A stretch of 64,000 nucleotides of DNA from Oscillospiraceae bacterium. Its GTDB lineage: Bacteria > Bacillota > Clostridia > Oscillospirales > Acutalibacteraceae. Each line of letters starts with the position of its first letter. The first letter of the stretch is position 1. The position numbers were made by a program, and so were the translations under genes. Below the pieces are notes generated by a model. That model had not been told where the DNA came from and did not search any database. It saw nothing but the letters and a program-made list of their open reading frames with translations. Shown here one piece after another: positions 1 to 64,000 of this stretch. The stretch lies in the NCBI GenBank assembly GCA_022650485.1, contig JALCPP010000008.1, positions 1-64,000 of the forward strand. The letters run 5' to 3'.

Positions 1-143
1 TACCGGTCATCTTCCAGCTCACGTCTGGTTTTCCGGCCATTCTTCAGCCACTCGCAATATCCGCTAGTCGACGTTTTCAATGCTTTGGCCATCCTCGTCA
101 CCCGGAAGGTGAAGCGAAAATCATACATAAATCTGTATTTCAT
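1..143 (-). CDS. IS3-family transposase OrfB, N-terminal fragment
   Basis: The frame opens at 143 with MKYRFMYDFRF and continues through the typical OrfB N-terminus with a Ser-Gly-Tyr-Cys-Glu-Trp-Leu block. In IS3 transposases this SGYY-W region precedes the DDE catalytic core. The start overlaps the orfA stop as ATGA, as expected for programmed frameshifting or translational coupling. The DDE core is beyond the window edge, so intactness cannot be judged. Confidence 0.75.
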   Translation of the reverse strand, partial: MKYRFMYDFRFTFRVTRMAKALKTSTSGYCEWLKNGRKTRRELEDDR

Positions 144-430
144 CTTTGGTGTTTTGCAAAGATGGCCGCCGCTTTTTTTAAGATTTCATTTTCTTCTCGG
201 AGTTCCTCGTTCTCCCGTTTTAATTTTCTCCATTCGGCATCATCAGGCTTTAAATGACCTTTACCCGGAAATGCCTGTTCCCCGTCTTGGCGATACTCTC
301 CAATCCACCTATACATAGTTTTATTGGTTACTCCGAGCTTTCTGGCCACGGTAGCTGCCTTTTCCCTTTGTTCTTCCACCAGGCGGATTGCTTCCTTCTT
401 AAATGCAGCATCATACGTTTTCTTTTTCAT
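140..430 (-). CDS. IS3-family transposase OrfA
   Basis: This 96-aa protein has an N-terminal helix-turn-helix (roughly residues 10-45, with the VARKLGVTNKTMYRW motif). A leucine-zipper-like helix rich in Glu and Leu follows (about 65-90), ending in the common KKAAAIFAKHQ tail. In IS3 elements OrfA binds the terminal repeats and is fused to OrfB by a -1 frameshift. The gene appears intact. Confidence 0.85.
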   Translation of the reverse strand: MKKKTYDAAFKKEAIRLVEEQREKAATVARKLGVTNKTMYRWIGEYRQDGEQAFPGKGHLKPDDAEWRKLKRENEELREENEILKKAAAIFAKHQR

Positions 431-480
431 GCTTCTAACACGCAGCTTTCTGAGTTTATATTATCCCCTTTTGCGTGTCC

Positions 481-708
481 GGCAAGCTTGGCTAGGGTCA
501 GGATGTTGTAGCTGTAATGTCCGGTTGCCTCAAGCCCTACTTTTATTTTGTCTTGAGACGAGGAACTGCTTCGGATTTTTTGCAGCAAACTCTGGAATCC
601 ATCTATGTTGTTTGGAATGGTGAAAACATCCGCGAGGACTTCGCCTTCCGAGTTAATGATGAAGCAGTCGTGCTTATCCTTGGCAACGTTAATTCCAACA
701 GAAATCAT
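481..708 (-). pseudogene. IS110-family transposase, N-terminal fragment truncated by an IS3 element
   Basis: The frame begins at 708 (MISVGINVAKDKHDCF) after an AGAGG ribosome binding site. It runs through the IS110 RNase-H-like N-terminal domain to the conserved EATGHYSYNI block. At 480 it is cut by the end of the IS3 element. Beyond that the frame continues only as unrelated residues to 427. Family members usually have GID at the first catalytic Asp, where this copy has GIN. That suggests it may have been inactive even before truncation. The C-terminal serine domain is missing. Confidence 0.8.
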
Positions 709-923
709 TACAAAACCTCTGACGGTAAGATTGTGATGCTGTATCCACAGAACGCTTTGCTTTGTAACCTTGTTCCACATAAACCGTCTGGCGGTATTTA
801 ACTGATTAACAAAACTGCAAAGGGTTGTGGTTGGAACCTTTCTAAAACCATCTGATGGTAGGAGTAATCAACCAATCCACAAAAATATTAAAGTTTGTTT
901 ATGCACATTGTAGCATTGTTAGA
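709..923 (-). other. Non-coding flank of the IS110 remnant
   Basis: About 215 bases upstream of the broken IS110 gene carry no open frame worth calling. In IS110-family elements the non-coding end next to the recombinase gene encodes the structured bridge RNA that selects donor and target DNA. By position this stretch could hold a decayed copy of that region. No fold was computed, so this is inference from location only. Confidence 0.3.
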
Positions 924-963
924 AGATTAAAGTGCCTTGTAAGTTTTCAGGGCGCTTTAATCT
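924..963. terminator. Hairpin, candidate terminator
   Basis: AGATTAAAGTGCC (924-936) and GGCGCTTTAATCT (951-963) pair with one G-U wobble around a 14-nt loop. It separates the IS110 remnant from the tetR promoter and has only a weak U-run. Confidence 0.45.
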
Positions 964-987
964 GTTCCTTTCGTAGTAAAAAAACTA

Positions 988-1016
988 TTGACAAATCATT
1001 TTCACAGAGCTATAAT
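988..1016 (+). promoter_or_regulatory. Sigma-A promoter of the tetR-MATE unit
   Basis: A perfect TTGACA (988-993) and TATAAT (1011-1016) are separated by exactly 17 bp. Transcription should start near 1023, directly in front of the palindrome at 1028. Confidence 0.9.
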
Positions 1017-1027
1017 AACAATGTTTC

Positions 1028-1040
1028 ATAACGTCGTTAT
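1028..1040. promoter_or_regulatory. Palindromic operator, probable TetR autoregulation site
   Basis: ATAACG-T-CGTTAT is a perfect inverted repeat just downstream of the -10 box and upstream of the regulator's ribosome binding site. Its position would let the bound repressor block transcription. Binding by the adjacent TetR protein is inference. Confidence 0.65.
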
Positions 1041-1058
1041 TAATTGGAGGTGAAGACA

Positions 1059-1679
1059 GTGGCCAATCAGATTCCCGGAGTAAGAGAAAAACTTATTGAA
1101 GCTGCAATAGAGGAGTTTTTACAAAAAGGATTTGCAAATGCGTCCCTTCGCGAAATTGCAAAAGCCGCAGGTACCAGCACGAATTCCATCTATGTACGTT
1201 TCAAGGATAAGTCTGGGCTGTTTGCGGAAATTGTCACTCCTGTCATAAAAAAGGTCGAGCAATTCTACAAAAAGTCGGTTTGCACATTTGAAGCGGAATA
1301 CAGAACAGCAAGTTTCGATGAGATGGACCAATATACGTCTTCTTGTCTTGATAAGCTAGTGGATGTATTGTATGACAATTATGCTGGATGCAAACTTCTG
1401 GTGTGTTGTTCTGATGGGACATTGTTTTCAGACTGGCTAGATATGCTTGCAGAGTTGGAGTCAGAGTATACCGTCCGTTATATTGACGCAATAGGTAGTG
1501 ATGCAATCTCGGCTGGGAGATTGACACCGGAACTGTTGCATATGCTTTGCAGTGCATACTGGGCAGGTATCTTTGAGGCATTACGCCATGATATGAAACG
1601 CGAGGATGTAAAGGACTATGTTTCAAAGGTACAGCGTTTTTTTACCTGCGGCTGGAGAGATATACTTACCAGTCAGTAA
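1059..1679 (+). CDS. TetR/AcrR-family transcriptional regulator
   Basis: The protein is about 206 aa. A GTG start at 1059 is chosen because GGAGG at 1046-1050 lies 8 bases upstream; the earlier TTG at 1044 overlaps that site. The N-terminus has the TetR helix-turn-helix (about residues 25-60, SLREIAKAAGTSTNSIYVRF). The rest is an all-helical ligand-binding domain of ordinary length. It sits 80 bp upstream of a MATE exporter on the same strand, so it most likely represses its own transcription and that of the exporter until a ligand binds. The ligand is unknown. Confidence 0.85.
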   Translation: MANQIPGVREKLIEAAIEEFLQKGFANASLREIAKAAGTSTNSIYVRFKDKSGLFAEIVTPVIKKVEQFYKKSVCTFEAEYRTASFDEMDQYTSSCLDKLVDVLYDNYAGCKLLVCCSDGTLFSDWLDMLAELESEYTVRYIDAIGSDAISAGRLTPELLHMLCSAYWAGIFEALRHDMKREDVKDYVSKVQRFFTCGWRDILTSQ

Positions 1680-1685
1680 GTACAA

Positions 1686-1710
1686 AATGGGCGGCAAAAA
1701 GCCGCCCATT
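1686..1710 (+). terminator. Hairpin between tetR and the MATE gene
   Basis: AATGGGCGGC and GCCGCCCATT form a perfect 10-bp stem with an AAAAA loop. There is no U-run afterwards, so it may be a partial terminator or an mRNA-stabilising hairpin that sets different levels for the two genes. Confidence 0.55.
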
Positions 1711-1760
1711 ACAAAGCATGAAGGTTAGAGGTGGCTAACTGCCTGGAAAGGAAAATTACA

Positions 1761-3131
1761 ATGAAAAGAAAGCAAGCTCCAAGAGAGACTTTGATCACGG
1801 GAGAACCATGGAAACTGATGCTCTCGCTAAGTTTGCCGGCTATTATTGGTATGGTAGTAATCGGACTTTATAACTTTATGGATGCCATTTTTCTAGGCAA
1901 CATGATTGGCTCACAGGCCATGACGGCAGCAAAGGTATCTTATCCATTTACACTGATTAACAGCGGAATTTCTACACTGTTGGGAGTCGGCTCAGCATCG
2001 GTATTATCTCGTGCAGTCGGTAAAAATGATAGAGATACAATTGACCGTATTATGGGAAATCTCACCATGGGAGTTATTTTGTTGTCTGCCGCTATAACAA
2101 TAGGAGGCATGATGTTCACTCGACAGCTCCTGTCTTTGACGGGTGCTGAGGGAGAAATTCTTGAAATGGCAGTCAAATACTTGCGTATTATATTCATCGG
2201 CTCGCTGTTCGTGAACTTTGCCCAAGCCGCAAACATGGTAATGCGTGGGGAGGGGCTTCTCAAGAAAGCCATGCTAATCATGGGAACTGGGGCGATGCTG
2301 AATATCATACTTGATCCCATACTACTGAAAATGATAGGTACAGTGGAAGGCGCCGCTTACGCCACGGTTATTTCCCAATTCATTCAGTTTACAATAACCC
2401 TGGGGTACTTCATGAAAAAGGATCAGAACGTTCGCATTCACAAGCTTTGTATAGACGGCAAAATCATGCCTCAGGTGCTTGGAGTTGGAGTTTCCGCTAT
2501 GCTGATGCAGGTCATGACATTGATTCAGCAAACCATTATGTACAATGTGGCACAAAGCTGGGGCGGTAGCGAATGGCAGACTATTCTTAGTGCGTCACTA
2601 AGTTTACAGGCCTTTGCGTTTATTCCACTATGGGGCATCAGTCAGGGCTTCCAGCCTGCCGCGGGAACGAACTACGGCGCAAAAAAGTACGACAGAGTAA
2701 AGAAATTTATGAGTGTTTTCACAATAGGGGCAACCGTTCTCTCACTTGTTTTTTACATTCCGGTTATGTGTGCACCGAAATTTATGCTTTCCTTATTCAT
2801 TCCGGATAATCCTGCGGCAATTGAGATGGGTGCATCCATGCTTCGGTTGTTCTTCTCTACTTACATCACGCTTGGACTTATGATTATGTCGATTACGCTC
2901 TTCCAATCAATTGGCAAGGCAATGAATGCTGCTGCACTAGCTGTGTTGAGACAAATCGTGTTTTTCATTCCGTTGGTGTATCTTCTGCCCCGTATCGGTT
3001 CTTTGGGGATTATAGGCTTATTCTTAGCACCGGTGCTAACGGATATCGGAGTGCTAATTCTTTCACTTGGTATGGTGCTGGCAGCATTCAAAAAGATGCC
3101 AAGGAAAAAGGCGCTGAGTCCATTGCGATAA
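1761..3131 (+). CDS. MATE-family multidrug efflux transporter
   Basis: This 456-aa integral membrane protein has about 12 hydrophobic segments. The N-terminal LSLPAIIGMVVIGLYNFMDAIFLG segment is typical of the MepA/DinF-like branch of MATE exporters. These use Na+ or H+ gradients to expel cationic drugs and dyes. The ATG at 1761 is preferred for its AAGGAAAA site; a GTG at 1731 is possible. The last few residues and the stop codon fall inside the terminal sequence of the IS3 element starting near 3118. The natural C-terminus may therefore have been replaced, although the length is still normal for the family. Confidence 0.85.
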   Translation: MKRKQAPRETLITGEPWKLMLSLSLPAIIGMVVIGLYNFMDAIFLGNMIGSQAMTAAKVSYPFTLINSGISTLLGVGSASVLSRAVGKNDRDTIDRIMGNLTMGVILLSAAITIGGMMFTRQLLSLTGAEGEILEMAVKYLRIIFIGSLFVNFAQAANMVMRGEGLLKKAMLIMGTGAMLNIILDPILLKMIGTVEGAAYATVISQFIQFTITLGYFMKKDQNVRIHKLCIDGKIMPQVLGVGVSAMLMQVMTLIQQTIMYNVAQSWGGSEWQTILSASLSLQAFAFIPLWGISQGFQPAAGTNYGAKKYDRVKKFMSVFTIGATVLSLVFYIPVMCAPKFMLSLFIPDNPAAIEMGASMLRLFFSTYITLGLMIMSITLFQSIGKAMNAAALAVLRQIVFFIPLVYLLPRIGSLGIIGLFLAPVLTDIGVLILSLGMVLAAFKKMPRKKALSPLR

Positions 3132-3975
3132 GAAATGGATCGAAGAAAGATAGCCAAGCCGCTTTTGAGCCCGGCGACGGTTGTAGAAGGCCTCAATATA
3201 CTTAAATATGGCTTGATGAGCAGCTTCTCTTATGGGGTAGAAATGCCAGTGAACAATTTCATTTTTGAGAATTGAGAAAAAGCTTTCACTCCAGGCATTG
3301 TCTCCGGGAGTACCAAGTCGTGAATAGCTTTGTTTCCAACCATATGATGAAATTTGATCTTTAACGGCCTGAGAAGTGTATTGACTGCCGCGGTCGCTGT
3401 GAAAGATTAGGTCATTCGGCAAATTCCAGCGCCTTTTCGCAGCATTCAAGGCATGCAAAACCAGTTTCTTTTCATTCGTTTTTCCTGACAGCTTGCTAAA
3501 ACAACATTAGTATAGACATCTCTGATCTGACACAGATAATCAAATCCTTCACCGGTGCGGATATAGCTGATATCACTGGATAAAACCTGAAACGGTTTTC
3601 TGATTTCAAGCCCTTTGGCCAGATTTTGATACTCGTCAGAATGGGCATCACGACTGTCTGTCAGAGAAAGCTGTTTGCGCCGCAAATGGCAGGACTTCAG
3701 GCCTTCCTGAGCCATAATCTTTTTTACAACAGGATAGGAAATGGCATGTTCATCGCGGCGGATTACTCCGCAGATACGTTCCACACCATAGGTGCCATTT
3801 CCTTCTTTGAAAGCAGAAATTACCCGGCCTTTACATATTTATACCGTTCTTGCCGTGCGCTACGCGTTTGAAGCCAAGCATAATAGCCTGATGTGGAAAC
3901 GCCTAATTGGTTGGCCCACTTCGCTTTAGAGTATCGGTTCTGCTTTTGCATGAACCGGTAGCAGATTACGGTATT
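3063..3975 (-). pseudogene. IS3-family transposase OrfB with two frameshifts
   Basis: Three frames must be joined to read the whole protein. An N-terminal part (about 3975-3835) contains the SGYYAWL block. A middle part from 3835 to about 3480 contains the first catalytic Asp (LSSDISYI). A C-terminal part contains the second Asp (FHSDRGSQYTS) and the Glu (WSESFFSILKNE). Breaks fall near 3835 and 3485. All DDE residues are present, so decay is recent or mild. The formal stop at 3063 lies past the element end inside the MATE gene. Confidence 0.8.
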
Positions 3976-4305
3976 TACTTCTGGTGTTGTGCGAAGAAGG
4001 CCGCCGCTTTTTTTAATATGTAATTTTCTTCTTCCAGTTGAGCATTCCGTAAACGTAGCTGGCGCATTTTATCCTGCTGTTGTGCCATCTCTGTTTTGTC
4101 GCCGTTCGGCGTGTATTTTTTCCGCCACCGATACAGCATGTTACTGCTGATTCCCGGGCTTTCAGCAACTTGCGTTACTGTTCGTTCGCTGCTAAAACTC
4201 ATTCGAACCGCGCGTTTTTTAAATTTTTCATCATATTTTCTGCGTGTTTCCGACATCGTGATAAGCTCCTTTTTTTCTGTTACGTTTTATCTTATCACTT
4301 TGTCC
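3118..4305 (-). mobile_element. Second IS3-family insertion sequence, degenerate
   Basis: An orfA (3975-4256) and a frameshifted orfB lie between imperfect inverted ends GTCCATTGCGATAAGA (3118-3133) and the complement of GGACAAAGTGATAAGA (4290-4305), which match at about 11 of 16 positions. The span of 1188 bp is normal for IS3. I saw no clear target duplication. The frameshifts in orfB mean it cannot move by itself. Confidence 0.75.
3975..4256 (-). CDS. IS3-family transposase OrfA
   Basis: The 93-aa protein has the OrfA helix-turn-helix (about residues 8-45) and a following zipper (QLRLRNAQLEEENYILKKAAAFFA). A Pro replaces the usual small residue in VAESPGISSNMLYRW, which may weaken the helix. 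Its partner orfB is broken. Confidence 0.8.
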   Translation of the reverse strand: MSETRRKYDEKFKKRAVRMSFSSERTVTQVAESPGISSNMLYRWRKKYTPNGDKTEMAQQQDKMRQLRLRNAQLEEENYILKKAAAFFAQHQK

Positions 4306-4315
4306 ATTATTTTAA

Positions 4316-4604
4316 CACAGACCCGTTCTGAATTTACAGGGAATGCACTAAACGCATGGAGTTACGATCACCATGTAGAACATATTTTTACAGATCCGGG
4401 CCACTCTACCCAGAACGGTTATATAGAAAGTTTTAATGGAAAACTTCGGGATGAATGTTAAACCAAAGCCTGTTTAAAAATCCCTATGAGGCCAAAGAAA
4501 TCATTAAGGACTGGCGAAATGAATATAACCACCATCGGCCGCACAGTTCTTTGAATAATTTGACGCCAGCAGAATACGCTAAGAAAATATCAGGTGATTA
4601 CTAA
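4316..4604 (+). pseudogene. IS3-family OrfB C-terminal remnant with a frameshift
   Basis: The readable part contains the region around the second and third catalytic positions, ending PGHSTQNGYIESFNGKLRDEC. A one-base deletion near 4458 creates a stop. In the next frame the protein continues LNQSLFKNPYEAKEII and ends around 4604 with the usual YNHHRPHSSLNNLTPAEYA block. It has no start and is not functional. Confidence 0.8.
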
Positions 4605-4637
4605 CTTTCTATCTGGACGACTTTTGGGGGCACGTCA
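4316..4637 (+). mobile_element. 3' remnant of a third IS3-family element
   Basis: Only the orfB tail and one end survive. The right end at 4637 is the complement of TGACGTGCCCCCAAA, the characteristic TGA..TGCCCCCA terminus of one IS3 subgroup. The left side begins right beside the second IS3 element, which probably removed the rest. 4638-4829 shows no gene or clear signal. Confidence 0.75.
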
Positions 4638-4829
4638 GTTCTATTCTCAGAATTATAACTAAGGCTTGGCTTGTATGTCCGGAACGCTGGAGCAGACGGT
4701 CATGGTGACTCTATGTCAATCAGTTGGGTGTACCCTAAAACAGAGTAGTGGGGTGGAGCGTTAAGCGTCTCCGCACAAATAAAACATTTTTAGAGTGATT
4801 TCTACGATGGAAAAGATCCACAATATAGG

Positions 4830-5165
4830 TCAAGTGGCAATTTCACCATATAATTCTGCATAGGGGTGTTCCCGGCAGTCTTTCATTAAATTCTGGTAAA
4901 ATTCCACAGTGTTCTGAATTGTGCCCATGCCGCCGATCGCTTCATAGGACAAATAAGAATCCGGCGAGTTTTGCAGTCTTAAAATTCCTTTTTCAAACAT
5001 TGGAACCAGGGATTCTGTGGAGCCGAGCTTTTCCTGGTTTAAAAGGACCCATCCGCTGGTGTCTTCTATCAGACCGCGAATTTCCCATAACGTTTTATGA
5101 TCATCTCCCACTTTAATCCAGTGGTTTTCCTGTACTTGGATTCTTAGAACAACACGGTATTGCAT
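4830..5165 (-). CDS. Hypothetical protein, 111 aa
   Basis: The start is supported by GGAGG nine bases upstream. The protein is soluble, with no signal peptide or membrane segment. It has mixed beta-like N-terminal residues (YRVVLRIQVQENHWIKV) and several aromatic residues. I recognise no family. It stands alone between the insertion-sequence cluster and the pdp gene, with a GATTCGAATC palindrome about 40 bp upstream. Confidence 0.6.
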   Translation of the reverse strand: MQYRVVLRIQVQENHWIKVGDDHKTLWEIRGLIEDTSGWVLLNQEKLGSTESLVPMFEKGILRLQNSPDSYLSYEAIGGMGTIQNTVEFYQNLMKDCREHPYAELYGEIAT

Positions 5166-5202
5166 TCGGATTTTCCTCCATAAAGATTCTTTACATTATT
5201 AA

Positions 5203-5212
5203 GATTCGAATC
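5203..5212. promoter_or_regulatory. GATTCGAATC palindrome upstream of the 111-aa gene
   Basis: This is a 10-bp perfect palindrome in the promoter region of the minus-strand gene ending at 5165. The same core occurs inside a 14-bp palindrome at 14832 in the leader of the deo operon, so one regulator might bind both. That link is inference. Confidence 0.35.
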
Positions 5213-5264
5213 CAAACGTCCTTTTTTTGGGGTACACGAAACGGAATGTTTTGCAAAGATGCAA

Positions 5265-5295
5265 AGCGCCGTCCATGCAAACGCAGGGCGGCGCT
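5265..5295 (-). terminator. Hairpin after pdp, end of the nucleoside operon
   Basis: Read on the minus strand, AGCGCCGCCC and GGACGGCGCT form a 10-bp stem with one mismatch around an 11-nt loop. It lies 90 bp after the pdp stop. The U-run is weak. Confidence 0.5.
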
Positions 5296-5383
5296 GAAAC
5301 AATACGATGGTGCAAAGCAGGCGCAATGGGAGGACCGTGTTTTTTTAGCTTGTCCACGATTTTGCCCTTTACAGAGATTGATC

Positions 5384-6706
5384 TTAATGCTGTTCCACAC
5401 CGTCTTTTGTCACACGGGCGTGCAGCAGGGGCACTGATGCGGGAGGTTCGGTGCCGATGGTAACCGCGTTCTGGAATAGCTGCTCCGCCTCGTTACATTT
5501 TTGCTCGGAAGAGGTATAGAAGGTTGCAATCGTTTCCCCGGCTTTGACCTGGTCGCCGACTTTTTTTTGCAGGATAATTCCGGCGCAATAGTCAATCGGG
5601 TCCTCTTTCTTTTCGCGGCCCGCGCCCAGTTCAACGGATGCAATACCGCATTGCTCCGTGTTCATCGCATGAATAAAGCCTGTTTTGCGTGCTTTGATTT
5701 CACGTCGTACAGCGGCCTGAGCAAATTTTGAGTTATCATCGAGGACGGAAACGTCCCCGCCCTGTGCGGCAACCATTTCACGCAGCTTTTGAAATGCCGC
5801 TCCGTTGGAAATCTGTGCTTTTGCCAGTTCGCGGCAGGTGGAAAGTTCCCCGTGCCCTGCTAGGAACAGCATGTTGGCCGCAAGCTCGACACAGATGGCT
5901 GTCAGGTCCTTTGGACCGCGGTTCTTCAGTGTTTCACAGACTTCGCAGATTTCAAGGCTGTTGCCGATGGCACTGCCGAGCGGGCGGTCCATGTCTGTAA
6001 TCAGTGCAACGGTCCGGCGGCCCACGTGTTCGCCGATAGACACCATTGCTTTGGCCAGCTGGATGGAATCTTCCACTGTTTTCATAAATGCACCGCTGCC
6101 TGTCTTTACGTCCAGCAGGATGCAGTCGGAGCCCGCGGCGATCTTTTTGCTCATGATGCTGGACGCGATGAGCGGGATGCTTTCAATGGTCGCGGTTACG
6201 TCGCGCAAGGCATACAGCTTTTTGTCTGCGGGAACCAGATTGCCGGACTGGCCGATGACGCTGACGCCGACTTTCCGTACAATATTAAAAAAGGTTTTGC
6301 GGTCCAAATCGGTTTTCATCCCGGGGATGGACTCCATCTTGTCCACCGTGCCGCCGGTGTGGCCCAGACCGCGCCCGCTCATTTTTGCCACACGCACGCC
6401 GAGCGAAGCCACGATCGGCGCAATAATGAGGGTCGTTTTATCCCCGACTCCGCCGGTGCTGTGTTTGTCAACTTTGACCCCGTCGATGGAGGAAAGGTCC
6501 ACCATTTCACCGGAGCGCGCCATGCACATCGTCAAATTTGCAGTTTCCTGCTCTGTCATGCCGTGAAGATAAATTGCCATCATCAGCGCGGAGGCCTGAT
6601 AATCCGGGATATTTCCCTTTACATATCCGTCGATAAAAAACTGAATTTCCTGCTCCGAAAGTTCGTTTCCATCGCGCTTTTTTGCAATAATATCATACAT
6701 TCTCAT
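5384..6706 (-). CDS. pdp: Pyrimidine-nucleoside phosphorylase
   Basis: The 440-aa enzyme cleaves uridine, thymidine and deoxyuridine with phosphate, giving the free base and (deoxy)ribose-1-phosphate. The family signature KHSTGGVGDK lies at residues 81-90. The glycine-rich SGRGLGHTGGTVDK phosphate-binding segment and a C-terminal domain with GIILQKKVGDQVKAGE follow. Length and motifs fit the Firmicute type (EC 2.4.2.2) better than strict thymidine phosphorylase, but DeoA cannot be excluded. The start overlaps the end of cdd by 14 bp; AAAAGGGG precedes it. It is the last gene of the nucleoside operon. Confidence 0.93.
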   Translation of the reverse strand: MRMYDIIAKKRDGNELSEQEIQFFIDGYVKGNIPDYQASALMMAIYLHGMTEQETANLTMCMARSGEMVDLSSIDGVKVDKHSTGGVGDKTTLIIAPIVASLGVRVAKMSGRGLGHTGGTVDKMESIPGMKTDLDRKTFFNIVRKVGVSVIGQSGNLVPADKKLYALRDVTATIESIPLIASSIMSKKIAAGSDCILLDVKTGSGAFMKTVEDSIQLAKAMVSIGEHVGRRTVALITDMDRPLGSAIGNSLEICEVCETLKNRGPKDLTAICVELAANMLFLAGHGELSTCRELAKAQISNGAAFQKLREMVAAQGGDVSVLDDNSKFAQAAVRREIKARKTGFIHAMNTEQCGIASVELGAGREKKEDPIDYCAGIILQKKVGDQVKAGETIATFYTSSEQKCNEAEQLFQNAVTIGTEPPASVPLLHARVTKDGVEQH

Positions 6707-7133
6707 GTAATGATTCCCCTTTTCCTAAATCATTTTTACCAAATCCGAACGGCAGCAGTTCCCGCAGGGAGAGAACTTTCCGTTCTTCCGGTGATTTGGC
6801 AAGGATGACCTGAAATTGATCCGGACTGCAGAATTCCATCATGACCTGCCGGCAGACGCCGCAGGGCGGGCAGTAGTCGGAGAGAGGGGCCCCTGCTTTC
6901 CCGCCCACAATGGCAATTGCCTTAAATTCATGTTCCCCTTCACTGACGGCTTTGAAGAATGCGGTTCGTTCCGCACAGTTGGAGGGAGTATAGGCCGCGT
7001 TTTCAATGTTGCAGCCGCGATAAATTTTTCCGCTTTTTGCCAGAAGTGCGGCGCCGACCGAAAACCCGGAATAGGGGGTGTAGGCCATCTTGCGCGCGTT
7101 CATTGCTTCCAGTACCAGCTCTTTTTCGTCCAT
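6693..7133 (-). CDS. cdd: Cytidine deaminase
   Basis: The 146-aa enzyme converts (deoxy)cytidine to (deoxy)uridine, feeding the phosphorylase encoded next. The zinc site is complete: Cys53 and Glu55 in NCAERTA, and Cys91 and Cys94 in PCGVC. This is the homotetrameric Cys3 type known from Bacillus. The start at 7133 is set by AAAGGAG four bases upstream; in-frame codons further up run into hairpin DNA and were rejected. A long palindromic intergenic region separates it from deoC. Confidence 0.93.
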   Translation of the reverse strand: MDEKELVLEAMNARKMAYTPYSGFSVGAALLAKSGKIYRGCNIENAAYTPSNCAERTAFFKAVSEGEHEFKAIAIVGGKAGAPLSDYCPPCGVCRQVMMEFCSPDQFQVILAKSPEERKVLSLRELLPFGFGKNDLGKGESLHENV

Positions 7134-7146
7134 GATGTCTCCTTTC

Positions 7147-7211
7147 GCGCGGAGCGCTGCTCCGCGCCCGTAACAATGGGGCGGACGGGAATTCCCGCCC
7201 GCCCCATTGTT
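7147..7211. other. Two strong hairpins between deoC and cdd
   Basis: The first is GCGCGGAGC-GCT-GCTCCGCGC (7147-7167). The second is a 40-bp near-perfect palindrome (7172-7211) with 20-base arms differing at one position. There is no U-run, and both flanking genes belong to one pathway. A role in mRNA stability or processing inside the operon is more likely than full termination. Confidence 0.7.
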
Positions 7212-7227
7212 GCTGTGCGTTAGATTA

Positions 7228-7890
7228 CTATCCGTGTGCTTCCTCATTTTTGATTAGTTTAATAATGCGGCTGGTTCCAAGCCGTGATGCACCGAGAGAA
7301 AGGAAGCGTTCCGCGTCGTCAAGCGTTTTAATTCCGCCGGCGGCCTTGATGCGAACGTTCGGTCCCACATGTTTCTGGAACAGTGCAACATCTTCAAACG
7401 TTGCGCCGGCTGTAGAAAATCCTGTGGAGGTTTTGATAAAATCCGCGCCGGATTCGGTGACGACCTTACACATGCGGATCTTTTCTTCCTGTGTTAGCAG
7501 GCAGGTTTCAATAATTACCTTGAGAATACGGTCGCCGCAGGCTGCTTTTACTTTACGAATTTCAGCCAGTTCTTGGTCATACAGCCCGTCTTTAATCCAG
7601 CCGATATTGATGACCATATCGATTTCATCCGCGCCGTTTTCAATGGCGTTTTTTGCTTCGAATGCTTTGATATCCGGGGTGGAGTACCCGTTTGGGAATC
7701 CGATGACCGTGCAGACAGCCATTTTATCCCCCACATATTGTTTTGCCCGCTTTACATAGGAGGCCGGAATGCAGACCGAAGCGGTTTTGTATTGGACGGC
7801 GTCGTCGCAGATGCACCGGATTTCATCCCATGTGGCGGTTTGTTTCAGCAGGGTATGGTCCACTGCACTCAGTATTTTTTGAAGTTCCAT
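7228..7890 (-). CDS. deoC: Deoxyribose-phosphate aldolase
   Basis: The 220-aa TIM-barrel class I aldolase splits 2-deoxyribose-5-phosphate into acetaldehyde and glyceraldehyde-3-phosphate. The Schiff-base lysine is Lys153 in DFIKTSTGF. Other conserved blocks are DHTLLK near the N-terminus, [10 protein letters not shown], and KAAGGIK before the C-terminus. GGAGG precedes the ATG by five bases. It follows the two permease genes closely, so transport and sugar breakdown are co-transcribed. Confidence 0.95.
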
Positions 7891-7904
7891 TGTTTCCTCC
7901 GATC

Positions 7905-8831
7905 TTATCTTTGGCCTTTTTCATAAGGGAGCCCGTCGGCTTTTGGCGCGACGGAACGCCCGACAAACAAAATCAACACTGCAATGGTGAGAATATAGGG
8001 CAGCATGGCGAGAATCTGGCTTGGAATAGTCAGCCCGCTGTTGCTGCCGCCCAAGACCACGGTCAGCGCCTGTGCAAGACCGAACAGCAGACAGGCCCCA
8101 TAGGCCCCATATGGAGTCCATTTGCCGAAGATGACGGCTGCTAAAGCGATGAATCCCTGGCCGCTGATGGCGGTTGGGTTAAATTGGGAGATGATTGCCA
8201 GTGTCATGGAAGCGCCGCCGAATCCGGACAAAACGCCGGACGCAAGCACACAGGCATAGCGCGTGCGCGCAACATTGATACCCAGTGTGTCGGAGGCCGC
8301 CGGATGTTCACCGACGGAGCGGATGCGAAGGCCCCACTTGGTTTTATACAGGAAAAACCAGATAAGCAGGGTGGCGATCAGCCCCAGCAGCACGGTGACA
8401 TCGACATTCAGGTTGGCTGCCGGTGTTCCCGCAAAGGCGTTTTCGCCAAAAATTTTCGGCAGATTTGCCACGGGTGGTGTCATGGTTGCTTTTTTAAATA
8501 ACAGGCGGCAGAAAAACAAAGCAAACCCCGGGCCGATCAGGTTGAGTGCAATGCCGGAAATTGTCTGGTCTGCGTTAAAGGTGACGGAAGCGACTGCATG
8601 CAGCAGAGCGATCAAACCGCCTGCAATGCCCGCCGCAAAGAATCCGAGCCATGGGCTGCCGGTAAAATAGCTGACGGCGGCGCCGGTAAACGCGCCCATA
8701 GTCATCATGCCTTCAATGCCGATGTTGACGACGCCGGAACGTTCTGAAATAACGCCTCCAAGCGCGCCGAATACCAGTGGGGTCGAGTACATCAGTGTAA
8801 TGCCAACGAGTAAAAGTATTTCATTGAACAT
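7905..8831 (-). CDS. Nucleoside ABC transporter permease, second subunit (YufQ/NupQ-like)
   Basis: This membrane protein of about 308 aa has eight or more hydrophobic segments. It carries the family's typical N-terminal [19 protein letters not shown] block and [19 protein letters not shown] loop. It belongs to the branched-chain/ribose permease fold used by BmpA-dependent nucleoside importers. The ATG at 8831 is preferred over an upstream TTG because of a GAGAGGTG site. It overlaps the preceding permease gene by 11 bp, indicating translational coupling. Confidence 0.88.
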
Positions 8832-9948
8832 GAGCGGCACCTCTCTTTTCCAACTTTTCAGCAAGTACGGGAATCACTTTGGTCAGAGCGACAAAAAACA
8901 CGATTGTGCCGATCATGATGTTGATGATCTCGGTCGGTGCTCCGACATCCTGCTGAACGCTCTGCCCGCCGTAAAGCAGGCCGCCGAACAGCAGACCTGC
9001 AAAGATGCAGCCGACGGGGGAGGAGCCCGCGATTAATGCAACGGAAAGTCCGTTGAAGCCGTTGTTTTCAAATGCCGCCAGTGTAGAGATGCTGTGTGGA
9101 GCGGTACCCGTAATAGCCAGAGCGCCCGCAAGCCCGGAAAGCGCGCCTGCAATGACCATGGCGTCGACGATATTCCGGTTCACGTTGATGCCGGCAAATT
9201 CCGCAGCGTCGCGGTTAAAGCCGACTGCGCGCAGCTCATAGCCCTTTGTTGACCGGTACAGCAGATACCAGATGAATGCCGCCATCAGTACCGCAATCAG
9301 AAACCCGAAATTCACATCGGTTTTCAGCATAACGTCATACAGCCATTTATGTTGTTTTAATGCCGCCATTCCGGCATCGGAAGTTTTCCAGTTCGGCAGC
9401 AGCATGGTAAAGCTGGATTCATTGACCGGGTAGGAGCTGGTGGAATTCGGCATGTGGTATGCGCTGGAAGCGACGACAAAATTGGAAAGGTACAGCCCGA
9501 TCCAGTTCAGCATGATGCTGGTGATTACTTCATGGATGCCGAATTTTGCTTTCAGATATCCGACAACCCAGCCGAACAGTGTTCCGCCCAGCACACCGGC
9601 AAGCACCACTGCCGGGATTTGCAGCAACGGGGGAAGATTGAGCTTTACGCCAACCAGAACGGCCGATACAGCCCCGGCGATGTACTGGCCTTCCGCACCG
9701 ATGTTAAACAATCCGGTTTGAAATGCAAATGCGACGGAAAGTCCGGTTAAAATAATTGGCGTTGCCTTAATGATGACATTGGAAATGTATTTTGGCCTTG
9801 CAAAAATTCCATGAAACAAGGCACTGAAGGCCTGTCCCGGATGATATCCTGCCACTAAAAGTATAACCGCGGCGACGATGAATCCAAAAAAAACGGCGAT
9901 CAGCGTGGAAGCGATCGGTTTTTTAAGGATTTTGGCTGTCAGTTTCAT
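8821..9948 (-). CDS. Nucleoside ABC transporter permease, first subunit (YufP/NupP-like)
   Basis: The 375-aa membrane protein has a longer periplasm-facing loop (about residues 160-215) than its partner. It contains the family motif FNIGAEGQYIAGA and, later, ELRAVGFNRDAAEFAGINV. With the second permease it forms the channel of the nucleoside importer. The gene overlaps the ATPase gene upstream by 26 bp and the partner downstream by 11 bp. Confidence 0.88.
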   Translation of the reverse strand: MKLTAKILKKPIASTLIAVFFGFIVAAVILLVAGYHPGQAFSALFHGIFARPKYISNVIIKATPIILTGLSVAFAFQTGLFNIGAEGQYIAGAVSAVLVGVKLNLPPLLQIPAVVLAGVLGGTLFGWVVGYLKAKFGIHEVITSIMLNWIGLYLSNFVVASSAYHMPNSTSSYPVNESSFTMLLPNWKTSDAGMAALKQHKWLYDVMLKTDVNFGFLIAVLMAAFIWYLLYRSTKGYELRAVGFNRDAAEFAGINVNRNIVDAMVIAGALSGLAGALAITGTAPHSISTLAAFENNGFNGLSVALIAGSSPVGCIFAGLLFGGLLYGGQSVQQDVGAPTEIINIMIGTIVFFVALTKVIPVLAEKLEKRGAAHVQ

Positions 9949-11473
9949 TCAGCTTGCCTCCCGCCATTAAAAGTCCGATGGTGTTTTCGTCAACCTGTCC
10001 CTGCGGGAAAGAGTCAACGATGGTTCCGGCATAGATGATGCCGATGGTGTCCGCGACATTCATCACTTCGTCCAGTTCCAGTGAAATCAAAAGGACCGCT
10101 CTGCCCGCGTCGCGTTCGCGTACCAGCATTTTGTGCACGTATTCAACAGCGCCCACATCCAGCCCGCGCGTCGGCTGAACCGCAATGAGCAGGTCCGGCT
10201 CGTTGGAAATTTCACGCGCAATAATGACCTTTTGCTGGTTTCCGCCGGAAAGTCCGCGAACCGGCTGATTTTCACAGCCTGCGGGACGAACGTCGTAGTC
10301 CTCAATCAGTTTATGGGTGAAAAGGGACATCTTGGTTCGGTCGATTTTTCCATGTGTGCTGAATTCAGGGGTTCGGTATTTTTCAATGACAGCATTTTCA
10401 GCAACGGTAAAGGGGAGTACCAATCCGCGGCGCTGCCGGTCTTCATGGATGGTGGAAACTTTGTGGTCAATTACGTTGCGCGGTGTGGTGTTCTGAATTT
10501 CAGCACCGTTAATTTTTATCGTGCCGCTTTGGGCGCGCGCCAGGCATGTGATTGCCTCCACCAGTTCTTTCTGACCGTTGCCGTCGATTCCGGCGATTCC
10601 CAGAATTTCGCCCCGGCGGATTTTTAGGGAAAGGTCCCGCACGGAATCCAGACCGCGCTCATCCTTGACGGTTAAGTGATCAATTTCAAAAATCACGTCT
10701 CCCGGTTTGGCCGGTGTCTTGTCGACAACGAGCTGGACGGCATGGCCGACCATTTTGGTGGCAAGCTGTTCTTCGTCAACATCCGCGACCGAAACCGTGT
10801 CGATGTACTGCCCGCGGCGGATGATGGTGCAGACTTCTGAAGATGCTTTAATTTCCTTCAATTTGTGTGTGATGATGATAATGGTTTTCCCGTCGCTGAT
10901 CAGACTGCGCATGATTCCAATCAGTTCGTCAATTTCCTGGGGGATCAGAACGGCGGTCGGTTCGTCGAGAATCAGCAGGTCTGCCCCGCGGTACAGAGCC
11001 TTTAAAATTTCAACACGCTGCTGCATGCCGACGGAGATATCCTCGATCTTTGCATCCGGATCTACTTCTAATCCATATTTTTTAACAATTTCGAGGACCT
11101 TTTCACGTGCCTTTTTCGTATCTATAATTCCGAACTTGCCGGTGACCTCGTTGCCGAGGATAATATTCTGTGTTACGGTGAAATTGTCTACCAGCATAAA
11201 ATGCTGGTGAACCATGCCAATTCCATGTTCAATTGCAATGTTTGGATTTTTAATCGCTGTTTTCTTGCCGTTTAAGTAAACTTCGCCCGAATCGGCCTGA
11301 TAAAGGCCGTAAAGAATGTTCATCAGCGTGCTTTTTCCGGCACCGTTTTCCCCAAGGACAGCGTGAATGGAGCCTTTTTTTACATCCAGATTCACATGGT
11401 CCAGGGCACAAAAGGAGCCGAATCGTTTGGTGATACCGTGCATCTGCACTGCGTATTCCGTGCTGACTTCCAT
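9923..11473 (-). CDS. Nucleoside ABC transporter ATP-binding protein with two ABC domains (YufO/NupO-like)
   Basis: The 516-aa protein has two fused nucleotide-binding domains, as in the ribose/nucleoside class. The first has a full Walker A (GENGAGKST, about residue 40) and signature SVGMQQRVEI. The second has a degenerate P-loop (GIDGNGQKEL) and signature LSGGNQQKV. This asymmetry is normal for the family. The first catalytic site has LILDEPTAVL. AAGGGGG precedes the ATG. It follows the lipoprotein gene after a hairpin-containing gap. Confidence 0.9.
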   Translation of the reverse strand: MEVSTEYAVQMHGITKRFGSFCALDHVNLDVKKGSIHAVLGENGAGKSTLMNILYGLYQADSGEVYLNGKKTAIKNPNIAIEHGIGMVHQHFMLVDNFTVTQNIILGNEVTGKFGIIDTKKAREKVLEIVKKYGLEVDPDAKIEDISVGMQQRVEILKALYRGADLLILDEPTAVLIPQEIDELIGIMRSLISDGKTIIIITHKLKEIKASSEVCTIIRRGQYIDTVSVADVDEEQLATKMVGHAVQLVVDKTPAKPGDVIFEIDHLTVKDERGLDSVRDLSLKIRRGEILGIAGIDGNGQKELVEAITCLARAQSGTIKINGAEIQNTTPRNVIDHKVSTIHEDRQRRGLVLPFTVAENAVIEKYRTPEFSTHGKIDRTKMSLFTHKLIEDYDVRPAGCENQPVRGLSGGNQQKVIIAREISNEPDLLIAVQPTRGLDVGAVEYVHKMLVRERDAGRAVLLISLELDEVMNVADTIGIIYAGTIVDSFPQGQVDENTIGLLMAGGKLNETDSQNP

Positions 11474-11513
11474 GACAGAACCCCCTTGCTTTCCGTTCTT
11501 CCTTCCGAAAAGA

Positions 11514-11541
11514 ACGGGGCGCTCGAAAAGGAACGCCCCGT
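11514..11541 (-). other. Hairpin between the lipoprotein gene and the ABC ATPase gene
   Basis: ACGGGGCG and CGCCCCGT form an 8-bp GC-rich stem without a U-run. Such hairpins after solute-binding-protein genes commonly protect the upstream message and lower expression of the downstream transporter genes. Confidence 0.55.
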
Positions 11542-11572
11542 CCGTCAGGAGAGGATTACCGGGTCTGTTAAA

Positions 11573-12637
11573 TTATTTCAATTCGTTGATAAACGTGTTG
11601 TAGTCTTCTTCGGTGGTTGGCGGAACGATTTCTTTGTCTTTGATCTTCTGTTCCAGTGCAACAACCGCGTTGTAGGTTTCGTCGCCCATCAGTTCATGGC
11701 TTTCCGGAATGCCGACTCCGTCTTCCGTCAGGCCGAGGCTGTAGGTTTTGCCGCCGATTTCTTTGCCGTCGATCGCGTCTTTGGAAACTTCCTCCACTGC
11801 GGTGTCAACGCGCTTTAAAGCGGAAGTCAGCACGTTTTCAGGCGCGAGGAAAGACTGGTCTTTATCGACGCCAATGGCAAATTTGTCTGCTTCTTTTGCC
11901 GCTTCAATGACACCCACGCCAACGTTGCCCGCCGCGTGGAATACAATATCGCAGCCGCCGGAGTACATGGATTTTGCAATTGCTTTGCCCTTTGCGGAAT
12001 CGACAAAGCTTTCGGCGTACTGGGAAACCACTTCGATTTTTTTGTTCAATTCATGTGCGGCATATTCCACACCGGCTTTGTAGCCGTATTCGAACTGATC
12101 GATAACGCCGCTCTTCTGGCCGCCGACAAAACCGACTTTACCGGTCTTTGTTGTTTTGCCCGCAACATAACCCACCAGGAAGGAAGGCTCCTGTGCGCGG
12201 AATACCACGCAGGTGACGTTCTTCGGTACAGTTTCGTAGTTGTTGTCAATGATGGCGTAGCTGATATCCGGGTTCTGCTTAGACGCGGTTTCAATCGCGC
12301 CTGCCATTGCGTAGCCTACACCCCAGATCAGCTCGTTGCCGTCGTCCGCCGCCTTGTCCAGGTTGGTGGCATAGTCGGATTCCTGCTTGGATTCGGAATA
12401 GTTGACTTCTACGCCCGGAACGTCCTCTGCCAGTTTCTGCAGACCTTCCCAGGAAAGCTGGTTAAAAGACTGGTCGTTGACCCCGCCGGTGTCCGTGACC
12501 ATCAGAAGTTTATGCTTTGTTTCCGCAGAGGCGGAAGAGGTCTGTTCGGATGCCTCGCTGGATGAAGCCCCAGAACTGCAGGCCGTTGCCGAAACAGCCA
12601 TGACGGCTGCTAACAAAAATGCTGCCAACTTTTTCAT
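11573..12637 (-). CDS. BmpA/PnrA-family nucleoside-binding lipoprotein
   Basis: The 354-aa protein begins with a lipoprotein signal peptide (MKKLAAFLLAAVMAVSATAC), so Cys20 is lipidated and anchored outside the membrane. A low-complexity Ser/Ala/Glu linker follows. The mature domain is of the PnrA type, with VTDTGGVNDQSFNQLSW near its start and GVDKDQS near residue 260. Known members bind purine or pyrimidine nucleosides. AGGAGG precedes the start, fitting high expression. The gap to deoD (145 bp) contains a short hairpin at 12678-12697 and may hold an internal promoter. Confidence 0.9.
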   Translation of the reverse strand: MKKLAAFLLAAVMAVSATACSSGASSSEASEQTSSASAETKHKLLMVTDTGGVNDQSFNQLSWEGLQKLAEDVPGVEVNYSESKQESDYATNLDKAADDGNELIWGVGYAMAGAIETASKQNPDISYAIIDNNYETVPKNVTCVVFRAQEPSFLVGYVAGKTTKTGKVGFVGGQKSGVIDQFEYGYKAGVEYAAHELNKKIEVVSQYAESFVDSAKGKAIAKSMYSGGCDIVFHAAGNVGVGVIEAAKEADKFAIGVDKDQSFLAPENVLTSALKRVDTAVEEVSKDAIDGKEIGGKTYSLGLTEDGVGIPESHELMGDETYNAVVALEQKIKDKEIVPPTTEEDYNTFINELK

Positions 12638-12781
12638 TCAATTTCCTCCTAAAGTGTTTGGAATTAAAGAACATCACAAAGAGTGATATTACTCTTTTTA
12701 CCGGAATAAGACAAGGTTTTAACAAAAATGAAACAAAAAGCCTTCATTTATTAAGGGTAATCAAGTGAAAAACTGAAAAAA

Positions 12782-13492
12782 TTAAGCGAGGGAAAGCGCA
12801 ACTTCCATCATTTGCGTAAAACCTGTTTCACGTTCCGAAGCCGACAGTGCTTCCCCGGTAAATGGGCAGTCCGAAATGGTCAAAAGGCACAGCGCGTGTT
12901 TGCCGGCTCTGGCGGCATTCATATACAGTGCGGCGGCTTCCATTTCCACCGCGAGAACGCCCATCTTTTTCCATGTTTTCAGCGCGGTGTCATCGTCTCC
13001 GTAAAAGACGTCGCTGGAAAGAACGTTTCCCACTTTTGCGCGGATGCCGAGCTTTTCGGCTTCGGCGACTGCGCGGGACAAAAGGCCGTAGTCCGCCGTC
13101 GGCGCAAATGTGCCGGGCAGGCGGTACTGGGCTGCGTAGTTGGAATCTGTGCAGGCGCCAACTGCCGCCACGATATCCTTTACGTGTACGCCCTCTGCAA
13201 TTCCGCCGGCGGAACCGACGCGGATGATGTTGTCTACATCGTAAAAATGGAACAGTTCATAGGTGTAGAGCCCGACCGACGGCATACCCATTCCACCGCC
13301 CATGACGGAAACGGGTTTTCCCCGGTACGTGCCGGTGTAACCGAGCATATTTCGCACGGTATTGAAACACTTGGCGTTTTCAAGGTAATGATCCGCAATA
13401 TATTTTGCGCGGAGCGGATCGCCGGGCATCAGCACAGTCTTTGCAATTTCTCCGGCTTTCGCGCCGTTATGCGGTGTCGGTGTATTGGACAT
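12782..13492 (-). CDS. deoD: Purine-nucleoside phosphorylase, DeoD type
   Basis: The 236-aa enzyme cleaves purine (deoxy)nucleosides with phosphate. The N-terminal [12 protein letters not shown] phosphate-binding block, RVGSAGGI, the VEMEAAALY substrate-ribose block, and the SDCPFTGE loop with its catalytic Asp identify the hexameric DeoD class. The ATG at 13492 has AGGAGG eight bases upstream. Start codons further up are rejected. It lies between deoB and the lipoprotein gene in the same operon. Confidence 0.95.
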
Positions 13493-13545
13493 CGTATTCC
13501 TCCTGTCACTTCCTGGGTAAATCACAGCCGCGGAAGATGATGAAT

Positions 13546-14715
13546 TTATTTTAAAATTTTATTAAGCCTTGAGGTCCCGTAAATTTTGGGACGAATGCCA
13601 AAATAGTCGAGTACGGTGGCACCGATATCCGAAAATGTCGGCAGAGTTCCAAGGTTTGCCCCCGCTTTGACCGGGCTGCCGTAGATGACCCAGGGAATGT
13701 ATTCCCTGGAGTGGTCGGTGCTGGGGGTGCTTGGGTCACAGCCGTGGTCCGCGGTAATCATCAGAAGGTCGTCCGGGCGCAGACCCGCCAGAATTTCAGG
13801 CAGCTTTTTGTCAAAATACGACAGTGCCTTGGCGTAGCCATCCACATCGTTGCGGTGGCCGTACAGCATGTCGAAATCCACCAGATTAACAAAGCAAAGG
13901 CCGTTAAAATCGCGGCTTGTGAGCTGAATTGTGTTTTCTATGCCGTCTGCATTATTTTTCGTTCGAATTGCTTCTTTAATTCCCTTACCGGCGAAAATGT
14001 CGATAATTTTACCGACGGAAATCACATCGACCCCGTTTTCAGAAAGCTGGTCGAGCATGGTGACCTTCGGCGGTTCAATGGAAAAGTCGTGGCGGTTTGA
14101 AGTGCGTGTAAAATTAGGGTATTCCCCGACAAACGGACGGGCGATCACGCGGCCGACTCCGTGTTCCCCGGTGAGGATTTTACGCGCAATTTTGCAGTCA
14201 CGGTATAATTCTTCCAGAGGAACGACCGATTCATGCGCGGCAATCTGGAACACACTGTCGGCTGAAGTGTAGACGATCAGCGCGCCGGTTTCCGTGTGCT
14301 CCCTGCCGTAATCGCGGATGACATCGGTGCCAGAATAGGGCTTGTTGCAAAGCACGCGTCGACCGGTTTGTTGCTCGAATTCGCGGATGACATCCGCCGG
14401 AAAGCCGTGTGGGTATGTCGGCATTGGCTTTTGGGAATTGATTCCCGCAATCTCCCAGTGACCGATGGTGGTGTCTTTTCCTTTCGACTGTTCGCGCAGC
14501 CGCGCAAATGCCCCAAGCGGATTCTTTGGGGCGGGAAGGCAGGTGACGCCGTCAATATTGAAAAGCCCAAGCCGCTCCATATTCGGCATATGGAAGGCGG
14601 CGCTTTTCGCGCAGGCGGCGAGGGTGTTGCTTCCCTCATCCCCGTATTCCGCGGCATCCGGTTCTTCTCCAATACCAAAACTGTCCAATACGATTAAAAA
14701 TATCCTTTTACCCAT
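13546..14715 (-). CDS. deoB: Phosphopentomutase
   Basis: The 389-aa metal-dependent mutase of the alkaline phosphatase superfamily interconverts (deoxy)ribose-1-phosphate and the 5-phosphate. This links the phosphorylases to DeoC. The metal site is visible as [13 protein letters not shown] at the N-terminus (Asp11), the Thr of KDTTIGHWE as nucleophile (about residue 80), and [11 protein letters not shown] near the C-terminus. An AAAGGAAG site precedes the ATG. It is the first gene after the strong promoter at 14905-14933. Confidence 0.95.
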
Positions 14716-14831
14716 GTTCCGCTTCCTTTGTCAAAGTCGTTTGGTCGTTTTCTGTATTTCCAGCGCGCGGAAACCGGAATTTCCGCCGCGCGGCGGTGTG
14801 TTTTTATTACTTTGAAATATCATTTTTCATG

Positions 14832-14845
14832 CGGATTCGAATCCG
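14832..14845. promoter_or_regulatory. 14-bp palindrome in the deo operon leader
   Basis: CGGATTCGAATCCG is a perfect palindrome about 55 bp downstream of the predicted start of transcription and 117 bp before deoB. It is a good operator candidate. Its core recurs at 5203-5212. A GC-rich hairpin (about 14763-14793) lies between it and deoB. Confidence 0.45.
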
Positions 14846-14904
14846 TTTTTGTCGGAAAATCTTCCTCTTTTTCATCCGCTGAAAAGGGAACTTCAAATGA
14901 TCAT

Positions 14905-14933
14905 ATTGTACCTCGCCCGATCACTCGTGTCAA
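14905..14933 (-). promoter_or_regulatory. Sigma-A promoter of the deo/nucleoside transport operon
   Basis: Read on the minus strand, TTGACA (14933-14928) and TACAAT (14910-14905) are separated by 17 bp. It lies between yjjW and deoB, so the nucleoside operon can be transcribed independently of the glycyl radical enzyme genes. Confidence 0.85.
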
Positions 14934-14966
14934 TCTTCTGAAAGGCTGCGAAATGCAAATTCTGGC

Positions 14967-15803
14967 TTATTTTATGACTACCGAACGGAACCCTGCCAAG
15001 ACGGCTGTTTCCCGCAGTTGGAGCATCCGCTGCGCGGAAGGGGATGTAAAAGATGCGAATGGCCCTTTTACGCCGAACGGGCGGAATGAAATCAGAACCA
15101 GGCGGGTACGTGCTGCTTTAGGGCCCAGTAGTTTACCGGCACCGTGCAGGACCGCTTCGGCATCCACCCGGCCGTCCACGCAGACAATGCGGACTTCCTC
15201 CAGTTTACCTTGGGAGGACAGAAACCGCAGGTTCTCTTTCACAACGGCATTGTCGCCGCCTGTCAGACTGCGGAAAACGTCCGGTGACCAGGATTTTACA
15301 TCCAGCATCACTCCGTCGCAGACTCTTATCAATTCCGGATAAGCGGAAAAAGGGATGGTGCCGTTGCTGTCCAGCAGGCAGGAAAGCCCGCGCTGTTTTG
15401 CAAGAGTGCAGAATTCAGTCAGAAACTGCGGGTGCAGCATACATTCTCCGCCGGAAACCGTGATGCCGCGGATGAACGGCAGATTCTTTTCCACCTGTGC
15501 CATGGCCTGCCGCGCGTCCATTTCGCGGATTTTTGGGGAAGCGCGGTTGGGGCAGACGGCAATGCAGGTGTCGCAGGAAACACATTTTTCCGGGTCCCAC
15601 ACGACCTGCCCGCCGCGCAGGGAAAGAGCCCCAGCGGGGCACTTTGCAATGCATGCCCCGCAGGCGCTGCAAAGGCGCTGTGTTTCCGGGTTATGGCAGT
15701 ATCCGCAGGTAAGATTGCAGCCCTGCAGAAAGATGGAAGTCCGGCTTCCCGGTCCGTCCACCGTGCTGAACGGGATGATTTTATTGACGGGTGCCGTTGT
15801 CAT
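14967..15803 (-). CDS. yjjW: YjjW-family glycyl radical enzyme activase (radical SAM)
   Basis: The 278-aa activase has the radical-SAM CxxxCxxC motif as CNLTCGYC near residue 29. Two inserted ferredoxin-type clusters follow (CSACGACIAKCP at about 45 and CVSCDTCIAVCP at about 74), then VSGGECMLHP. Such enzymes use SAM and a 4Fe-4S cluster to abstract hydrogen from a glycine of the partner enzyme. The gene overlaps yjjI by 4 bp (ATGA), making YjjI its obvious substrate. It is assigned to YjjW rather than PflA by its partner and by the neighbouring deo genes. Confidence 0.88.
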   Translation of the reverse strand: MTTAPVNKIIPFSTVDGPGSRTSIFLQGCNLTCGYCHNPETQRLCSACGACIAKCPAGALSLRGGQVVWDPEKCVSCDTCIAVCPNRASPKIREMDARQAMAQVEKNLPFIRGITVSGGECMLHPQFLTEFCTLAKQRGLSCLLDSNGTIPFSAYPELIRVCDGVMLDVKSWSPDVFRSLTGGDNAVVKENLRFLSSQGKLEEVRIVCVDGRVDAEAVLHGAGKLLGPKAARTRLVLISFRPFGVKGPFASFTSPSAQRMLQLRETAVLAGFRSVVIK

Positions 15804-17305
15804 ACCATGCGGACCTTTCGCTTTTCCAGGTGATTCGTCTGGTAGTTTGCAGAGCCAAGCTGGGTTGTGTTTTGCAGCACTGCCTGATGCTTGCGGTATT
15901 TTTCCATTTCACTGCGCTTGACCAGGTATCCGGTGATGCGTACCAGGTCGGTGCTGGCAGAGTAGAAGCTGAGGTATTGCACACCAATGGAACAGGCGCC
16001 TTTGACGACGTCGAGCAGAGCAGCCGGGTTTTGCCTGACATTGTCCGCAATGGGGAAGATATCTCCGACTCCGGCGGGAAAGTAGCGGTGGAAGCGCGCG
16101 CAGTGGCGCAGATGGTCGGCGAAGGATTCCGGTTCGTCCCCGATGGCGATGCGCACGCCGGAAGTGATGCCAAAGTCGCTGTCGAGTCCGACCTGTGCGT
16201 GCAGCAGGAATTTTCCGTTTGTCACAGGTGTATAGGCCGCTTCATAGCCGTTGACAAGCTCCTGAATCCGGTCCATGATTTTTTGAGCGAGGTCGTCGGC
16301 TTCCCGGTCGCGCCCGTAAATCTTGCCCTGGTCTTTCAGCAGGGTGTTGACGCATTCCGCCATTCCCGTTACGCCGAACATCGGCAGAAAACGGTCTTTC
16401 GAAATCAGCCCTTCCCGAACCAGAAAATTTGATTCGAAAAATCCTGACTGTTCCACAATAAAGCGGATGCGTTCATTCATGTAGTCCGCAATCAGCCCAA
16501 GACATTCCGGCAGCAGTGTGTTCAGAAAATGTTCTGTGCTTTTGGCTTCCTTGACCAGTTCGGTCAGCGTGACGCGGGTCAGCGTGTAAGCGCCGCCGCA
16601 GATCGGCAGAATGTTGTAGCAGCTGGCTACACCGTAGTGCTTGCCGAACGGAACGCTGTTTGCCGGGTCGTTGCAGATGGCGGGGTTGGAACACCGCAGG
16701 GAACATTGAATGGCCTGCTCCATAAAGGAATTGGGAGTCACTGCCGGGTCATATTTGATCGTCAGGTTTGGAACGGCATTCTGCAGTTCCTGTTCCACCT
16801 TTAAAAGGAGACGGCCCGCGCGCGTTTCTTCCGGACCGAGGTTCGCGTGGCAGAACGAGTCGGTGATAGTCCGGTCCAGATAAATAAGAAACAGGCGCAG
16901 CTTTTCGCAGATTTCCTCATCGGTATGTCCGTCAAGAAACGGGTCGAGCAGCTTGTCTAGGCTGCCGAGAAAAACCGGAAAATTGGTGATGGAGGGAACG
17001 TGACGGTAAAGAATTATCAGTGAAAACAAAAGTTCATCCAGTGTTTTCGGCGGGTCGAGTTTCAAAAATTCACTGCCCTGCTGAACAAAGCGTTCATAAT
17101 CGGGAAGAATGTAGCGTGGGCGATACGGGGCGCCGCCTTCAAAAAGATCATTAATGGCGCCGGTTTCAAAATAGTGTTTTGTTTTTGGCGGGATGTGAAG
17201 TACATCCAGCCCATTTTCCGCACACTTTGCAAGTCCCATCAGTTTCTGTTCGTGTGTCAGCTCGCGGGAAGTCAGTGTCTTATAAGTGTTTTCAGAGTCA
17301 AACAT
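15800..17305 (-). CDS. yjjI: YjjI-family glycyl radical enzyme
   Basis: The 501-aa protein resembles YjjI (about 516 aa in E. coli) and is much shorter than pyruvate formate-lyase. The C-terminal glycyl radical fingerprint is VRITGYL, with Gly459 as the radical site. A Cys-rich stretch near residues 225-240 (SCYNILPICGGAYTLTR) supplies the probable active-site thiyl Cys. The reaction is not established to my knowledge. GGAGG precedes the ATG. Its location between a Crp/Fnr regulator and the deo genes, as in E. coli where yjjI-yjjW adjoin deoCABD, points to nucleoside or deoxyribose metabolism. Confidence 0.88.
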   Translation of the reverse strand: MFDSENTYKTLTSRELTHEQKLMGLAKCAENGLDVLHIPPKTKHYFETGAINDLFEGGAPYRPRYILPDYERFVQQGSEFLKLDPPKTLDELLFSLIILYRHVPSITNFPVFLGSLDKLLDPFLDGHTDEEICEKLRLFLIYLDRTITDSFCHANLGPEETRAGRLLLKVEQELQNAVPNLTIKYDPAVTPNSFMEQAIQCSLRCSNPAICNDPANSVPFGKHYGVASCYNILPICGGAYTLTRVTLTELVKEAKSTEHFLNTLLPECLGLIADYMNERIRFIVEQSGFFESNFLVREGLISKDRFLPMFGVTGMAECVNTLLKDQGKIYGRDREADDLAQKIMDRIQELVNGYEAAYTPVTNGKFLLHAQVGLDSDFGITSGVRIAIGDEPESFADHLRHCARFHRYFPAGVGDIFPIADNVRQNPAALLDVVKGACSIGVQYLSFYSASTDLVRITGYLVKRSEMEKYRKHQAVLQNTTQLGSANYQTNHLEKRKVRMV

Positions 17306-17356
17306 GGCAAGTCCTCCATTTCTGTTTTGCCGGGTTTATCTACTCATATTAAGAAG

Positions 17357-18055
17357 TTATAAACGGGTTTCAAATTCCTGCTGCAGTGCCTGCCGGCGGG
17401 TGGCATTCAGACGAATTTTTCCGTGCACGACAGACAAAAGCTGTTTGCGGTCCAGTTCACGGATGATACGGTTGACGGTGCGGACACTGCAGCCGGTTTG
17501 TTCCGCAATTTTTGCTCGGGTCAGGTTCAGCCGGATGTCTTCCTGCGGCGTTTGACACATGTCGTAAGCACGCAGCAGTACCTGAATGACCCGTCCGGTA
17601 GCATCAAGAAAATGCCGCGTTCGTTCGTTGACGGTTTGGTCCAGCAGAGTCCCGAGAATACGGCGGACTCTGCCACGGAAAAATACCGGGTCGTTTTTTA
17701 CCCACTGCAGGTAAGTCTGTGCGGAAAACGTGAGAAACCGGCATGGGGTACATGCCCTGACTTCCGCCAGATATTGGCCTTTTCCGGCCAGAAGCTCGTA
17801 TTCCCCGAAAAATTCGAACGGCTTGAACTGCGTCACCGTATAGCTGGAGAAGCGGGGCTGGCTGATGATGACGGAAACGCGCCCGCTCAGCAGAAGGTAG
17901 ACCCGTTCACAGCGGTTCCCTTCATGAATCAGGGCCTCGCCGGAAGCGAGCGATACGGGCAGCACAGGGGAGTCTTCCGGGTAGGTATTCATCAGCAATT
18001 TCAGCTTTTCTCTTGCTAATGTGTTTTCTGATGTAAGGTATTCGGCAAGATTCAT
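17357..18055 (-). CDS. Crp/Fnr-family transcriptional regulator
   Basis: The 232-aa protein has a cyclic-nucleotide-binding-like beta roll (about residues 30-125, with LLLSGRVSVII and FEFFGEYELLAGKG). A C-terminal Crp-type helix-turn-helix follows (LTRAKIAEQTGCSVRTVNRIIREL, about 175-200). The FNR N-terminal Cys cluster is absent, so oxygen sensing through 4Fe-4S is unlikely. The effector is unknown. It is the first gene before yjjI (52-bp gap), and its own promoter carries a perfect Crp/Fnr-type palindrome. Confidence 0.88.
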   Translation of the reverse strand: MNLAEYLTSENTLAREKLKLLMNTYPEDSPVLPVSLASGEALIHEGNRCERVYLLLSGRVSVIISQPRFSSYTVTQFKPFEFFGEYELLAGKGQYLAEVRACTPCRFLTFSAQTYLQWVKNDPVFFRGRVRRILGTLLDQTVNERTRHFLDATGRVIQVLLRAYDMCQTPQEDIRLNLTRAKIAEQTGCSVRTVNRIIRELDRKQLLSVVHGKIRLNATRRQALQQEFETRL

Positions 18056-18094
18056 AGTTTCACCCCACTGAATTCCGCTCTTTTAATCTATTTT

Positions 18095-18136
18095 ATTATA
18101 ACAAATCAAAGGGATAATAAAAGGACATATGTCCTT
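18095..18136 (-). promoter_or_regulatory. Regulator promoter with a Crp/Fnr-type activator site
   Basis: On the minus strand a TATAAT (18100-18095) lacks a recognisable -35 box. The perfect palindrome AAGGACATATGTCCTT (18121-18136) is centred about 40.5 bp before the predicted start at 18088. This is the class II activator position used by CRP and FNR, suggesting that the regulator activates its own gene and yjjI-yjjW. Confidence 0.7.
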
Positions 18137-18198
18137 ATTTTAGAAATATTCTATTTCCTGTCACTTTGGTTTCTGCGGCTGAGATTTTGATTTTCTGC

Positions 18199-18227
18199 TT
18201 GACAGCGGCAAATTCCTTTGATACTAT
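18199..18227 (+). promoter_or_regulatory. Sigma-A promoter of psuK-psuG
   Basis: TTGACA (18199-18204) and TACTAT (18222-18227) are separated by 17 bp. The start would be near 18234, leaving a 40-nt leader. The Crp/Fnr palindrome at 18121 lies about 105 bp upstream of this start, too far for class II action. Confidence 0.8.
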
Positions 18228-18273
18228 AAGCAATAGATTAGAGATATAAGCAAATGTTAAGGGGGGCGGGCAA

Positions 18274-19416
18274 ATGATGACGGAGCGGGAGCGCCAGATC
18301 CTTCGCTGGATTGAAAGCAATCCGTTGATCTCGCAGCAGGAACTGGCTCAAAAAGCCGGGATTACCCGGTCTTCCGTAGCAGTCCACATTTCGAACCTGA
18401 TGAAGAAGGGGCTTATCCGCGGCAAGGGCTATATCCTTCAGCGCGAGCCTTACGCCGTTGTGGTGGGGGGAGCCAATATTGACATTGGCGGTAAGCCGTT
18501 TCAGCCGCTGATCCGGCGCGATTCCAACCCCGGCCGTGTTACTTTGTCTTCCGGCGGGGTGGGGCGGAATATTGCGGCCAATCTGGCCCAGCTGGGTGTG
18601 CCGGTCAGGTTTATTACCGCGCTGGGCGACGACGCGTATGCAGCGCAGATTGTCGACGGATGCCGGCGGGCGGGCATGGACCTTTCAGCGTCCCTGACGG
18701 TTCCGGGCGGGGCAACTTCCACCTATCTTTACCTGACGAATGAAGCGGGGGATATGGAGCTGGCTGTCAATGATATGCAGATTTATGAGCATTTGACCCC
18801 GGAGTTTTTAAACAGTAAGCGGGATCTTTTTGAGAAGGCCGCGTTGTGCGTAATGGATACCAACCTGACGGAGGAAGCGGTCGGCTGGCTGGCGGAAAAT
18901 ATTCACTGCCCTATCTTCTGTGACCCGGTTTCTGCGGCGAAGGCTGTTAAACTTTCCGGTCGGCTGGGGCATCTGCATACGCTCAAACCGAATTTGCTGG
19001 AAGCGGAGCTGCTCAGCGGGGTCTCCATAAACAATGAGAACTCAATAGAACAGGCGGCGGAGATGCTTCTGAAAAAAGGCTTGAAACAGGTGTTTTTGTC
19101 ACTGGGGGCGGGCGGTGTGTACTGTGCGGACTGCGACAGCCGTCTGCATCTGCCCTGTGTTCCTTCCAATTCAGTCAATACAACGGGTGTTGGCGACAGC
19201 TTTCTGGCCGCAGCGGCCTGGGGGTGGATGCGCGGCCTTTCGCTGTATGAATGTGGGAAAGCCGGGGCTGCGGCTGCGTCCATCTGCATCGAAAGTCCAA
19301 AGACCGTCAGTCCGGACCTGAATGAAAAAACGCTGCTGGACCGAATGAATGGTTTGGAAAAAGCAGTAATGGAAAATTTGAATTCAAAGCATGAAAAAAG
19401 GAGTTCCCTACTATGA
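18274..19416 (+). CDS. psuK: Pseudouridine kinase with N-terminal helix-turn-helix
   Basis: The 380-aa protein starts with a winged helix-turn-helix (about residues 1-55, ISQQELAQKAGITRSSVAVHI). A PfkB-type sugar kinase domain follows, with SSGGVGRNIAANLAQLG near 100 and the anion-hole/catalytic NTTGVGDSF near 305. It phosphorylates pseudouridine to pseudouridine-5'-phosphate. The fused DNA-binding domain suggests it also regulates transcription. GGGGGG precedes the ATG; the second Met is an equally good start. The stop overlaps psuG by 4 bp. Confidence 0.92.
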   Translation: MMTERERQILRWIESNPLISQQELAQKAGITRSSVAVHISNLMKKGLIRGKGYILQREPYAVVVGGANIDIGGKPFQPLIRRDSNPGRVTLSSGGVGRNIAANLAQLGVPVRFITALGDDAYAAQIVDGCRRAGMDLSASLTVPGGATSTYLYLTNEAGDMELAVNDMQIYEHLTPEFLNSKRDLFEKAALCVMDTNLTEEAVGWLAENIHCPIFCDPVSAAKAVKLSGRLGHLHTLKPNLLEAELLSGVSINNENSIEQAAEMLLKKGLKQVFLSLGAGGVYCADCDSRLHLPCVPSNSVNTTGVGDSFLAAAAWGWMRGLSLYECGKAGAAAASICIESPKTVSPDLNEKTLLDRMNGLEKAVMENLNSKHEKRSSLL

Positions 19417-20342
19417 AACCACTGGAAAAATATTTAACGGTATCCCCTGAAGTCAAAGCGGCGCTTGAACAGAACAAACCGGTTGTGGCGCTGGAATCCA
19501 CCATTATTTCTCACGGCATGCCATACCCGAAAAATGTGGAAACAGCACTGCATGTGGAGCAGATCATCCGTGACCACGGGGCGGTGCCCGCAACGATTGC
19601 GGTCATCGGCGGGCGGCTGCGCGCAGGACTGACCAAGGAAGAAATTACCTATCTTGGGAAAAAGGGATTGGCGGTAACAAAAGCGAGCCGCAGAGATTTG
19701 CCGGTTCTGGCCGCGCGCGGGGAAGACGGGGCGACGACTGTTGCCGCCACGATGATTATTGCGGCGTTGGCCGGAATCCCGGTTTTTGCAACAGGCGGAA
19801 TCGGCGGGGTTCACCGCGGTGCCGAAGTGACGATGGATATTTCCGCCGATTTGGAAGAACTGGCGCAGACGCCGGTCATGGTGGTCTGCGCGGGGGCCAA
19901 ATCCATTTTAGACCTCGGTTTGACGATGGAATATCTGGAAACAAAAGGTGTTTCCGTCCTTGGCTATCAAACGGAAGAACTGCCGGCGTTTTTCACGCGT
20001 AAGAGCGGCTTTCACGTGGATTACCGTGTGGATACTCCGGAGGAGCTGGCCCGCATCTACCGTGCGAAACGCGACATGAAGATTGGCGGCGGACTTTTGG
20101 TAACCAATCCAATTCCGGAAAAATACGCCATGGACCCGGATTATATCAATCATTCCATTGACGAGGCCTGCGAAGAGGCAAAACGTCTTGGGGTGAAGGG
20201 GAAGAAGATTACGCCGTATCTTCTGGACAAAATTCAGAAGATTACGGGTGGGAAAAGCCTGGAAGCAAACATCCAACTGGTTTATAACAATGTTGAGCTT
20301 GGCGCAAAAGTCGCTTGCGAGTTGTGCAAACTGAAAAAGTAA
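19413..20342 (+). CDS. psuG: Pseudouridine-5'-phosphate glycosidase
   Basis: The 309-aa enzyme cleaves the C-C glycosidic bond of pseudouridine-5'-phosphate, giving uracil and ribose-5-phosphate. The family blocks ALESTIISHGMPYP near the N-terminus, TTVAATMIIAALAGIPVFATGGIGGVHRG (about 110-138), and KSILDLGLTMEYLET are all present. It is translationally coupled to psuK (ATGA) and ends just before a very strong terminator. Uracil and pentose phosphate produced here join the neighbouring salvage pathway. Confidence 0.95.
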   Translation: MKPLEKYLTVSPEVKAALEQNKPVVALESTIISHGMPYPKNVETALHVEQIIRDHGAVPATIAVIGGRLRAGLTKEEITYLGKKGLAVTKASRRDLPVLAARGEDGATTVAATMIIAALAGIPVFATGGIGGVHRGAEVTMDISADLEELAQTPVMVVCAGAKSILDLGLTMEYLETKGVSVLGYQTEELPAFFTRKSGFHVDYRVDTPEELARIYRAKRDMKIGGGLLVTNPIPEKYAMDPDYINHSIDEACEEAKRLGVKGKKITPYLLDKIQKITGGKSLEANIQLVYNNVELGAKVACELCKLKK

Positions 20343-20350
20343 ATTAAATT

Positions 20351-20408
20351 GAAGACAGCAGATCCTCCCCATTAAAAAACGGGGAGGATCTGCTGTCTTC
20401 TGCCTTTT
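20351..20408 (+). terminator. Rho-independent terminator after psuG
   Basis: Arms 20351-20370 and 20381-20400 pair perfectly over 20 bp around a 10-nt loop. A short T-rich tail (20405-20408) merges with the next promoter. Confidence 0.9.
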
Positions 20409-20451
20409 GACAAATGAGGAATAACTGATATAATAAATTAACATATGTAAA
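20407..20451 (+). promoter_or_regulatory. Promoter and near-palindromic site before the DUF134 gene
   Basis: TTGACA (20407-20412) and TATAAT (20429-20434) have a 16-bp spacer. Just downstream, TTAACATATGTAAA (20438-20451) is palindromic at 12 of 14 positions and could be an operator for the DUF134 regulator itself. Confidence 0.75.
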
Positions 20452-20483
20452 TTTAGTTGCTGTTTCGGTTAGGAGGTGGGACG

Positions 20484-20876
20484 ATGCCAAGACCCAGAAA
20501 ATGCAGAAAGGTTTGCTGTATGCCGCAAGTCAGTGTTTTTGGCCCAAAGGGTGCCGGTGATACAGAAGAACTTCTTTTGATGACGGTGGAAGAATATGAG
20601 ATTATCCGCCTGATTGACTGGATGAGGCTCAGTCAGGAAGAAGCTGCCAGAGAAATGGGCGTCGCACGCTCCACAGTGCAAAGAATTTATGAAGAGGCCC
20701 GGAAAAAGCTGGCGGACTGTATTGTAAACGGTAAAACTCTGAAAATCAGCGGAGGAAATTATCACTTGTGTTCCGGCGGAGAGATGTGCGGCTGCCCAAG
20801 GCGTTGCTGCCCGGCTCATTTTAAGCAAAAGCAGGAAGAAAAACTCGAAACCAACAAACAGGAAGTGGCGAAATGA
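20484..20876 (+). CDS. DUF134-family (UPF0251) putative DNA-binding protein
   Basis: The 130-aa protein begins MPRPRKCRKVC and has a sigma-70-region-4-like helix-turn-helix (about residues 55-85, MRLSQEEAAREMGVARSTVQRIYEEARKKL). A Cys-rich tail with a CSGGEMCGCPRRCC cluster follows and could bind a metal or Fe-S cluster. This family is frequently found beside NifX/NifB-type and ferredoxin-ATPase genes, which occur elsewhere in this window. AGGAGG precedes the ATG at 20484; an upstream TTG is rejected. It overlaps the next gene by 4 bp. Confidence 0.85.
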   Translation: MPRPRKCRKVCCMPQVSVFGPKGAGDTEELLLMTVEEYEIIRLIDWMRLSQEEAAREMGVARSTVQRIYEEARKKLADCIVNGKTLKISGGNYHLCSGGEMCGCPRRCCPAHFKQKQEEKLETNKQEVAK

Positions 20877-21331
20877 ATCATCAGGCACGCGCGCAGGAAT
20901 TGTTTCAACAGGGTTATAATTGTTCCCAGTCTGTTTTTGCAGCATTCAGTGACGATCTTGGGCTCGATTTTGAAACGGCCTTGAAGCTGACTTCGTCGCT
21001 GGGCGGGGGTATGGCCAGACTGCGGGAGGTGTGCGGTGCGGTTACGGCAATGTTTTTGGCTGCGGGAATGAAATACGGCTATAGTGACCCGAAAGACGGA
21101 AAGGCAAAAGCGGAGCACTACACCTTGATTCAGAACCTGGCAAAACAGTTTGAAAAGGAAAACGGTTCCCTCCTTTGCAGGGACCTTTTGGGGCTGACAC
21201 AGAAACGGGACAGTCCGGTGCCGGAAGAGGGAGAAGGCGGAACCCACCATGCAGGTCCATGTGCGGGCTGTGTTGCCTGCGCGGCGCGGATGCTTGACGA
21301 CCTTTTTGAAAACGGAAGACCCAAAATGTAA
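20873..21331 (+). CDS. C_GCAxxG_C_C family protein
   Basis: The 152-aa protein shows the family pattern: NCSQSVFAAF, then the core CGAVTAMF with its GCA-like motif (about residue 58), Cys102 in GSLLCRDLLGL, and a C-terminal CAGCVACAARML. These conserved Cys residues suggest a redox or metal-binding role. The C-terminus is hydrophilic and there is no signal peptide. It is coupled to the DUF134 gene. A close paralogue is encoded at 34141-34677. Confidence 0.88.
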   Translation: MNHQARAQELFQQGYNCSQSVFAAFSDDLGLDFETALKLTSSLGGGMARLREVCGAVTAMFLAAGMKYGYSDPKDGKAKAEHYTLIQNLAKQFEKENGSLLCRDLLGLTQKRDSPVPEEGEGGTHHAGPCAGCVACAARMLDDLFENGRPKM

Positions 21332-21361
21332 TAAATGCAGGGATTGCATTAAGATCAATGC

Positions 21362-21402
21362 ACAGAGAACACCCCCGGCGAAAAGCCGGGGGTGTTCTCT
21401 GT
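21362..21402. terminator. Bidirectional terminator between convergent genes
   Basis: Arms 21362-21379 and 21385-21402 form a perfect 18-bp stem with a GAAAA loop. It serves the C_GCAxxG_C_C gene on one side and the MntR/DtxR-type gene on the other. Confidence 0.85.
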
Positions 21403-21415
21403 TGTACGGCTGGTT

Positions 21416-21892
21416 CTAGCCCTTTTTCTGAAATTCTGTAAACCGCTTTTGAAGCTGCTCGTCAGACTGGAAAAAGTCCAGAAGAGTTTTTAAACAGCAA
21501 ACTGTCTTTTCACTGAGCGAATGCTCAATTAATTCCGTTTCTTCCAGAGAATCTCGGCTGCCCATAAGAATCAGAAATTGTTCTACGGTGTTGTGGCGGT
21601 TCAGCAGATAACTTCCGGCGTCAAGCCCTTTCTGAGTCAGCAGGATGATTTCATAGCGGTCGTATTTTAAATATCCCATTTCGGCCAGCTTCATCATCAT
21701 TTTAGAAGCAGAAGACGGTTTGACATGCAGCAGATCTGACAATTTGCCGACCCGTGTGTAGCCGTTTTTGCTGCACAGCCGGAAAATCATTTCCAGATAA
21801 TCTTCCATGGCAGGTGTCAGCTGCCCTTTTTTCTGACTGATCAGCTGATATCCGCGGAATGTACGGAATTCGGAATTGGTTTCATGGCTCAT
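21416..21892 (-). CDS. MntR/DtxR-family metal-dependent transcriptional regulator
   Basis: The protein is about 158 aa. The N-terminal winged helix (LTPAMEDYLEMIFRL, then RVGKLSDLLHVKPSSASKMMMKLAEMGYL) and the following dimerisation helices (HNTVEQFLILMG, ELIEHSLSEKTVCCL) match the short MntR-like class without an SH3 domain. Fe(II) or Mn(II) would be the co-repressor. The start at 21892 has AAAGGA nine bases upstream; an ATG at 21928 with a similar site is equally possible. No metal transporter is adjacent. Confidence 0.82.
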   Translation of the reverse strand: MSHETNSEFRTFRGYQLISQKKGQLTPAMEDYLEMIFRLCSKNGYTRVGKLSDLLHVKPSSASKMMMKLAEMGYLKYDRYEIILLTQKGLDAGSYLLNRHNTVEQFLILMGSRDSLEETELIEHSLSEKTVCCLKTLLDFFQSDEQLQKRFTEFQKKG

Positions 21893-21943
21893 GAGATCAG
21901 ATCCTTTAATGAGAGGTATTACAATCATATTCGCAATCCTTTT

Positions 21944-23710
21944 TCATTCAGAACCATGAATTAGCTTTAGGAAAAATTTTTTCCCGGATTTCCGCAGCTG
22001 GGGGGTTTGCTTTAATTGAAACTGGACCAATGTCTTTTTTAGAAGTTCGGCGTGCTCGGAAAGTTCTTCACCGGCGGCAGCGCTTCGAGCGGACAGTTCG
22101 GCATTGGTGCGGATGACAGAGCCAACCTGCTGAGCGGACTGTGCGGCTTGGTCGGCGCACTCTGTCTGCTCTTTGGAAGCGGATGTGATCTGGCTGATGT
22201 TTTCGTTGATCTGCTGGAATTTTTCAGTTGCTTTTTCCAGTTCTGCTGCCGTGCTCTGCGCTTCTTGAAAGCTGCGGCCGATTTTTTGCATGGCGTCTTC
22301 CATCAGGCGGTCCGTCTGCTTTGCAGCCGAAGAAGAATTTTCCGCCAGCATTCGTACCTGCTGGGCGACGGCTGTAAAGCCGTTTCCGGCGGAGCCTGCC
22401 CGGGCCGCTTCAATGGAGGCATTGAGCGCCAAAATATTGGTTTGAAATGCGATCGCATTAATTTGAGACAGCACCTGCCGCATTGTTTGAGAAGCAGTGC
22501 GGATTTCTTCCATCAAAACGAGCAGCTGTTTCATTTGCCGGTCGCTTTTTTTCACACTGTTCAGTGCGGTTTCCGTGTCGGTGAAAATAGTATTGATATG
22601 ATCTGCGTTTTCCTTGGACTTTTGCAAAATTTCACGGATGGAAAGCGTAAGCTGATCGATGGAGCGGCTCTGTTCTTCCGAGCCGCGGGCGACCTGCTGG
22701 GCACTTTCCGATACCTGTGCTGCTCCCGTATGAATTTGCACTGAAGAGCAGCCAATCAGGGAAAAGGAGGAACCCAGTTTTTCTTTAATGCTGTGGATGG
22801 ATTGTGACAGGGGCGCAAAATCCCCAGGGTAATCCGAAACATCTTTTCCGGTAAAATTTCCTTGGGCAAGTTCTGACAGTACGGAAGAGGTTTCGGAAAT
22901 TTGGCGCTGCAAATGCCGGAACGACAGGTTGAGAGAGTCTGTCAGATCGCCGATTTCGTCGCGGCCCGTGTAAGACACGCGCAGATTTAAAGCTCCGCCT
23001 GAAAACTGGCGGGCCACGTCTGCCATTGACTTGAGCGGCAGCCCGATGGAACGAGAAAACCGAATGCCATACCACAGGGATGCGGAAATTGCACACAGGG
23101 ACGCTGCTGCCTGAATCCAAAGAAGCAGAAATGAAACGCGCTGTGCTTTTGCGGCCTGCTTGCCCGCAGAAGAATTTTGAAGATCCATAAAATTTTCATA
23201 ATTCTTTAGAATTTCTGCTTCTGGGGCAGTGGAATCTTGAAGCAGAGTGTCTGCCTGTGCTAACTGGCAGCTGTCTGCTGCCTGCAGAATGCCTTCTATT
23301 TTTGGGTCAAACGCTTCCGTAAACTTTGCTGCGGCCTGCTCTACTTCTTTCAGAGCATCGCCGGAACCGCCGGATTGCAGCAGCTCCTTTTCGTAAGCAA
23401 GGTAGGCTTTTCGGCTGCTTTCAATGGCGGACTTGTCCGCTTCAAACAAGGTGGAATTGTGAAAGTTGATGACTGCGTCGCGGGCGGCGGATTCCATGTG
23501 CGAAATGCAGGTCATGGCATGGGCGGCCGCCGGAAGTGTTTCTGCGGTGAGCCTGTTTTGTTCTTCGCATCGATTGACGTGGGCGATACCGCAGCTTCCG
23601 ATTACTGCGATGGCTGCAGAACAGGCGGAAACGGCGCAGAATGCGAGAATTAGCTTTTGAGCAATGCTGCGGCGCTTTTTCGGCTTTTTTGGGGCAGCCC
23701 TTTTTTTCAT
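21944..23710 (-). CDS. Methyl-accepting chemotaxis protein
   Basis: The 588-aa chemoreceptor has a basic N-terminus and a transmembrane helix near residues 18-42. A mostly helical four-helix-bundle-type sensor extends to about 195, followed by a second membrane helix near 200-218. After a HAMP domain (about 220-275) comes the long coiled-coil signalling domain. Its hairpin tip [20 protein letters not shown], near residue 425, contacts CheA and CheW. The C-terminus lacks an obvious CheR-binding pentapeptide. No other chemotaxis gene is in the window. Confidence 0.92.
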
Positions 23711-23903
23711 ACTCGAATTCTCCCTTTTTCTTACTTTTATCAGTATAGCGCCTTTTATGGGAAAACCTGTTAAATCAATGTTTTGACCATGTAAAGAATC
23801 GAATAAATCTTTTAACTTTCATTTAATGTGTTATTAACAGGAAAAATATGCCGGCAAATTATAATAAAAGAAAACGCGAACTGTATGCAGAAAGGAAATT
23901 GGA

Positions 23904-25658
23904 GTGGACTTGAAGCGTAAGCAGGACCTTGACCGTATTATAGACGGAGGGTTCATAAAAACTGTTTTTCAGCCGATTGTTTCACTGCGGGACGGGTCTG
24001 TGCTCGGCCATGAGGCACTGAGCAGAATCACCTGTGATTCCTGCATTCTCAATCCGGAACAATTGTTTCAAGCGGCGGGCGAGGGCGAACGCCTTTGGGA
24101 TTTAGAGCAGCTGTGCCGAACAACGGCGCTGAAAACCGCTTATCTGGATTTAAAATACACGGCTGATGAAAAAAAACTTTTTCTCAACGTAAATCCGAAT
24201 ATCATGCATGACGATAAATTTCGACGGGGATTTACACGCGATTATTTAAAGCAATACGGTATTGAACCGGAAAGCATCATTTTTGAAATAACAGAGCGCA
24301 ACGCGGTTTGCGATATGCTGGGATTTATCGGGACCGTGAAACATTACAAAGGGCAGAATTATCATATTGCGGTGGACGATGCGGGGGCGGGATATTCGGG
24401 GCTGAACCTCATCAGCAACATTCGCCCTCATTATATTAAGCTGGACATGAGCCTGATTCGCGGCATTGACCACGACAATTTTCGCTATGCCCTGGTGAAA
24501 AGCATGGCGGAACTTTCAACGACTGCGGGCATTGACCTGATTGCGGAAGGCGTTGAAACGCGGCAGGAATTGGAAACGCTGGTGGACCTTGGGGTTCAAT
24601 ATGCCCAAGGGTATTTTCTGTGCAGACCAAATGAGCGGATTCAGGAAACGGACCCGACTGCAAAAGAATTGATTGTCGAACTGAATCGAAGGAAAAAACA
24701 CGTTTTAGGCACGCAGGCCAGTAACATTTACATCTCCAATATCTGCACTCCCACAGAAACCATTTCCCCCGGCATGAAAGTGGAGGCGGTCTTTGACCGC
24801 CTCAAAAATGATGTGGATGCATTCGGCTGCTGTGTGGTGAAGGATGGAGAAGTGCTGGGGGTTGTGACAAAAGCACATTTGCTTTTGCAGCTCAGCGGCA
24901 GGTATGGGTTCAGCCTTCACCAAAAGAAACCGATTTCCGTTTTAATGGATCGTGATTTTTTGTCGGTGGACTGCAGAACACCGATTAATATGGTTTCCAA
25001 CGCGGCCATGTCCCGCACGTCTGATAAACTGTACGATTTTATTGTTGTAACCCGGAACGATAAATATCTTGGCACGGTGACTATTAAAAATCTGCTGCAA
25101 AAAACCACGGAAATCGAAGTGGTGAATGCAAAATATCAGAATCCGCTGACCGGGCTGCCCGGCAATGTGGTGATTGAACATAAAATCAACCAATGTTTAA
25201 CCTGTCAAAAGCCGTACTGCATCCTGTACTTTGATATTGACAATTTTAAGGCGTATAATGATGCTTACGGCTTCGAAAACGGGGATTCCGCCATCAAGCT
25301 GCTGGCACAGGTGCTGCAGCGGTACCTGCCGCAGAATCAGTTTGTGGGCCATGTGGGCGGCGATGACTTTGTCGTTGTGACGCAGTGTGAGACCGCCGTG
25401 GCATACTGTGAGCAGGTGATTGAAAATTTTCACACGGAGATTTTAAAGCTTTATAGTCCTCAGGATGTAAAAAACGGCTATATTGAGGCCGAAAACCGGC
25501 AGGGAAAAAAGGAAAAGTTTTCCCTGATTTCGCTGTCTGTGGCGGGAATTCAGGATGAGTGCGCTCACTTTCAGAATCGCGCTGAGTTAGCGGAAAAACT
25601 TGCGGGATTAAAGAAAAAGAGCAAGATGAAACAGGGAAACAGTATCTGCTGGCTGTAA
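23904..25658 (+). CDS. EAL-CBS-GGDEF cyclic-di-GMP signalling protein
   Basis: The 584-aa cytoplasmic protein has three parts. An EAL phosphodiesterase domain (about 15-255) has HEAL at 36-39, FEITER, DDAGAGYSG and AEGVET intact. A CBS pair (about 275-400) could sense adenine nucleotides. A C-terminal GGDEF domain has the near-canonical GGDDF around residue 485. The EAL catalytic residues look complete, so c-di-GMP hydrolysis is expected. The GGDEF could be an active cyclase or a GTP-sensing domain. The GTG start is preceded by AAAGGA. No membrane segment is seen. Confidence 0.9.
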   Translation: MDLKRKQDLDRIIDGGFIKTVFQPIVSLRDGSVLGHEALSRITCDSCILNPEQLFQAAGEGERLWDLEQLCRTTALKTAYLDLKYTADEKKLFLNVNPNIMHDDKFRRGFTRDYLKQYGIEPESIIFEITERNAVCDMLGFIGTVKHYKGQNYHIAVDDAGAGYSGLNLISNIRPHYIKLDMSLIRGIDHDNFRYALVKSMAELSTTAGIDLIAEGVETRQELETLVDLGVQYAQGYFLCRPNERIQETDPTAKELIVELNRRKKHVLGTQASNIYISNICTPTETISPGMKVEAVFDRLKNDVDAFGCCVVKDGEVLGVVTKAHLLLQLSGRYGFSLHQKKPISVLMDRDFLSVDCRTPINMVSNAAMSRTSDKLYDFIVVTRNDKYLGTVTIKNLLQKTTEIEVVNAKYQNPLTGLPGNVVIEHKINQCLTCQKPYCILYFDIDNFKAYNDAYGFENGDSAIKLLAQVLQRYLPQNQFVGHVGGDDFVVVTQCETAVAYCEQVIENFHTEILKLYSPQDVKNGYIEAENRQGKKEKFSLISLSVAGIQDECAHFQNRAELAEKLAGLKKKSKMKQGNSICWL

Positions 25659-25747
25659 ATCTTATCCTTTAAAAAATATTAATGCAAAGTTAATAATTTT
25701 CATGTATACTTATTTACAATATTGATTTTAACCAAGGAGGAAATGCC

Positions 25748-26530
25748 TTGCCGGGACTTTACGCACATTTCTTATTCGGTCTGAAGGTCAAGGAACTGCT
25801 GCCTGAAGAATTGGGACGTGTTATTGAAAATCATCGGGAAGAATATCTTCTTGGACTTCAGGGGCCGGACCTTTTGTTTTACTATTATCCGCTGCGGAAA
25901 AACCCGGTGACCGGGGCAAAAATTCACTGGGAACCCGCTTCCGGCTTTCTGAAAAATGCGGTTGGTGTTTTGCAGCAGGGAAACGATGCCGGCGGCCTTG
26001 CCTACATAATCGGTTTTATCTGTCATTTTACGCTGGACAGCGACTGCCACCCGGTTATTCGCAGCTTTATGCAGCAGGACGGGTTGTCGCATGTCGCGCT
26101 GGAAGCAGAGTTTGACCGCATGCTGATGCGGCGGCAGAAAATTGACCCGGACCAATTTTCGCCGAAGCCGCTGATTCCGCAAGGAAGCGGCGCGACGCTT
26201 TGCGCGGAGCCGTTTTATCCGGATGCAGTCCGCAGGCAGCTGGACCGGAGCCTGTGTTTCATGCGGTGCTGCCTTTCCATCCTTTACTCCCCCAGAAAGA
26301 TGTGGAAGTATATGCTGAAAATCGCAGTTTTTGCGGCGGGCTTTTCGAAAAAGGGAAGAGGATTTATTGCGGGAAACGTGCCGGACCCGGAATCTTCCCA
26401 GGCTTTGGACCATTTGATGGTGGTGTTTTCCGGCTCTTTGGTTACGGCTTTGGAACAGATTCAAAATTTTTTAAATGCGGTGGAAGAAAATGTTCCGCTC
26501 AATGCCCGTTTTTCCAGAAATTTTGAGTAA
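25748..26530 (+). CDS. Zinc-dependent phospholipase C-like protein
   Basis: The 260-aa protein matches the phospholipase C/P1 zinc-enzyme fold in its His/Asp pattern: PGLYAHFLFG at the N-terminus, GLQGPDLLFYY near residue 35, AYIIGFICHFTLDSDCHP near 85-100, and ALEAEFDRML near 120. These supply His and Asp zinc ligands. It lacks a signal peptide, unlike secreted clostridial phospholipases, so an intracellular or membrane-proximal role is likely. The TTG start at 25748 follows AAGGAGG by seven bases. Confidence 0.78.
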   Translation: MPGLYAHFLFGLKVKELLPEELGRVIENHREEYLLGLQGPDLLFYYYPLRKNPVTGAKIHWEPASGFLKNAVGVLQQGNDAGGLAYIIGFICHFTLDSDCHPVIRSFMQQDGLSHVALEAEFDRMLMRRQKIDPDQFSPKPLIPQGSGATLCAEPFYPDAVRRQLDRSLCFMRCCLSILYSPRKMWKYMLKIAVFAAGFSKKGRGFIAGNVPDPESSQALDHLMVVFSGSLVTALEQIQNFLNAVEENVPLNARFSRNFE

Positions 26531-26545
26531 ATGTAGTTTAAATGG

Positions 26546-26613
26546 CTGCAAAATCGTAATGATTTTGCAGTATGAAAAGGACACATGGAGCAACCGTTCC
26601 ATGTGTCTTTTTT
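26546..26613 (+). terminator. Tandem hairpins ending in a U-run
   Basis: The first stem is CTGCAAAATC/GATTTTGCAG (26546-26570). The second is GACACATGGA/TCCATGTGTC (26580-26607), followed by six T. The second is a classic intrinsic terminator for the phospholipase-like gene. Confidence 0.85.
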
Positions 26614-26722
26614 GGCTTTTTCTTTTAACGCTGAGTGGATGGCAGCGCACTTGCTTTGTACTTTTGGACGGGAGGCGGGCATTAGGTGAGATGAGAATTC
26701 GGCGGAAACATTGTGCCGGCAC

Positions 26723-26950
26723 TTATTTGGTTTTCTCATTCAGCGTGCTTAAAAATTCGCCCGCCGTTTTTCCGCTGGTTTTGACGGCATTGTATAATTC
26801 GGATATTTCCTGTTTTTCTTTTTTTGCAAGCAGTTCTTTTTTCTTTTCCCGGGCAAGTGAAATCTTGTGTTTATAGTTTGTGATTTCGCTGTCAATTTTT
26901 TCAATTTGTTCATTGATGGAACCAATTCCGATTTTGCGGCCGCGTGGCAT
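26723..26950 (-). CDS. Small coiled-coil hypothetical protein, 75 aa
   Basis: AGGAGG lies seven bases before the ATG, supporting a real gene. After a basic start (MPRGRKIGIGS) nearly all of the chain is a charged helix with heptad-like spacing (INEQIEKIDSEITNYKHKI and onward), rich in Lys and Glu. No function is recognised. It stands alone between convergent and divergent neighbours. Confidence 0.65.
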   Translation of the reverse strand: MPRGRKIGIGSINEQIEKIDSEITNYKHKISLAREKKKELLAKKEKQEISELYNAVKTSGKTAGEFLSTLNEKTK

Positions 26951-27314
26951 AGGGATTCCTCCTTCAAATAATCGTATTATTTTAATTCTATACCATTTTT
27001 TCCCGTTCTATTCTGTTGCGGCAATCGTTTTATGAAAAAATTTTTAGAGGTGCGGTGAAAGGTAAAGTCCCATTTTGCAGTTTGTTTTGTGTTTGACTTT
27101 TTGCAGATTTTTAAATTTTATCTATTTGTGGTTCACAACGCAATATCTGATTGCAGACAAGAAAGCGAAGAATTTTGAAAAAATTGATGTGAAGAAAATC
27201 CTGTGTATGCCGGCGATCCTCTGTCACGTTCCGAAAGAAAGAGTCTTACTATGACACTAGGAACGTTTAGCGCAGCCGCTGTGGTGCAGTCCGGCGGAGG
27301 CAGGAGGTCTTACC
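26951..27314. other. Gene-free region before the glycosyltransferase
   Basis: This 364-bp stretch holds the upstream region of the small coiled-coil gene and the leader of the glycosyltransferase gene. The last 85 bases are GC-rich. CGTTCC (27229-27234) and GGAACG (27261-27266) can pair. I found no riboswitch consensus that I know, no tRNA and no convincing reading frame. Confidence 0.5.
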
Positions 27315-29126
27315 ATGTCAATCAGCCTTTGTATGATTGTAAAAAATGAAGAAGAAAATCTCTCCAGATGTCTCGATAGTGTGAAAGGCATTCCGGACGA
27401 AATTATTTTGGTGGATACCGGTTCTGCAGACCGTACGGTATCCATCGCTTTGCAATACGGAGCGAAAGTCTTTCGGCATCCGTGGAACGACAGCTTTTCA
27501 GAAGCCAGAAATTTTGCACTGTCCCAGGCGTCGGGAACGTGGATTCTGGTGATGGATGCGGATGACGAACTGGAAGCGGAGGACCGGGACACGTTGCTGC
27601 ATCTTACTGCGGAAAGCGGCGACCGCGATGTTTATTGCTGTAAAACACTCAGTTATTCTGGGAATGGTGCAGACTGCGGGAATGTTTTGGTGACCATGAG
27701 CGTTCGGCTGATTCGTAACGGCAAAGGATATTTTTACAGGGGGCGTGTTCACGAGCAGCTGGCGGGCCCGGGGGGTGCCCCACCGCTGACCGCTACGGCT
27801 ATTCGATTTTATCACTATGGTTATTTATCTTCACAACTTGAAAAAAAAGAAAAACATCGGCGCAATATCGCTTTAATCAGCAGGGAATTAGAGGACGACC
27901 CGGAAAACGGATTTATGCATTTTAATTTAGGAAATGAATATCTCGCCACGGGGGCGGTCCGTCAGGCGATGGACTGTTACCGAGCCAGCTGCCGTACATT
28001 GCAGCCGTCGCTGGGGTATGGCTCCATGCTGCTGACCAGGATGATTCTGTGCAGTGAGCAGCTTCGGGATGATGAGTCCCAATGCCGCTATATCCGGGCC
28101 GGGCTTCACCTTTATCCGCAGCTGCCTGATTTTGAATATCTGAAGGCCGGCCTGCTTCTGCGGCACGGAAAAGTAATGCGGGCGATTCGCTCTTACCAAA
28201 AATGCATTCGGATGGGTCCGCCTGCGGCGGATGAAAACAGTATGCTTGGTGTTGCAACCTTTAAGCCGCATGACCGGCTTGCCGCACTATATGAACAGCT
28301 TGGAGAACGGAAGACGGCGCTGCGTCACTGCCGCAAGGCAATTCGTTTTTGTTCCACTGACCGGGAAGCCTATGCCCGCATGATTCGGATGCTTGGGGAG
28401 GAAGGATGTACGCCGGACCGGATGAAATCCCGACTTTTGCGGATGGCCAAAAACGAATTCTGCCCGATACTGATTCTTTCCGATCTGTTCTATGACAGGG
28501 GGTTCTTCCGCCAGGCAATGGAGCTTGCCAAGCGCGCGAAGCGACAGGCGCCGGACTGCCCCGCCGCCTGTTATAACGAGGGAGTCTGCCGCTTTTTTTT
28601 GCAGCAGTATCAAAAGGCTTACCGGTGCCTGTGTGCAGAGCCTTGCATTCGGACGGGAGGCTCTGTGTTTTTCAGGTTCCTCTGTACTCTGCTTGACCCG
28701 GGCACGGCTCGTCTTTGCACCGAAGATTTTCAGGCAGAGCTGGAGGCATCGGATTATCGTGTCTGTCATGCCTTTTATACTTTGATGCAGGGTAAGCCCT
28801 GCGTTTTGCTTCCGGTAAAAAAAGAGGAAGAGGCATGTTGCATGGACTCTGTTTTTGGGTTGCTGGAGGTTTTACTGCGCGCCGGTCTGCCGACTGAATT
28901 TATGAAAGCTCTTATGCTTTTAAAACTGATTCCCGGCGATGGCGTCTTCCTCCGGCTTGGAAAATTGTACTACAAATACGGATATGAAAAGCTGGCTTAT
29001 CAGCAGCTGGACCTGTCGATTCGCACGGCCGGTAAAATCGATGCGGAATCCCTCTTTATCATGGGACGCATCCGGTCTGCGGCAACAGCAGACGAGGCAC
29101 ACAGCGCCGGCGGCAGGGCTATGTAA
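27315..29126 (+). CDS. Family 2 glycosyltransferase with C-terminal TPR-like repeats
   Basis: This is a 603-aa protein. The GT-A domain (about 1-230) begins MSISLCMIVKNEEENLSRCLDSV, with the nucleotide-sugar Asp motif VMDADDE near residue 80. The remaining two thirds are helical repeats of TPR type (for example NLGNEYLATGAVRQAMDCYRAS, KAGLLLRHGKVMRAIRSYQKC). Related GT2-TPR proteins glycosylate surface or protein targets. No acceptor or polysaccharide cluster is nearby. AGGAGG precedes the ATG. The 3' end overlaps the convergent asparaginase gene by 8 bp. Confidence 0.85.
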   Translation: MSISLCMIVKNEEENLSRCLDSVKGIPDEIILVDTGSADRTVSIALQYGAKVFRHPWNDSFSEARNFALSQASGTWILVMDADDELEAEDRDTLLHLTAESGDRDVYCCKTLSYSGNGADCGNVLVTMSVRLIRNGKGYFYRGRVHEQLAGPGGAPPLTATAIRFYHYGYLSSQLEKKEKHRRNIALISRELEDDPENGFMHFNLGNEYLATGAVRQAMDCYRASCRTLQPSLGYGSMLLTRMILCSEQLRDDESQCRYIRAGLHLYPQLPDFEYLKAGLLLRHGKVMRAIRSYQKCIRMGPPAADENSMLGVATFKPHDRLAALYEQLGERKTALRHCRKAIRFCSTDREAYARMIRMLGEEGCTPDRMKSRLLRMAKNEFCPILILSDLFYDRGFFRQAMELAKRAKRQAPDCPAACYNEGVCRFFLQQYQKAYRCLCAEPCIRTGGSVFFRFLCTLLDPGTARLCTEDFQAELEASDYRVCHAFYTLMQGKPCVLLPVKKEEEACCMDSVFGLLEVLLRAGLPTEFMKALMLLKLIPGDGVFLRLGKLYYKYGYEKLAYQQLDLSIRTAGKIDAESLFIMGRIRSAATADEAHSAGGRAM

Positions 29127-30114
29127 GGCTGACTTCTCCCGCGTAGCAGGTGGAGAAGATCTGCCGGATTTCTTCCGGACGGTCGGTTTGCCCCAGGGCC
29201 CACATCAGTTTTGTCACGGCGGCTTCCGTCGTCATGTCATAGGCCTGCAATACGCCCGATTCCAGGGCTTTCTGCCCAGCCTGATAGATGGTGAAATCAC
29301 TGCGTTCATACAGGCACTGGCTGCAGACGACGACGGTGATGCCGGCCTGCACAATTTGATGAAGTTTGGAAATCAGGTCCCGGCGGATAAAATTCAATCC
29401 GCCTGCACCGAACGCTTCAATTACAATTCCCCTGTACCGCATTTTAAGCAGCATATCGAAGATTTCCGGGTTGAGTCCCGGCGTCAGCTTGATCAGAATC
29501 ACGTTGTCACACAGATTGTCGATCAGTTGAAAATTCCCGCTGGGTTTTGGAAGAACGGCTTCATTCAAATTTAACCCGGCGGAATCCACCACGGCTGCAT
29601 AGGGGCAGTTGACGCTTTCGAAAGCGTCGAATCCCGTGGTGCGCACTTTGACGGCCCGGGTTCCCAGCATGATTTTGCGGTCAAACGCGACAAAGACGCC
29701 CGCCCTGCCGCTTGACGCCATGGCAAACGCGCAGCGCAGGTTTTCAAATCCATCTGACAGCGGGTGACGGATGGGCAGCTGCGACCCGGTCAGCACGACG
29801 GGAACGGGCAAATTTTGCAGCATAAAAGACAGCATCGACGCGGTGTAGGCCATCGTATCCGTTCCGTGTGTCATTACGATTCCGTCGTATTGCTGAAATT
29901 CATCCGCTACGGCCCGCGCCATTCCCTGCCACTCTTCGGGCTGTATATTGGAACTGTCCAATTGATACAGATTTTTAATTTGTATTTGATGGTTTACGGA
30001 CAGCCCGCTTAAATATGCCGCAAACTCGTTTCCGTCCATTCCGGGAGCCAGCCCCTCTTTGGTTGGCTCTGAAGCAATGGTGCCACCTGTGGTCAGCAAA
30101 AGTATTTTTTTCAT
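29119..30114 (-). CDS. ansA: L-asparaginase, type I (cytoplasmic)
   Basis: The 331-aa enzyme hydrolyses asparagine to aspartate and ammonia. The first catalytic Thr lies in LLTTGGTIAS (about residues 6-15). The second Thr-Asp pair is in VMTHGTDTMAYTAS (about 80-93), and the Lys is in the conserved VRTTGFDAF/VKVR region. The absence of a signal peptide fits the AnsA class. The start at 30114 (MKKILLLTTGG) is chosen from homologue-like N-termini; an ATG at 30156 is an alternative. Confidence 0.88.
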   Translation of the reverse strand: MKKILLLTTGGTIASEPTKEGLAPGMDGNEFAAYLSGLSVNHQIQIKNLYQLDSSNIQPEEWQGMARAVADEFQQYDGIVMTHGTDTMAYTASMLSFMLQNLPVPVVLTGSQLPIRHPLSDGFENLRCAFAMASSGRAGVFVAFDRKIMLGTRAVKVRTTGFDAFESVNCPYAAVVDSAGLNLNEAVLPKPSGNFQLIDNLCDNVILIKLTPGLNPEIFDMLLKMRYRGIVIEAFGAGGLNFIRRDLISKLHQIVQAGITVVVCSQCLYERSDFTIYQAGQKALESGVLQAYDMTTEAAVTKLMWALGQTDRPEEIRQIFSTCYAGEVSLT

Positions 30115-30212
30115 CAGGTATTCAGGTCCCTTCAGCCACTTAAAAATCAAAACCATCCTATTATGCCATGAAGCCGCAAAATTGTAAATGGAAATTCAAT
30201 TTAACAAAAGAA

Positions 30213-30248
30213 AAAAGGAGTTTCGACCGTTCAGTCGGAACTCCTTTT
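30213..30248 (-). terminator. Terminator of the DUF3842-ECF unit
   Basis: The arms at 30213-30227 and 30234-30248 pair with one G-U. Read on the minus strand the stem is followed by a T-rich run, placing it 50 bp after the ECF S-component stop. Confidence 0.85.
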
Positions 30249-30299
30249 CTTCTGTTTCCCCTGAAAGTTTTTAAGGGGGGATTCATTCGGCGCTTTTGC

Positions 30300-30860
30300 T
30301 TACCTTCCGGAAAGCTTTTGAATCACGCCGACCAGTGCCGGAATCAGGATGATCTGAAGAATGATTCCGGGAATCGCATTTAAAAATGCTCCGCCAAAGA
30401 AAATGGCCCAGGTGAATCCTTTCCCGATGGCCTGGTACAAGACAAGGCTAACGGCTCCCCAAACGATGCGGCCCAGAATCATCGACAAAATCAAAGAAAC
30501 GTATACAAAAGAAATTTTCTTCGGGAACTTTATGTAAAAAAGGCCGCAGAAAAGTCCGTACGCGGCAAGCTCTGCCGCCATGGCAACGGCCGTGGGGTAG
30601 ATGGGCGGCATGCCAAACAACATGGAACGGAACAGGGGAGTAATCAGCCCGACCAACAGACCGTAAGGCCAGCCGCAGATGAAGCCGCATAAAAGGACCG
30701 GAATGTGCATCGGCAGCAGCATCATGCCAATTTGCGGGATTTGGCCGGTCAGAAACGGGAGCAGAATGCCCAGCGCCAAAAAAAGTGCGGAAAGAATAAG
30801 GCTTTGTACGGCGCTCGGGCCGTAATGATAGGATTTTTTTGCTTGTGGATTGAGTTCCAT
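30300..30860 (-). CDS. ECF transporter substrate-binding (S) component
   Basis: The 186-aa protein has about six hydrophobic helices. It carries the small-residue motif ALFLALGILLPFLTGQIPQIG followed by MMLLPMHIPVLLCGF, typical of ECF S components. These bind a vitamin or related micronutrient and use a shared EcfA/EcfA'/EcfT module encoded elsewhere. The substrate cannot be read from the sequence. The ATG at 30860 follows GGGAGG. It is probably co-transcribed with the DUF3842 gene 90 bp upstream. Confidence 0.85.
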   Translation of the reverse strand: MELNPQAKKSYHYGPSAVQSLILSALFLALGILLPFLTGQIPQIGMMLLPMHIPVLLCGFICGWPYGLLVGLITPLFRSMLFGMPPIYPTAVAMAAELAAYGLFCGLFYIKFPKKISFVYVSLILSMILGRIVWGAVSLVLYQAIGKGFTWAIFFGGAFLNAIPGIILQIILIPALVGVIQKLSGR

Positions 30861-30950
30861 AATTTTTCCTCCCAATGATTGATTGTCTTTCCTTGGGAAA
30901 GAAAAATATCTTCATGATATTTTTAGTATGATGTTTGCAGTGAAGCGGGT

Positions 30951-31364
30951 TTATTCAGCCTTTAGCAATTCGACAGTCTTTGAAACGGCGGATTCAATAT
31001 ACTTGGCAAGGGGTAAATCGGATGTTCCGGCGACCACGCAGTTGCATTTGTTTACGGGAACCAGAATTTTTTTTGCCTGGCTTTTTCCCACAGCCGTCGC
31101 CATGGCGGGGGTGATTTCTCCGCACAGCGCGTCTGCGATGATGATGCCGATCGGGCCGAGAATCAGATCAGCTCTGGCACTTGCAACGAGAACCGGGTTT
31201 TCTCCGGTTGCGCCGGTATCGGCACCGGCTTTCAGCATAACGGTTGTAGCGATGCTGTTGGTGCCGACTGCGGTGACCGTCTGGTCCGGCAAAGCCTTGC
31301 GAAGCTGGGCAATTAATTGTTTTCCAAGGCTGCCGCCCTGACCGTCGATGACTAAGATATTCAT
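30951..31364 (-). CDS. DUF3842 family protein
   Basis: The 137-aa protein has a Rossmann-like start (MNILVIDGQGGSLGKQLIAQL) and a GADTGATGENPVLVASARADLILGP block. The glycine-rich loop suggests nucleotide binding. The biochemical role is unknown. A promoter (TTGATG-18-TACAAT) lies at 31523-31552. The leader also contains a short CGCC/GGCG hairpin. Confidence 0.8.
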   Translation of the reverse strand: MNILVIDGQGGSLGKQLIAQLRKALPDQTVTAVGTNSIATTVMLKAGADTGATGENPVLVASARADLILGPIGIIIADALCGEITPAMATAVGKSQAKKILVPVNKCNCVVAGTSDLPLAKYIESAVSKTVELLKAE

Positions 31365-31522
31365 ATCTTTTCCTTTCTGCCGCCTTTCAGGCGGAAGCGG
31401 TCATCATTTTGCGCTGAATCCAGAGCGGGGCCGAATCTGCTGGCATGGGACCGCGATATTTTTTAGGACGTTTTGCTCGCCTATTCTCTGCCTTTGGGGC
31501 AGACTATCAGGTGCTTCTTTCT

Positions 31523-31552
31523 ATTGTATACCAAAAACAACACTGACATCAA
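31523..31552 (-). promoter_or_regulatory. Promoter of the DUF3842-ECF unit
   Basis: On the minus strand TTGATG (31552-31547) and TACAAT (31528-31523) have an 18-bp spacer. This leaves a leader of about 150 nt. Confidence 0.55.
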
Positions 31553-31603
31553 CTGCATTTTGAAGCAAAGCAAAAAATATTTTTGCTGCCGTTCCATAAA
31601 AAA

Positions 31604-31638
31604 AGTCCGGGCAAGGCATGAAAAATGCCTCCCGGACT
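31604..31638 (-). terminator. Terminator of the NifX/ferredoxin-ATPase operon
   Basis: AGTCCGGG..GGCAT and ATGCC..CCCGGACT pair around a GAAAA loop. On the minus strand seven T follow, giving a strong intrinsic terminator 19 bp after the last gene. Confidence 0.88.
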
Positions 31639-31656
31639 GTCTTTTACAAATAGAAC

Positions 31657-32025
31657 TCAGTGATGGCCGTGTTCGCCGCAGACACTTTCAAACGCATGTT
31701 CATGGCAGATACTGCCGCTGGACTTTAATTCGCCCTTCAGGTATTTGCCGACCGCTTCCGCGGCGTCTCCGGTAGCTCCTGCAATGACTTCAATGTTCTT
31801 TTCATTGAAGATGTCAATGGCGCCCCCGCCGATTCCGCCTGTAATGATTGTGTTGGCACCGAGGTCATTGAGAAAATTCGGTAAAAAACCGGGCTTGTGT
31901 CCCGGGTTCTGATAAAACTGGTGTTCTTCCACTTTTCCATTTTCCACGGTAAAAAGGTCAAATCCCTGGCAATGCCCAAAATGTCCTGAAACGTTTTTTC
32001 CATCGCATGCAACTGCAATTTTCAT
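31657..32025 (-). CDS. NifX/NifB-type dinitrogenase cofactor-related protein, His-rich tail
   Basis: The 122-aa protein has the NifX/NafY-like ribonuclease-H-like fold motifs: KIAVACDGKNVSGHFGHCQGF at the start, and ANTIITGGIGGGAIDIFNEKNI in the middle. Its C-terminus is rich in His with one Cys (HEHAFESVCGEHGHH) and could hold metal. The ATG at 32025 is chosen because AAAGGAG then has nine-base spacing. Family members carry or insert iron-containing cofactors; no nitrogenase genes are present. It is the last gene of the operon. Confidence 0.85.
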   Translation of the reverse strand: MKIAVACDGKNVSGHFGHCQGFDLFTVENGKVEEHQFYQNPGHKPGFLPNFLNDLGANTIITGGIGGGAIDIFNEKNIEVIAGATGDAAEAVGKYLKGELKSSGSICHEHAFESVCGEHGHH

Positions 32026-32055
32026 TTTTCTCATACTCCTTTAAAATTGGTTCAT

Positions 32056-32931
32056 TTATGCTGTTAACATCGGGTAAACCCGATTCCAGATTTCCCGAAT
32101 GGCGTTTCCGGCTTTACTGTCCGGAAGATCTACAATGGTTTTTCCGGAATTGACCGCTTCTATTACGGACGGATCAAACGGAATTTTCCCTGCCAGCGGG
32201 ACGGCCTCCCTCTGGCAGAATGCTTCGATTTCACGGGCGTTTTCCGGGCAGAGGTCAAATTTGTTGATACATACGGCGGTCTTGGCCCCGAATCGACGGG
32301 CGGTTTCCAGAATCCGTTTCATATCGTGAATGCCCGACAGTGAAGGCTCTGCAACAACCAGCACCAGGTCTGTTCCCGTGATAGACGCCACCACGGGGCA
32401 TCCGATGCCGGGGGAGCCGTCCAAAATCGTAAAGGATTCATCGGTTATCGCTTCGTACAGGCTGGACCGAACTTCTGACACCAGACGACCCGACGCGCCG
32501 CTTCCAATTTGAAGCTCCGCTGTTGAAAACAGCCCGCTCTCGGTATGAAATTTCATGGTTTTTCCCGACACACGGTCTTCCAGGTGGATGGCCGGCCGGT
32601 CGTCTGTGCCGCGTGCGGGGCAGACGGCTTCGCAGACGCCGCAGCCTTCGCATTGGTACGGATTGACCACTCCGTTTTTAATCGCTCCAAAGCGGCAAAA
32701 TTTTTCGCACAGCCCGCAGTTGGTGCAGGTGTCATTGTCTTTTACGGCTTTTTGCAAACCAAAGTAGGGCTTTTCCACGGCTGTTTCGCCCCGAGCAAAA
32801 ATCTGGTGCAGATTCGGTGCTTCCACATCGCAGTCGGCATAAGCCTTGTTTTGGGAAAGCCGAATGAAAGAAGAGGCGACCGTCGTTTTTCCGGTTCCGC
32901 CTTTCCCACTTAACACAACCATCTGCTTCAT
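32056..32931 (-). CDS. Mrp/NBP35-like P-loop ATPase with two inserted ferredoxin clusters
   Basis: The 291-aa protein has an N-terminal deviant Walker A (SGKGGTGKTT), then DCDVEAPN. An inserted 2x[4Fe-4S] ferredoxin module (CTNCGLCEKFC at about 68, CEGCGVCEAVCP at about 93) follows, and after it the ATPase core with DGSPGIGCPV. Relatives in the MinD/ParA superfamily act as Fe-S carriers or assembly ATPases. It overlaps its paralogue upstream by 4 bp, so the two probably form a heterodimer. Confidence 0.88.
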   Translation of the reverse strand: MKQMVVLSGKGGTGKTTVASSFIRLSQNKAYADCDVEAPNLHQIFARGETAVEKPYFGLQKAVKDNDTCTNCGLCEKFCRFGAIKNGVVNPYQCEGCGVCEAVCPARGTDDRPAIHLEDRVSGKTMKFHTESGLFSTAELQIGSGASGRLVSEVRSSLYEAITDESFTILDGSPGIGCPVVASITGTDLVLVVAEPSLSGIHDMKRILETARRFGAKTAVCINKFDLCPENAREIEAFCQREAVPLAGKIPFDPSVIEAVNSGKTIVDLPDSKAGNAIREIWNRVYPMLTA

Positions 32932-33767
32932 GACTTTCCACCCGCCGTTTCTCTGATTCTTTTCATAAGGTCACGGAATATGGCGCCGTATGTTTTGCTG
33001 TTTACGGCGAGTTCTCCCCGGGCGGTTGTACGGGCCAGGCCGCGGTCAAAGGGAATTCGCAGAAGAATCGGGATGTTTTCCTGCTCTGCCAAACGGTCAA
33101 TCAGTTCCGTGTCAGCAGTATCCTTGTTGATTACGATCCCGCACGGCTTTTTGAAGCTTTTAACCAGCTGCGCGGCCAGCTTTAAATTTTCAAGCCCGAA
33201 CAGTGTCGGCTCCGCAACAAGCAGGCAGAAATCGGCATCCTGAATGCTCTCCATTACGGTACAGGAGCTTCCCGGCGGGCAGTCGATGACAGCGGTCCGG
33301 CCGGACGGGATTTTCTGAATCAGCCGGCGGATAATCGGGACTCCGGTTGCTTCGCCGCTGTTGAGGGTTCCGGATAAAACGGACAGCTTTCCGGAAGCAC
33401 CTTGTTCAATGACACCGATTCCTCGCGGTATTTCCCGAATGGCTTTCGTGGGGCAGATTAGGGAACAGCCGCCGCAGGAATGGCACAGTTCAGGGAAAAG
33501 CCTGGGCTTTCCTTTTAGAAAGGCAAGCGCGTTAAAGCGGCAAAAGCGGACACAGTCCCGGCAGCCGCTGCACCGACTTTCGTCAATTTCAGGGATGGTG
33601 ACTTCCACGGTCTTTGTTTTTTCAATCTTAGGCTTTAAAAACAGAAAGCCGTTTGGTTCTTCCACATCGCAGTCGATGTAGACGGCGTTTTCGCAAACAG
33701 CGGCAAGGTTGACGGAAACAAAGGTCTTTCCGGTTCCGCCTTTTCCGCTGAGGACCGCGATCTGCAT
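32928..33767 (-). CDS. Mrp/NBP35-like P-loop ATPase with two inserted ferredoxin clusters, paralogue
   Basis: This 279-aa protein has the same architecture as its neighbour: SGKGGTGKTF, DCDVEEPN, ferredoxin motifs CSGCRDCVRFC and CHSCGGCSLICP, then DCPPGSSCTV. Two paralogues side by side are typical of this family in anaerobes. The ATG at 33767 (MQIAVLSGKGG) is preferred for its GGAG site. It overlaps the following gene by 4 bp and follows the first NifX gene by 11 bp. Confidence 0.88.
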   Translation of the reverse strand: MQIAVLSGKGGTGKTFVSVNLAAVCENAVYIDCDVEEPNGFLFLKPKIEKTKTVEVTIPEIDESRCSGCRDCVRFCRFNALAFLKGKPRLFPELCHSCGGCSLICPTKAIREIPRGIGVIEQGASGKLSVLSGTLNSGEATGVPIIRRLIQKIPSGRTAVIDCPPGSSCTVMESIQDADFCLLVAEPTLFGLENLKLAAQLVKSFKKPCGIVINKDTADTELIDRLAEQENIPILLRIPFDRGLARTTARGELAVNSKTYGAIFRDLMKRIRETAGGKS

Positions 33768-33778
33768 TCCGCCGCTCC

Positions 33779-34144
33779 TCATTTGTGACCGCCGTGGTAG
33801 CCGGCGTGAATTTCGGTCAGCTCTTGCAGGGAACCCTTTTTAAAGGCTTCAATTTGGTCGGCTGCCGTGCCGGCAGTCGCTTTCAGAATCTTAATTCCGG
33901 CATCCTTTAATACATCGGCTGCGTTTTGTCCGCAGTGAAAGGTAACGACGATTTCGGCGCCACTGTCCGCAATGGACTGGGCCGCCTTGATTCCGGCGCC
34001 TCCCTGGGCTGCGGCTGCCGCATTGTCAATCACCGTGAAGTCCGTGGCTTCCGTGTCTGCAACAATGAAATAGGAAGTTCTGCCGAAAGAACGGCTGACA
34101 GGGCTGCTCAGTAATTTTCCATCGGACGGTATCGCAAGTTTCAT
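33779..34144 (-). CDS. NifX/NifB-type dinitrogenase cofactor-related protein
   Basis: The 121-aa protein has the NifX-like pattern MKLAIPSDGKLLSSPVSRSFG at the start and GAEIVVTFHCGQNAADVLKDAGI in the middle, plus a short HAGYHGGHK tail that could bind metal. It is similar to, but clearly diverged from, the second NifX-type gene of the same operon. The start overlaps the C_GCAxxG_C_C gene stop by 4 bp. Confidence 0.85.
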   Translation of the reverse strand: MKLAIPSDGKLLSSPVSRSFGRTSYFIVADTEATDFTVIDNAAAAAQGGAGIKAAQSIADSGAEIVVTFHCGQNAADVLKDAGIKILKATAGTAADQIEAFKKGSLQELTEIHAGYHGGHK

Positions 34145-34677
34145 TTGGTTTCTCCTTCCGGCGTCCCGCTGCTTTTCCTGGTCTGCTCCGATTCAAACAT
34201 CTGTTCCAGAATCCGGGCGGCGTTTCCAACCAGTTCCGCACAGGGGCGCTTTTCATAATATTGTTTTGTTCTTTTTTCCGGTGTGGGGTTGTCGTGCTTT
34301 ACGTCAAGTCCAAGCAGTTCCCGGCAGATCAGCGAACCGTTCTGCTGTTCAAACTGTTTTGCTAACGCTTGAATTCTTTGGTAATGCTCCGCTTTTTGAG
34401 AATCGGCCCGGGGGTCCGTATAACCGTATTTGAGCCCGGCTGCCATAAACATTCCTGTAACTGCGCCGCATACTTCCCGCAGGCGGCCCATACCGCCGCC
34501 AAACGAAGAAGAAAGTTTCAGTGCGGTTTCCAGGTCCATTCCTAGTTCTTCACAGAACGCCGCAAATACGGATTGTGAACAATTATATCCCTGCTCAAAC
34601 AGTTTGGTTGCGCGTTCCCTGTGACCGGAGCAGACCTTTGCTGACTGAATGTGGTTTGTTTCCGTACCATACTCCAT
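34141..34677 (-). CDS. C_GCAxxG_C_C family protein, second copy
   Basis: The 178-aa protein repeats the motifs of the 20873-21331 gene almost exactly: GYNCSQSVFAAFCEELGMDLETALKL, MGRLREVCGAVTGMF, then GSLICRELLGLD and a C-terminal PCAELVGNAARILEQMF. It has about 25 extra N-terminal residues and lacks the paired CxxC near the end. The ATG at 34677 has GAGGAA eight bases before it. Upstream in-frame codons fall in the leader and were rejected. It is the first gene of the NifX/ATPase operon. Confidence 0.87.
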   Translation of the reverse strand: MEYGTETNHIQSAKVCSGHRERATKLFEQGYNCSQSVFAAFCEELGMDLETALKLSSSFGGGMGRLREVCGAVTGMFMAAGLKYGYTDPRADSQKAEHYQRIQALAKQFEQQNGSLICRELLGLDVKHDNPTPEKRTKQYYEKRPCAELVGNAARILEQMFESEQTRKSSGTPEGETK

Positions 34678-34858
34678 GAAATTGTTCCTCGATTCCCGTT
34701 TTTTAATGGCAGGGACCGCCCGAGTGGTGTTTCCAGGTGATAGGCGGAGCAATTTTATCATATGCTTATTATTGTTGCCGGTTTGACCGGCTTTAGGCAG
34801 CTGTTGATCTTCCTGTAAAATTACCCATGGAAGAAATTGCGCGGTATCATTTCCCTGC
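34678..34858 (-). other. Long, probably structured 5' leader of the NifX/ATPase operon
   Basis: About 180 nt separate the predicted transcription start from the first gene. Read on the minus strand it contains a GCCGGTCAAACCGGC hairpin and a CCGCC...GGCGG pair enclosing conserved-looking loops. I could not match it to a riboswitch consensus from memory. Confidence 0.4.
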
Positions 34859-34864
34859 GAGATT

Positions 34865-34893
34865 ATGGTAGCATAGTTATGGGTATATGTCAA
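34865..34893 (-). promoter_or_regulatory. Promoter of the NifX/ferredoxin-ATPase operon
   Basis: On the minus strand TTGACA (34893-34888) and TACCAT (34870-34865) are separated by 17 bp. Confidence 0.78.
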
Positions 34894-34957
34894 TAATTAA
34901 AATCAATGCTTTTTGATTTCCGTGCGATGAATCCGTGTGCCAAACAACCGAATTTTC

Positions 34958-34986
34958 TTGCAATTTCTAAGTAAAGAAATTATAAT
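34958..34986 (+). promoter_or_regulatory. Promoter of uppP
   Basis: TTGCAA (34958-34963) and TATAAT (34981-34986) are separated by 17 bp, with about 80 nt of leader before the gene. Confidence 0.75.
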
Positions 34987-35071
34987 AGAGTGCGGCATTT
35001 TTTAAGAGTAAAACGTGCCCTGTGATTTCTTCTGATTAGTCCTTGACGGAAGAAGAGAGAAAGGAAACTTT

Positions 35072-35887
35072 ATGGATATTTTGAAAGCGGTGATCTTTGG
35101 GATCATCGAAGGACTGACCGAATGGCTTCCGGTCAGCAGTACGGGGCATATGATTCTTGCCAATGAATGGGTCAAGATGGATTTGTCCGCGCAGTTTATG
35201 GAAATGTTTCTTGTCGTCATTCAGTTTGGCGCGATTTTAGCGGTTTTGGTTCTGTATTTCCGCAAACTGAATCCGTTTTCCCGTAAAAAATCACCAAGGC
35301 AGAAACAAGCAACACTTTCCCTTTGGATGAAGGTCCTTTGCGCCTGCGTTCCTGCCGGTGTGATTGGAATTTTGTTTGATGACCAGATCGACGCGGCCTT
35401 TTATAATTTTCAAACCGTTGCCATTACGCTGATTCTTTATGGTGTTCTGTTTATCGTCGTGGAAAATCGGAACCGCGGGAAAGTGCCGTCTATCCGGAAT
35501 TTTACATCGCTGACTTATCAAACGGCGTTTCTCATTGGAATTTTTCAAGTGTTGTCGCTGATACCGGGAACTTCTCGTTCCGGCGCGACAATTTTAGGCG
35601 CGATTTTAATGGGGGCTTCACGAGAAATTGCGGCGGAGTTCACCTTCTTCCTTGCCATTCCCGTTATGCTGGGGGCCAGTCTGCTGAAAATACTGAAGTT
35701 TGGTTTTGTTTACAGCCAGATGGAAATTCTGGTTTTACTGAGCGGAATGATTACGGCGTTTCTGGTTTCTATTGTTGCCATCTGTTTTCTGATGGGATAC
35801 ATTAAAAAGCATAATTTTAAATCATTTGGTTATTATCGTATTGCATTGGGCGCAATTGTGCTGTTGTATTTTGGGCTGGTGCATTAA
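35072..35887 (+). CDS. uppP: Undecaprenyl-diphosphatase (bacitracin resistance type)
   Basis: The 271-aa membrane enzyme dephosphorylates undecaprenyl diphosphate to recycle the lipid carrier for cell-wall synthesis. The two BacA/UppP signature regions are intact: EGLTEWLPVSSTGHM (about residues 13-27) and PGTSRSGATI (about 168-177). About eight membrane segments are visible. AAAGGAAA precedes the ATG. It stands alone between a divergent promoter and a bidirectional terminator. Confidence 0.95.
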   Translation: MDILKAVIFGIIEGLTEWLPVSSTGHMILANEWVKMDLSAQFMEMFLVVIQFGAILAVLVLYFRKLNPFSRKKSPRQKQATLSLWMKVLCACVPAGVIGILFDDQIDAAFYNFQTVAITLILYGVLFIVVENRNRGKVPSIRNFTSLTYQTAFLIGIFQVLSLIPGTSRSGATILGAILMGASREIAAEFTFFLAIPVMLGASLLKILKFGFVYSQMEILVLLSGMITAFLVSIVAICFLMGYIKKHNFKSFGYYRIALGAIVLLYFGLVH

Positions 35888-35931
35888 TTCGGTTTCGGGA
35901 AGCGGAGCCGGATGAAAAAAGAAGTCAACAT

Positions 35932-35970
35932 AAAAAACGGAACCCGAATGATATTCGGGTTCCGTTTTTT
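35932..35970. terminator. Bidirectional terminator between uppP and alsT
   Basis: The arms 35932-35949 and 35953-35970 pair perfectly over 18 bp with a 3-nt loop. A and T runs at the ends give U-runs in both directions. Confidence 0.9.
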
Positions 35971-35994
35971 ACGGCCCCATACAGAGCCGATGAA

Positions 35995-37431
35995 TCAATC
36001 TGAATTTTTTTGAAGCTTTGCTGATTTTTTGGCAAGGCGGTCCGGTGTTACCACGGTGTCCTGAAAATCAAACGTTTCCTTTGCAATGACTCCGCTTAGG
36101 ACAATCAGACTGATCAGGTTTGGAAATACCATCAATCCGTTCATAATGTCGGAAAAGCTCCAGACCATTTGCAGCGATGTTGTCGCGCCAATAAAAGCGA
36201 TGATAGAGAAAACAACGCGGTAAATGTAGCAGTATACAGGTTTGTGAAGCAGGTACTCCAACGCTTTTTCCCCATGGTATTCCCAGCCGATGATCGTGGA
36301 AAAAGCGAAAAGGGCAATGCCGATAGAGACCAGCCATCCGCCTGTGGTTCCCAGTACGGATGAAAATGCCTGAATGGTCAGTGCCGCGCCGGTCAGCAGG
36401 CTGCCGTCTGACGCAACGGTCCCCAGTACGCCGGATGAGGAAATTGCCAGACCGGTGATGGTGCATACAACGATGGTGTCGAAAAAAGTGCCTGTCATGT
36501 TGACATACCCCTGCCGTGCGGGGTGGTCAGTTGTGGCTGCGGCAGCCGTGATGGCGGCAGAGCCAAGTCCCGCTTCATTTGAAAAAATGCCTCTTGCGCA
36601 GCCCCAGCGCATGGCCTGCATCATACTGGCCGTTATGGTGCCTCCGATGCCGCCCGCCACGGCGGCGGGAGAAAATGCCATGCCGAAAATCTGCACAATG
36701 CCGGAGGGAACATTTTTATAATTGACGGCAATACAGACAAGTCCGCCAAGGGTATAGAAGACCGCCATGGAGGGAACCAGAATGGATGATACTTTGGAAA
36801 TGGAGGTAATGCCGCCGACCAGGGTGATGAACGTTAGAACGGCAATGACAAGGCCGGTGACCCAGGTCGGAACGCTGAAGGTACTGTGAATTGCGTCTGA
36901 TATGGAGTTTGCCTGTGTCATGTTGCCGATGCCAAATGAGGCAAATACAGTAAAAATTGCGAATAAAAATGCAAGAAGACGGCCGATCCATGGAATGCGG
37001 AATCCATTTTTGATGGTGTACATCGGCCCGCCGCTCATTTCCCCTCTGCTGTTTGTTTCACGGTATTTGATTGCCAGCATGCACTCGCTGTACTTTGAAG
37101 TGAGACCGATGATGGCGCAAATCCACATCCAGACCAGCGCGCCGGGTCCGCCCAAAATCATGGCGGTTGCAACACCAACGATATTTCCAGTGCCGATTGT
37201 CGCAGCAAGTGCCGTTGTCAGCGCGGAAAATGGAGAAATATCCCCCGGCCCGTGACTGGTTTGTCGTGACCCTTTTCCAAATACGTACTTGAGGGCATAA
37301 CCGAGGTTTCGCCATGGAAGGAACCTCAGCTTTACGGTGAGAAACAGACCGGTTCCAATCAGCAGGACCAGCAAAACCGGTCCCCAGATGAAACTGTCGA
37401 CTTGCGCAAGAATGTTAGCAAAATTGTCCAT
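35995..37431 (-). CDS. alsT: Sodium:alanine/glycine symporter (AGCS family)
   Basis: The 478-aa protein has about eleven membrane segments. AGCS hallmarks are GPGDISPFSALTTALAATIGTGNIVGVATAM (about 75-105), CARGIFSNEAGLGSAAITAAAA and GWEYHGEKALEYL. It imports alanine or glycine with Na+. The ATG at 37431 (MDNFANIL) follows AAGGGG. The frame stays open upstream through the leader to a TTG at 37557, but that part resembles no AGCS N-terminus. A terminator-like hairpin lies in its leader. Confidence 0.92.
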   Translation of the reverse strand: MDNFANILAQVDSFIWGPVLLVLLIGTGLFLTVKLRFLPWRNLGYALKYVFGKGSRQTSHGPGDISPFSALTTALAATIGTGNIVGVATAMILGGPGALVWMWICAIIGLTSKYSECMLAIKYRETNSRGEMSGGPMYTIKNGFRIPWIGRLLAFLFAIFTVFASFGIGNMTQANSISDAIHSTFSVPTWVTGLVIAVLTFITLVGGITSISKVSSILVPSMAVFYTLGGLVCIAVNYKNVPSGIVQIFGMAFSPAAVAGGIGGTITASMMQAMRWGCARGIFSNEAGLGSAAITAAAATTDHPARQGYVNMTGTFFDTIVVCTITGLAISSSGVLGTVASDGSLLTGAALTIQAFSSVLGTTGGWLVSIGIALFAFSTIIGWEYHGEKALEYLLHKPVYCYIYRVVFSIIAFIGATTSLQMVWSFSDIMNGLMVFPNLISLIVLSGVIAKETFDFQDTVVTPDRLAKKSAKLQKNSD

Positions 37432-37531
37432 GGTTGACCCCTTCTTCCTGTTGATGCACGGCATCGGGTTTGCCTGAAGCTGCAATTTATGGACGCCATA
37501 GTGTGCCGGAATATATTCTGGCAGTTTTATT

Positions 37532-37583
37532 AAAAAAAAATCCATAACAGGAGTCAAACGTGATCGCCTGACAATGTTATGGA
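37532..37583 (-). terminator. Attenuator-like terminator in the alsT leader
   Basis: On the minus strand TCCATAACA (37583-37575) and TGTTATGGA (37549-37541) form a perfect 9-bp stem around a 25-nt loop, followed immediately by nine T (37540-37532). It sits just after the alsT promoter and about 100 bp before the gene. Most transcripts should stop here unless an alternative structure or factor intervenes. Confidence 0.65.
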
Positions 37584-37600
37584 CTGTAAACTTATTTTTT

Positions 37601-37629
37601 ATTATAAGGAGTCGCCAGGGAAAAGTAAA
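37601..37629 (-). promoter_or_regulatory. Probable alsT promoter
   Basis: On the minus strand TTTACT (37629-37624) and TATAAT (37606-37601) are separated by 17 bp. The start would be near 37594. The remaining sequence to 37781 shows no gene. Confidence 0.6.
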
Positions 37630-37781
37630 GTGGAAATTTTAACATTTTGCATACTAACTAGAACAATTATGCATTAAGTGAGGAAGGACAGGACTTTTAT
37701 ATTTTGTAAAACAGAAAGCCAAAGCCTAAGTTATCGCTTGCAGGTAAGTCGTAACAGCACAAAATAGAGTTGCCAACAGGG

Positions 37782-38018
37782 TTAGGTACTGACCATGATT
37801 TTGGCGGATACATCAGACCTTAATGCAATTACGGCACCGCGAATCAGGTAAGCAACCGGATTGCCGGATGGGCTTTGATAAAGAGACTCAATCTGAGTGC
37901 CGCCGATGACCCCAAGGTCCAGCATACGGCGTCTTGTGGTTCCGTCGGACAAAAGTGAAGCAACGCTGGCCTTCGTGCCTACTGGCAGCTGGCTGAGCGG
38001 AATTTCTTTTCGGTTCAT
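37782..38018 (-). CDS. feoA: FeoA-family protein
   Basis: The 78-aa SH3-like protein has the FeoA pattern: IPLSQLPVGTKASVASL, then RRRMLDLGVIGGTQIE and ALRSDVSAKIMV. FeoA normally assists the ferrous-iron transporter FeoB. No feoB is adjacent here, so it may act with a distant FeoB or have another role. The ATG at 38018 has GGGAGG ten bases upstream; the TTG at 38036 overlaps that site and was rejected. Confidence 0.85.
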   Translation of the reverse strand: MNRKEIPLSQLPVGTKASVASLLSDGTTRRRMLDLGVIGGTQIESLYQSPSGNPVAYLIRGAVIALRSDVSAKIMVST

Positions 38019-38153
38019 CTTAACAATGCCTCCCAAATCATTTAACAGATAGCGGTCGTTGAAATTGTTTCACTAGACTAATCTATGGTTCTTTCTCTGA
38101 AAGTGTGCAGATGTCCCTTAAAAGAATAGCATGACAAAGTCGGGGGAGCGTTC

Positions 38154-38333
38154 CTATTTTGAAGCTCCCATGTCCCGGTCAACCAAATAATTCATATATG
38201 CGTTCAGGCTCATGCCAAGCGATTCGGCATGTGCTTTAATTTCTGATTTTCGTCCTTTCTTTACTCGGAAAATGACGGCGTCCAGCTTTTGCAGATATTT
38301 TTTTGTTGCTTTTTCCCGTGCTTTGCTTACCAT
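38154..38333 (-). CDS. Small ribbon-helix-helix-like protein
   Basis: The 59-aa basic protein has a beta strand (DAVIFRVKKGRKSEI) followed by two helices (KAHAESLGMSLNAYMNYLVDRDM). This is the Arc/MetJ-like fold seen in plasmid repressors and antitoxins. AGAGGTG precedes the ATG by six bases. No toxin-like gene is beside it, so it may be a solitary DNA-binding protein. Confidence 0.72.
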   Translation of the reverse strand: MVSKAREKATKKYLQKLDAVIFRVKKGRKSEIKAHAESLGMSLNAYMNYLVDRDMGASK

Positions 38334-38463
38334 ACTTAACACCTCTAATCCTTTATATCGGCGATATTAATAAATATTTAATATAAAAAGCATATTTGTA
38401 AATGTTTTTACTTAAAAGGTGCGATTTAGGCCGGCATAAAGCAAAATAGAAGGAAGAAAATCA

Positions 38464-38504
38464 AACGGCCTTTCGTATCGGCAGAGCTGATACGAAAGGC
38501 CGTT
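38464..38504. terminator. Terminator downstream of the TauE-type gene
   Basis: AACGGCCTTTCGTATC (38464-38479) and its complement (38489-38504) form a perfect 16-bp stem with a 9-nt loop. It is most likely the terminator of the minus-strand gene ending at 38557. Confidence 0.8.
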
Positions 38505-38556
38505 ATTAGCAAAACGTTAAAATTTTAATATAATGGTTGTAACTTTTAAAGAGCAT

Positions 38557-39324
38557 TTATCCGATCATATCGAAAACCAGTTTTGAAAACATAAAAATAA
38601 GAACAAGAATCATAACGGGTCGAATAAATTTTGCGCCTTTTCGAATTGCCAGCCCGGAACCGATCCAATGGCCGGCGATTGAGCAGGCCGCCGCAGGAAC
38701 AGCCAGATTATATTGCACGGTACCCGCCGCCATAAATGTAACGAGAGCCGCTAAGTTGGACGCAAGATTAACCGCTTTTGTGTTGCCGCATGCGGTTTTC
38801 ATGTCAAATCCAAGTATGGCGGTAAAGGCCAGAATCAGCAGTGTGCCGGAACCTGGGCCGAAAAAGCCGTCATACATCCCGATTGCAAAGCCGATTGCCG
38901 CTGAAAGCAGGATGGCACGGCGGCGTGAAAGCTGGTCGAACGTGTTGCTGTCTGCTGGGTGACGGCCGCGCAGAAAGAGAAACACCGCCGCTGCGGGCAG
39001 TAAGATCAGCATGGCAATGCGCAGCATGTGGTCGCTTAGAAACAGGCTGAGTTTTGCACCGAGAAAGGAGCCGACTAAAGCGGTTCCTGCGGCAATGGAT
39101 GCCGCTTTCAGATTGATGTTTCCACTGCGAAAAAATCTTCCGGCGGAAAACAGGACCCCTGAGCAGGAAGAAAATTTATTGCAGCCCAGGCACAGATGTG
39201 CGGGCAGTCCTGCAAGGCAATAGGCGGGCAATGAAATCAGGCCGCCACCGCCGGCGATGGCATCAACCATGCTGGCCAGAAAAACAAACGGGCATATAAT
39301 GAGAATTTGCTGTAATACGGACAT
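38557..39324 (-). CDS. TauE/SafE-family membrane transporter (sulfite exporter type)
   Basis: The 255-aa protein has about eight hydrophobic segments and the family's two repeated motifs: ASMVDAIAGGGGLISLPAYCLAGLPAHLCLGCNKFSS at the N-terminus, and GMYDGFFGPGSGTLLILAF near residue 150. Members move sulfite, sulfoacetate or other small organosulfur anions. The substrate here is unknown. The ATG at 39324 follows GGAGG. The IclR-type gene upstream may control it. Confidence 0.85.
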   Translation of the reverse strand: MSVLQQILIICPFVFLASMVDAIAGGGGLISLPAYCLAGLPAHLCLGCNKFSSCSGVLFSAGRFFRSGNINLKAASIAAGTALVGSFLGAKLSLFLSDHMLRIAMLILLPAAAVFLFLRGRHPADSNTFDQLSRRRAILLSAAIGFAIGMYDGFFGPGSGTLLILAFTAILGFDMKTACGNTKAVNLASNLAALVTFMAAGTVQYNLAVPAAACSIAGHWIGSGLAIRKGAKFIRPVMILVLIFMFSKLVFDMIG

Positions 39325-39462
39325 ACTACCTCCTCGTAACCTGCGGACTGGTGGATTCTTCCGCAAATGCATATGCTACTTATTTTGACAGATTGTGGCA
39401 TCAATTGCAAGTTTTATAGAAATGGGATGAGTGTCGGTCGGCAGCGGTGTGTAAACGCCAAG

Positions 39463-40239
39463 TCAAAGAGTTTGGTTTGACTTTGCGGTGCTTTCCGTGT
39501 ATCCCAGTTGGCAGGAAAGTTCCCGGGCATATTGCTTCACAGCTTTTTTAAAAGCGGTAAGGTGCTTTTTATCGGCGCGGGATATTGGCACGATCAATCC
39601 GATGGCAGCGACAGAAGTCCTGTTGCTGCCAAAAACGGGTGCTCCGATCTCTACAGCGTCAGGAATGTATTCCCCTTGGGAAACAGCGATTTCTTCCTTG
39701 CGGATTTCCCCTAAATCTTCAATGAGTGCTTTAGGGTTGGTGATGGTATTGTCTGCGTGCCGGCTCAGGCCATGTTCCATGAAATTATGAAGGAAGGAAT
39801 CCGGCTGAAAGGCAAGCAGTGATTTTCGAATTGCCCCACAGTGCAGGTCGATTTCATACCCCGATTTTTCGATTACTTTCAGGTTGTTTGGTCCCTCTGT
39901 TTTTTCAAGTACCACACCTTTAAAGCCGGATAAAATGACCAAAAAGGCATCTTCCCTGGTTAGGGCGGAAAGCTTTCGCAGAATGGGGAGAGCCGCCTCG
40001 TGCAGGTCGATGTTGTGTGCTGCTGTGATTCCAAGAGAAATCAGCGCAGGGCCCAACCGGTAGAGGTGAGTTTTTTCATCCCGTGTGACATAGTTTTTTG
40101 AGACAAAAGTTTGTAAAATGCGGTGAATTGTACTGGGGGGCAGACCGAGCTGTTCTGAAAGTTCAGCAAGTGAAAAGGATTTGCCCGGTTCTTTCAGTGC
40201 TTCCAACACCGCAATGGCGCGGATTAAGCTTTGTATCAT
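39463..40239 (-). CDS. IclR-family transcriptional regulator
   Basis: The 258-aa protein has the N-terminal winged helix (about 5-60, FSLAELSEQLGLPPSTIHRILQTF). The IclR effector domain follows (about 80-245), including LHCGAIRKSLLAF and a GEYIPDAVEIGAPVF block. IclR proteins usually respond to small organic acids. It is 138 bp upstream of the TauE-type transporter on the same strand, so that gene is a plausible target. Confidence 0.88.
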   Translation of the reverse strand: MIQSLIRAIAVLEALKEPGKSFSLAELSEQLGLPPSTIHRILQTFVSKNYVTRDEKTHLYRLGPALISLGITAAHNIDLHEAALPILRKLSALTREDAFLVILSGFKGVVLEKTEGPNNLKVIEKSGYEIDLHCGAIRKSLLAFQPDSFLHNFMEHGLSRHADNTITNPKALIEDLGEIRKEEIAVSQGEYIPDAVEIGAPVFGSNRTSVAAIGLIVPISRADKKHLTAFKKAVKQYARELSCQLGYTESTAKSNQTL

Positions 40240-40411
40240 GATATTGGTTCCCTTTCTTATCCCATCATTCTCTTTATGAGCAGTATAGCGCGCAATACGT
40301 TTTGATGCAATTTGTTTTTGATGCTGCCGCTGAAAGGAAACTGAATTTAAAAAAATTGTCGCTTATTTACAGAAAAGAAGAATCAATCGCCGCGAAAATC
40401 AGATTTACCGG

Positions 40412-40440
40412 TTGCTTCTTGTCATATTTTAGTTTATAAT
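40412..40440 (+). promoter_or_regulatory. Promoter of the secreted lysozyme gene
   Basis: TTGCTT (40412-40417) and TATAAT (40435-40440) are separated by 17 bp. A leader of about 77 nt follows. Confidence 0.7.
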
Positions 40441-40523
40441 CAAGACAGATTTTTGTAAGGATTTTCAGCAATCGGAAACAGATTATTCTTGAATATGCGA
40501 CGACCGGCGATGGAGTGAATCAA

Positions 40524-43028
40524 ATGAAGAAAATTAGCTTGATTAAAAGGGCGGTTTCTGCGTTTTGCGCGGGCTGTCTTCTAATATTGTCTTTTCCGGC
40601 GGCTTCCGTTCTGGCGGTATCAACTGCAACAACGACGGATTATTTGAATCTGCGGCAGGGCGCCGGTACCAATACGAAGGTGATTCTAACACTTTCTAAA
40701 AATGTGGCGGTGACGATCCTCGATAATTCGGATGCACAGTGGGCAAAAGTGAAAACGGTGAGCGGCAAAACCGGGTATTGCTTTAAACAGTACCTCAGCT
40801 TTTCTCATTCTAAACAAGCATCGGATTCCGCTGCATCCGCGGCAACAGCTAAGACAACGGTGAATCTGAATCTTCGTCAATCCTCCTCCTTGGCAGGAAG
40901 GATCATACTGGTGCTTGCCAGGGGGACCAAGGTGTCCGTGCTGGACAATTCTAATGCCGGTTGGGTAAAGGTCCGCACGGCGGGCGGTTATCAGGGTTGG
41001 TGCAGCCGGCAGTACCTGACTGTCTCGGCGGCAAATTCCTCCTCTTCCCCGGCTGCGCCGAATTCGTCTTCGGTCACGGCGAAAACAACCGATTATCTGA
41101 ATCTGCGGTCAGGGGCGGGGTTGAATTATAAAGTTCAGCTTACGATGAGCAAGGGGCTGACCGTTACGGTGCTGGACAATTCCAATGCAAGCTGGGTGAA
41201 AGTGCGTACGGCGAACGGAACACAGGGCTGGTGCAGCCGCACTTATTTGACAATAGCAGGGGGGACCAATGCCCATCCAAGCGGTGCATCCTCCTCGCCG
41301 GTATCCTCTTCCTCCTCACCGGCTTCCTCTTCTCAGAGTACTTCTTCCGTGCCTTCCAAGCAGAGCGACAGCCAGGAAGATTCCGATGAGCCGGAAAAGG
41401 ATTCCGGTATTACAGGCGCGTCTGTGACGGCTGACGTGCTGCGTTTGAGAAAACAGCCCAACACAACCAGTAAAATCTTAGCTAATCTGGTTTATGGGAC
41501 GAATCTGCAGGCGCTGAGTGCTCCGGCTTCCGGTTGGATGAAAGTACAGACGGCAGACGGAAAATCGGGTTATGTCTGTACCGATTACGTAAAAATCAGC
41601 AATTCCAACGGACAAACATCGGGGGAAGAGTCGGATTCGCATGCGGAAAACGAAACAGCGGCTTCCAGTCTGTCCCTGTCGTCCGGGAATCAGATTGTTC
41701 CGGTGGGGAAAACTCTGTATCTGAAGGCAGCAACCAATCCGAGCGGTGCGGATGTTTCATGGACGAGCAGCAGTCCGTCTGTTGCAACGGTTGTAAATGG
41801 ATATGTGACCGCAGCTGCCAAGGGCAGCACGGTGATTACCGCAAAATCCGGAGCGGCAACGGCCACCTGCAGTGTGACGGTTTCGGATGCGGAACCGGTG
41901 CGTACGGCATACGCTTCGCCCAACATTGCCGCGCCAGGAGAAAATGTGACTCTGACAGCGATTACAGACCTTTCCCGGAACGGAGTCCGGTTCGTTGTCA
42001 CCTGCCCGAATGGGCAGACCGTGACGGTGACCGCGAACAGCAGTACAACGGAAAACACAAACGGTGTTTCCACAAAAGTATGGAAAGCCACCACTTCACT
42101 GGACGGTGCGGGGAATTATACGGTCCTTGCACAATCCAGATCCGGCGGGACTTACAGCAGCACCGGTTTTACCACAAGCGCGTGTATTATGACGCAAAAA
42201 GACAGGGCTGCGACTACTTCGGAAGAACGGCGCGTCAGCGATGAAATGATTCAATTGATTTCCAGGTGGGAGGGTTACCGCGGCTGCGTTTATACGGATA
42301 CGATTTCTTCCAGCCAGGTTCCTACAGTCGGTTATGGATGCACCCTTGGGGCAAACGCCAATTTCTATAACGGTGTCAGCAAAACCGAAGCGTGGTCGAT
42401 GATGGTCAACAAAATTAACAATTCGTCCTATACATCGGAATTAAACAAGATGATTAAGAACAACCATTTCCTGATGAACCAGTATCAGGCCGACTGCCTG
42501 ATCAGTTTTGCTTATAACGTCGGTTCCGGGTACTTTAACAGTTCGCGGGAAATGGATTTTATCAAGATTATGAAAAATGCGGTTCGTCCTCCGGATTTTT
42601 CATCCGGAACGACCTATGAAGCGACGGTGACGCAGGGAACGCAGGTGAGAGAGAACGCTGGGACCCTGTCGGCCCAGATTACCTCGGTTTCCGCGGGAAC
42701 GTCCGTCACGGTTTCGGGCGGGGACTTTGCAGATACAAACGGGGGTTGGTACAAGGTTCGGCTGGCAAACGGAACGGTTGGCTGGGTAAATGCAGGGTAC
42801 GTCAGTCTGGCGTGTTCGGACCGGCTTGTTCACGACCTTGGTTACACGAATGCGTACGCTTTCGGTACGGAGCTGATCCGCTGGAACCAGGCGGGCGGCA
42901 AATTTTACACGGGTCTGTTTTATCGGCGCCTTGGGGAGGCTAATGTCTATAATTACGGCGATTATGGTGCGCTGCGCTATAACAAGTATGGGTACGGATA
43001 TCCGTATTCTGCTTCGTCGCTCAGGTAA
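40524..43028 (+). CDS. Secreted SH3b-Big2-lysozyme (GH24-like) cell-wall enzyme
   Basis: The 834-aa protein has a Sec signal peptide (KRAVSAFCAGCLLILSFPAASVLA). Four bacterial SH3 repeats follow at about 35-90, 108-165, 185-240 and 295-350, separated by Ser/Pro-rich linkers. A Big2 immunoglobulin-like domain covers about 380-450, and a beta-rich module lies at about 455-560. A phage-lysozyme-like domain (about 570-690) has the catalytic Glu in SRWEGYRGCVYTD and PTVGYG. A fifth SH3 lies near 695-750. It should bind and cleave peptidoglycan outside the cell. The ATG at 40524 follows GGAG. Confidence 0.88.
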   Translation: MKKISLIKRAVSAFCAGCLLILSFPAASVLAVSTATTTDYLNLRQGAGTNTKVILTLSKNVAVTILDNSDAQWAKVKTVSGKTGYCFKQYLSFSHSKQASDSAASAATAKTTVNLNLRQSSSLAGRIILVLARGTKVSVLDNSNAGWVKVRTAGGYQGWCSRQYLTVSAANSSSSPAAPNSSSVTAKTTDYLNLRSGAGLNYKVQLTMSKGLTVTVLDNSNASWVKVRTANGTQGWCSRTYLTIAGGTNAHPSGASSSPVSSSSSPASSSQSTSSVPSKQSDSQEDSDEPEKDSGITGASVTADVLRLRKQPNTTSKILANLVYGTNLQALSAPASGWMKVQTADGKSGYVCTDYVKISNSNGQTSGEESDSHAENETAASSLSLSSGNQIVPVGKTLYLKAATNPSGADVSWTSSSPSVATVVNGYVTAAAKGSTVITAKSGAATATCSVTVSDAEPVRTAYASPNIAAPGENVTLTAITDLSRNGVRFVVTCPNGQTVTVTANSSTTENTNGVSTKVWKATTSLDGAGNYTVLAQSRSGGTYSSTGFTTSACIMTQKDRAATTSEERRVSDEMIQLISRWEGYRGCVYTDTISSSQVPTVGYGCTLGANANFYNGVSKTEAWSMMVNKINNSSYTSELNKMIKNNHFLMNQYQADCLISFAYNVGSGYFNSSREMDFIKIMKNAVRPPDFSSGTTYEATVTQGTQVRENAGTLSAQITSVSAGTSVTVSGGDFADTNGGWYKVRLANGTVGWVNAGYVSLACSDRLVHDLGYTNAYAFGTELIRWNQAGGKFYTGLFYRRLGEANVYNYGDYGALRYNKYGYGYPYSASSLR

Positions 43029-43068
43029 GGAGCCGACCGTAATTCTTCATATTGTCCTGATGTAAAAA

Positions 43069-43102
43069 GGTCCGCCGAGTGTGTGAAAACACCCGGCGGA
43101 CC
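43069..43102. terminator. Terminator between the lysozyme and comM genes
   Basis: GGTCCGCCG (43069-43077) and CGGCGGACC (43094-43102) pair, extended by an inner GTGT/ACAC. It lies between convergent genes. Confidence 0.7.
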
Positions 43103-43131
43103 GATTTGCTATACAGCGCGGATATATTTTG

Positions 43132-44664
43132 CTAAAGCTCTTTCAGCCAGTATTTTCGGTCCAGACTGCGGTACTGCACGGCTTCTGCCACATGGTCGGG
43201 CTCGATGGTGTCACTTTGGTCCAGGTCGGCAATGGTGCGGCATACTTTCAGAATTCTGTCGTAGGCTCGCGCGGAAAGCCCCAGCCGGTCAAAAGCCTTT
43301 TTTAAAAGGGTGCGGCCGGATTCACTCAGCCGGCAGAATTCGTGCAGGCGGTCTGTGTGGATTCTTGCGTTGCAGACGATGCCGGTGCCGCGAAACCGCT
43401 CGTTTTGAATTCGGCGGGCGGCGTTTACTCTGCGGCGGATGGATTCGGAGCTTTCTTCCTTGCCGTGCGCATCCAGCTGTTCAAAATTGACGGGCGGAAC
43501 CTCGATATGCAGATCCAGCCGATCGAGCAGAGGGCCGGAAACCCGCGAAAGGTACCGTGAAACCGCATGTGCGGAGCAGGTGCAGCGGCGGGTCGGATGC
43601 CCAAAATACCCGCATGGGCAGGGGTTCATTGCGGCAACAAACATTACGGAACAGGGATAGCTGACCGTACCGCCCGCCCGGGAGATGGTAACGGTACCGT
43701 TCTCAATCGGTTGGCGCAGGACTTCCATCGAACTGCGCGAAAATTCCGGAAGTTCGTCCAGAAACAGCACGCCGTTATGAGCCAATGAGATTTCTCCAGG
43801 GCGAGGAATACTGCCCCCGCCGGAAAGTCCGGCAGGGGAAACAGTGTGATGCGGGGAGCGGAACGGCCGTGTGCGCACCAGTGACGCACCTGGGGGCAGA
43901 ATCCCTGCGATGGAGTGGATTTTTGTTGTTTCAATGGTTTCTTCAAAGGTCATTTCCGGGAGAATGGACGGGATTCGCCTGGCCAGCATGCTTTTCCCGG
44001 AACCGGGCGGCCCGATCAGCAGGACGTTATGCCCGCCGGCCGCGGCAATTTCCAAGGCGCGTTTGGCCTCCGCCTGACCGCGCACGTCGGAAAAGTCCGG
44101 GCAGTCAGTCGCATAATCAGGTTCTGTTTCGTCCGGCTTTGCCGGCGAAATCTGTGTGCCTCCATTCAGGTGCTGGAGCAGTTCGGCAAGATTTGAAACG
44201 GGATATATTTTAATTCCACGTACCACTGCTCCTTCCGCGGCGTTTTGTCTGGGAACAAAAAAACGGCGGAACCCCTCTTCCCGCGCGCGGATCGCCATGG
44301 GCAGAATCCCGCGCACCGGCTGCAGTTCGCCGGTCAGAGAAAGTTCGCCGATGAAGACGCTGTCGTCAAGGTTTGCACTGAGCTGCCTGCTGGCCTTTAA
44401 AAGCGCAATCAGCACAGGCAGATCGTAAATGGGTCCTTCCTTTCGTTTGTCGGCAGGAGCCAGGTTCACCGTGATTTTGCTGACAGGAAAGTCAAAACCG
44501 CCGTTTTTCATGGCGGACCTGACACGGTCGCGGGATTCTTTGACCGCCGCACCCGGAAGGCCAACTACTTCAAAGGAGGGAAGACCGGAGGAAAGGTCCG
44601 CTTCCACTTCAACGGGGAAGGCGTCCATACCATACAGACCCATGCCATATAAATGTGAAACCAT
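43132..44664 (-). CDS. YifB/ComM-family Mg-chelatase-like AAA+ ATPase
   Basis: The 510-aa protein has an N-terminal Lon-protease-like domain (about 1-170, with GLPSFEVVGLPGAAVKESRDRVRSA). An AAA+ core follows, with Walker A GPPGSGKSMLARR (about 215), Walker B GVLFLDELPEF, and the Cys-rich NPCPCGYFGHPTRRCTCS insert. ComM in other bacteria is a hexameric helicase that aids branch migration during natural transformation. In this organism the role is inferred only from family. Confidence 0.92.
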   Translation of the reverse strand: MVSHLYGMGLYGMDAFPVEVEADLSSGLPSFEVVGLPGAAVKESRDRVRSAMKNGGFDFPVSKITVNLAPADKRKEGPIYDLPVLIALLKASRQLSANLDDSVFIGELSLTGELQPVRGILPMAIRAREEGFRRFFVPRQNAAEGAVVRGIKIYPVSNLAELLQHLNGGTQISPAKPDETEPDYATDCPDFSDVRGQAEAKRALEIAAAGGHNVLLIGPPGSGKSMLARRIPSILPEMTFEETIETTKIHSIAGILPPGASLVRTRPFRSPHHTVSPAGLSGGGSIPRPGEISLAHNGVLFLDELPEFSRSSMEVLRQPIENGTVTISRAGGTVSYPCSVMFVAAMNPCPCGYFGHPTRRCTCSAHAVSRYLSRVSGPLLDRLDLHIEVPPVNFEQLDAHGKEESSESIRRRVNAARRIQNERFRGTGIVCNARIHTDRLHEFCRLSESGRTLLKKAFDRLGLSARAYDRILKVCRTIADLDQSDTIEPDHVAEAVQYRSLDRKYWLKEL

Positions 44665-44777
44665 CCCTCATTCCCCATTTCTTCAGACAAGAATAAAAAC
44701 ATTATACTCTTTTCGACATAAATCTGCAATAGAATTCCTTTCTGGAATCGATTGTATGGAATATCAGGGGGATTTTG

Positions 44778-44806
44778 TTGACTTCTACACGGATGTACAG
44801 TATGAT
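44778..44806 (+). promoter_or_regulatory. Promoter of the sigma-factor gene
   Basis: TTGACT (44778-44783) and TATGAT (44801-44806) are separated by 17 bp, giving a leader of about 32 nt. Confidence 0.8.
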
Positions 44807-44844
44807 GAAATAATAGAAAAGTGTACAATTATGAGGTGTTTGTC

Positions 44845-45444
44845 TTGGCAGTTACAAACCGTGCGCGGCTTGCTGATTTTACGGACGGGCAGTTGGCCGC
44901 GCTTGTAAAAGACGGTGATTCCGATGCGTTTGCCGAACTGACGGCGCGGTATATTTCTTTGATTCGCTATAAGGCGGCGCCGTTTCATTCCGCCGGGCTG
45001 GAAACGGATGATCTGTGCCAGGAGGGGCTGGTTGGTCTTTTTAACGCGGCGCGCGCCTACAGTCCTTGCGGCGGTGCTGCCTTTAAGACTTTTGCGGGAA
45101 CCTGCATCGCAAACCGCATGATTATGGCATACCGTTCCGCTCTGAGCCGCAAAAACAAACCGCTGAGTGATTTTGTGTCACTCAGCGATGACGAACACCC
45201 GGAACTGGAACTGCAATACGGCGGCTGGGACCCGGAAACGCTGCTGGCCAGCAGTGAAGGACTTGACCAGATGTGGGACAAAATCCGGTCTGCCTTGTCT
45301 GAACTGGAACTGCGGGTGCTTCAGCTGTATCTGGGCGGGTATAGTTATGCGGAAGCAGCGGGAAAATTGTCGATTACCCCGAAAGCTGCGGACAACGCGT
45401 TGCAGCGTGCCCGTATGAAACTGAAAAACCGGATTGACGGCTAG
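44845..45444 (+). CDS. Sigma-70 family RNA polymerase sigma factor, SigH-like
   Basis: The protein is about 199 aa. Region 2 (about 15-90) has DDLCQEGLVGLFNAARAYSP and FKTFAGTCIANRMI. Region 4 (about 140-195) has ELRVLQLYLGGYSYAEAAGKLSITPKAADNALQRARMKL. This resembles SigH/ECF-like sigma factors that control early sporulation or competence, but the specific regulon is not evident. TTG at 44845 is chosen as start because GAGGTG lies six bases before it. The frame is open further upstream to 44821. Confidence 0.82.
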   Translation: MAVTNRARLADFTDGQLAALVKDGDSDAFAELTARYISLIRYKAAPFHSAGLETDDLCQEGLVGLFNAARAYSPCGGAAFKTFAGTCIANRMIMAYRSALSRKNKPLSDFVSLSDDEHPELELQYGGWDPETLLASSEGLDQMWDKIRSALSELELRVLQLYLGGYSYAEAAGKLSITPKAADNALQRARMKLKNRIDG

Positions 45445-45474
45445 AACCGGCCATTTGGGGAAAATATGGACAAT

Positions 45475-45507
45475 AAAAAATGCCCCGGAAATCCGGGGCG
45501 TTTTTTT
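45475..45507. terminator. Bidirectional terminator
   Basis: GCCCCGG (45482-45488) and CCGGGGC (45493-45499) form the stem. An A-run before and a seven-T run after serve both convergent genes. Confidence 0.88.
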
Positions 45508-45985
45508 AAAAAGCTTCCATTCTGCGCTGAATCCTCAGTGCATGCCGTCTTTTACCGGCTTCCCATTCGGCTTTTTCTTCGGGTGTATCGCAGATCAGTG
45601 CGGGAACAGGGGTTGGCTTTCCTTCGCTGTCCAGTGCAACAAGCACCAGATAGGCAATGTTGACTAATTTCAATTCGCCGGACAGTTCTTCTACATAGCT
45701 GTCTACGCGAACCTCCATCGAGGTGTGCCCCACATACGTTATTTTTCCGCGCAGAACCACGGTATTGCTGGCATACACAGGCCGCTTAAACTGCAGGTTA
45801 TCGATTGCCGCGGTGGTCACATGCCTGGAAGAATGCCTGCGGGCGACAACGCCTGCCAGCACGTCGATCCATGAAACAAGCGTTCCGCCGAACAGGCGTT
45901 TCTGTGAATTTAAGTGAGAATAGAAGACTAATTGTGTTTGTTCTGTGATTGATTCTGAAACATGTTTTGCTTTTAATTCGCCCAA
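45506..45985 (-). CDS. Acyl-CoA thioesterase, hotdog fold
   Basis: The 159-aa protein has the hotdog pattern of the YciA/BFIT-like class: FYSHLNSQKRLFGGTLVSWIDVLAGVVARRHS (about 22-53), with the conserved Asn and Asp, then TTAAIDNLQFKRPVY. It hydrolyses acyl-CoA to free acid and CoA; chain-length preference is unknown. The probable start is TTG at 45985 with a weak GGTGGAA site; no in-frame ATG lies closer. Confidence 0.85.
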   Translation of the reverse strand: MGELKAKHVSESITEQTQLVFYSHLNSQKRLFGGTLVSWIDVLAGVVARRHSSRHVTTAAIDNLQFKRPVYASNTVVLRGKITYVGHTSMEVRVDSYVEELSGELKLVNIAYLVLVALDSEGKPTPVPALICDTPEEKAEWEAGKRRHALRIQRRMEAF

Positions 45986-46068
45986 GAGGATTCCACCAAT
46001 TCATTTTTTCTTAATTATATTCCACTTTTCTCTGTTTTTCAACCGGGTTTGCAGAATGATGTATTTGC

Positions 46069-46097
46069 TTGCGGCATTGGGGAAAATCACTTATAAT
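46069..46097 (+). promoter_or_regulatory. Promoter of ispD-ispF
   Basis: TTGCGG (46069-46074) and TATAAT (46092-46097) are separated by 17 bp. The start would be near 46104, close to the ispD ribosome binding site. Confidence 0.7.
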
Positions 46098-46122
46098 GGA
46101 ATACGATTTTGGAGGGAATGCG

Positions 46123-46854
46123 ATGAATGATAATGCGGCGGAAACATGCTGCGCGGTAATCGCTGCCGCCGGGCGATCTACAAGAATGGGCGGCGGAATA
46201 TCAAAACAGTTTCTTCCGCTGATGGGTGTTCCCGCCGTGATTCACACGCTGCGGGCGTTCGATCAGGCATTGGCGGTGGGGCAGGTCATTGTGATCTGCC
46301 GTAAAGAGGATCTTGGCCAGATGAGGGAGTGTATCGAGCGGTATCATATTCGAAAGGTAACCGCGGTGCTTCCCGGCGGCGCGTCGCGGCAGGAATCCGT
46401 TTTTGCCGGACTTGGCGCACTGCCGCCGGATGCCGGTTATCTTGCCGTGCATGACGGAGCGAGGCCGCTTGTGAAGTCAGAGGAAATTAACCTTTGTGTG
46501 CGGGACGCGTTTCAAACCGGGGCATCGGCTTTGGGAACACCGCTGAAGGATACTGTCAAACGGGTCGATTCCGGTCAGCGCGTCCTTTCTACGCCGGCGC
46601 GGGAAGGCCTTTGGGCGGTTCAGACCCCCCAGGTGTTTTGCCTCGATCTTTACCGCCGCGCGGCGGCCAGAGCCTGTGCGGATGGAAAAACTTATACAGA
46701 CGACTGCCAGCTGGTTGAAAAGATCGGGGTACAGGTGCATTTGTGCCGCGGCAGTTATGAAAATATTAAACTGACCACATCGGAAGACCTTGTGTTTGCA
46801 CAGGCAATTTTAGAAAAGAGGAGTGCATTTGATGAGAGTCGGGCAAGGGTATGA
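46123..46854 (+). CDS. ispD: 2-C-methyl-D-erythritol 4-phosphate cytidylyltransferase
   Basis: The 243-aa enzyme activates methylerythritol phosphate with CTP in the MEP isoprenoid pathway. The nucleotidyltransferase P-loop [17 protein letters not shown] is at residues 14-30. VHDGARPLV (about 110) and the C-terminal [13 protein letters not shown] complete the family pattern. The ATG at 46123 has GGAGGG six bases before it. The 3' end overlaps ispF by 23 bp. Confidence 0.95.
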
Positions 46855-47308
46855 TGTTCACCGCCTGGTGCCGGAGCGCCGCTTCATTTTGGGCGGTGTT
46901 GAAATTCCTTATGCGAAGGGGCTGCTTGGGCATTCCGATGCGGATGTGCTGGTTCACGCCGTGATGGACGCGCTGTTGGGTGCGGCGGCACTTGGGGATA
47001 TCGGCGCTCTGTTTCCGGACAGTGACCCTGCTTTTAGCGGTGCGGACAGCCTTGCGCTCCTGCGGAACGTGTGCGCCCTTTTGCGGAAGAAAAAGTATAC
47101 CATTGTCAATATTGATTCTACCATTATTGCTCAGGCGCCGAAACTGAGCCCCTATCTTCCGCAGATGCGCGAGAGAATTGCCGGGGCCTGTTCGGTTGCC
47201 GCTTCATGCGTCAGTGTGAAGGCGACGACGGAAGAACGGCTGGGTTTTACCGGTGCGGGGGAGGGAATTGCGGCGCAGGCAATCTGCCTGATTGACACTG
47301 CTTCCTGA
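46832..47308 (+). CDS. ispF: 2-C-methyl-D-erythritol 2,4-cyclodiphosphate synthase
   Basis: The 158-aa trimeric zinc enzyme carries out the step after IspD and IspE. Metal ligands Asp8 and His10 are in RVGQGYDVH, with the third in [11 protein letters not shown] (His near residue 42). The C-terminal [21 protein letters not shown] is typical. AGGAG before the ATG at 46832 sets the start, inside the ispD reading frame. Confidence 0.95.
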
Positions 47309-47397
47309 GCAAGAATACGGAAAAAATACGAAAATGAGAAATAGTCAAACGGCTGCCCATCGCATATTCTGTTAGTAAAAGCAGAGGGGGAATTGTT

Positions 47398-47628
47398 GTG
47401 GGCAGGCCGTTAATACTTGTGGGCTCTATTACAAATGCGATTAAAAGCCGCAACATACTGGCGCGGGCGGGGATTCATTCGAACGTGGAACGAATTCCCA
47501 GAAGCAATGCAAACCGGGGCTGCGGATATTGTATATATGTTCCCGTCAGGACCGATGAAGCGGAAATAATTCTGCTGAGGTATGGCGTTCCGGTCAGCGG
47601 ACGCGCGGAAAGAGGGGACACAGAATGA
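47398..47628 (+). CDS. DUF3343 family protein, putative sulfur/selenium carrier
   Basis: The 76-aa protein contains a conserved Cys pair in RGCGYCIYV (residues about 41-49), as expected for DUF3343. The family is usually linked with cysteine desulfurases and is thought to handle sulfur or selenium. The GTG start follows AGAGGGGG by seven bases. The stop overlaps the desulfurase gene by 4 bp, supporting a direct partnership. Confidence 0.82.
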   Translation: MGRPLILVGSITNAIKSRNILARAGIHSNVERIPRSNANRGCGYCIYVPVRTDEAEIILLRYGVPVSGRAERGDTE

Positions 47629-48761
47629 TTTATTTGGATAATGCCGCCACCACGTACCCGAAACCAAACTCGGTTCGCACCGCGGTGGAAACCGCCCTTC
47701 GCAAGTACGGTGCAAATCCGGGAAGAGCCGGGCACAACATGTCACTTGCCTCGGCTGAAGAAATTTACCGCTGCCGTACGGCGGCGGCGGATTTTTTTCA
47801 TGCGCCGGGGCCGGAATGTGTCGCCTTTACGATTAACTGCACGCATGCGCTGAACTATGTCTTAAAGGGCTTTTTAAGACCCGGCGATCATGTGGTTACC
47901 TCATGTCTGGAACATAATGCGGTGGCGCGCCCGCTGCACGCGCTGACCCAGATGGGGGTTGCGGTGACAAAGGCGCAGGTGTACCCTGGTGACCACGATG
48001 CGACGGTGAACGCTTTCCGCCGTGCAATTTGCGCTGAAACAAGGCTGATTATCTGCACCCATGCTTCTAATGTTTGGGGAATTCGGCTTCCGGTGGAGCG
48101 GATTGCGGCGCTGGGGCATGAGTACCGGATTCCAATTGCGGTTGACTGCGCGCAGTCTGCCGGAATGCTTCCCATCGATATGGCGGACAGCAGAATCGAT
48201 TATCTCTGCATCGCCGGGCATAAGGGATTGTACGGCCCGATGGGCACGGGACTTTTGGTTACGGCGAACGGCAGCGGACTGGCTACGCTGGTCGAGGGGG
48301 GCACCGGAACCAATTCGGCCGAGGAAGAACAGCCGGAAGCGATGCCGGAGCGGATGGAAAGCGGGACCCAGAACATGCCGGGAATCGCCGGGCTTCGGGC
48401 TGGAATCGAGTTTGTACGGGCACGCGGGACCAGTCGGATTTTTCAGCATGAAATGGAATTGGTTCAGTATTTGTACCGGCGCCTGTCAAGGCTTCCAAAC
48501 ATCCGTTTTTACACGGCGGAACCGGACCCGCGGTATTTTGTGCCGGTGCTGTCCTTTAATGTGGGCGACCTGCCGAGCGAAACGGTTGGAAGAAAATTAA
48601 ATGAGCATGGAATTGCGGTTCGGTCCGGGCTGCACTGCGCGCCTGACGCACACCGGTTTTACGGCACGTTGGAGCAGGGCGCGGTTCGGATTTGTCCTTC
48701 TGCTTTTACGCGGAAGGAAGAAATGGAGCAGTTGGTGCGTGTTTTAGCATCAATTCAGTAA
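47625..48761 (+). CDS. Class V aminotransferase / cysteine desulfurase
   Basis: The 378-aa PLP enzyme has YLDNAATTYPKP at the start and CTHALNYVLKGFL. The PLP-binding HKGLYGPMGTG has its Lys near residue 205. A C-terminal Cys in SGLHCAPDAH is probably the persulfide-forming residue. It is related to SufS/selenocysteine-lyase-like enzymes. Neither a SufU/IscU scaffold nor a selenium gene is beside it, but the coupled DUF3343 protein suggests a specialised sulfur or selenium transfer pathway. Confidence 0.87.
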   Translation: MIYLDNAATTYPKPNSVRTAVETALRKYGANPGRAGHNMSLASAEEIYRCRTAAADFFHAPGPECVAFTINCTHALNYVLKGFLRPGDHVVTSCLEHNAVARPLHALTQMGVAVTKAQVYPGDHDATVNAFRRAICAETRLIICTHASNVWGIRLPVERIAALGHEYRIPIAVDCAQSAGMLPIDMADSRIDYLCIAGHKGLYGPMGTGLLVTANGSGLATLVEGGTGTNSAEEEQPEAMPERMESGTQNMPGIAGLRAGIEFVRARGTSRIFQHEMELVQYLYRRLSRLPNIRFYTAEPDPRYFVPVLSFNVGDLPSETVGRKLNEHGIAVRSGLHCAPDAHRFYGTLEQGAVRICPSAFTRKEEMEQLVRVLASIQ

Positions 48762-48779
48762 AATTGAGAGAGAAAGGGA

Positions 48780-48807
48780 TTGATTCTGGACTTATATATG
48801 ATAAAAT
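48780..48807 (+). promoter_or_regulatory. Promoter of cdaA
   Basis: TTGATT (48780-48785) and TAAAAT (48802-48807) are separated by 16 bp. The 120-nt leader contains a CGGAATATTCCG palindrome and GC-rich arms. Confidence 0.6.
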
Positions 48808-48935
48808 ATAAGGAAGCCGGAGTGATCGGTTTCGGCCCGGAATATTCCGCACCGAAGAAATCCTTCGCGCGCGGTTTTTACTGAAAGAAAGGATCGGAGA
48901 CCGCGTACCCGGTTCTTATAGGAAAGGGTAACAAT

Positions 48936-49829
48936 ATGGAATTTGTCATCGGCCTATGGAATACATTTCTTCAGCTGATCCATAATTTTCGGATTGCGGA
49001 TGCACTGGATATTATCCTTGTCACGTTTATTATTTACAGCGCGATTAAACTGGTGAGAGAAACACGGGCAGGGCAGTTGGTGCGGGGAATTTTGGTACTG
49101 ATGGTGATCTGGTTTCTTTCCTTCTGGCTCAATTTGTATTTAATGCAGAGCATTATCAGCTATCTGTTCCAATTCGCTTTTATCGCTCTGTTGATTATTT
49201 TTCAGCCGGAGATCCGGCGTGCGCTGGAGCAGATCGGCCGCAGCGGGATTAAAGCGGGAAAAACCTGGAACCTGGGGCTCAGCTTTGTTTCTGATGAAGC
49301 GGAGGCCAGGCTGCAAAAGACCCGGAAAGCAGTCAATGCCGTGGTCGATGCGGCAGCCCAGATGTCACGGCAGAAGACCGGTGCGCTGATTGTTTTTGAA
49401 ATGAAGACCAAGCTGGGCGATATTATTGACACAGGCACTATTGTAGAGGCGGTGCCCTCTCTTCAAATTATATGCAACATTTTTTTCAACAAGGCTCCGC
49501 TGCATGATGGCGCCATGATTGTTCGTGACGGGATGGTTTATGCCGCGGGATGTATTCTTCCGCTGACGAAAAGTGATAATGTCAGTGCGGAATTAGGGAC
49601 CCGGCACCGCGCCGCGATCGGCATGAGCGAAAATTCAGACGCGGTCATTGTGGTGGTTTCGGAAGAAACCGGGCAGATTTCTGTTGTGCGCAACGGCACG
49701 ATTACCAGAAATTACACCAGAGAAACGCTGAACAGTGCACTGGAAAATCTTCTGCTTGCTGAATCCACCGAATCAAACGAAAAAAGACAAAACTGGATTC
49801 CTTCTTTTCGGAGGACAAAAAAACAATGA
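48936..49829 (+). CDS. cdaA: Diadenylate cyclase CdaA
   Basis: The 297-aa membrane-anchored enzyme makes cyclic di-AMP from two ATP. Three N-terminal membrane helices (to about residue 95) precede the DAC domain, with LHDGAMIV (Asp near 190) and GTRHRAAIGMSE (RHR near 222) intact. c-di-AMP controls potassium transport and cell-wall homeostasis. The stop overlaps the ybbR gene by 4 bp. Confidence 0.95.
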   Translation: MEFVIGLWNTFLQLIHNFRIADALDIILVTFIIYSAIKLVRETRAGQLVRGILVLMVIWFLSFWLNLYLMQSIISYLFQFAFIALLIIFQPEIRRALEQIGRSGIKAGKTWNLGLSFVSDEAEARLQKTRKAVNAVVDAAAQMSRQKTGALIVFEMKTKLGDIIDTGTIVEAVPSLQIICNIFFNKAPLHDGAMIVRDGMVYAAGCILPLTKSDNVSAELGTRHRAAIGMSENSDAVIVVVSEETGQISVVRNGTITRNYTRETLNSALENLLLAESTESNEKRQNWIPSFRRTKKQ

Positions 49830-51103
49830 AGATCAAAAAAATATCTCTCGATAAGCTGTTTTACAACAACAAATTCGCACTGATTTTTTCCCTCGTTATC
49901 TCCATCCTGCTTTGGCTTTTTGTCACCTCGGCAGATACGGAAGACCACCCGCGCGCAATTACCAACGTGCCGATTGAAATCACTCTTTCAGACGCCGCGC
50001 AGGCGGATGGGCTCAGGGTGTTTAACTCTGTGGACCAGACGGCGACAGTGTATATTAAGGGGAACAGTCTTGTGGTGAATCAGGTCAATGCCAGCGACCT
50101 GAAGGTGGTCGCGCTTTCAGCATCGGCGATCACTTCTCCCAATACTTATCCGCTGGTTTTAACGGCGCAGAAAACGGACAAAAGAAATTTGACGGCTTTC
50201 AGCGTGGTATCCGTGTCACCTGAGCAGGCAATTGCCGTCGTTGACCGCTATAAGGAAAAAACATTTCAGATTCAGAACCTCATTCAATATCCGGATGATT
50301 ACAAGTCCGACCCGTCCTTTTTCGTGGGAACTCCCACGCTGGACAACAATACGGTCACGGTTTCCGGGCCGGAAAAACAGGTGCAGCAGGTCAACCGGGT
50401 CGCTTTTGAATACAAGGTGACCGAAACGTTAAAAGAAACAAAGAATTTTACCGCGGATCTTGTCATGTACGACGCAAATGACAATAAGATTACGGATAGC
50501 AGCCTGACGCTCAGCATAAAACAGGTGGGGGTGAGCATTCCGGTTTTGCCCAGGGAGGTTTTGCCGCTGGACGCCGTGTTCACCAACAAACCCGCAGGCT
50601 TGTCTTTGGGCAGTTCAAAAATTTCGATTGATCCAAAAAATATTGAGGTAGCGGGTCCGGCCAGTGTATTGGCGAACCTTTCGGCGGTCAGTCTTGCGCC
50701 GATTGATTTTTCCAAGCTGAGCCCTGCCACCAATAGTTTTGAAGTCGATGTCAGCCTGCCGTCAACCTGCCGAAATCTGAGCAATATTCCAACCGCGCGG
50801 GTCACACTGGATTTAAGCGGATTTTCTACCAGAAAAATTACAGTTACAAATTTTAAAGTAAAAAATCTGAGCCCTGAAAAAAAGGCACAGATTTATACCA
50901 AGAAGCTCAATGTTACGATTATCGGTCCCGAAGAGGAGATTTCAAAGCTGACGGAAAATAATTTAGTAGCTGAAATCGATCTGTCTGACAATTCGAATTT
51001 TACGGGGCACACGGAACTGCCTGTAACATTCAGTTTAAGCAATGCCTCCAGCTCTTGGGTTTACGGTGATTATATGGTAAATCTCAGTGTAAGCGGTGAA
51101 TAA
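49826..51103 (+). CDS. cdaR: YbbR-domain protein CdaR, regulator of CdaA
   Basis: The 425-aa protein has one N-terminal membrane helix (KFALIFSLVISILLWLFV, about 12-30) followed by about four extracytoplasmic YbbR beta domains of 75-90 residues. CdaR is known to contact CdaA through the membrane and modulate its activity. In many Firmicutes glmM follows; here the next gene is an unrelated lipoprotein behind a terminator. Confidence 0.92.
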   Translation: MKIKKISLDKLFYNNKFALIFSLVISILLWLFVTSADTEDHPRAITNVPIEITLSDAAQADGLRVFNSVDQTATVYIKGNSLVVNQVNASDLKVVALSASAITSPNTYPLVLTAQKTDKRNLTAFSVVSVSPEQAIAVVDRYKEKTFQIQNLIQYPDDYKSDPSFFVGTPTLDNNTVTVSGPEKQVQQVNRVAFEYKVTETLKETKNFTADLVMYDANDNKITDSSLTLSIKQVGVSIPVLPREVLPLDAVFTNKPAGLSLGSSKISIDPKNIEVAGPASVLANLSAVSLAPIDFSKLSPATNSFEVDVSLPSTCRNLSNIPTARVTLDLSGFSTRKITVTNFKVKNLSPEKKAQIYTKKLNVTIIGPEEEISKLTENNLVAEIDLSDNSNFTGHTELPVTFSLSNASSSWVYGDYMVNLSVSGE

Positions 51104-51187
51104 AAGATGCCGTGAGACAAAGCCGCCGGGCTGGAGCGTATGTAAAAATGAACAACTGGTGAAACGGCACTCATATTTTTAAAACAT

Positions 51188-51225
51188 CCGGCTCCGCCTT
51201 GGCTGTGGCAGAGCCGGCCTTTTAT
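51188..51225 (+). terminator. Terminator after cdaR
   Basis: CCGGCTC (51188-51194) and GAGCCGG (51211-51217) pair, with a further inner GCC/GGC. A CCTTTTATTTATTT tail follows. Confidence 0.78.
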
Positions 51226-51297
51226 TTATTTCGGGAATGAATGACAAAGCAGTTGCATATTCTAAAAGGGGCGGCACGCAAAAAAGGGGGAGCGAAC

Positions 51298-51822
51298 GTG
51301 AAAAAATTAAGATGCGCAATTTTCATGTTGACCTTTTGTGTAATGGGCGTCGGATGTCGGGACACGGTGGATTTGCCGCAGAAACCGATTCTATCCAGTA
51401 CAACTTCCGTTCTCTATTCCAATGACCAATATGGTCTGACGGTTACCCTGCCGCAAAGCTGGGGCGGCTATACCGTTCTCACGGAAGAGTGGCAGGGATA
51501 TTCGCTGGTGGGGGAGCAGGAGGGAACCATAACGCAGACCGGCCCGAAAATTTTGATTCGCCACCCGCAATGGACCGAAGAAACCCCGCGGCAGGATATT
51601 CCGGTGCTGGTTTTCACGCCGGAGCAGTGGGATGCGCTTGGGCAGGACCAGTTTCATATCGGCGCGGCGCCCATTGGCCCAAGTGAGCTTGCCCGCAATT
51701 CCCGTTTTGTTTTTGCGCTGCCGGCACGCTATAATTTCGCGTTTCTGCCCGGATATGAAGAAGTGGATCAGCTGGTTCAGAACGGGGCGGTTCAGGCGAT
51801 GGAGAGCCAGAGCGAAAGCTGA
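51298..51822 (+). CDS. Putative lipoprotein, 174 aa
   Basis: The N-terminus KKLRCAIFMLTFCVMGVGC is a lipoprotein signal with the lipobox ending at Cys21. The mature part is beta-rich (YGLTVTLPQSWGGYTVLTEEW), the pattern seen in small surface lipoproteins of unknown function. The GTG at 51298 follows GGGGGAG. No partner gene is evident. Confidence 0.68.
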   Translation: MKKLRCAIFMLTFCVMGVGCRDTVDLPQKPILSSTTSVLYSNDQYGLTVTLPQSWGGYTVLTEEWQGYSLVGEQEGTITQTGPKILIRHPQWTEETPRQDIPVLVFTPEQWDALGQDQFHIGAAPIGPSELARNSRFVFALPARYNFAFLPGYEEVDQLVQNGAVQAMESQSES

Positions 51823-51843
51823 CTGCCTTCCATGCTGCAAATC

Positions 51844-51877
51844 AAAAGAAGGACCGGGTTTACCCGGTCCTTCTTTT
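51844..51877. terminator. Bidirectional terminator before trmB
   Basis: AAAAGAAGGACCGGGT (51844-51859) and its complement (51862-51877) form an almost loopless perfect stem with A/T ends, between convergent genes. Confidence 0.85.
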
Positions 51878-52541
51878 ATGGATGTTCGGTCATTCTGGCC
51901 GTGAGAGCCTTGATCGGAATTCCCTTTTGTAAAAACATTTTTTCGTGTTCCGTCTGAATGTTGTCTTCCGGCAGATCCGCGTAGAGGTCTTCTGTTTGGA
52001 AAAGAATCTGGAACCCGCAGGCTTCCAGATACCCCACGGTATCTGCGTAAAGGCCGTCGTCATCCGTCTTGAAATGCAGTTCCCCGCCCGGAACGAGAAT
52101 CTGACGGTAATGTTCCAGCTGACGCGGATGGGTCAGACGGCGTTTTTTGTGTTTCTTGCGCGGCCATGGGTTGCAGAAGTTAATATAGATGCGGTCCACC
52201 TGGTCCTGAGCCCCCATCGCAAACTGAATCTGCTCGATGTTCAGCGCCGTAAGTACTACATTGTCCACAGGCCGGCCGGCCTCTTGAAATGCCTGTTCAA
52301 TATTTCTGCGGGCAGGCCCAAGGACGGCGTCTTTCAAGTCAATGCCAAGATAATTGATCTGCGGATGGGACGGAGCGGTACCGGCAATAAAAAATCCCTT
52401 GCCGCAGCCAAGTTCCAGATAAGTGGGTTGACGGCGGGCAAACAGACTGTTCCAGCGCCCCAAATACTGCTCTGGTTTTCGGTAAAAGTAAGGGCAGGCG
52501 TTCAGTTCCGGAGCCGCCCAATGTTTTGGTCTGATTCTCAT
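51876..52541 (-). CDS. trmB: tRNA (guanine-N7)-methyltransferase
   Basis: The 221-aa SAM-dependent enzyme methylates G46 in the tRNA variable loop. The SAM-binding LELGCGKGFF (about residue 42), the conserved NFCNPWPRKKHKKRRL (about 120-135), and the C-terminal DLYADLPEDNIQTEHEKMF identify TrmB. The start at 52541 begins MRIRPKHW, as in homologues, with GGGAGG about eleven bases upstream. The longer frame to 52733 overlaps the ybaK-type gene and was rejected. Confidence 0.93.
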   Translation of the reverse strand: MRIRPKHWAAPELNACPYFYRKPEQYLGRWNSLFARRQPTYLELGCGKGFFIAGTAPSHPQINYLGIDLKDAVLGPARRNIEQAFQEAGRPVDNVVLTALNIEQIQFAMGAQDQVDRIYINFCNPWPRKKHKKRRLTHPRQLEHYRQILVPGGELHFKTDDDGLYADTVGYLEACGFQILFQTEDLYADLPEDNIQTEHEKMFLQKGIPIKALTARMTEHP

Positions 52542-52545
52542 GGTG

Positions 52546-53022
52546 TCAGGTAACCTCCCAGTTTTTGCAAACATCAATCCAGCGCATGCTGTCAGACAGG
52601 TGAAACAGTTCGTCGCAGGAAAGTGATACACAAGAGCTTTCGCTGCCCCCCGCAGGAAAGACTGTTTCAAATCGTTTGAGCGAAACGTCGCAGTAAACCT
52701 GTGCCTGAGGTGGATTGTCAAACGGGCAGACACCGCCGATCCGGTATCCGGTCAAAGGCTCTACTGCTTCGGCTTTCAGCATTTTTGCTTTAAACCCGAA
52801 TTCGGCTTTGAATTTTGCATTATCTATTTTTGCATCTCCGGCGGTTACAATCAGGATGCAGCCGCCTTCACGGCAAAAGGAGATCGTTTTGGCAATTCTG
52901 CCGGATTCCACCCCAAGTGCTTTGGCTGCAAGTTCTACCGTTGCGCTGGAAACCGGAAATTCCATGAGCCGGTCCTGCATGGAAAAACGTGCTAAATAGT
53001 TTTTTACTCTGTCTACCGACAT
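52546..53022 (-). CDS. YbaK/EbsC-type aminoacyl-tRNA deacylase-like protein
   Basis: The 158-aa protein has the YbaK/ProX editing-domain pattern: FPVSSATVELAAKALGVESGRIAKTISF, then LIVTAGDAKIDNAKF and GGVCPFDNPP. Such proteins hydrolyse mischarged Cys-tRNA-Pro or Ala-tRNA-Pro in trans. The ATG at 53022 has GGGGG nine bases before it; an ATG at 53031 abuts that site. It is probably co-transcribed with trmB (4-bp gap). Confidence 0.88.
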   Translation of the reverse strand: MSVDRVKNYLARFSMQDRLMEFPVSSATVELAAKALGVESGRIAKTISFCREGGCILIVTAGDAKIDNAKFKAEFGFKAKMLKAEAVEPLTGYRIGGVCPFDNPPQAQVYCDVSLKRFETVFPAGGSESSCVSLSCDELFHLSDSMRWIDVCKNWEVT

Positions 53023-53190
53023 CGTTTTCATCCCCCTGTTGCTTTCTGAAGATGATTATATCATAAAGAAACACCGACGGTGACATTTTTCGACTTTTTT
53101 CAGTTATTACAATAAAATGGAATGCAGATAATATTTTTATTTTTTGTATGAAAAAAACACAATCAATCCAGCAGACTTTGCTCATTTTAC

Positions 53191-53218
53191 TGGACTTTCA
53201 GCGAAAAAGTGTTATAAT
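53191..53218 (+). promoter_or_regulatory. Promoter of apbE
   Basis: TGGACT (53191-53196) and TATAAT (53213-53218) are separated by 16 bp. The start lies about 25 bases before the apbE start codon. Confidence 0.65.
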
Positions 53219-53250
53219 TCAACATAGATATGCTACTTAGGGGGAAGCTG

Positions 53251-54303
53251 ATGCGCGGTAAAAAAAATATCATTGCGGTGCTGGTTGTTGTGTTCTGCGC
53301 GGCGGCTGTTTTTGCCGGTTATTATTGGTATCAAGCGGAACAGCGGCCCGCTTCCTATGAAAGCTCCAATTTTGCGATGGGTACTTATATTCAGCAGACG
53401 GTGTATGGAAAAAACGCGCAGACTGCGGCGCAGTCTGCGCTGAGTCAAATCACGCAGTTGGAAAACCGGATTTCGTGGCGGATTGACAGCTCCGATGTGG
53501 CGCGCCTGAACGAGGCTGCAGGGACGGACTGGATTTCTATTGATCCGAAGACCGCGTCTCTTTTGTCCGTCAGTCTGGATGTGGCCGAAAAATCAAACGG
53601 GGCTTACGACCCCACCATCCTGCCGGTGTCTTCCCTTTGGGACTTCGGCGGGGAAAATCAGCATGTTCCGGCCGCGTCGGAGATTCAAGAATTTATTCCG
53701 TATGTTGATTTTCAAAATCTGCGTATTAACGAGGAAGATTCTGCGGCGTCTTTAAAACAGCATTTTATGGCGGTCGATTTGGGCGGAATTGGAAAAGGAG
53801 CCGCGTGTGATGATGCGGTTGAAGCTTATCGCGGCGCAGGTGCGGATTACGGGATTATCGCGGTGGGCGGAAGTGTCGGCGTTTATGGCTCGAAAGCGGA
53901 CGGGTCCCCCTGGCGCATCGTGATTCGCGACCCGGCTACGCAGGACGACAGTGCCGGTTCCATGGGCCAGATTGAGCTGAATTCCGGATTTATATCCACG
54001 TCCGGAACCTATGAAAAGACTTTTACACAGAATGGCGTTACATATCATCATCTGCTCAATCCAAAAACGGGATATCCCGAAAATAACGGCCTTGTTTCCG
54101 TTACCGTTCAGGCGGACAACGGAGCGCTGAGTGATGTTCTGTCGACAGCCTGTTTCGTTTTGGGAAGAGAAAAGGGTGAAAAGCTGCTTGCTGAATATGG
54201 CGCGGAAGGTATCTTTATTGACTCTGCAAACAAGGTTTATGCGACAAACGGATTGAAAGACACGTTTCAGATTACCAGCAAAAATTATACCCTTGCCGAT
54301 TAA
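53251..54303 (+). CDS. apbE: FAD:protein FMN transferase ApbE
   Basis: The 350-aa protein has an N-terminal membrane anchor (KKNIIAVLVVVFCAAAVFAGYYW). The ApbE fold follows: SNFAMGTYIQQTVYG, DLGGIGKGAACDDAVEAY (about 180-195), GGSVGVYGSKADGSPWRI, and SGTYEKTFTQNGVTYHHLLNPKTGYP (about 255-280). It transfers FMN from FAD to Thr or Ser in target proteins. It sits directly before rnfCDGEAB, so RnfG and RnfD are its likely substrates. The ATG at 53251 follows AGGGGGAAG. Confidence 0.93.
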   Translation: MRGKKNIIAVLVVVFCAAAVFAGYYWYQAEQRPASYESSNFAMGTYIQQTVYGKNAQTAAQSALSQITQLENRISWRIDSSDVARLNEAAGTDWISIDPKTASLLSVSLDVAEKSNGAYDPTILPVSSLWDFGGENQHVPAASEIQEFIPYVDFQNLRINEEDSAASLKQHFMAVDLGGIGKGAACDDAVEAYRGAGADYGIIAVGGSVGVYGSKADGSPWRIVIRDPATQDDSAGSMGQIELNSGFISTSGTYEKTFTQNGVTYHHLLNPKTGYPENNGLVSVTVQADNGALSDVLSTACFVLGREKGEKLLAEYGAEGIFIDSANKVYATNGLKDTFQITSKNYTLAD

Positions 54304-54413
54304 TTGGTTCTACCATTAGGTTCTCGATGGTACTGGTCGGGGAAATCCCAGGCCGAGTACTGTGATTGAATATTGTTATTTCATTAGTTTAGTATGTATT
54401 GGAGGATTTAAAC

Positions 54414-55754
54414 ATGGAATTGACTTTTCCAACGAAGCCATTCAAAACGCATGGCGGCGCGGCAGTTCCTCACAGGAAGAATACCGCACAGGTGGAATCT
54501 GTCATGCTGCCGCCTCCCGAGCAGGTCGTTTTGCCCATGCAGCAGCATGTAGGCCCCCCCTGCACTCCGACCGTCAAAGTCGGAGACACTGTTTTGATTG
54601 GGCAGAAAATCGCTGACAGCACCGCATTTGTCAGCGCGCCGATTCACGCGACGATTTCCGGAACGGTCAGCGCGATTAAAAAGGTGACGCTTTCCGGCGG
54701 ACAGTTCATGGATGCGGTTGTCATTGATTCCGACGGCAAAATGGAGGTTTCACCGGATGTGAAGCCGCCTGTCATCAACAGCCTGCCGGAATTTCTGGAA
54801 GCGGTGCATGCTTCTGGTCTGGTCGGCTTGGGCGGAGCTGGATTCCCGGCACACGTCAAATTGAAAGTGCCCGATGACAAAAATGTGGACACGCTGATTA
54901 TCAATGTGGCGGAGTGCGAACCCTACATCACTTCTGATAACCGCTGCGCGATTGAAGACACCGATGAGATTTTTACCGGGGTCCGCGCGGTACAGCATTG
55001 GCTGGGTCTGCACCGTGTGATTTTGGGCGTTGAGGGAAATAAACCCGACGTTATCGCCAAGTTTAACAAGTATCTCAGTGAAAGCCAGGAAGCATCCGAT
55101 CAGGAAATTAAAGTACTTGAACTGCGTTCCAGCTACCCGCAGGGCGCTGAAAAAGTGTTGATTCAGTCCTGCACGGGCCGCCGCGTGCCGATTGGCAAGC
55201 TGCCGGCAGATGCAGGTTGCGTCGTGATGAACGTGACTTCCTGCGCGCATTTGGGAACTTTCCTGAAAACAGGAATGCCGCTTGTTGACAAGCGGCTGAC
55301 CATTGACGGTTCTGCAATTAAGTCCCCGAAGAATGTTGTTGTGCCGATCGGCACAAACATTCGCACAATTATAGATTTTTGCGGCGGGTATAAAGCAACC
55401 CCGAAGAAGATCCTGATGGGCGGCCCGATGATGGGCGTTTCCATTGTAAGCGACAATCTTCCCGTCATTAAGCAGAACAACGCGATTGTCTGCCTGGATG
55501 AGAAGGAAGCACATAAGCTGGAGCCTTCCGCGTGCATCCGCTGCGGCCGCTGTGTGACCGGCTGCCCGATGAACCTGATGCCGACACTCCTTGAGAAAAA
55601 TGCAATTGCAAAGCGTGTGGACGAACTGAAGAGCCTGGATGTTATGGACTGCATGGAATGCGGTACCTGCTCTTTCAACTGCCCGGCCGGCAGACCGCTG
55701 GTTCAGGCGATTCGTCTTGGCAAAGCAATGGTTAGAGCGGAGGGGAAGAAATAA
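54414..55754 (+). CDS. rnfC: Rnf complex subunit RnfC
   Basis: The 446-aa subunit has an N-terminal lipoyl-like beta barrel (about 25-100). An NADH/FMN-binding domain follows, with GLGGAGFPAHVKL near 137 and GGPMMG near 335. Two C-terminal 4Fe-4S motifs (CIRCGRCVTGCP about 375 and CMECGTCSFNCP about 415) complete it. RnfC is the NAD-interacting entry or exit point of the Na+/H+-pumping ferredoxin:NAD oxidoreductase. GGAGG precedes the ATG. The 110-bp gap after apbE contains a hairpin around 54331-54360. Confidence 0.95.
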   Translation: MELTFPTKPFKTHGGAAVPHRKNTAQVESVMLPPPEQVVLPMQQHVGPPCTPTVKVGDTVLIGQKIADSTAFVSAPIHATISGTVSAIKKVTLSGGQFMDAVVIDSDGKMEVSPDVKPPVINSLPEFLEAVHASGLVGLGGAGFPAHVKLKVPDDKNVDTLIINVAECEPYITSDNRCAIEDTDEIFTGVRAVQHWLGLHRVILGVEGNKPDVIAKFNKYLSESQEASDQEIKVLELRSSYPQGAEKVLIQSCTGRRVPIGKLPADAGCVVMNVTSCAHLGTFLKTGMPLVDKRLTIDGSAIKSPKNVVVPIGTNIRTIIDFCGGYKATPKKILMGGPMMGVSIVSDNLPVIKQNNAIVCLDEKEAHKLEPSACIRCGRCVTGCPMNLMPTLLEKNAIAKRVDELKSLDVMDCMECGTCSFNCPAGRPLVQAIRLGKAMVRAEGKK

Positions 55755-56710
55755 TGGAAGAAAAATTAGTCGTATCGTCCTCGCCTCATATCAGAAGCGG
55801 GGCCACTACCCGAAAAATCATGCTGGATGTCATTCTGGCACTGGTGCCGGCCGCGATTGTCTCCGTCATCGTGTTTGGTCCCCGCGCATTGATGATTATG
55901 GCTGTCACGATTCTTTCCTGTGTCTTGAGTGAATACATTTGCCGCAGGGTTATGAAACGGGAAAACACCATTGGAGATTTGAGTGCGGTTGTGACCGGTT
56001 TGCTGCTTGCTTTTAACCTGCCGGTTTCCATTCATCCGCTCATGGCGGCTTTCGGCGGAATGATTGCCATTGTTGTGGTAAAGCAGATGTTCGGCGGGAT
56101 TGGCCAGAACTTTGTCAACCCTGCTTTGACAGCGCGTATCATTTTGATGAACTCGTTCCCCACACCGATGACGACGTGGACGCAGCCGCGTTCATATCTG
56201 GGCGATGCCGTTACTACCGCGTCTCCTTTGGGACTTTTAAAACAGGGTGCGTCGGCGGATCAGCTGCCCAGCCTGATGAATATGTTTGTGGGAAACACCG
56301 CAGGCTGCCTCGGCGAGACCTGCGCGCTCGCACTGATTCTGGGCGGCATCTATCTGGTCGTCCGCAAAGTGATTTCCCCGGTGATTCCTCTGTGCTACAT
56401 TGGAACCGCGGCGGTTCTGTCGCTCTGCATGGGCCGGAACGTTTGGATTGACCTTCTGTCCGGCGGCCTGATGCTTGGTGCGATCTTTATGGCGACCGAT
56501 TACGCTACTTCTCCAATTACCCTTAAAGGTCAGGTCATTTTTGCGATTGGATGCGGTGTTATCACCATGCTGATCCGCAATTTCGGCAGTCTGCCGGAAG
56601 GCGTTTCCTATTCCATCGTAGTTATGAATATTCTTGTGCCGCTGATCGATTCCGCAACGCGCCCGGTGGCATTCGGAAAGGAGCCTGTGAAAGATGAAGC
56701 TCAACGCTAA
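55754..56710 (+). CDS. rnfD: Rnf complex subunit RnfD
   Basis: The 318-aa protein has about nine membrane helices and is homologous to NqrB. In relatives FMN is bound covalently to a Thr in an SGAT-type motif. The corresponding stretch here is DAVTTASPLGLLK near residue 157, where Ser occupies the acceptor position. The ATG shares one base with the rnfC stop (TAATG). The 3' end overlaps rnfG by 17 bp. Confidence 0.94.
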   Translation: MEEKLVVSSSPHIRSGATTRKIMLDVILALVPAAIVSVIVFGPRALMIMAVTILSCVLSEYICRRVMKRENTIGDLSAVVTGLLLAFNLPVSIHPLMAAFGGMIAIVVVKQMFGGIGQNFVNPALTARIILMNSFPTPMTTWTQPRSYLGDAVTTASPLGLLKQGASADQLPSLMNMFVGNTAGCLGETCALALILGGIYLVVRKVISPVIPLCYIGTAAVLSLCMGRNVWIDLLSGGLMLGAIFMATDYATSPITLKGQVIFAIGCGVITMLIRNFGSLPEGVSYSIVVMNILVPLIDSATRPVAFGKEPVKDEAQR

Positions 56711-57251
56711 AGATGTTCTGAAGCCGACTCTGGTTCTTGTTATCATCTGCATGGTTGTTACGGCATGTCTGGCCGGGACCAACTTGCTGACGAAAGGCGC
56801 AATCGCGGCGCAGAACGCGAAAGAAGCGGAGGAATCCCGTAAAGTGGCTCTTCCGGTAGCCGAATCCTTTGAACAGTCCCCTGAAAATGAGGAATGCTAT
56901 GTCGGCAAAAAGGGAAGCGATATTGCCGGTTATGTTTTTACAACCGAAGCGGACAGCTACGGCGGCAAAATCAAAGTGATGACCGGTATTGGCGCAGACG
57001 GCAATGTTACGGGAGTCGTTTTGCTGAGCACCAGCGACACACCCGGCCTTGGCTTGAATGCGAAGCAGGAGTCCTACCGCGAACAGTACAAGCAGAAGAC
57101 ACCCGAAAAAGGGTTCGAAGTTGTCAAGGGCGGTACGGCCCAGGAAGGCCAGATTAATGCAATCACTGGCGCTACGATTACCAGTAAAGCTGTAACCACT
57201 GCCGTCAATCAGGCAATTGAGGAATATCAGAAAGTAAAGGGTGGTGAGTAA
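56694..57251 (+). CDS. rnfG: Rnf complex subunit RnfG
   Basis: The 185-aa protein has one N-terminal membrane helix (VLVIICMVVTACLAGTNLL) and an extracytoplasmic FMN-binding domain. The flavinylation motif ITGATITSKAV near residue 160 provides the Thr that ApbE modifies. DTPGLGLNAK is another conserved block. It is the covalent-FMN electron carrier of the complex. The gene starts inside rnfD. Confidence 0.94.
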   Translation: MKLNAKDVLKPTLVLVIICMVVTACLAGTNLLTKGAIAAQNAKEAEESRKVALPVAESFEQSPENEECYVGKKGSDIAGYVFTTEADSYGGKIKVMTGIGADGNVTGVVLLSTSDTPGLGLNAKQESYREQYKQKTPEKGFEVVKGGTAQEGQINAITGATITSKAVTTAVNQAIEEYQKVKGGE

Positions 57252-57252
57252 A

Positions 57253-57960
57253 ATGGCTAAGAATAGTATGGCGCATGAATTTTCAAAAGGGTTAATTAAA
57301 GAAAATCCGGTTTTGCGGCTTGTTCTGGGCTGCTGTGCGACTCTGGCTGTTACAACTGCTGCCACCAATGCGGTCGGCATGGGCTTGGCCACAACATTTG
57401 TTTTGGTATGCTCGAATGCTGTAATATCGATGTTGCGTAAAATTATTCCGGATAAGGTAAGAATCCCTTGCTTTATTGTTATTATTGCTACTTTTGTTAC
57501 CATTGTACAGATGTTGGTAGAAGCGTTTTCACCGGCATTGAAAGCTGCGCTGGGCATTTATCTGCCGTTGATAGTTGTTAACTGCATCATCTTCGGCCGT
57601 GCGGAAATGTTTGCCAGCAAAAATAAAGTTCTGCCGTCTATTTTAGATGGACTTGGCATGGGTGCCGGTTTTACCGGTGCATTACTCGCAATGGGCATTG
57701 TCCGTGAGTTGTTGGGTAACGGAACCATTTTCGGGTATGCAATTCTTTCCAACTTTATGCCTTCCATTATCGTTTTCCTTCTTCCTCCGGGAGGATTCTT
57801 TGTCTTTGGTATTTTGATTGCAATTGCGAACCGGCTGTCCGGTGAAGGAAAAGCTCCGGAAGAAATCGGCTGCAGTGGTGCTGCTGGTTGCGCCGGATGT
57901 GCTCTTTCCAAAAACTGCTCCCTTATCGCAGACAAGGACAAGGAGGCTGAAACGAAATGA
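57253..57960 (+). CDS. rnfE: Rnf complex subunit RnfE
   Basis: The 235-aa integral membrane subunit has six helices and the paired NPVLRLVLGCCATLAVTT and IYLPLIVVNCIIFGRAEMF motifs. In the RnfA/RnfE/NqrD/NqrE family these hold a Cys-ligated iron centre inside the membrane. After the last helix it carries an unusual Cys-rich tail, CSGAAGCAGCALSKNC (C-x5-C-x2-C-x5-C). The ATG at 57253 follows GGTGGTGAG. It overlaps rnfA by 4 bp. Confidence 0.94.
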   Translation: MAKNSMAHEFSKGLIKENPVLRLVLGCCATLAVTTAATNAVGMGLATTFVLVCSNAVISMLRKIIPDKVRIPCFIVIIATFVTIVQMLVEAFSPALKAALGIYLPLIVVNCIIFGRAEMFASKNKVLPSILDGLGMGAGFTGALLAMGIVRELLGNGTIFGYAILSNFMPSIIVFLLPPGGFFVFGILIAIANRLSGEGKAPEEIGCSGAAGCAGCALSKNCSLIADKDKEAETK

Positions 57961-58568
57961 TAAAATCACTATTAGCGATTTTTCTGACAGCTATTTTAAC
58001 AGAAAACTATATCCTGAATAAGTTTCTTGGCATCTGCCCGTTTTTGGGTGTTTCGAAAAAGCGCAGCAGTGCAATCGGAATGAGTATTGCCGTTACGATT
58101 GTTATGATGATTGCAACGGCGGTTACCTGGCCGATTTATTACGGAATTTTGGTTCCGAAGGACCTCAAATATCTGCAGACCATTGTTTTCATTCTGGTTA
58201 TTGCGGTTTTGGTACAGCTAATTGAAATTGTACTAAGAAAGTATATTCCATCTTTGTACAATGCTCTCGGTGTTTATCTTCCGCTGATTACGACAAACTG
58301 CGCAGTCCTTGGTGTAACCATGTTGGTTATTGATAAACAGGCTGCGGATCCGGCAAACTACGGTTTTCTGCAGGCAATGGTAAGTTCGTTCGGCGCTGGT
58401 ATCGGCTTTTTGGTAGCCTTGGTTATGTTCTCGGGCGTACGCGAAAGAATGGAGCTGAACGATGTGCCGGAGTTTATGAAGGGCTTACCGATTACTCTGG
58501 TTGCAGCAGCTCTGGTTTCTCTGTCGTTCCTCGGGTTCTCTGGCCTTGTCACCGGCATGTTGGGTTAG
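57957..58568 (+). CDS. rnfA: Rnf complex subunit RnfA
   Basis: The 203-aa membrane protein has six helices and is paralogous to RnfE. It carries NYILNKFLGICPFLGVSKK at the N-terminus and VYLPLITTNCAVLGVTML in the middle, supplying the second half of the Cys-iron site. Translation is coupled to rnfE through an ATGA overlap, and rnfB follows after 13 bp. Confidence 0.95.
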   Translation: MIKSLLAIFLTAILTENYILNKFLGICPFLGVSKKRSSAIGMSIAVTIVMMIATAVTWPIYYGILVPKDLKYLQTIVFILVIAVLVQLIEIVLRKYIPSLYNALGVYLPLITTNCAVLGVTMLVIDKQAADPANYGFLQAMVSSFGAGIGFLVALVMFSGVRERMELNDVPEFMKGLPITLVAAALVSLSFLGFSGLVTGMLG

Positions 58569-58581
58569 GAGATGATATTGA

Positions 58582-59379
58582 ATGAATGATATTTTAATTC
58601 CAGTTTTGATTCTGGCCGCGATTGGACTTTTGGCCGGTTTGATTCTTGCGATTGCATCCATTGTTATGGCTGTTCCGAAGGACCAGAAGGCAGAGGACAT
58701 TCGTGCAATGCTGCCTGGTGCAAACTGCGGTGCATGCGGATTTTCCGGTTGTGACGGATATGCAAAGGCTCTTGCGGATGGAACGGCACAGCCCGGTTTA
58801 TGTACCGTGGGCGGCAGTGATGTTTCCAACGCCATTGCCAGCTATCTTGGTGTTGCGGCGGCGTCCATGGAGCCACACATGTCAATTGTCCGCTGCCTGG
58901 GCAGTCACGACAATACCACCGACCGTGCGGAATATGAAGGAATGACCAGCTGTGCCGCCGCTGTTGCGGTAGCGGGTGGTCCGGCCAGCTGTACATTTGG
59001 CTGCATTGGTTTGGGCGATTGTGTCAATGCCTGCCAGTATAACGCGCTCAGTGTTCGTAATGGTGTGGCAATGGTAGAGCCCAAGAACTGCGTTGCCTGC
59101 GGCATGTGCCTGAAGGCCTGCCCGCGGCATCTGCTGACGCTGGTTCCTGTGAAAAAGCAGGCAGTTGTTCTGTGCAGCAACTGCGATAAAGGTAATGTTA
59201 CCAACAAAGTTTGTAAGGTTGGCTGCATTGGTTGTAAGAAATGCGAAAGAACCTGCGAACACGATGCGATTCATGTCGATAATTTCCTTGCTACCGTTGA
59301 TGCGGAAAAGTGTGTGGGATGCGGCGAATGTGTCGATGCTTGCCCAAGGCATATTATTGATCTTTTCAATGTAGAATAA
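58582..59379 (+). CDS. rnfB: Rnf complex subunit RnfB (ferredoxin-type)
   Basis: The 265-aa protein has one N-terminal membrane helix (LIPVLILAAIGLLAGLILAIA). An Fe-S domain of CGACGFSGCDGYAKALADG type (about 48-65) follows. Later come several ferredoxin-like clusters (CVACGMCLKACP about 172, CIGCKKCERTC about 215, CVGCGECVDACP about 243). It accepts electrons from reduced ferredoxin on the cytoplasmic side. It is the last gene of the operon; a strong terminator follows. Confidence 0.95.
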   Translation: MNDILIPVLILAAIGLLAGLILAIASIVMAVPKDQKAEDIRAMLPGANCGACGFSGCDGYAKALADGTAQPGLCTVGGSDVSNAIASYLGVAAASMEPHMSIVRCLGSHDNTTDRAEYEGMTSCAAAVAVAGGPASCTFGCIGLGDCVNACQYNALSVRNGVAMVEPKNCVACGMCLKACPRHLLTLVPVKKQAVVLCSNCDKGNVTNKVCKVGCIGCKKCERTCEHDAIHVDNFLATVDAEKCVGCGECVDACPRHIIDLFNVE

Positions 59380-59387
59380 TTCGTTTT

Positions 59388-59421
59388 AAAGCCGGAATAT
59401 CTTTATCGATATTCCGGCTTT
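59388..59421 (+). terminator. Terminator of the rnf operon
   Basis: AAAGCCGGAATAT (59388-59400) and its complement (59409-59421) form a 13-bp stem with an 8-nt loop. TTCTTTT follows. Confidence 0.9.
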
Positions 59422-59509
59422 TCTTTTATGATAGGCTTGATTTTGGCGTTGTTTTAGTATATAATAAATCCTGTTGCAACTGTTTTGCAGATTCTCTATT
59501 TTATTATTT

Positions 59510-59596
59510 GCCGGTGTGTTGGAATTGGCAGACGAGACAGACTCAAAATCTGTTGTCCGCAAGGGCGTGTGGGTTCGAGTCCCACCACCGGCACCA
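59510..59596 (+). tRNA. tRNA-Leu (anticodon CAA)
   Basis: The 87-nt gene has acceptor arms GCCGGTG (59510-59516) and CACCGGC (59586-59592) and an encoded CCA (59594-59596). The anticodon stem is ACAGA/TCTGT around the loop CTCAAAA, giving anticodon CAA. The long variable arm is typical of class II leucine tRNA, and the T arm is GTGGGTTCGAGTCCCAC. Its 3' end is the start of a tandem repeat array. Confidence 0.95.
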
Positions 59597-60556
59597 AAAG
59601 ATTTGTTTAAAAGCACTCAGCTTTTGCTGGGTGCTTTTGTTTTAAACAGTACAGCGCGGTGGTGGGCGAGAACCCACCGGTGCAGCCCGGAGGACCGGTG
59701 AAAGCCTTTTATTTGAAACAAGCTTTCTGCATAGGGGGCGCGGAACGCGGAAAACGGTTGGACCACCCGAGTCCCACCACCGGCACCAAAAGATTTGTTT
59801 AAGAGCACTCAGCTTTTGCTGAGTGCTTTTGTTTTAAACAGTACAGCGCGGTGGTGGGCGAGAACCCACCGGTGCAGCCCGGAGGACCGGTGAAAGCCTT
59901 TTATTTGAAACAAGCTTTCTGCATAGGGGGCGCGGAACGCGGAAAACGGTTGGACCACCCGAGTCCCACCACCGGCACCAAAAGATTTGTTTAAAAGCAC
60001 TCAGCTTTTGCTGAGTGCTTTTATTTTAAACAGTACAGCGCGGTGGTGGGCGAGAGCCCACCGGTGCAGCCCGGAGGACCGGTGAAAGCCTTTTATTTGA
60101 AACAAGCTTTCTGCATAGGGAGCGCGGAACGCGGAAAACGGTTGGACCACCCGAGCCCCACCACCGGCACCAAAAGATTTGTTTAAGAGCACTCAGCTTT
60201 TGCTGGGTGCTTTTGTTTTAAACAGTACAGCGCGGTGGTGGGCGAGAACCCACCGGTGCAGCCCGGAGGATCGGGGAAAGCCTTTTATTTGAAACAAGCT
60301 TTCTGCATAGGGGGCGCGGAACGCGGAAAACGGTTGGACCACCCGAGTCCCACCACCGGCACCAAAAGATTTGTTTAAGAGCACTCAGGCTTTTGCTGGG
60401 TGCTTTTGTTTTGAACAGTACAGCGCGGTGGTGGGCGAGAGCCCACCGGTGCAGCCCGGAGGACCGGGGAAAGCCTTTTTTTGAAACAAGCTTTTTGCAT
60501 AGGGGGCGCGGAACGCGGAAAATGGTTGGACCACCCGAGTCCCACCACCGGCGCCA
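59597..60556 (+). repeat. Five tandem 192-bp units, each ending in a copy of the tRNA-Leu 3' end
   Basis: The units are 59597-59788, 59789-59980, 59981-60172, 60173-60364 and 60365-60556, all exactly 192 bp. Each begins with the terminator hairpin. A GGTGGG-CGAGAA-CCCACC hairpin, a GAAAGC/GCTTTC stem and a GC-rich stretch follow. Each unit then ends with the last 21 nt of tRNA-Leu including CCA. Units differ by a few substitutions, mostly in loops or as G-U exchanges; units 3-5 are the most diverged. The 63-aa minus-strand frames they contain are antisense to tRNA sequence and are not genes. Confidence 0.95.
59609..59638 (+). terminator. Terminator directly after tRNA-Leu (in repeat unit 1)
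   Basis: AAAAGCACTCAGC (59609-59621) and GCTGGGTGCTTTT (59626-59638) pair with a TTTT loop, followed by GTTTT. A copy with the stem conserved is present in each repeat unit. Confidence 0.85.
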
Positions 60557-60562
60557 AATTAA

Positions 60563-60618
60563 AGTCATGTATGAGTATTTAAACTTATGTATGACTTCTT
60601 ATTGGTTTATGATATAAT
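60563..60618 (+). promoter_or_regulatory. Promoter and inverted repeat before the alpha/beta hydrolase
   Basis: TATAAT (60613-60618) has a weak ATGACT -35 (60591-60596). Overlapping the -35 is an imperfect inverted repeat, GTCATGTATGAGT and ACTTATGTATGAC (roughly 60563-60596), which could be an operator. Confidence 0.5.
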
Positions 60619-60690
60619 TAAGAAAAGATTATTGATAGTTTGCGACTTATTCTTATAAATATATAATCAGTAGAGAAGGGAGAATTTAAT

Positions 60691-60741
60691 ATGTTAAGTA
60701 ATTCAATAATTAAAAAGCTATGGAGGCTCATACCTCGATAG
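60691..60741 (+). CDS. Very short open frame before the hydrolase, possible leader peptide
   Basis: GAAGGGAGAA lies eight bases before ATG. The frame encodes MLSNSIIKKLWRLIPR (16 aa, basic) and stops 13 bp before the hydrolase start. The good ribosome binding site and position suggest a leader or coupling peptide, or a remnant of a deleted gene. Its expression is unproven. Confidence 0.4.
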   Translation: MLSNSIIKKLWRLIPR

Positions 60742-60753
60742 TAGGAGGTAAAA

Positions 60754-61446
60754 ATGACAACACAAAATATTAAAATAAACAATATCCCTTCGATCATATG
60801 GGGAAAACAATCAGATCAGGTATATATTCATGTTCATGGTAAAATGTCTCGTAAAGAATATGCAGAGCCATTTGCCCAAATAGCTGAGAAAAAAAGCTAC
60901 CAAACACTTAGCTTTGATTTACCTGAACATGGAGAGCGAAGCAACAGTGATTATCGTTGTGATATTTGGAATGGTATGAACGACCTTTCGTTAATTGCCG
61001 ATTATGCTTTTTCAAAATGGAATGATGTGTCCCTATTTGCGTGTAGTCTTGGTGCATATTTTAGTTTAAATACTTATGCAAACAGAAAGTTTTCCAAGTG
61101 CCTTTTTCAATCACCAATGTTAAACATGGAATATATGATTAGGCAAATGTTTAAATTGTATGATGTTAGCGAAGAACGGCTTCGCTTGGAAAAAGAAATT
61201 TCAACACCTTTTGATACATTACGTTGGGACTACTTTCAATATGTGCTAGAGCATCCAATTAAAAATTGGAATATTCCAACATCCATTCTCTATGGTGGAA
61301 AAGATAATTTGCAACCTATTAAAATAATTCAAGCCTTTGCGGATGAACACCACTGTAAACTGACGGTTTCTGAAAACAGCGAACATCCTTTTATGCAACC
61401 TGAAGATGTAAAAATTGTTGCTAAATGGTTTGAAGATAACTTATAA
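60754..61446 (+). CDS. Alpha/beta hydrolase
   Basis: This 230-aa protein shows the alpha/beta hydrolase core. An oxyanion-hole-like VHGKMSR lies near residue 27. The nucleophile elbow FACSLGAYFS has Ser near 98, in a GxSxG variant with Ala first. The Asp is in YGGKDN (about 185) and the His in SEHPF (about 210). The substrate is unknown. The gene is clearly AT-rich compared with neighbours, lies directly after the tRNA-Leu repeat array and is followed by a decayed repeat copy. All of this suggests horizontal acquisition. AGGAGG precedes the ATG. Confidence 0.8.
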   Translation: MTTQNIKINNIPSIIWGKQSDQVYIHVHGKMSRKEYAEPFAQIAEKKSYQTLSFDLPEHGERSNSDYRCDIWNGMNDLSLIADYAFSKWNDVSLFACSLGAYFSLNTYANRKFSKCLFQSPMLNMEYMIRQMFKLYDVSEERLRLEKEISTPFDTLRWDYFQYVLEHPIKNWNIPTSILYGGKDNLQPIKIIQAFADEHHCKLTVSENSEHPFMQPEDVKIVAKWFEDNL

Positions 61447-61525
61447 GTATTATGAACCATCCATAAGCCGATAGTTTGAATTTTTATTCAAGAATTGTAT
61501 GCCATCATATATAACCGCTAAACTT

Positions 61526-61584
61526 AAAAGATTTGTCTTAGAGCACTCAAGCTTTTGTTTTGAACAGTCCCACCGCCGGCATCA
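61526..61584 (+). repeat. Decayed, internally deleted copy of the 192-bp unit
   Basis: It starts like a unit (AAAAGATTTGTCTTAGAGCA), keeps one arm of the terminator and the TTTTGTTTTGAACAG stretch. It then jumps directly to a tRNA 3'-end-like CCCACCGCCGGCATCA. About 133 bp of the unit are missing. Together with the main array it brackets the hydrolase gene. Confidence 0.8.
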
Positions 61585-61586
61585 TA

Positions 61587-61623
61587 AAAGACATACTTTC
61601 CGCAAAGGGGAAGGTATGTCTTT
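61587..61623 (+). terminator. Hairpin after the decayed repeat
   Basis: AAAGACATACTTTCC (61587-61601) and GGAAGGTATGTCTTT (61609-61623) pair with one G-U. A T-rich tail follows. Confidence 0.75.
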
Positions 61624-61683
61624 CTCTATACGGAAGACTATGGTATAATAAGTCAATATTATTCGAATGAGGAAATTAAATTA

Positions 61684-61797
61684 ATGAAATTAACAATAAA
61701 GACGCTCTTACAAGCTATCGTTATAATGAATGTGGTAGCGTGTGGAATATCAATCTTAGTAACGCTTCTTATTGAGAAAAGAAAGAAATCATATTAA
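61684..61797 (+). CDS. Small single-pass membrane protein, 37 aa
   Basis: The frame encodes a peptide with a charged start (MKLTIKTLLQ), one hydrophobic helix (IVIMNVVACGISILVTLLI) and a basic end (EKRKKSY). AGGAAA lies about nine bases before the ATG, and a TATAAT (61644-61649) is just upstream. Its topology resembles small toxins or regulatory peptides. There is no further evidence that it is expressed. Confidence 0.45.
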   Translation: MKLTIKTLLQAIVIMNVVACGISILVTLLIEKRKKSY

Positions 61798-61883
61798 ATA
61801 TTATGAGCATAATGCGAAGTGATAGTTTAAATTTTCCAATAAAAATAGACTCGCATCTACAATTACCAGACTACTCACAAGAA

Positions 61884-61911
61884 GAGGCCGTCAACAAAAG
61901 TCGACGGCCTC
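61884..61911 (-). terminator. Terminator of the ABC exporter operon
   Basis: GAGGCCGTC (61884-61892) and GACGGCCTC (61903-61911) pair. On the minus strand a TTCTT tail follows, 36 bp after the exporter stop. Confidence 0.75.
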
Positions 61912-61946
61912 CTCTCGTATCTGTCTATTAAGATGCCTTTTAAAAG

Positions 61947-63680
61947 TTATGCCATTTTCCATTTCTGCGCCTGCATCTGAAGGTGGGACATCTTCCGGTA
62001 GATGCCTTCCTGCTGCATCAAAATATTTGGATTGCCCTGCTGAGCCACTACTCCGTCATTTAACACGACAATGTGATCCGCGCCCGCCACCGTTCTCATT
62101 CTGTGGGCGATAATGATGACCGTTTTATTTTGAATCAAACGGGACAGTGACTCTTGAATCATGGTTTCATTTTCCACATCCAGAGAAGCGGTTGCTTCGT
62201 CCAGAAGAATAATCGGGGCGTTCTTCAGAAATGCACGGGCAAGGGAGATACGCTGGCGCTCACCGCCGGAAAGCTCGCAGCCGTTTTCTCCAATTTGTGA
62301 ATTCCAGCTGTTTGGCAGCTTTTTCGCAAATTCGTCACAGTGCGCCAGTTTTGCCGCATGGATTACTTCTGCATCCGTTGCATCCTTTCTTCCGATGCGG
62401 ATGTTTTCCATAATTGTATTGTTAAACAGCGTTACATCCTGAAAAACGATGGAATAGAGCGATAGCAGCGTTTCCGGGTCGATGGTTGAAATATCCATGC
62501 CGCCCACCGTTATCTTGCCTTTGGTGATGTCCCAAAAGCGTGCGATCAGACGGGATACCGTGGTTTTGCCGCTGCCGGAAGGACCGATCAGCGCCGTCAC
62601 CTGGCCCTGTTTCGCTGTAAAGGAGACATCACGCAGGATTGGTTCATCTTTATGATAGGCGAAGCCGACGTGGTCAAATTTGATGTCACAGCCTTTGTTA
62701 GTCAGGGTTTCGGAACCTGTCTGCATCGGATGCTCAAGAATTTCATTCATTCGTTCACTTTGAATGTTGGTCGCAATGATTGCACTTAAATTATCCAAAG
62801 AAGCCATCATTGGGTCATACATTCTGGAAACAACCAGAAGAAACATGAAAAAGGTGAGAATATTCAGACTGCCGTTTGCAAGCAGAATACTGCCGACCAG
62901 TGCTGTGGTTGCAATTCCTAATTTTAAAATCATTCTGGCCGAACCGTTGAATAACGCATTGAACAGTTCTGTTACAATCGTATATTTTTCAACGGCTTTA
63001 ATTTTTTTATCAAGTCCCGCCATGTACTGATTTTCTGCGTTGTTGGCTTTCAGGTCGCGCACCGATTCCAGACATTCCTGAATCCCGTCCGCACAGTCCA
63101 TTTTATAACCCATCTGTTTCATTTGAACGGTGTGCATGAACCGGGACGAAAAAATAACCACCGCGAAGGAAACCGGAAGAACCCAAAGAGCAGCCAGTGC
63201 CATTCGCCAGTCGAAGCAGAACAGACCAATTGCAACCAGCAGTGTGGAAAGCATGGAACCAATCAGCTCTGGAATCCAGTGGGAAGAGGCGGTTTCCAGC
63301 GTGGCACAGTCCGACATAATCGTACTGGTCAGGTCGGAAAGATCTTTGCGACCAAAAAACGAAAGTGGAAGTTTGCGCAGCCTTTCAGCAAGAGAAATAC
63401 GGCGGACTCCGCTTTCTACATAAGTGGAAAAGAAAGTCGCTTTGTATTGAATGTAGCAGGTGAAAAAGATAAGAACAAGGCAGCAGATGATGCCGGTTGT
63501 ATAAAAAGCAGTGCGCCCTCCCAGGGCTGTACCGTTTAATAAATCACCAACTAGGTAATAAAGTAAGCCGACCGGGAACATCAGAGAAAGATAGAAGACG
63601 AAACAAGCGCCAAACGCTTTTACCATGTCTTTTGCCCCTTTTGGGGAAAGTGCGTATTTGTGCTGTAAAAATTTAAGCAT
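61947..63680 (-). CDS. ABC exporter, fused permease-ATPase, second half of a heterodimer
   Basis: The 577-aa protein has six membrane helices (about 20-300) and a C-terminal nucleotide-binding domain. Visible motifs are Walker A GPSGSGKTTVSRL (about 360), LSGGERQRISLARAF, Walker B IILLDEATASLD, and the H-loop IIAHRM. All catalytic motifs look intact. The start overlaps the end of a second exporter gene by 8 bp. Such pairs export peptides, lipids or drugs, or import siderophores in some lineages. The substrate is unknown. Confidence 0.9.
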   Translation of the reverse strand: MLKFLQHKYALSPKGAKDMVKAFGACFVFYLSLMFPVGLLYYLVGDLLNGTALGGRTAFYTTGIICCLVLIFFTCYIQYKATFFSTYVESGVRRISLAERLRKLPLSFFGRKDLSDLTSTIMSDCATLETASSHWIPELIGSMLSTLLVAIGLFCFDWRMALAALWVLPVSFAVVIFSSRFMHTVQMKQMGYKMDCADGIQECLESVRDLKANNAENQYMAGLDKKIKAVEKYTIVTELFNALFNGSARMILKLGIATTALVGSILLANGSLNILTFFMFLLVVSRMYDPMMASLDNLSAIIATNIQSERMNEILEHPMQTGSETLTNKGCDIKFDHVGFAYHKDEPILRDVSFTAKQGQVTALIGPSGSGKTTVSRLIARFWDITKGKITVGGMDISTIDPETLLSLYSIVFQDVTLFNNTIMENIRIGRKDATDAEVIHAAKLAHCDEFAKKLPNSWNSQIGENGCELSGGERQRISLARAFLKNAPIILLDEATASLDVENETMIQESLSRLIQNKTVIIIAHRMRTVAGADHIVVLNDGVVAQQGNPNILMQQEGIYRKMSHLQMQAQKWKMA

Positions 63681-64000
63681 TCTGAGTACCTACCTTCCAT
63701 TTGGCGGCCAGTCCATATTGCTGCCACATATGCGCATACAATCCATTCTGTGACGTGAGCGCTTCATGACTGCCGGATTCGGCAATCTGCCCGTCTTTCA
63801 GGACAAAGATGCGGTCTGCGCTTGTTACGGTGGAAAGCCGGTGTGCAATCATGATGACCGTTTTGCCTTTGGCCAGCGTGGTAAACGCTTTCTGTACTTT
63901 CGCTTCATTGTCCGGGTCAGCGAAAGCGGTCGCTTCATCAAGGATGAGAATTGGTGAATTTTTCAGCATCACGCGTGCGATGGAGATACGCTGCTGTTCA
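63673..64000 (-). CDS. ABC exporter ATPase domain, C-terminal part (cut by the window end)
   Basis: The visible 109 residues begin inside the signature region (EQQRISIARVMLKNSP). They include a Walker B of ILILDEATAFADPDNEA, where the usual Ser-Leu-Asp after DEATA is changed to Phe-Ala-Asp, and the H-loop MIAHRLSTV. The rest lies beyond 64000. It is the upstream partner of the 61947-63680 exporter. Confidence 0.88.
   Translation of the reverse strand, partial: EQQRISIARVMLKNSPILILDEATAFADPDNEAKVQKAFTTLAKGKTVIMIAHRLSTVTSADRIFVLKDGQIAESGSHEALTSQNGLYAHMWQQYGLAAKWKVGTQNA

Follow-up and report, generated by a model that had tools for sequence, protein, structure and literature searches.

The window, a stretch of 64,000 nucleotides from an Oscillospiraceae bacterium, carries behind its tRNA-Leu(CAA) gene a tandem array that seems to belong to a widespread, unrecognized class of tRNA-anchored mini-elements. 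The units of the array are probably non-autonomous mobile mini-elements with tRNA 3′ ends as their insertion sites, the arrays growing by recombination between the tails. The nearest described counterpart is the RtT RNA of Escherichia coli, long regarded as a peculiarity of the tyrT locus with an unclear role. Its anatomy behind many Bacillota tRNA genes, with ends that follow the host, poses a general question with testable predictions, and such a system, mobile or RNA-based, would use the most conserved genes of every cell as its home.

The coordinates and parts of the array are given in table 1. Tandem Repeats Finder reports a repeat at 59576-60558 with a period of 192, 5.1 copies and 97% matches, all four start-to-start intervals measure 192 bp, and ARAGORN places tRNA-Leu(CAA) as the sole tRNA gene in the window. 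The tandem array of five 192-bp units after tRNA-Leu, which an earlier note had proposed from the sequence, is thereby confirmed. Pairwise identity among the units is 96-99%. Their uniform length holds for all five, in unit 5 through a compensating insertion and deletion, while the 21-nt tail that the note had called identical throughout is exact in units 1, 2 and 4 and differs by one T>C in unit 3 and one A>G in unit 5. The terminator hairpin described for each unit is present as a terminator-like hairpin; it is specific to this locus, and the arrays behind tRNA-Pro and tRNA-Gly (below) lack the same hairpin. The antisense T-arm, the decayed sixth unit and the resemblance in layout to E. coli RtT are additional to what had been described.

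Table 1. Features of the array behind tRNA-Leu(CAA); positions are those of the window.
Feature	Position	Strand	Remark
Host tRNA-Leu(CAA) gene	59510-59596	+	ARAGORN, Rfam RF00005
Copied tail (last 21 nt of tRNA-Leu)	59576-59596	+	
Unit 1 (terminator, antisense T-arm, core, tail)	59597-59788	+	
Unit 2	59789-59980	+	
Unit 3	59981-60172	+	one change in tail
Unit 4	60173-60364	+	
Unit 5	60365-60556	+	one insertion and one deletion, one tail change
Terminator-like hairpin and T run, unit 1	59608-59638	+	one per unit, in all five
Core of unit 1, type A	59654-59767	+	conserved GCAGCCCGGAGGACC and CGCGGAACGCGG
Antisense T-arm 5′ strand, unit 1	59657-59666	+	CGGTGGTGGG; complementary to tail copy
P1 hairpin, unit 1	59661-59678	+	GGTGGG-CGAGAA-CCCACC; double changes relative to Pro units
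Sense tail copy, unit 1 (T-loop to CCA)	59768-59788	+	recurs at 59960, 60152, 60344 and 60536
Segment of 969 bp between unit 5 and decayed unit	60557-61525	+	
Decayed sixth unit	61526-61584	+	terminator remnant abutting a degenerate tail, without core

An assembly artefact is an unlikely source of the array, because it lies in the interior of a 163-kb contig and its units are individually distinct. With the terminator included, a unit folds with z = -3.3 relative to shuffled sequences; core and tail alone give z = -1.2, which is not exceptional. At both gathering and permissive thresholds, Rfam yielded no family in the window except tRNA. The idea that the units mimic tRNAs with CCA ends is not supported as such: ARAGORN reports a single tRNA, and a unit lacks the 5′ acceptor strand. 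The 969-bp segment that separates unit 5 from the decayed unit contains an ORF at 60754-61446 resembling an alpha/beta-hydrolase (a weak PF12146 match, below the cut-off), and could be either a gene-bearing insert within the array or native DNA.

The core of the Leu units, which we call type A, recurs behind other tRNA genes. The earlier note had suggested looking for the same unit at other tRNA genes, and in the closed genome of a congener (G003) it was found in a pair of 174-175-bp units behind tRNA-Pro(UGG) and a run of three 167-bp units behind tRNA-Gly(GCC), without an integrase nearby. The terminators differ among the Leu, Pro(UGG) and Gly(GCC) loci and every unit closes with its own host's tail, while the GCAGCCCGGAGGACC and CGCGGAACGCGG blocks are nearly invariant throughout. 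The antisense arm of these units carries a modified loop, CGAGAA, and is imperfect in part; in the Pro(UGG) and Gly units it matches the host only imperfectly. One decayed type A core lies behind tRNA-Pro(CGG), with weaker remnants at further places. The genus of the window species is represented by four genomes in the collection searched; across 394 genomes of the order, type A matched in its own genome only, and among 49 stretches pulled by pattern from 85,000 species there was one clear match, in Caproicibacter fermentans; by a match, the genus belongs in Caproicibacter or beside it. A match in Kribbella (E 0.001) covers just 63 nt, misses the stretch that separates the conserved blocks and was set aside as probably due to chance. 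Two matches of the core patterns in viral contigs, with no tRNA, were chance hits. In model R1, the P1 helix is correct and the third helix lies one column off; its matches rest mainly on sequence.

One type A remnant and three weak matches lie apart from these arrays. Behind tRNA-Val in G003 (L204, approximately 6960-7010), the remnant has no tail and carries an antisense arm unlike that of the neighbouring tRNA, and is possibly a recent move or a decayed copy. Three weak matches (L033, L044 and L045, in G001, G000 and G003) lie near terminator-like hairpins with no adjoining tRNA. Together with the tRNA-Val remnant they fit decay, although it could also be that tRNA genes are not the sole target.

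A common design is shared by units with several different cores. We scanned the DNA downstream of 146 tRNA genes from three genomes of the genus for a copy of each gene's own tail. In addition to the arrays above, this revealed a unit behind tRNA-Asn in the window species and, in G003, units behind Lys and Glu, three behind Tyr and two behind Arg; G001 has a shortened unit behind Arg. The cores at Arg, Lys, Glu, Tyr and Asn differ from type A, and those of the Arg, Lys and Glu units are homologous to one another. Unit size ranges from approximately 150 to 195 bp, and the order is the same: the tRNA comes first, in most cases with a terminator after it, and is followed by an antisense copy of its own T-arm, the structured core and a sense copy of its 3′ tail. 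Single units are common, and some loci repeat tail and terminator as one block. At six tRNAs (Leu, Asn, Arg, Tyr, Lys and Glu) the unit's antisense copy of its own T-arm is exact over 10-15 nt, compared with at most 8 nt in a reversed control. In sequences collected by hand (n = 31), complementarity between antisense arm and tail averaged 8.1 nt for the unit's own tail against 5.2 nt for foreign tails, a difference reached in none of 5000 permutations.

The design extends across the Bacillota, where all the patterns we used were narrow and the frequencies are accordingly lower bounds. A T-arm with its antisense copy a short way downstream was matched in 16 of 391 Clostridia genomes. After all ARAGORN tRNAs had been masked, which excludes convergent tRNA genes as the source, the antisense arms did not correspond to other tRNA genes, and tail copies were present at many loci; one locus (L328) turned out to be a broken copy of a tRNA. 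A tail lies within 260 nt in 28 of 40 loci with an antisense arm, with at most one mismatch in 12. The arm agrees with the host's T-loop variant in 14 of 16 loci, against a mean of 5.0 in shuffles, none of 20,000 of which reached 14; the pattern was open to four T-loop variants per side, and a few of these loci come from sister species and are not all independent. A model of the type B core, in which information on the host tRNA is limited to the antisense arm itself, matched 5 of 398 genomes of the phylum at E ≤ 0.001, four of them with their own or nearly their own antisense arm. Its matches include new tRNA-linked loci, among them one at tRNA-Met with an exact antisense arm of 19 nt.

Covariation, which the earlier note had proposed as a check, is strong for type B. 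Flanked by the AGCG and CAGCGA motifs, its 11-bp core hairpin is 97.7% paired across eight loci; both sides have changed in 10 of the 11 pairs, and the whole structure, including a 3-bp P1, exceeds 500 of 500 shuffles in both the cells paired and the covariation score. For type A, two pairs of P1 show double changes among three independent intact loci, a sample of little power and weak when taken alone. A repeat confined to this one place and without covariation, which the note had said would reduce the array to simple slippage, is thus not what we observe: other tRNA genes are occupied and type B covaries.

Orthologous tRNA genes of sister species, some of which have no unit, reveal where the units begin and end. 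At Arg(CCG), the terminator AGGCGGGTTTTTATAACCCGCCT comes directly after the tRNA in the window species and, in G003, behind the last tail. The reverse applies at Asn, where the terminator lies directly after the tRNA in G003 and after the tail in the window species, and at Glu the unit sits between the tRNA and 5S RNA. A regenerated tRNA, a displaced tail and unoccupied sites in relatives are thus present at Arg, Asn and Glu. From these orthologous sites without a unit, the insertion begins directly after CCA and ends with the tail copy, and the native terminator is displaced. At Leu, where unoccupied relatives carry unrelated terminators, these other loci suggest the same exact junction.

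RtT (RF00391, rttR/tpr) behind E. coli tyrT is the only described relative that we could find in a literature search of partial scope. Like the window array, it consists of tandem units behind a tRNA, each closing with the tRNA 3′ tail, and it has an antisense T-arm hairpin with a GAGAA-type loop (GGGGAAGG-gtgagaa-ccttcg) and a core before the tail. In K-12 the order at tyrT is tail, spacer, a GGGGAAGG-(g/a)TGAGAA hairpin antisense to the T-arm, the core GAGCG..AGCGAGAG and tail. RtT differs from the window array in being hosted, in the records inspected, by tRNA-Tyr only, rather than tRNA-Leu, and in having no visible hairpin resembling an intrinsic terminator between tRNA and unit; it is annotated as a processed small RNA. 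The RF00391 covariance model found no match in the window, while units from E. coli reach 133-138 bits in a search of this kind. By its sequence, then, the array is not an RtT RNA, yet it shares the RtT anatomy.

RtT is present in 4680 of 5426 complete E. coli genomes, at one to nine places in each. Its unit number varies by strain, with 4, 3, 2, 1 or 0 annotated units per locus among the strains inspected, and its junctions lie exactly at CCA. In strain Z1323PEC0010, which has no RtT units behind tyrT or tyrV, the CCA of both genes runs directly into the DNA that adjoins the last tail in K-12; deletion from tail to tail could be an alternative source of these unit-free junctions. Eighteen RtT places lie on E. 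coli records classed as plasmids.

Other known systems share parts of the design. According to PMC4383910, the hallmark of tRNA islands is a regenerated tRNA with a displaced tail. Like the units, these tyrosine-integrase islands target the tRNA 3′ end, regenerate the tRNA and leave the displaced tail at the far end; the units, in contrast, are approximately 150-195 bp long, geneless, unlinked to an integrase and stacked in copies, and carry a host-matched antisense T-arm. In line with the earlier note, which had seen no integrase in the window, a PF00589 search found none on the whole 163-kb contig, and the PF00589 coordinates in G003 place no integrase near any unit. Tyrosine recombinases are present elsewhere in these genomes, some adjoining tRNA genes. 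The window array has island-like junctions and lacks the integrase expected of the island family. Integron cassettes also form arrays at one site and, with attC (a folded single-stranded hairpin), have ends able to pair in a folded single strand; the units carry no gene and target a tRNA, and the likeness serves as a working analogy only. MITEs and REP/BIME sequences resemble the units in being short, protein-less, structured, recurrent and probably moved in trans, but not in the exact tRNA 3′-end target or the host-matched ends. Analogies with group II introns and bridge RNAs were dropped for want of a matching feature. Neither the window unit nor a type B unit found a match in phage and plasmid collections; RtT matched the phage collection once and partially, in a Salmonella record. 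The class may have escaped notice because repeats related to tRNA are discarded in surveys; in one survey of stem-loops, tRNA-related clusters were removed (PMC2267715).

We consider integration at tRNA ends the best explanation because the cores recur, each unit has its host's own tail and the junctions lie exactly at the 3′ end. These same observations favour the earlier note's view of the units as cassettes of a tRNA-integrating element, except that no tyrosine recombinase is linked to them and the integrase is presumed. Each 192-bp unit would be a copy of a small element homed at the 3′ end of a tRNA gene and, as no integrase is linked, non-autonomous. The unit would rebuild the tRNA end, sitting directly after CCA, often with its own terminator, and closing with a tail copy that adjoins the native downstream DNA. 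The antisense arm and tail copy, with the conserved structured core between them, may act as inverted repeats joining both ends of the unit in a folded single strand of RNA or DNA. Movement would most likely occur by site-specific recombination at the tRNA tail, with an enzyme supplied in trans, and arrays would gain and lose whole units through recombination between identical tails. After a move, the arm could be re-matched to the new tRNA by template-switch correction of the imperfect palindrome; such correction is a known mutational route. We infer movement from the recurrence of cores, and CCA-exact sites may also arise by tail-to-tail deletion. A bolder version, which we think unlikely, makes the units a widespread class of geneless mobile cassettes with tRNA 3′ ends as their integration platform, in which the antisense T-arm and tail of one folded DNA strand would restore a double-stranded site for recombination, as in integrons, and RtT a fixed member rather than an operon by-product.

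The covarying type B hairpin and the tracking of the host tRNA by the antisense arm would also be expected if the units were functional RNAs. In that case small RNAs with CCA 3′ ends, as reported for RtT, would be released from the tRNA transcript and act in trans, or on tRNA maturation via the antisense T-arm, with selection maintaining pairing and copy number. We regard this as possible, though on balance doubtful: at many loci, including that in the window, tRNA and core are separated by a terminator-like hairpin that ought to curb transcription started at the tRNA promoter, and any RNA role would be dispensable because the units are absent from orthologous tRNAs of sister species and from some E. 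coli strains. Conservation of structure and mobility are nevertheless compatible, and both may be true together. It is quite improbable that the units are relic ends of larger tRNA islands or prophages, that is, attachment-site fragments left by island loss. The regenerated tRNA and displaced tail are indeed the island mark described in PMC4383910, and the ORF-bearing 969-bp segment before the decayed unit would suit such a history, but units of approximately 150-195 bp with intact structure recur in many genera, without linked island genes or integrase, the phage and plasmid collections gave nothing that matches the window unit or a type B unit, and a host-matched antisense T-arm is not a known feature of attachment sites.

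Local duplication of a tRNA 3′ end together with the DNA downstream of it, by slippage or unequal recombination, with no mobile element involved, is very unlikely to be the whole explanation. Tails of approximately 20 bp permit tandem growth, tail and terminator are repeated as one block at some loci and unit number varies in E. coli, so the earlier note's alternative of slippage from one insertion survives as the best account of array growth. As an origin it is largely refuted: it explains neither the homologous cores behind Leu, Pro and Gly, and behind Arg, Lys and Glu, nor the antisense T-arm in every unit type. Arrays of tails might conceivably serve as decoys that absorb incoming integrases and so shield the tRNA, each tail being a copy of a typical attachment core in genomes whose tyrosine recombinases in part adjoin tRNA genes; this is hardly credible given that single units are common and that the conserved core and antisense arm would have no explanation.

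Further variation was seen among the loci. Four loci behind tRNA-His and tRNA-Ser in several Bacillota (L323, L332, L333 and L337) have another core type, GAACGGGCGGA..CCCGCC..GGCGTGATAG..GAGCAAGTCCC, with arm/tail complementarity of up to 15 nt. At L284 and L293, the arrays stop within the second unit, past its antisense arm, with apparent cuts at different points. One genome (G1229) gave six matches to the open pattern; the two that were read (L331 and L345) have related cores behind tRNA-Met and tRNA-Arg, and this is possibly an active lineage.
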